From positions 1 to 9,507 of the forward strand of contig CADBQK010000442.1 of assembly GCA_902796775.1 (NCBI GenBank): a DNA stretch of 9,507 nucleotides, read 5' to 3'. The DNA comes from an uncultured Lachnospiraceae bacterium. GTDB taxonomy: Bacteria; Bacillota_A; Clostridia; Lachnospirales; Lachnospiraceae. Position 1 is the first letter of the stretch, and every line of letters starts with the position of its first letter. A model generated the notes under the pieces. That model did not search any database, was not told where the DNA came from, and saw nothing but the letters and a program-made list of their open reading frames with translations. The position numbers and the translations under genes were made by a program. This document shows positions 1-9,507 of this stretch, in pieces.

Positions 1-2
1 CC

Positions 3-191
3 GTGTTTATATGGCTTGCTGAAAACCTGGGAACGATCCTCGTTACGCTGGTATTGATCGTGATCGTGACCCTGATCATCCGGTATCTGATCAGAGAGAA
101 AAAACAGGGCAGATCATCATGCGGCGGGAACTGCGGTCATTGCAGTATGTGCGGAACATGCCATCAGAAAACTGCAGCTTTCGGACGATAA
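3..191 (+). CDS. FeoB-associated Cys-rich membrane protein (5' end at window edge)
   Basis: A 62-residue protein with one membrane helix (about residues 9-30), a basic stretch (REKKQGR), then a cysteine cluster: C40, C44, C47, C50 and C53. This is the layout of the small FeoB-associated Cys-rich membrane proteins often encoded right after feoB in Clostridia. They are presumed to help ferrous-iron uptake or metal handling at the inner face of the membrane, but their exact role is not established. The GTG at position 3 fits the usual N-terminus of the family (a few residues before xWLxENLGT). However, no ribosome site can be seen because the window starts here, so the gene could begin slightly upstream. 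feoB itself would lie to the left (inference). The gene is followed 12 bases later by a strong terminator, so it closes its operon. Confidence 0.8.
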   Translation: MFIWLAENLGTILVTLVLIVIVTLIIRYLIREKKQGRSSCGGNCGHCSMCGTCHQKTAAFGR

Positions 192-203
192 CCTTATCAT
201 TTC

Positions 204-241
204 AGGACCACCGGTTTGACCGATGGTCCTGTCCTGTTTTT
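204..241 (+). terminator. Intrinsic terminator after the Cys-rich gene
   Basis: AGGACCA (204-210) pairs with TGGTCCT (224-230). Inside it CGGT pairs with ACCG across a three-base loop, with one C/A mismatch between the two stems. A T-rich tail ending in TTTTT (237-241) follows. It separates the iron-related gene from the aromatic amino-acid operon, whose promoter starts 12 bases further on. Confidence 0.85.
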
Positions 242-252
242 CGAAAAAAGTG

Positions 253-281
253 TTGACAAGGAAAACGGATACTGTTAGTAT
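253..281 (+). promoter_or_regulatory. Promoter of the pheA leader/operon
   Basis: TTGACA (253-258), a 17-base spacer and TAGTAT (276-281). The -35 is a perfect match, the -10 matches five of six bases and the spacing is ideal. Transcription would start near 288, giving a leader of about 305 bases before the pheA start codon. It lies directly after the terminator of the preceding gene, as expected for the head of a new operon. Confidence 0.8.
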
Positions 282-302
282 TTTTACAAAACTGCGATAC
301 AC

Positions 303-370
303 AAAAAGGAGATCAACAGCCTTTTTTATAAGCCTGCAGTAAAGGATAAGTTTTTTTACCTTTGGCAGGC
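303..370 (+). promoter_or_regulatory. Two 5' hairpins in the pheA leader
   Basis: Hairpin A pairs AAAAAGG (303-309) with CCTTTTT (320-326). Hairpin B pairs GCCTGC (332-337) with GCAGGC (365-370) and AAAGG (341-345) with CCTTT (359-363), plus a few inner A-T pairs around a T-rich loop. Neither overlaps the leader-peptide ORF. Hairpin B is stable but is not followed by a T-run, so it does not look like a terminator. It may protect the 5' end, pause polymerase or set when the leader ribosome loads (inference). Hairpin A sequesters a good Shine-Dalgarno match (AAAGGAG, about 305-310) that has no start codon behind it at a usable distance. Confidence 0.45.
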
Positions 371-397
371 ATTTGGGAAGAGAGATACAGAATAAAA

Positions 398-490
398 ATG
401 AAACGCAGTCTTCAGTTTGCAGACATCTTCGGCTTTATGTTTTTCTTTAGCTTTACTGATACGGACAGTAAGGTTCATTCGCTATGCTGA
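398..490 (+). CDS. pheL: Phe-rich leader peptide of the pheA attenuator (30 aa)
   Basis: An ATG at 398 opens a 30-codon frame ending in TGA at 488-490. Seven codons are Phe (residues 7, 11, 13, 15, 16, 17 and 19), and residues 11-19 read FGFMFFFSF. The peptide is probably not functional as a protein. Its translation would sense charged Phe-tRNA, like E. coli PheL. Support comes from its position, between a strong promoter and a terminator in front of pheA, and from RNA pairings that are laid out as an attenuation model requires. The weak point is the ribosome site: the nearest purine run (GGGAAGAGAG, 375-384) ends 13 bases before the ATG, rather far. The symbol is used by analogy of role, not homology. 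Confidence 0.75.
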   Translation: MKRSLQFADIFGFMFFFSFTDTDSKVHSLC

Positions 491-496
491 AGATGT
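423..496 (+). promoter_or_regulatory. Anti-antiterminator stem (1:2) of the pheA attenuator
   Basis: Positions 423-433 pair with 486-496 in an unbroken 11-bp stem with one G-U pair. The 5' arm covers the codons just before and at the start of the Phe cluster; the 3' arm spans the leader stop codon. A ribosome stalled on the Phe codons at 440-448 would mask the 5' arm. The 3' arm overlaps both strands needed by the antiterminator (481-488 and 493-500), so the two folds exclude each other. Pairing was done by eye; no energy was computed. Confidence 0.6.
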
Positions 497-539
497 GAGA
501 AGACGATCAGGATTTCACATGGGGTGTGGCACATGAACC
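472..539 (+). promoter_or_regulatory. Antiterminator fold (2:3) of the pheA attenuator
   Basis: Three nested stems. GGTTCAT (472-478) pairs perfectly with ATGAACC (533-539), which is the loop of the terminator. After a 2x2 internal loop, 481-488 pairs with 523-530, the 5' arm of the terminator, in eight pairs including four G-U. Then 493-500 pairs with 513-520 in eight pairs with one G-U. The fold uses the terminator's own 5' arm and loop, so it prevents termination. A ribosome that reaches the leader stop codon (488-490) would cover its left side and free the terminator. Confidence 0.6.
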
Positions 540-560
540 GGTGCCGCACCCTTTTATTTT
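522..560 (+). terminator. Attenuator terminator upstream of pheA
   Basis: GGGTGTGGCAC (522-532) pairs with GTGCCGCACCC (541-551): eleven pairs with one G-U and an eight-base loop. TTTTATTTT (552-560) follows. It lies 33 bases before the pheA start codon, in the same direction, so it must be bypassed for pheA to be expressed. That makes it a regulatory terminator, not an end-of-operon one. Confidence 0.85.
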
Positions 561-592
561 ACGATCCGCAGGAGATCAGAACGGAGGGTATC

Positions 593-1696
593 ATGGATCT
601 GAATGAAGCAAGGGGTCAAATCAGGAATGTGGATCTGCAGATGAGAGAGCTGTTTCTGCAGAGGATGGAAGCCGTTCGTGCGGTTGCAGACTGGAAGAAA
701 GAGAGGGGGATTCCTATTGAAGACAAAGAACAGGAGAAGCGTATCATTTCAGAGCTTAGTCCTGCTGTAGAGGATGAAGCACTAAGGTCCTTCTATCTCT
801 GTTTTATCCAGGATGTCATGAATGTCAGCAAACAGTGGCAGCATCATCTTCTGAGTGGTCTTCGTGTAGCTTACAGCGGTGTGGAAGGTGCATTTGCGCA
901 TATTGCGGCGATGCGTATCTTTCCGGATGGGAAAAAGATACCCTGTCCTTCTTTTGAAGATGCCTATGGTGCTGTGGAAAGGGGCGAGTGCGATATTGCA
1001 GTACTTCCGATTGAAAACAGTTATGCAGGTGAAGTGGGACAGGTGCTGGATCTGATGTTTGCAGGAAGCCTTCATGTAAACGGAGTCTATGACCTGCCGG
1101 TTATCCAGAATCTTCTTGGACTGCCTGGTGCTCAGGCAGATCAAATCGAAACTGTGGTCAGCCATCCGCAGGCTTTGTCACAGTGCCAGCCATATATCAA
1201 GGAGCATCATTATCTTACAAGAAGTGTTTCCAATACAGCGATGGCTGCGAAAGAAGTGGCACAGGGCAATGATCTGTCTGTCGCAGCGATTGCAAGCGCG
1301 GAAACTGCTCAGCTCTATGGCCTGCAGGTGCTGGATCATGATATTAATGAGAACAGGATGAATACTACCCGCTTTGCTGTCTTTTCCAGAGTGGAATATC
1401 CCTTTGCAAACAGACGTGATAAGAGCGCATTTCTGCTCCTGTTTACAGTTAAGGATGAAGTTGGAGGGCTGGCAAAAGCGATCAACCTGATCAGTGCTTA
1501 TAATTACAATATGCGTGTACTTCGATCCAGGCCGATGCATGATCTTCCCTGGCACTATTATTTCTATGCCGAAGTGGAGGGAAATGACGGCTCCGAAAAT
1601 GGGCAGCGGATGCTCAGCGCACTGGGAGGCGTCTGCCCGATGGTGAAGGTTGTGGGACGGTATATTGCGGCTGAAAATACGCTGGCACAGGCCTGA
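593..1696 (+). CDS. pheA: Bifunctional chorismate mutase / prephenate dehydratase (P-protein)
   Basis: A 367-residue cytosolic enzyme that converts chorismate to prephenate and then to phenylpyruvate, the precursor of Phe. Residues 1-85 form an AroQ-type chorismate mutase helix bundle (R7, R24, K35, D44 and E48 sit where the E. coli active-site residues are expected; the E. coli Arg51 position appears to be Gln47). Residues 90-270 are prephenate dehydratase: VAYSGVEGAFAHIAA, PIENSYAGEV, SHPQALSQC and the catalytic TTRF at 258-261. Residues 279-358 are the ACT domain, with RSRPMHDLPW where E. coli has ESRP, so Phe feedback inhibition is likely. The ATG at 593 is chosen because GGAGGG (583-588) precedes it and the mutase domain starts there. 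An in-frame GTG at 524 lies inside the terminator stem and would add 23 unrelated residues. It is first gene of an aromatic operon and is controlled by the leader attenuator. Confidence 0.95.
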   Translation: MDLNEARGQIRNVDLQMRELFLQRMEAVRAVADWKKERGIPIEDKEQEKRIISELSPAVEDEALRSFYLCFIQDVMNVSKQWQHHLLSGLRVAYSGVEGAFAHIAAMRIFPDGKKIPCPSFEDAYGAVERGECDIAVLPIENSYAGEVGQVLDLMFAGSLHVNGVYDLPVIQNLLGLPGAQADQIETVVSHPQALSQCQPYIKEHHYLTRSVSNTAMAAKEVAQGNDLSVAAIASAETAQLYGLQVLDHDINENRMNTTRFAVFSRVEYPFANRRDKSAFLLLFTVKDEVGGLAKAINLISAYNYNMRVLRSRPMHDLPWHYYFYAEVEGNDGSENGQRMLSALGGVCPMVKVVGRYIAAENTLAQA

Positions 1697-1830
1697 GCCG
1701 GAAACGCTTTGTCGAAACGAAAGCAGCCTCTTGAGATGGAAGCAGTATAGTATTTATTTGACGTTTCCATCATAGAGATGGTTTCACTTAGCAACTGCAC
1801 AAAACCAGATCATGGTAGGAGATTATAACG
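1697..1830 (+). promoter_or_regulatory. pheA-aroF gap with two alternative hairpins
   Basis: GATGGAAGC (1735-1743) can pair with GTTTCCATC (1763-1771), nine pairs with one G-U. The same CCATC (1767-1771) can instead pair with GATGG (1777-1781) across a five-base loop. The two folds exclude each other. Neither has a T-run, so this is not a terminator, and no convincing promoter was found, so aroF is probably co-transcribed with pheA. The aroF ribosome site TAGGAG is at 1816-1821. Confidence 0.35.
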
Positions 1831-2862
1831 ATGAGAATGGATTTCAGCCGGAAGCTGCCGGATCCAATGGAAACAAAAGAAATGTATCCTCTGACAAAGG
1901 AGATAGCATCTGCTGTCAGTAAGCGGACCGCAGAGCTGATGGAGATATTTTCCGGGAAGAGTGACAGGATCGCCCTGATCATTGGTCCCTGCTCTGCTGA
2001 TAACGAGGACAGTGTGATCGATTATATCTCAAGACTTGCTCCTGTTCAGGAGAAAGTAAAAGAAAAGATCCTGATCGTCCCCAGGATCTACACAAACAAA
2101 CCCCGTACCACGGGTGATGGCTATAAGGGACTGGTCCACCAGCCGGATCCCAATGCGCAGCCGGACCTTTTCAGGGGGATCATTGCCACACGTGAGCTGC
2201 ATATGCGGGCAGTAAAGGAAACGGGACTGGCCTGTGCAGATGAGATGCTGTATCCGGAGAATTATCAATATCTGGATGATCTGCTGGGATATGTAGCAGT
2301 CGGAGCCAGGAGTGTAGAGGATCAGCAGCACCGCCTGACAGCAAGCGCGATAGAATGTCCGGTCGGGATGAAGAATCCGACCAGCGGAGATCTGACCGTT
2401 ATGATGAACGGAATCATGGCTGCACAGCACCAGCATGATTTTATCTACCGCGGATGGGAAGGGCATTCTAAAGGAAATCCCTATGCACATGCGATCCTGC
2501 GCGGATACGTAAACCAGCAGGGCGTTGCGCATCCGAATTATCACTATGAGACCCTTCTGCATCTGGAGGAGCTGTATGATCGCTGGGAACTGAAGAACCC
2601 TGCTGTGGTCATTGACTGCAATCATTCAAACAGCGGTAAGAATCCGTTTGAGCAGCCCAGGATCATGAAAGAAGTCCTGCATTCGTGCAGCTGCAGTTCC
2701 GGAATCAGAAAGCTGGTAAAGGGCTTTATGGTAGAAAGCTATATTGAGGACGGAAACCAGCCGGTAGGCGGCGGTGTATACGGGAAGAGCATTACAGACG
2801 CCTGCCTTGGCTGGGAAAAGAGCGAAAGGCTGATCTATGAAACAGCCCAGATGCTTGCATAG
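1831..2862 (+). CDS. aroF: 3-deoxy-7-phosphoheptulonate (DAHP) synthase, AroFGH type
   Basis: A 343-residue enzyme that condenses phosphoenolpyruvate and erythrose 4-phosphate to DAHP, the first step of the shikimate pathway. It follows the E. coli AroF/G/H (type I alpha) pattern: GPCSADNEDS (52-61), KPRTTGDGYKG (90-100), GARSVEDQQHR (158-168), PVGMKNPTSGDL (177-188), IDCNHSNSGK (261-270), MVESYIEDGNQ (300-310) and YGKSITDACLGWE (317-329). The four metal ligands expected from the family are present: C54, H265, E302 and D323. Length is near the family norm. The ATG at 1831 has TAGGAG nine bases upstream. Placed after pheA, it would raise flow into the pathway when Phe is short. Whether Phe, Tyr or another product inhibits it cannot be read from the sequence. 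Confidence 0.95.
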   Translation: MRMDFSRKLPDPMETKEMYPLTKEIASAVSKRTAELMEIFSGKSDRIALIIGPCSADNEDSVIDYISRLAPVQEKVKEKILIVPRIYTNKPRTTGDGYKGLVHQPDPNAQPDLFRGIIATRELHMRAVKETGLACADEMLYPENYQYLDDLLGYVAVGARSVEDQQHRLTASAIECPVGMKNPTSGDLTVMMNGIMAAQHQHDFIYRGWEGHSKGNPYAHAILRGYVNQQGVAHPNYHYETLLHLEELYDRWELKNPAVVIDCNHSNSGKNPFEQPRIMKEVLHSCSCSSGIRKLVKGFMVESYIEDGNQPVGGGVYGKSITDACLGWEKSERLIYETAQMLA

Positions 2863-3797
2863 TGAAAGGAAAAGATGATCATGACACAGGAGAAAAAGAA
2901 TCTGTGCCTGATCCGGATTTGTATATGAAAGAATTAAAAGGCAATGATTCAAATCCTGCTTATACCAATACCAGACTGATCGGAACAGCTGCTATGCTGG
3001 CAGCTTCCTTCTGTTTCTCAACGGGCGGCCTTCTAATGAAATTGATTCCATGGAATCCGCTTGCTATTAACGGTGCACGGAATCTGATTGCATCTATAGT
3101 GATCGGTCTGTATATTCATGCTGTACATCACCGGATCAAATTTAACCTGACAGTGCTGATCGGGGCTGTTTCCATGGCTGGTGTGACGACCTGTTTTGCT
3201 ATTGCTAATAAAATGACCACTGCAGGCAATACGATCATCCTGCAGTATACAGCCCCTGTCTGGATCGTTATTTTCATGTTCCTGCTGTTTGGCAAAAAGC
3301 CTGCACGGACAGAACTGATCGCGATCGTGATCGTATTTAGCGGTATCCTCTGTTTCTTTTTTGAGGGACTTTCCACCGGGAAATGGCTGGGTGATCTGAT
3401 TGCCCTGTTTTCAGGGATTTTCTATGCCGGTGTTTTCATGCTGAATAATTTCGAAAAGGGAGATGCTATTTCATCTGTTTTTTTCGGACAGCTTGCCTGC
3501 GGGATCTGCCTTTCCCCGATGGTGCTGCGTGAAACCGTGTTTACGGGCAATGTCCTGGTCTGCATATTCTTTCTGGGGGCAGTGCAGGTTGGCCTGGCTT
3601 ATATCTTCTTTACGATCAGTACCAAATACACGGATCCGATCACAGCATCCATTATCAACGCACTGGAGCCCATCCTCAATCCGGTGCTGGTAGCGGTCTT
3701 CTATGGTGAAATGCTCGGAAGGCTGTCTTTGATCGGTGCAGCTATCGTATTGTGCGGCATCATGTACTACAATCTGAGGCATAAAACAGCAGGATAG
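2862..3797 (+). CDS. EamA/DMT-family transporter, possible aromatic amino-acid exporter
   Basis: A polytopic membrane protein of 311 residues from the GTG at 2862, or 290 from the ATG at 2925. About ten hydrophobic segments form two EamA repeats, roughly residues 40-166 and 175-305. The second repeat contains TDPITASIINALEPILNPV, typical of the drug/metabolite transporter superfamily. The first residues are hydrophilic and acidic, not part of the fold. The GTG overlaps the aroF stop by one base (TAGTG), suggesting coupled translation, but no ribosome site is obvious for it. The ATG at 2925 would also give a complete transporter. Known relatives such as YddG export aromatic amino acids. With pheA and aroF upstream, efflux of Phe or a pathway intermediate is a reasonable inference, but the substrate is not shown by the sequence. 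Confidence 0.85.
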   Translation: MKGKDDHDTGEKESVPDPDLYMKELKGNDSNPAYTNTRLIGTAAMLAASFCFSTGGLLMKLIPWNPLAINGARNLIASIVIGLYIHAVHHRIKFNLTVLIGAVSMAGVTTCFAIANKMTTAGNTIILQYTAPVWIVIFMFLLFGKKPARTELIAIVIVFSGILCFFFEGLSTGKWLGDLIALFSGIFYAGVFMLNNFEKGDAISSVFFGQLACGICLSPMVLRETVFTGNVLVCIFFLGAVQVGLAYIFFTISTKYTDPITASIINALEPILNPVLVAVFYGEMLGRLSLIGAAIVLCGIMYYNLRHKTAG

Positions 3798-3879
3798 TAA
3801 AAACACATGTGATAATTGATGTATTCAGGTATCTGCCTGTAACAGATCGTAGCACGGGCAAGGTATCTATTCATTCTAT

Positions 3880-3896
3880 ACGTATGTGGTGTACGT
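3880..3896. promoter_or_regulatory. Inverted repeat upstream of the sugar-operon promoter
   Basis: ACGTA (3880-3884) and TACGT (3892-3896) form a perfect five-base inverted repeat spaced by seven bases. It is centred about 50 bases before the predicted transcription start of the sugar operon, a usual place for an activator or repressor site. It is short enough to be chance; no regulator gene is in the window. Confidence 0.25.
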
Positions 3897-3902
3897 TTGG
3901 TC

Positions 3903-3931
3903 TTGATGACAGACTGCCGCTGTGGTATAAA
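3903..3931 (+). promoter_or_regulatory. Promoter of the sugar ABC operon
   Basis: TTGATG (3903-3908), a 17-base spacer and TATAAA (3926-3931), preceded by TGG, an extended -10 (TGn). Start of transcription would be near 3938, about 78 bases before the first gene. The start falls within the left arm of the terminator-like hairpin at 3929-3986. Confidence 0.6.
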
Positions 3932-3986
3932 AAAGACAGGTCTGCTCCGGCCGGGGAATCTGACTGGCGGAAGGCTTGTCTTTTTT
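3929..3986 (+). terminator. Terminator hairpin between the aromatic and sugar operons
   Basis: AAAAAAGACA (3929-3938) pairs with TGTCTTTTTT (3977-3986), and pairing continues inward (GGTCT with AGGCT, two G-U). The centre is GC-rich (CCGGCCGG). With flanking A and T runs it should work in both directions. It can end the pheA-aroF-eamA transcript. It also sits only 29 bases before the next start codon and just after that operon's likely promoter, so it may also attenuate the sugar operon. Confidence 0.75.
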
Positions 3987-4015
3987 GTGTTCAGGATTTT
4001 CATTAGGAGTGCAGT

Positions 4016-5554
4016 ATGGAAAACAGGAATCTTATTCTTCAGATGAAAGAAATAACAAAGGAGTTCCCAGGTGTGAAAGCACTTGACAAGGTGTCTTTGA
4101 AAGTATCTGAGGGTTCGATCCATGCAATCTGCGGCGAAAATGGAGCAGGCAAGTCGACGCTGATGAATGTCCTGTCCGGAGTTTATCCGTACGGAAGTTA
4201 TGATGGACAGATTTTTTTCCGTGGGAAAGAAGTGCATTTCCGGAGTATTAAGGAGTCAGAACAGATCGGGATTGCGATCATTCATCAGGAACTGACTCTG
4301 ATTCCGGAGCTTTCGGTCACGGAAAATATTTTCCTGGGGAATGAGATCATCAGGAGGGGCCTGATAGACTGGGGAGAACAGAAACGCCGCAGTATAGAGC
4401 TTCTGGAAAAAGTAGGATTATCCATAGATCCGGATACACTGATCAAAAATCTGGGCGTAGGACAGCAGCAGCTTGTAGAGATCGCAAAAGCGCTGTCCAA
4501 GAATGTAAGTCTCCTGATTCTTGATGAGCCGACATCTGCTCTCAATGAGGATGATTCCGAAAACCTTCTTGAACTGATGCTTGGGCTTAAGAACAACGGG
4601 ATTACTTGTATCATGATCTCTCATAAATTAAATGAGATAGCAAAGATTTCCGATGCGGTCACAGTCATCCGGGACGGGTGTACAGTTGAAAGCTATCCAG
4701 TTCAGGCTGGTCATGTTGACGAGGACAAAATCATACGGGCAATGGTAGGGAGGCCTATCGCGAATCGTTACCCCCCTCATGAAGCACATCCGGGAGAAGT
4801 ATTATTTGAGGTATCCGGGTGGACGGTCGAAGATCCGAACATTCCGGGAAGAATGCTCTGCAAAAGTTCTTCTTTCTATATCAGAGAAGGAGAAATCGTT
4901 GGATTTGCTGGTTTAATGGGGTCGGGAAGAACAGAGCTGATGCGATCCCTGTTCGGAAAGAGTTACGGGATATTCCGCAGCGGATCAATCAGGATCCGGG
5001 GGAAGGAAGCCATACTGAATTCTGTGGAAGAAGCAATCAGCAGCGGCATAGCCTATGTTCCGGAAGACAGGAAGCAGCTGGGACTCAACCTGCTGGATTC
5101 TATCAGAAAAACGACAGTATCTGCCAATTTAAAGAAAATACTCAGTGGCTGGCTGCTGGATCCCGACAAAGAGCTGCAGGCAGCCCAGCAATACTGTAAA
5201 GAGCTGAGCATTAAAACGTCAGGTCCGGACGCCGGGGTCGCGACTTTGTCCGGTGGCAATCAGCAGAAAGTGGTTTTGTCCAAATGGCTGTTTACCGAAC
5301 CTTTGCTGCTCATTCTGGATGAACCTACGCGCGGAATTGATGTGGGTGCCAAATATGAGATATATAAGCTGATACATGAACTCGCCCGGCAGGGTAAGGC
5401 TATAATCATGGTTTCTTCGGAGCTCCCTGAGCTGCTCGGTGTTACGGACAGGATATATACGATCTGTGAGGGCTCTGTCACCGGAGAAGTGATGACGGGT
5501 GAGACAGATCAGGAGTCTCTGATGAAATTAATGACGAAAACTTCTGTGTCCTGA
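4016..5554 (+). CDS. mmsA: Sugar ABC transporter ATP-binding protein (MglA/XylG/GguA type)
   Basis: A 512-residue double ATPase that powers sugar uptake from the cytoplasmic face of the membrane. First domain: Walker A GENGAGKST (40-48), Q-loop Q91, signature LGVGQQQ (146-152), Walker B LLILDEP (166-172), switch H203. Second domain: degenerate P-loop GLMGSGRTE (299-307), with Arg in place of the Walker lysine; signature LSGGNQQ (411-417); Walker B (431-437); and SSEL where a switch histidine would be. One active and one degenerate site is normal for this CUT2 family. The ATG at 4016 has TAGGAG (4004-4009) before it. It is followed 42 bases later by the permease. Homologues transport xylose, galactose, arabinose or glucose; the exact sugar cannot be assigned. 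The symbol follows the multiple-monosaccharide (ChvE-GguAB) type suggested by the partner genes. Confidence 0.9.
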   Translation: MENRNLILQMKEITKEFPGVKALDKVSLKVSEGSIHAICGENGAGKSTLMNVLSGVYPYGSYDGQIFFRGKEVHFRSIKESEQIGIAIIHQELTLIPELSVTENIFLGNEIIRRGLIDWGEQKRRSIELLEKVGLSIDPDTLIKNLGVGQQQLVEIAKALSKNVSLLILDEPTSALNEDDSENLLELMLGLKNNGITCIMISHKLNEIAKISDAVTVIRDGCTVESYPVQAGHVDEDKIIRAMVGRPIANRYPPHEAHPGEVLFEVSGWTVEDPNIPGRMLCKSSSFYIREGEIVGFAGLMGSGRTELMRSLFGKSYGIFRSGSIRIRGKEAILNSVEEAISSGIAYVPEDRKQLGLNLLDSIRKTTVSANLKKILSGWLLDPDKELQAAQQYCKELSIKTSGPDAGVATLSGGNQQKVVLSKWLFTEPLLLILDEPTRGIDVGAKYEIYKLIHELARQGKAIIMVSSELPELLGVTDRIYTICEGSVTGEVMTGETDQESLMKLMTKTSVS

Positions 5555-5596
5555 GTCAAGACAGAAATCAGAGAAATATAGGGGGAGATACAGATC

Positions 5597-6835
5597 ATGA
5601 AGGGAATACAAGAGTCATTGGGTGGGAGAATCCAGCGGTATACAATGTCCATCGCTCTTGCAGTACTGATCGTTTTTTTCCAGATTGCTTCAGGAGGGAG
5701 GATGCTGACAACATCCAATTTCCAGAATCTGATCTGCGGTAATGCATATGTACTCATTCTGGCTCTGGGAATGCTTATGGTGATCGTAATCGGGCAGATC
5801 GATCTTTCTGTAGGATCTGTTGCAGGATTCACTGCAATGACAATGGCAATTTGTGCCACCAGATATCATATGCCGTGGATCCTGGCGGTCCTGATCGCAC
5901 TTCTGATCGGACTGGCGATTGGAGCCTGGCATGGGTTTTTCCTCGCAAAGCTCGGGATTCCGGGATTTATTACTACACTGGGAAGCATGCTGATATTCCG
6001 CGGTGGAGTGCTTTGGATTTCGAAGTCGATCTCAGTGCCTGTACCGGGTCAGCTCCGTTTCTTCTCTTCCGGATATTTCCCGGAAGTAGGCCCGGCTTTT
6101 ACACATGCCAATAATCTGACTCTGCTTCTCGGTATCATTGAGATCTTCATCTTCTTGTACTATGAGAATCGCCATTATAACAGTTCAGCAGATATTCAGG
6201 GCAGAAAGATTCCGTTTCCTTTTTTCGTTGCGAGACTTGTGTTCATATCCGGTATACTAGCCTATTTCTCCTTCCTGTTCGCCAAAGGGCGTCCCGGGAC
6301 TTCATTTCCTGTTCCCGGACTGATACTTATCCTGCTTGTTATCATCTATCATACGATTACGCAGAAAACGCCCTTCGGACGGCATGTATATGCTGTTGGC
6401 GGAAATAAGAATGCAGCAGCCCTTTCCGGTGTCAATGTTAAGAAAACTTATTTTCTTGTCATGATGAATATGTCCCTGCTTGCTGCAGTTGCAGGTATAT
6501 TGTTTGCCGGACGCGCAACTGCTGCGGGTCCATCCGATGGCAACTCATGGGAAATGGACGCGATCGCTTCCGTATTCATAGGGGGTGCGGCTGTTTCAGG
6601 CGGTGTCGGAACAATTATGGCTACCATGATAGGCGGAATGGTGATGGCAGTCCTGAACAACGGTCTGATGCTGATGGGTGTTGGCGCAGACAAGACCCAG
6701 ATTATAAAAGGCTTTGTTCTTCTTGCGGCGGTAGCAGTCGATGTACACAACAAGAATGCGGGACGTTCATCGATCATCGGCAAACTGTTTCCTTCCGGAA
6801 AAGAAGAGAAGGAGGGAAATTCTGATGAAGAATAG
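5597..6835 (+). CDS. mmsB: Sugar ABC transporter permease (GguB/MmsB type, CUT2)
   Basis: A 412-residue membrane protein forming the sugar channel. Hallmarks of the BPD_transp_2 fold are visible: GQIDLSVGSVAGF (66-78), GIPGFITTLGSM (120-131), GRHVYAVGGNKNAAALSGV (261-279) and EMDAIASVFIGGAAVSGGVGT (319-339). It is longer than the usual 320-residue CUT2 permeases because of an extra central section with a polar loop (YENRHYNSSADIQGRK, 188-203) between membrane segments. That extra section is characteristic of the GguB/XylH-like group acting with ChvE-type proteins. The C-terminus is charged (GKEEKEGNSDEE). The ATG at 5597 has GGGGGAGA (5581-5587) upstream. Its last eleven bases overlap the binding-protein gene, which indicates coupled translation. 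Confidence 0.9.
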   Translation: MKGIQESLGGRIQRYTMSIALAVLIVFFQIASGGRMLTTSNFQNLICGNAYVLILALGMLMVIVIGQIDLSVGSVAGFTAMTMAICATRYHMPWILAVLIALLIGLAIGAWHGFFLAKLGIPGFITTLGSMLIFRGGVLWISKSISVPVPGQLRFFSSGYFPEVGPAFTHANNLTLLLGIIEIFIFLYYENRHYNSSADIQGRKIPFPFFVARLVFISGILAYFSFLFAKGRPGTSFPVPGLILILLVIIYHTITQKTPFGRHVYAVGGNKNAAALSGVNVKKTYFLVMMNMSLLAAVAGILFAGRATAAGPSDGNSWEMDAIASVFIGGAAVSGGVGTIMATMIGGMVMAVLNNGLMLMGVGADKTQIIKGFVLLAAVAVDVHNKNAGRSSIIGKLFPSGKEEKEGNSDEE

Positions 6836-7916
6836 GTCATTACTTTTTCTGTTCGCAGTCATAGTTGCAGGTATAATAACGGTGTCCAGTCTCTTCCCCA
6901 GAGAAGGGGAGAGGGATGGCGGCCGTAGTGAACAGGCTGGTTTTGATGCGGATGCATCGATTGGTGTCTCTATCCCCTGGCTGGGGACACAGAACTGGAT
7001 GGAGGCTGAGAAGTTTTTTGATGAGCAGCTCAGAGAAGCTGGGTTTTCCTCCATCATTCAGGCAGCCGACCAGAAGGTTTCTCAACAGCAGCAGCAAATT
7101 GAGTCTATGGTCGAAAATGGGGTGAAGGTGATCGTCGTGGCTCCGGTAGATGGATCTCAGCTGGGATCTGTTCTTGAGAAGGCTAAGAATGCGGGCGTAT
7201 ATGTGATTGGATATGACCGCTATATAGATAATACGGAAGCGGTAGATTGTGTGGTACAATACGGCAGTTTGGAAACCGGGAGAAAACAGGGACAGGCACT
7301 GCTGAACGGATTGAAGGATCTCAAGGGTAAAGGGCCTTATAATGTCGAATTGTTTGCCGGAGGTCCTGCAGATCCGAATGCACCTCTGTTCTTTAACGGA
7401 GCCATGGAGATCCTCCAGCCTGAGATTGATGCAGGAAATATTATCGTAGTTTCCGGGCAGAATAACTTCACCAAGTGTGCAACAGAGGACTGGGACAATG
7501 GTAAAGCGCAGAAGCGGATGGAGTCGCTCCTTGCCGGCAATTACAGTAAAAAGGAGATTGATGGCGTCCTTTCACCGAATGACGGGATCGCACGTGCCAT
7601 TCTGACAGCCTGCGAAGATGCAGGGCAGTCTGTTCCGGTGGTGACAGGACTGGATGCTGAAAACGAGTCTGTGAAACTGGTCTGGGAAGGAAAACAGTAC
7701 TGCACTGTTGCCAAGCCGACGAAGGAACTGGTGGCAAAGACTATGGAAGTAATCCGTTCACTTCAGAGAGGTGATGGAGTGCCGGAAGCAGATGCCACAG
7801 TTGATAATGGAAAGAAGCAGGTCCCTGTTTTCGAGCTTGCACCTGTTATCGTTACAAAAGATAACGCCAGAGAAGTATTTGCTGATGATGAAGAACGTAT
7901 GCAGCTGCTGAAATAG
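6825..7916 (+). CDS. chvE: ChvE-like sugar-binding protein of the ABC transporter
   Basis: A 363-residue extracytoplasmic sugar-binding protein of the periplasmic-binding-protein 4 family. It starts with a hydrophobic segment (about 5-24), followed by a charged linker and the binding domain. Recognisable parts are IGVSIPWLGTQNW (46-58), VKVIVVAPVDGSQLG (100-114), GYDRYI (129-134), SPNDGIARAI (250-259) and GLDAENESVK (275-284), where aspartates and arginines commonly contact the sugar. The ATG at 6825 is chosen because AAGGAGGG (6809-6816) lies eight bases before it; an in-frame ATG at 6741 would add 28 residues that are permease sequence in another frame. Odd point: there is no lipobox cysteine, although Gram-positive binding proteins are usually lipoproteins, so it may be held by an uncleaved anchor or released. 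It is the last gene of its operon. Confidence 0.88.
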   Translation: MKNRSLLFLFAVIVAGIITVSSLFPREGERDGGRSEQAGFDADASIGVSIPWLGTQNWMEAEKFFDEQLREAGFSSIIQAADQKVSQQQQQIESMVENGVKVIVVAPVDGSQLGSVLEKAKNAGVYVIGYDRYIDNTEAVDCVVQYGSLETGRKQGQALLNGLKDLKGKGPYNVELFAGGPADPNAPLFFNGAMEILQPEIDAGNIIVVSGQNNFTKCATEDWDNGKAQKRMESLLAGNYSKKEIDGVLSPNDGIARAILTACEDAGQSVPVVTGLDAENESVKLVWEGKQYCTVAKPTKELVAKTMEVIRSLQRGDGVPEADATVDNGKKQVPVFELAPVIVTKDNAREVFADDEERMQLLK

Positions 7917-7991
7917 GCAGTCAGCTGCTGATTCAGGTATGAAGAGGAAAAGATAATAGTACGAAAACGAGAAAGTACCGGAACAGGATAG

Positions 7992-8040
7992 AAAAAGGGT
8001 CTGCCGCATGATCTGAAAATGCTGCAGACCCCTGTTTTAT
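7992..8040. terminator. Bidirectional terminator between convergent operons
   Basis: GGGTCTGC (7997-8004) pairs with GCAGACCC (8024-8031) and GCAT (8006-8009) pairs with ATGC (8019-8022), closing a nine-base loop. On the + strand TGTTTTATT follows. On the minus strand the run of five A at 7992-7996 reads as TTTTT. It serves both the sugar operon and azlCD, whose last stop codon is at its right edge. Confidence 0.88.
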
Positions 8041-8375
8041 TACAGGAAAGGAATACCTGTCCGGATCAGTATCATATAGCAGACGGTTCCGGCTATGATG
8101 GAGAGATACATATTCCTGCGGAAGATCTGCAGGAGAACGACGACCAGACAGGAAATGATCTCGGGGATTCCGTAAGGTGTTTTTGTGAAAGAAGTGTTCC
8201 GGAGACAGTAGATTACGAGAATGGTCATAATAGCCGGGGGAAGGACATGTCCCAGGTATTTCATCGTCATGGGGAGCGGCTTTTTCCCAAAGAGAAGGAA
8301 GGGCAGAGCACGCAGTCCCCAGGTGACCAGTGCGACAATACAAATGACTGCAGCAGGATAAACGACTGCGTTCAT
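8040..8375 (-). CDS. azlD: Branched-chain amino-acid exporter small subunit AzlD
   Basis: A 111-residue hydrophobic protein of about four membrane segments, with the AzlD family pattern: GLRALPFLLFGKKPLP near residues 20-35, then YLGHVLPPAIMTILVIYCLR (41-60). AzlD works with AzlC in the membrane to export branched-chain amino acids, as with BrnFE/YgaZH pairs. Its ATG overlaps the azlC stop codon (ATGA, 8372-8375). An AAGGAGGT ribosome site lies within the last azlC codons, so the two are translated together. Length is normal for the family. Its stop codon touches the bidirectional terminator. Confidence 0.9.
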   Translation of the reverse strand: MNAVVYPAAVICIVALVTWGLRALPFLLFGKKPLPMTMKYLGHVLPPAIMTILVIYCLRNTSFTKTPYGIPEIISCLVVVLLQIFRRNMYLSIIAGTVCYMILIRTGIPFL

Positions 8376-9067
8376 TCAAGCACCTCCTTGCGCATGATCT
8401 GCCTGCGGGCCAGGAGCAGGAATAACAGACAGCTGGCGAGTGCCGGGATCAGGAAATAGTCCGGACCCAGCAGAAGATACAATACCACGGAGCAGAAGAG
8501 GGCAATCAGGAAAGGAAGCTTGCTGCGGTACTCTCTCCACTGGTTGATGACAACAACCAGGAACAGGGCGGTAGCGGAAAAATCGATTCCTCTCATATCG
8601 AATTGCAGGTACTTTCCTGCACAGGACCCGGCAAAGCATCCGAATATCCAGTACAGGTGATTCTGCAAGGCAATGAAAAAGGCTGCCCGGTCCTGGTCCA
8701 GTCCTTCTTCATCCGGATAACGGACGGAACATAATAACGAATATGTTTCATCAGTCAGGGACAGGACCATATAAGGATACCGCCATCCCATTTTCCGGAA
8801 TCTATCCACAAATCCGATGCCGTAAAAAATATGGCGTCCATTGATAAAAAATGTCATGATCGCAAGTGTATACAAGGGAGCTCCTGACGTCAGTAAAGGA
8901 ACCATTACGATCTGCATGGAGCCGGCATAGATCAGCAGAGCAGAGAGCATCGAAAGGATTACCCCGTACCCTGCCTCACTCATCATGATGCCGAAAGCAA
9001 TTCCGATGAACAGATATGTAAAGAAGATCGGAATTGTCTGTTTCAGAGCGAATCGAAACTCTTGCAT
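8372..9067 (-). CDS. azlC: Branched-chain amino-acid exporter large subunit AzlC
   Basis: A 231-residue membrane protein of the AzlC family. Visible signatures are YAGSMQIVMVPLL (47-59), FFINGRHIFYG (73-83), LTDETYSLL (104-112) and QNHLYWIFG (135-143). With AzlD it forms an exporter for Val, Leu, Ile and, in some members, analogues or Met; the exact range is not visible. The ATG is at 9067 (minus strand); GGAG lies eight bases before it, and this site is part of a duplicated 14-bp segment. A promoter is predicted at 9128-9156. No Lrp-type or other regulator is next to it in the window. azlCD runs towards the sugar operon and is unrelated to it in function. Confidence 0.92.
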   Translation of the reverse strand: MQEFRFALKQTIPIFFTYLFIGIAFGIMMSEAGYGVILSMLSALLIYAGSMQIVMVPLLTSGAPLYTLAIMTFFINGRHIFYGIGFVDRFRKMGWRYPYMVLSLTDETYSLLCSVRYPDEEGLDQDRAAFFIALQNHLYWIFGCFAGSCAGKYLQFDMRGIDFSATALFLVVVINQWREYRSKLPFLIALFCSVVLYLLLGPDYFLIPALASCLLFLLLARRQIMRKEVLE

Positions 9068-9068
9068 T

Positions 9069-9096
9069 GAATCATCTCCAAAGAATCATCTCCAAA
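9069..9096 (-). repeat. 14-bp tandem duplication carrying the azlC ribosome site
   Basis: GAATCATCTCCAAA occurs at 9069-9082 and again, perfectly, at 9083-9096. On the minus strand each copy reads TTTGGAGATGATTC, so the azlC messenger has two GGAG sites, only the nearer at a working distance. Each copy also contains an ATG that is out of frame with azlC. Confidence 0.8.
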
Positions 9097-9127
9097 AAGA
9101 GACAGGCTGTTTTTGCCGCTTTTTACT

Positions 9128-9156
9128 ATTCTATTGTAAGTCACAGGCAAATGCAA
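9128..9156 (-). promoter_or_regulatory. Promoter of azlCD
   Basis: On the minus strand TTGCAT (9156-9151), a 17-base spacer and TAGAAT (9133-9128). Start of transcription would be near 9121, leaving about 54 untranslated bases before azlC, which include the duplicated ribosome-site segment. Confidence 0.55.
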
Positions 9157-9198
9157 GCAGTATTCTGCCGCAGAGTATTCTGCTGAGTCTGGTTTTGC

Positions 9199-9227
9199 TT
9201 GTGAAGACAATAGAAAAGTGATAAAAT
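9199..9227 (+). promoter_or_regulatory. Promoter for the gene at the right edge
   Basis: TTGTGA (9199-9204), a 17-base spacer and TAAAAT (9222-9227), on the + strand, followed by an AT-rich stretch to about 9265. Start of transcription would be near 9234, so the messenger would have about 205 untranslated bases including the 28-bp repeats. It diverges from the azlCD promoter 43 bases away. Confidence 0.5.
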
Positions 9228-9292
9228 CATTATGTTATATTTATGATATCTGGATAATATTTGATCCAAAGCGGGAGCATTTCCGTTTGCAG

Positions 9293-9404
9293 CCCAGGGC
9301 AGAGACTATGCAGATTGAAACCCGGGGCAAAGATGCTGCAAATTGAAATCCAGGGAAGGGATAATGCAAATTGATATCCAGGGCAGGGATAATGCAGATC
9401 GAAC
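9293..9404. repeat. Four tandem 28-bp repeats
   Basis: Units at 9293-9320, 9321-9348, 9349-9376 and 9377-9404 are all exactly 28 bases and directly adjacent. Shared pattern: (C/T)CC(A/G)GGG, then A/G-rich bases, then TGCA(A/G)AT(T/C)GA. The third and fourth share GGGATAATGCA. The unit has no spacers. It lies between the predicted promoter and the start of the next gene, so it could act as DNA operator sites or in the 5' untranslated RNA. No open frame of note runs through it. Confidence 0.8.
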
Positions 9405-9438
9405 CTCGCTAAGGAAATCTTTCACAGGAGGAATGACA

Positions 9439-9507
9439 ATGAAAAAGCACATGAAGAAATGGATTTCGCTGATAGCAGCAGTGGGAATGGCATATTCACT
9501 TGCAGCG
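9439..9507 (+). CDS. N-terminus of a secreted or membrane protein (cut by window end)
   Basis: The first 23 codons of a gene that runs off the window. The ATG at 9439 has AGGAGG (9426-9431) seven bases before it. The peptide begins MKKHMKKW, a positively charged start, followed by a hydrophobic stretch (ISLIAAVGMAYSLAA), which is a Sec signal peptide. No cysteine is seen up to the window end, so a lipobox, if any, would be beyond it. The product cannot be identified from what is present. Confidence 0.75.
   Translation, partial: MKKHMKKWISLIAAVGMAYSLAA

Follow-up and report, generated by a model that had tools for sequence, protein, structure and literature searches.

The pheA attenuator of E. 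coli and Salmonella is built from the Phe-rich leader pheL and alternative 1:2, 2:3 and 3:4 structures, and is represented in Rfam by the proteobacterial family Phe_leader. The usual amino acid attenuator of Firmicutes is the T-box, an RNA structure that recognises uncharged tRNA and needs no translation to do so, and the amino acid genes of these bacteria are usually credited to T-boxes and repressors. His leader attenuators have been predicted in the Bacillus cereus group, in some Eubacteriales including C. difficile, and in Erysipelotrichales (PMC2965389, PMC9413887), and for hisZ of C. difficile and bacilli PMC4833913 cites Lopatovskaya 2010; as outlined in those reports, they rely on ribosome-mediated attenuation as proposed here, but with His codons and his genes. 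The ilv-leu operon of S. aureus, in the account given by PMC5794164, has a Leu-rich attenuator peptide, a terminator and an antiterminator with support from mutants, and so is alike in its parts, differing in that it serves branched-chain amino acids and belongs to Bacilli. Finally, PMC8632094 describes uORFC-13-1, a candidate Phe-reading uORF with a terminator before aroF, from 24 sequences of Acholeplasma or unknown environmental organisms. On that published description it shares with our locus a Phe uORF, a terminator and an aromatic pathway gene outside Proteobacteria, and is set apart by preceding aroF only, not pheA, and by not coming from Clostridia.

The locus described here lies in a 9,507-nt stretch of DNA from an uncultured Lachnospiraceae bacterium, called the window below. 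It resembles the pheL system in its Phe-rich leader ORF, its predicted 1:2, 2:3 and 3:4 structures and the enzyme encoded downstream, and differs from it in belonging to another phylum, in having no Rfam match and in the succession of pheA and a DAHP synthase gene (Table 1).

Table 1. Coordinates of the leader, its RNA elements and the genes downstream, in window positions.
Feature	Position	Strand	Remarks
Promoter-like site	253..281	+	TTGACA-17-TAGTAT, extended TG; consensus match only, 10 of 12
Leader peptide ORF	398..490	+	ATG...TGA, 30 codons + stop, 7 Phe
Strand 1	423..458	+	423-433 with 486-496, 449-458 with 466-475 (1:2; would block strand 2)
Control region	428..454	+	six Phe codons (428, 434, 440, 443, 446, 452) in nine
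Strand 2, including antiterminator 5' arm (472-478, 481-488, 493-500)	466..500	+	spans leader stop 488-490
Strand 3, antiterminator 3' arm (513-520, 523-530, 533-539)	513..539	+	predicted by folding; duplex p 0.005
Intrinsic terminator (3:4)	521..552	+	12 pairs, -23.3 kcal/mol, U tract; then TTTATTTT
pheA, chorismate mutase-prephenate dehydratase	593..1696	+	chorismate mutase and prephenate dehydratase domains above Pfam cut-off
aroF-type DAHP synthase (type I)	1831..2862	+	profile matches
EamA-family transporter	2862..3797	+	profile matches

In pheA, an ACT match falls just under the Pfam cut-off, and NCBIfam likewise names the gene chorismate mutase-prephenate dehydratase, with all scores below the NCBIfam cut-offs. 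The aroF gene is probably in the same operon as pheA, and the EamA-family transporter gene possibly so. Upstream, a gene for an FeoB-associated Cys-rich membrane protein (3-191) precedes a hairpin at 203-231 that by eye resembles a terminator, so the pheA unit seems to start from its own promoter. The remainder of the window holds a GguA/GguB/ChvE-like multiple sugar ABC transporter (4016-7916), whose named families score below curated cut-offs, and, on the minus strand, an azlC-azlD pair of the branched-chain amino acid export type (8040-9067).

The preliminary description of this DNA had pointed to a 30-codon ORF with seven Phe codons, six of them within nine residues, and translation of 398-490 confirms it: the encoded peptide is MKRSLQFADIFGFMFFFSFTDTDSKVHSLC, with Phe at residues 7, 11, 13, 15, 16, 17 and 19, and hence a cluster spanning residues 11-19. 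Its placement between a promoter-like site and a terminator, ahead of a Phe biosynthesis gene, is likewise as first described, and so is the rarity of such a cluster by chance. An ORF of 9-60 amino acids in which six of nine residues are Phe arises in only 2 of 5000 dinucleotide shuffles of 288-592, one with six of any single amino acid except Met arises in 12 of 5000, and the runner-up among the 205 short ORFs of the window has four Phe in nine. Shine-Dalgarno pairing of the leader is weak (-4.6 kcal/mol, 12 nt from the ATG), compared with -10.0 kcal/mol for pheA and a median of -8.0 for the leaders of 48 relatives.

The terminator at 521-552 is the only terminator-like site that the scan of window positions 1-1200 found. 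Site numbers are near shuffle expectation (three promoter-like sites against 1.6, one terminator-like site against 1.0), and it is therefore the placement of these sites, not their number, that counts. The predicted antiterminator pairs 472-478 with 533-539, 481-488 with 523-530 and 493-500 with 513-520, and has 523-539 in common with the 5' arm and loop of the terminator. Its energy is -27.3 kcal/mol against a shuffle mean of -16.7, with 2 of 2000 shuffles of 457-520 as low, and the duplex of its arms alone has p 0.005 against shuffles; the count of its pairs with the terminator side, unlike the energy, is reached by 136 of 2000 shuffles. In energy the alternative pairing is well above chance, and its geometry is right for an attenuator. 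The 1:2 structure is matched in folding by 16 of 1000 shuffles of 459-500. Between the promoter-like site and the leader ORF, at 332-370, there is also a strong hairpin that carries seven consecutive U and has no Rfam match on its strand.

Folding was also followed with a ribosome placed on the leader, its footprint assumed to be 14 nt. With the A site at any of the six clustered Phe codons, the antiterminator is the structure adopted by the transcript ending at base 542; once the ribosome is at stop codon 488, the antiterminator is impossible and the terminator alone remains. The minimum free energy structure of the full-length leader consists of the 1:2 structure and the terminator side by side. 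In the complete RNA, even with a stalled ribosome, the terminator fold (-37.0 kcal/mol) is more stable than the antiterminator fold (-27.3) by about 10 kcal/mol, so the switch must be kinetic and dependent on timing. When the ribosome and the 3' arm of the terminator are both absent, the minimum free energy structure is the antiterminator, not 1:2, and energies alone therefore do not predict termination without translation. Three features of a classical attenuator are seen in sequence and folding: an ORF with control codons, an intervening terminator, and an antiterminator that is freed or covered according to the position of the ribosome.

We believe that 398-490 very likely encodes the leader peptide of a ribosome-mediated transcription attenuator, by which expression of pheA, and probably also of aroF, would depend on charged tRNA-Phe. 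Under Phe shortage, the leading ribosome would stall at the Phe codons of 428-454 and keep strand 1 (423-458) from pairing; strand 2 (472-500) could then pair with strand 3 (513-539) before the terminator 3' arm is synthesised, and RNA polymerase would read through the antiterminated leader. When Phe is plentiful, the ribosome would get to the stop at 488-490 and cover strand 2, and the terminator at 521-552 would form. Translation of 398-490, stalling, the RNA switch and its dependence on Phe are what we infer from this arrangement. A Phe-dependent, ribosome-mediated attenuator had been proposed at the outset, and the antiterminator, together with the many Phe/Tyr leaders found before related pheA genes, supports it as the best reading.

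For comparison, PheA relatives were taken from a contig search (39 loci; L028 and L037, in which the gene start is missing, were not used), from related genomes and from 40 further regions; the loci are the closest PheA matches of each search and not a random sample. The records of the 39 loci are metagenome-assembled genomes named as Clostridia of several families, with L020 named Spirochaetaceae. Three duplicates and L014, whose upstream sequence is too short, were excluded. This left 161 upstream regions, that of the window among them, each no longer than 350 nt, in which we looked for ORFs of 9-60 codons that have a start and a Shine-Dalgarno match. At least five F/Y in ten residues are present in 48 regions, at least six in 39 and at least seven in 22. 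The corresponding means in 30 shuffles of the whole set are 2.5, 0.57 and 0.1 (maxima 4, 2 and 2), and the reverse complements of the 161 regions give 8, 3 and 0. Of 171 amino acid pairs, FY ranks first, with its 39 regions at six in ten followed by 17 for the next pair. A single rule, set post hoc, of at least four F/Y in ten and a terminator of -12 kcal/mol or lower starting within 90 nt of the ORF end is satisfied by 48 of the 161 regions and by none of their 161 reverse complements.

The peptides are diverse, for example MKKTNMGSSFYYYAFFRFYRGFSFDARRQTAERT (L009), MFSSYYYFYYFTKAMDRNVTFGGLI (L055) and MKKYFAFYYFINKDCLYAN (L166), and Phe-only examples are MSNPISRAAASFRFVFVRLFGGRFFGVQASFAVRT (L012) and MRLSNVFFFFTPKAMC (L027). 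Judged by their sequences, these candidate leaders form a class that is mostly Phe plus Tyr, with the Phe-only leader as its rarer form. The set of 49 leader loci used below was made by adding L012 and L027, which are below the cut-off, by eye and dropping L087, which is above it; the single rule includes L012 and L027 without such a choice. A second batch of 13 loci (L181-L189 and L191-L194, from 25 rows, the rest of which are repeats of earlier genomes or rows for L175-L178), scanned without the Shine-Dalgarno or terminator filter, contains eight with at least six F/Y in ten, in six different sequences.

Terminators were sought within 200 nt of pheA as hairpins of -12 kcal/mol or lower with a U run, the hairpin picked not being the expected one in at least three leader loci. 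They are present in 47 of 49 leader loci, in 12 of 42 leaderless loci without a close same-strand frame upstream and in 4 of 70 that have one; the reverse complements of the three groups give 9, 4 and 11. Leaders themselves precede 40 of the 82 pheA genes without a close upstream frame and 9 of the 79 with one. For the folding energy from the F/Y codons to the terminator loop, 23 of 46 leaders do better than shuffles at p 0.05 (L013, whose stretch is too short, and L024 and L064, without a hairpin, being left aside). Counting the pairs that the upstream region makes with the terminator arm gives such a result in 3 of the 46 and is uninformative as a statistic.

Pairing of an upstream arm with the 5' side of the terminator, in tests that exclude L013, L131 and L168 because the hairpin picked is not the expected one, is stronger than in shuffles at p 0.05 for 14 of 44 leaders and has p above 0.5 in 15 of 44; after thinning to one leader per shared five-residue word, 6 of 23 reach p 0.05. 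In 28 of the 44 the arm overlaps the stretch predicted to lie under a ribosome at the stop codon, and in several groups differing arms are matched to differing terminators (e.g., L113, L121, L136). The codons after the F/Y cluster read Ala-Met-Asp, Ala-Met-Glu or similar in some of the Phe/Tyr leaders, and the GCGATGG stretch behind this motif pairs with the terminator arm in L050, L055, L058, L061 and L147. The motif thus reflects an RNA constraint appearing as a peptide motif.

A check suggested at the outset was whether alignment of related upstream regions shows the control codons kept with synonymous changes, and its answer is mixed. Within the leader group of L009, L010, L013 and L031, each of the six pairs differs by 3-7 amino acid changes that leave the F/Y codons untouched; the F/Y codons themselves have 0-2 synonymous changes per pair, and a single two-codon indel preserves the reading frame. 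Two more diverged groups do change F/Y codons, with 0-6 amino acid changes there per pair in L025/L049/L053/L056/L064 and 1-3 in L113/L131/L136/L145. In L008, kin of L009, a deletion removes most of the F/Y cluster and the promoter and terminator sequences are kept. No homologue of the window's own leader peptide was found among the relatives compared.

The distribution of leaders is similarly mixed. L015, L012 and L031 (68-69% identity) have leaders, but L001-L007 and L026 (68-71% identity) have no such leader ORF. A tree of 112 PheA proteins was built by a quick method and contains several long branches. It places the window beside L039 (SH-aLRT 89), where a terminator is present but an F/Y ORF cannot be recognised; L015, which has a leader, comes second by path length. 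Leader presence on this tree requires at least 21 changes. Among 40 distant pheA genes (29-36% identity, taken from a longer list), none has five F/Y in ten, and 35 lie behind a close same-strand frame; the leader as a general feature of pheA in the class was accordingly rejected.

An imperfect palindrome of 20 bp, TTARCGGTTTAAAGTGCTAA, lies some 40-110 nt ahead of pheA in the leaderless L001-L007 and L026. With at most two mismatches it occurs once per genome in the 6 genomes searched, always just before pheA. HisR, a TrpR-family repressor, has operators of 20 bp according to the passages on it in PMC9413887, and the like size of the palindrome suggests that a repressor may replace the attenuator in these leaderless relatives.

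T-box matches occur in related genomes, and the leader of the window has none. All 22 related genomes searched (21 with a pheA leader, and G1129 without) contain matches to RF00230, above the family cut-off in 18, and among the matches listed for these genomes none lies before pheA on its strand; in G074 a match near pheA is on the opposite strand. At the Rfam gathering score, neither a T-box nor Phe_leader nor any other family is found in the whole window, and 57 pheA loci, leader and leaderless, show no T-box. A search of 200-650 at E values up to 10 gives only three weak minus-strand sRNA matches. A T-box or other known RNA at the leader was rejected on these Rfam searches of the window, of 200-650 and of the 57 loci.

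The U-rich stretch could still be an RNA element, such as part of a riboswitch or a protein-bound attenuator, with the Phe codons a by-product of its U-richness. Such an element would suit the leader RNA structure, which is far above shuffles (z -4.0 and -4.6), and the strong extra hairpin at 332-370, ahead of the ORF. We nevertheless regard it as very unlikely: the permissive Rfam search offers no candidate beyond the minus-strand sRNA matches, relatives add in-frame Tyr codons behind a start codon and a Shine-Dalgarno match, the pairs also expected from U-rich RNA are rarer at six in ten (FS in 17 regions and FL in 11, against 39 for FY), and the F/Y codons of the L009 group vary synonymously only. 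The leader might instead be a fortuitous ORF ahead of a constitutive or partly read-through terminator, as the weak ribosome-binding site and the missing ORF before the nearest PheA (L039) would allow. Against this stand the shuffles (2 of 5000 for the cluster and 2 of 2000 for the antiterminator energy), the arm duplex, the 48 of 161 regions set against none of 161 reverse complements, and the same arrangement ahead of dozens of related pheA genes. On these grounds a chance origin was rejected, and we give it even less credence than an RNA element.

Equally improbable is that the leader acts on pheA translation, by occlusion of the ribosome-binding site or reinitiation, and not on termination. 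Attenuators of this kind are described in general terms in the relevant part of PMC9413887, but here the terminator and its U tract end about 25-30 nt ahead of the Shine-Dalgarno site of pheA, with 102 nt between the leader stop codon (488-490) and pheA. Transcription attenuation by a translated leader remains the reading that we prefer.

Operon content could be read in 38 of the 49 leader loci, ten having no downstream DNA and L077 ending inside pheA. An aroB gene follows pheA in 33 of the 38 (by tblastn; in L050 named by NCBIfam), aroF follows it in the window, L012, L027 and L167, and a prephenate dehydrogenase-like gene in L157. There is no tie between the leader and aroB, which stands behind pheA in 66 of 82 leaderless loci as well. 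Tyr-free leaders are found in 3 of 4 operons with aroF and 1 of 33 with aroB in the 49-locus set (Fisher p 0.002, uncorrected for kinship), and under the single rule in 3 of 4 pheA-aroF operons, window included, and 1 of 32 pheA-aroB operons (p 0.002, again uncorrected for kinship). This link, which rests on four operons with the window among them, hints that the control codons are fitted to the pathways supplied by the operon. We consider it fairly likely that the pheA operons of this clostridial enzyme lineage carry a large undescribed class of leader attenuators, mostly Phe plus Tyr, in bacteria with T-boxes at other genes, with a codon mix following the operon (Phe plus Tyr with aroB, mostly Phe alone with aroF) and with repeated gain, loss or replacement of the sensors.

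Among the papers listed, in which subscription journals are thinly covered, none describes a Phe or Phe/Tyr leader upstream of pheA in Clostridia; related cases may be listed in Lopatovskaya 2010. Within that scope the initial suggestion of an undescribed or little-described Phe attenuator in Firmicutes stands. Leader attenuation as such has earlier been described in Firmicutes, for His and for branched-chain amino acids. The mechanism is ordinary and its place is new: very probably a Phe attenuator, one member of a wide clostridial class. Gut and rumen Clostridia seem to use an enterobacterial style of control at pheA and T-boxes elsewhere, and the leader class predicts dozens of small genes. 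The Phe-only and Phe plus Tyr leaders form a natural series for the matching of control codons to operon content, and the reason why lineages exchange one amino acid sensor for another can be sought by comparison inside a single gene family.
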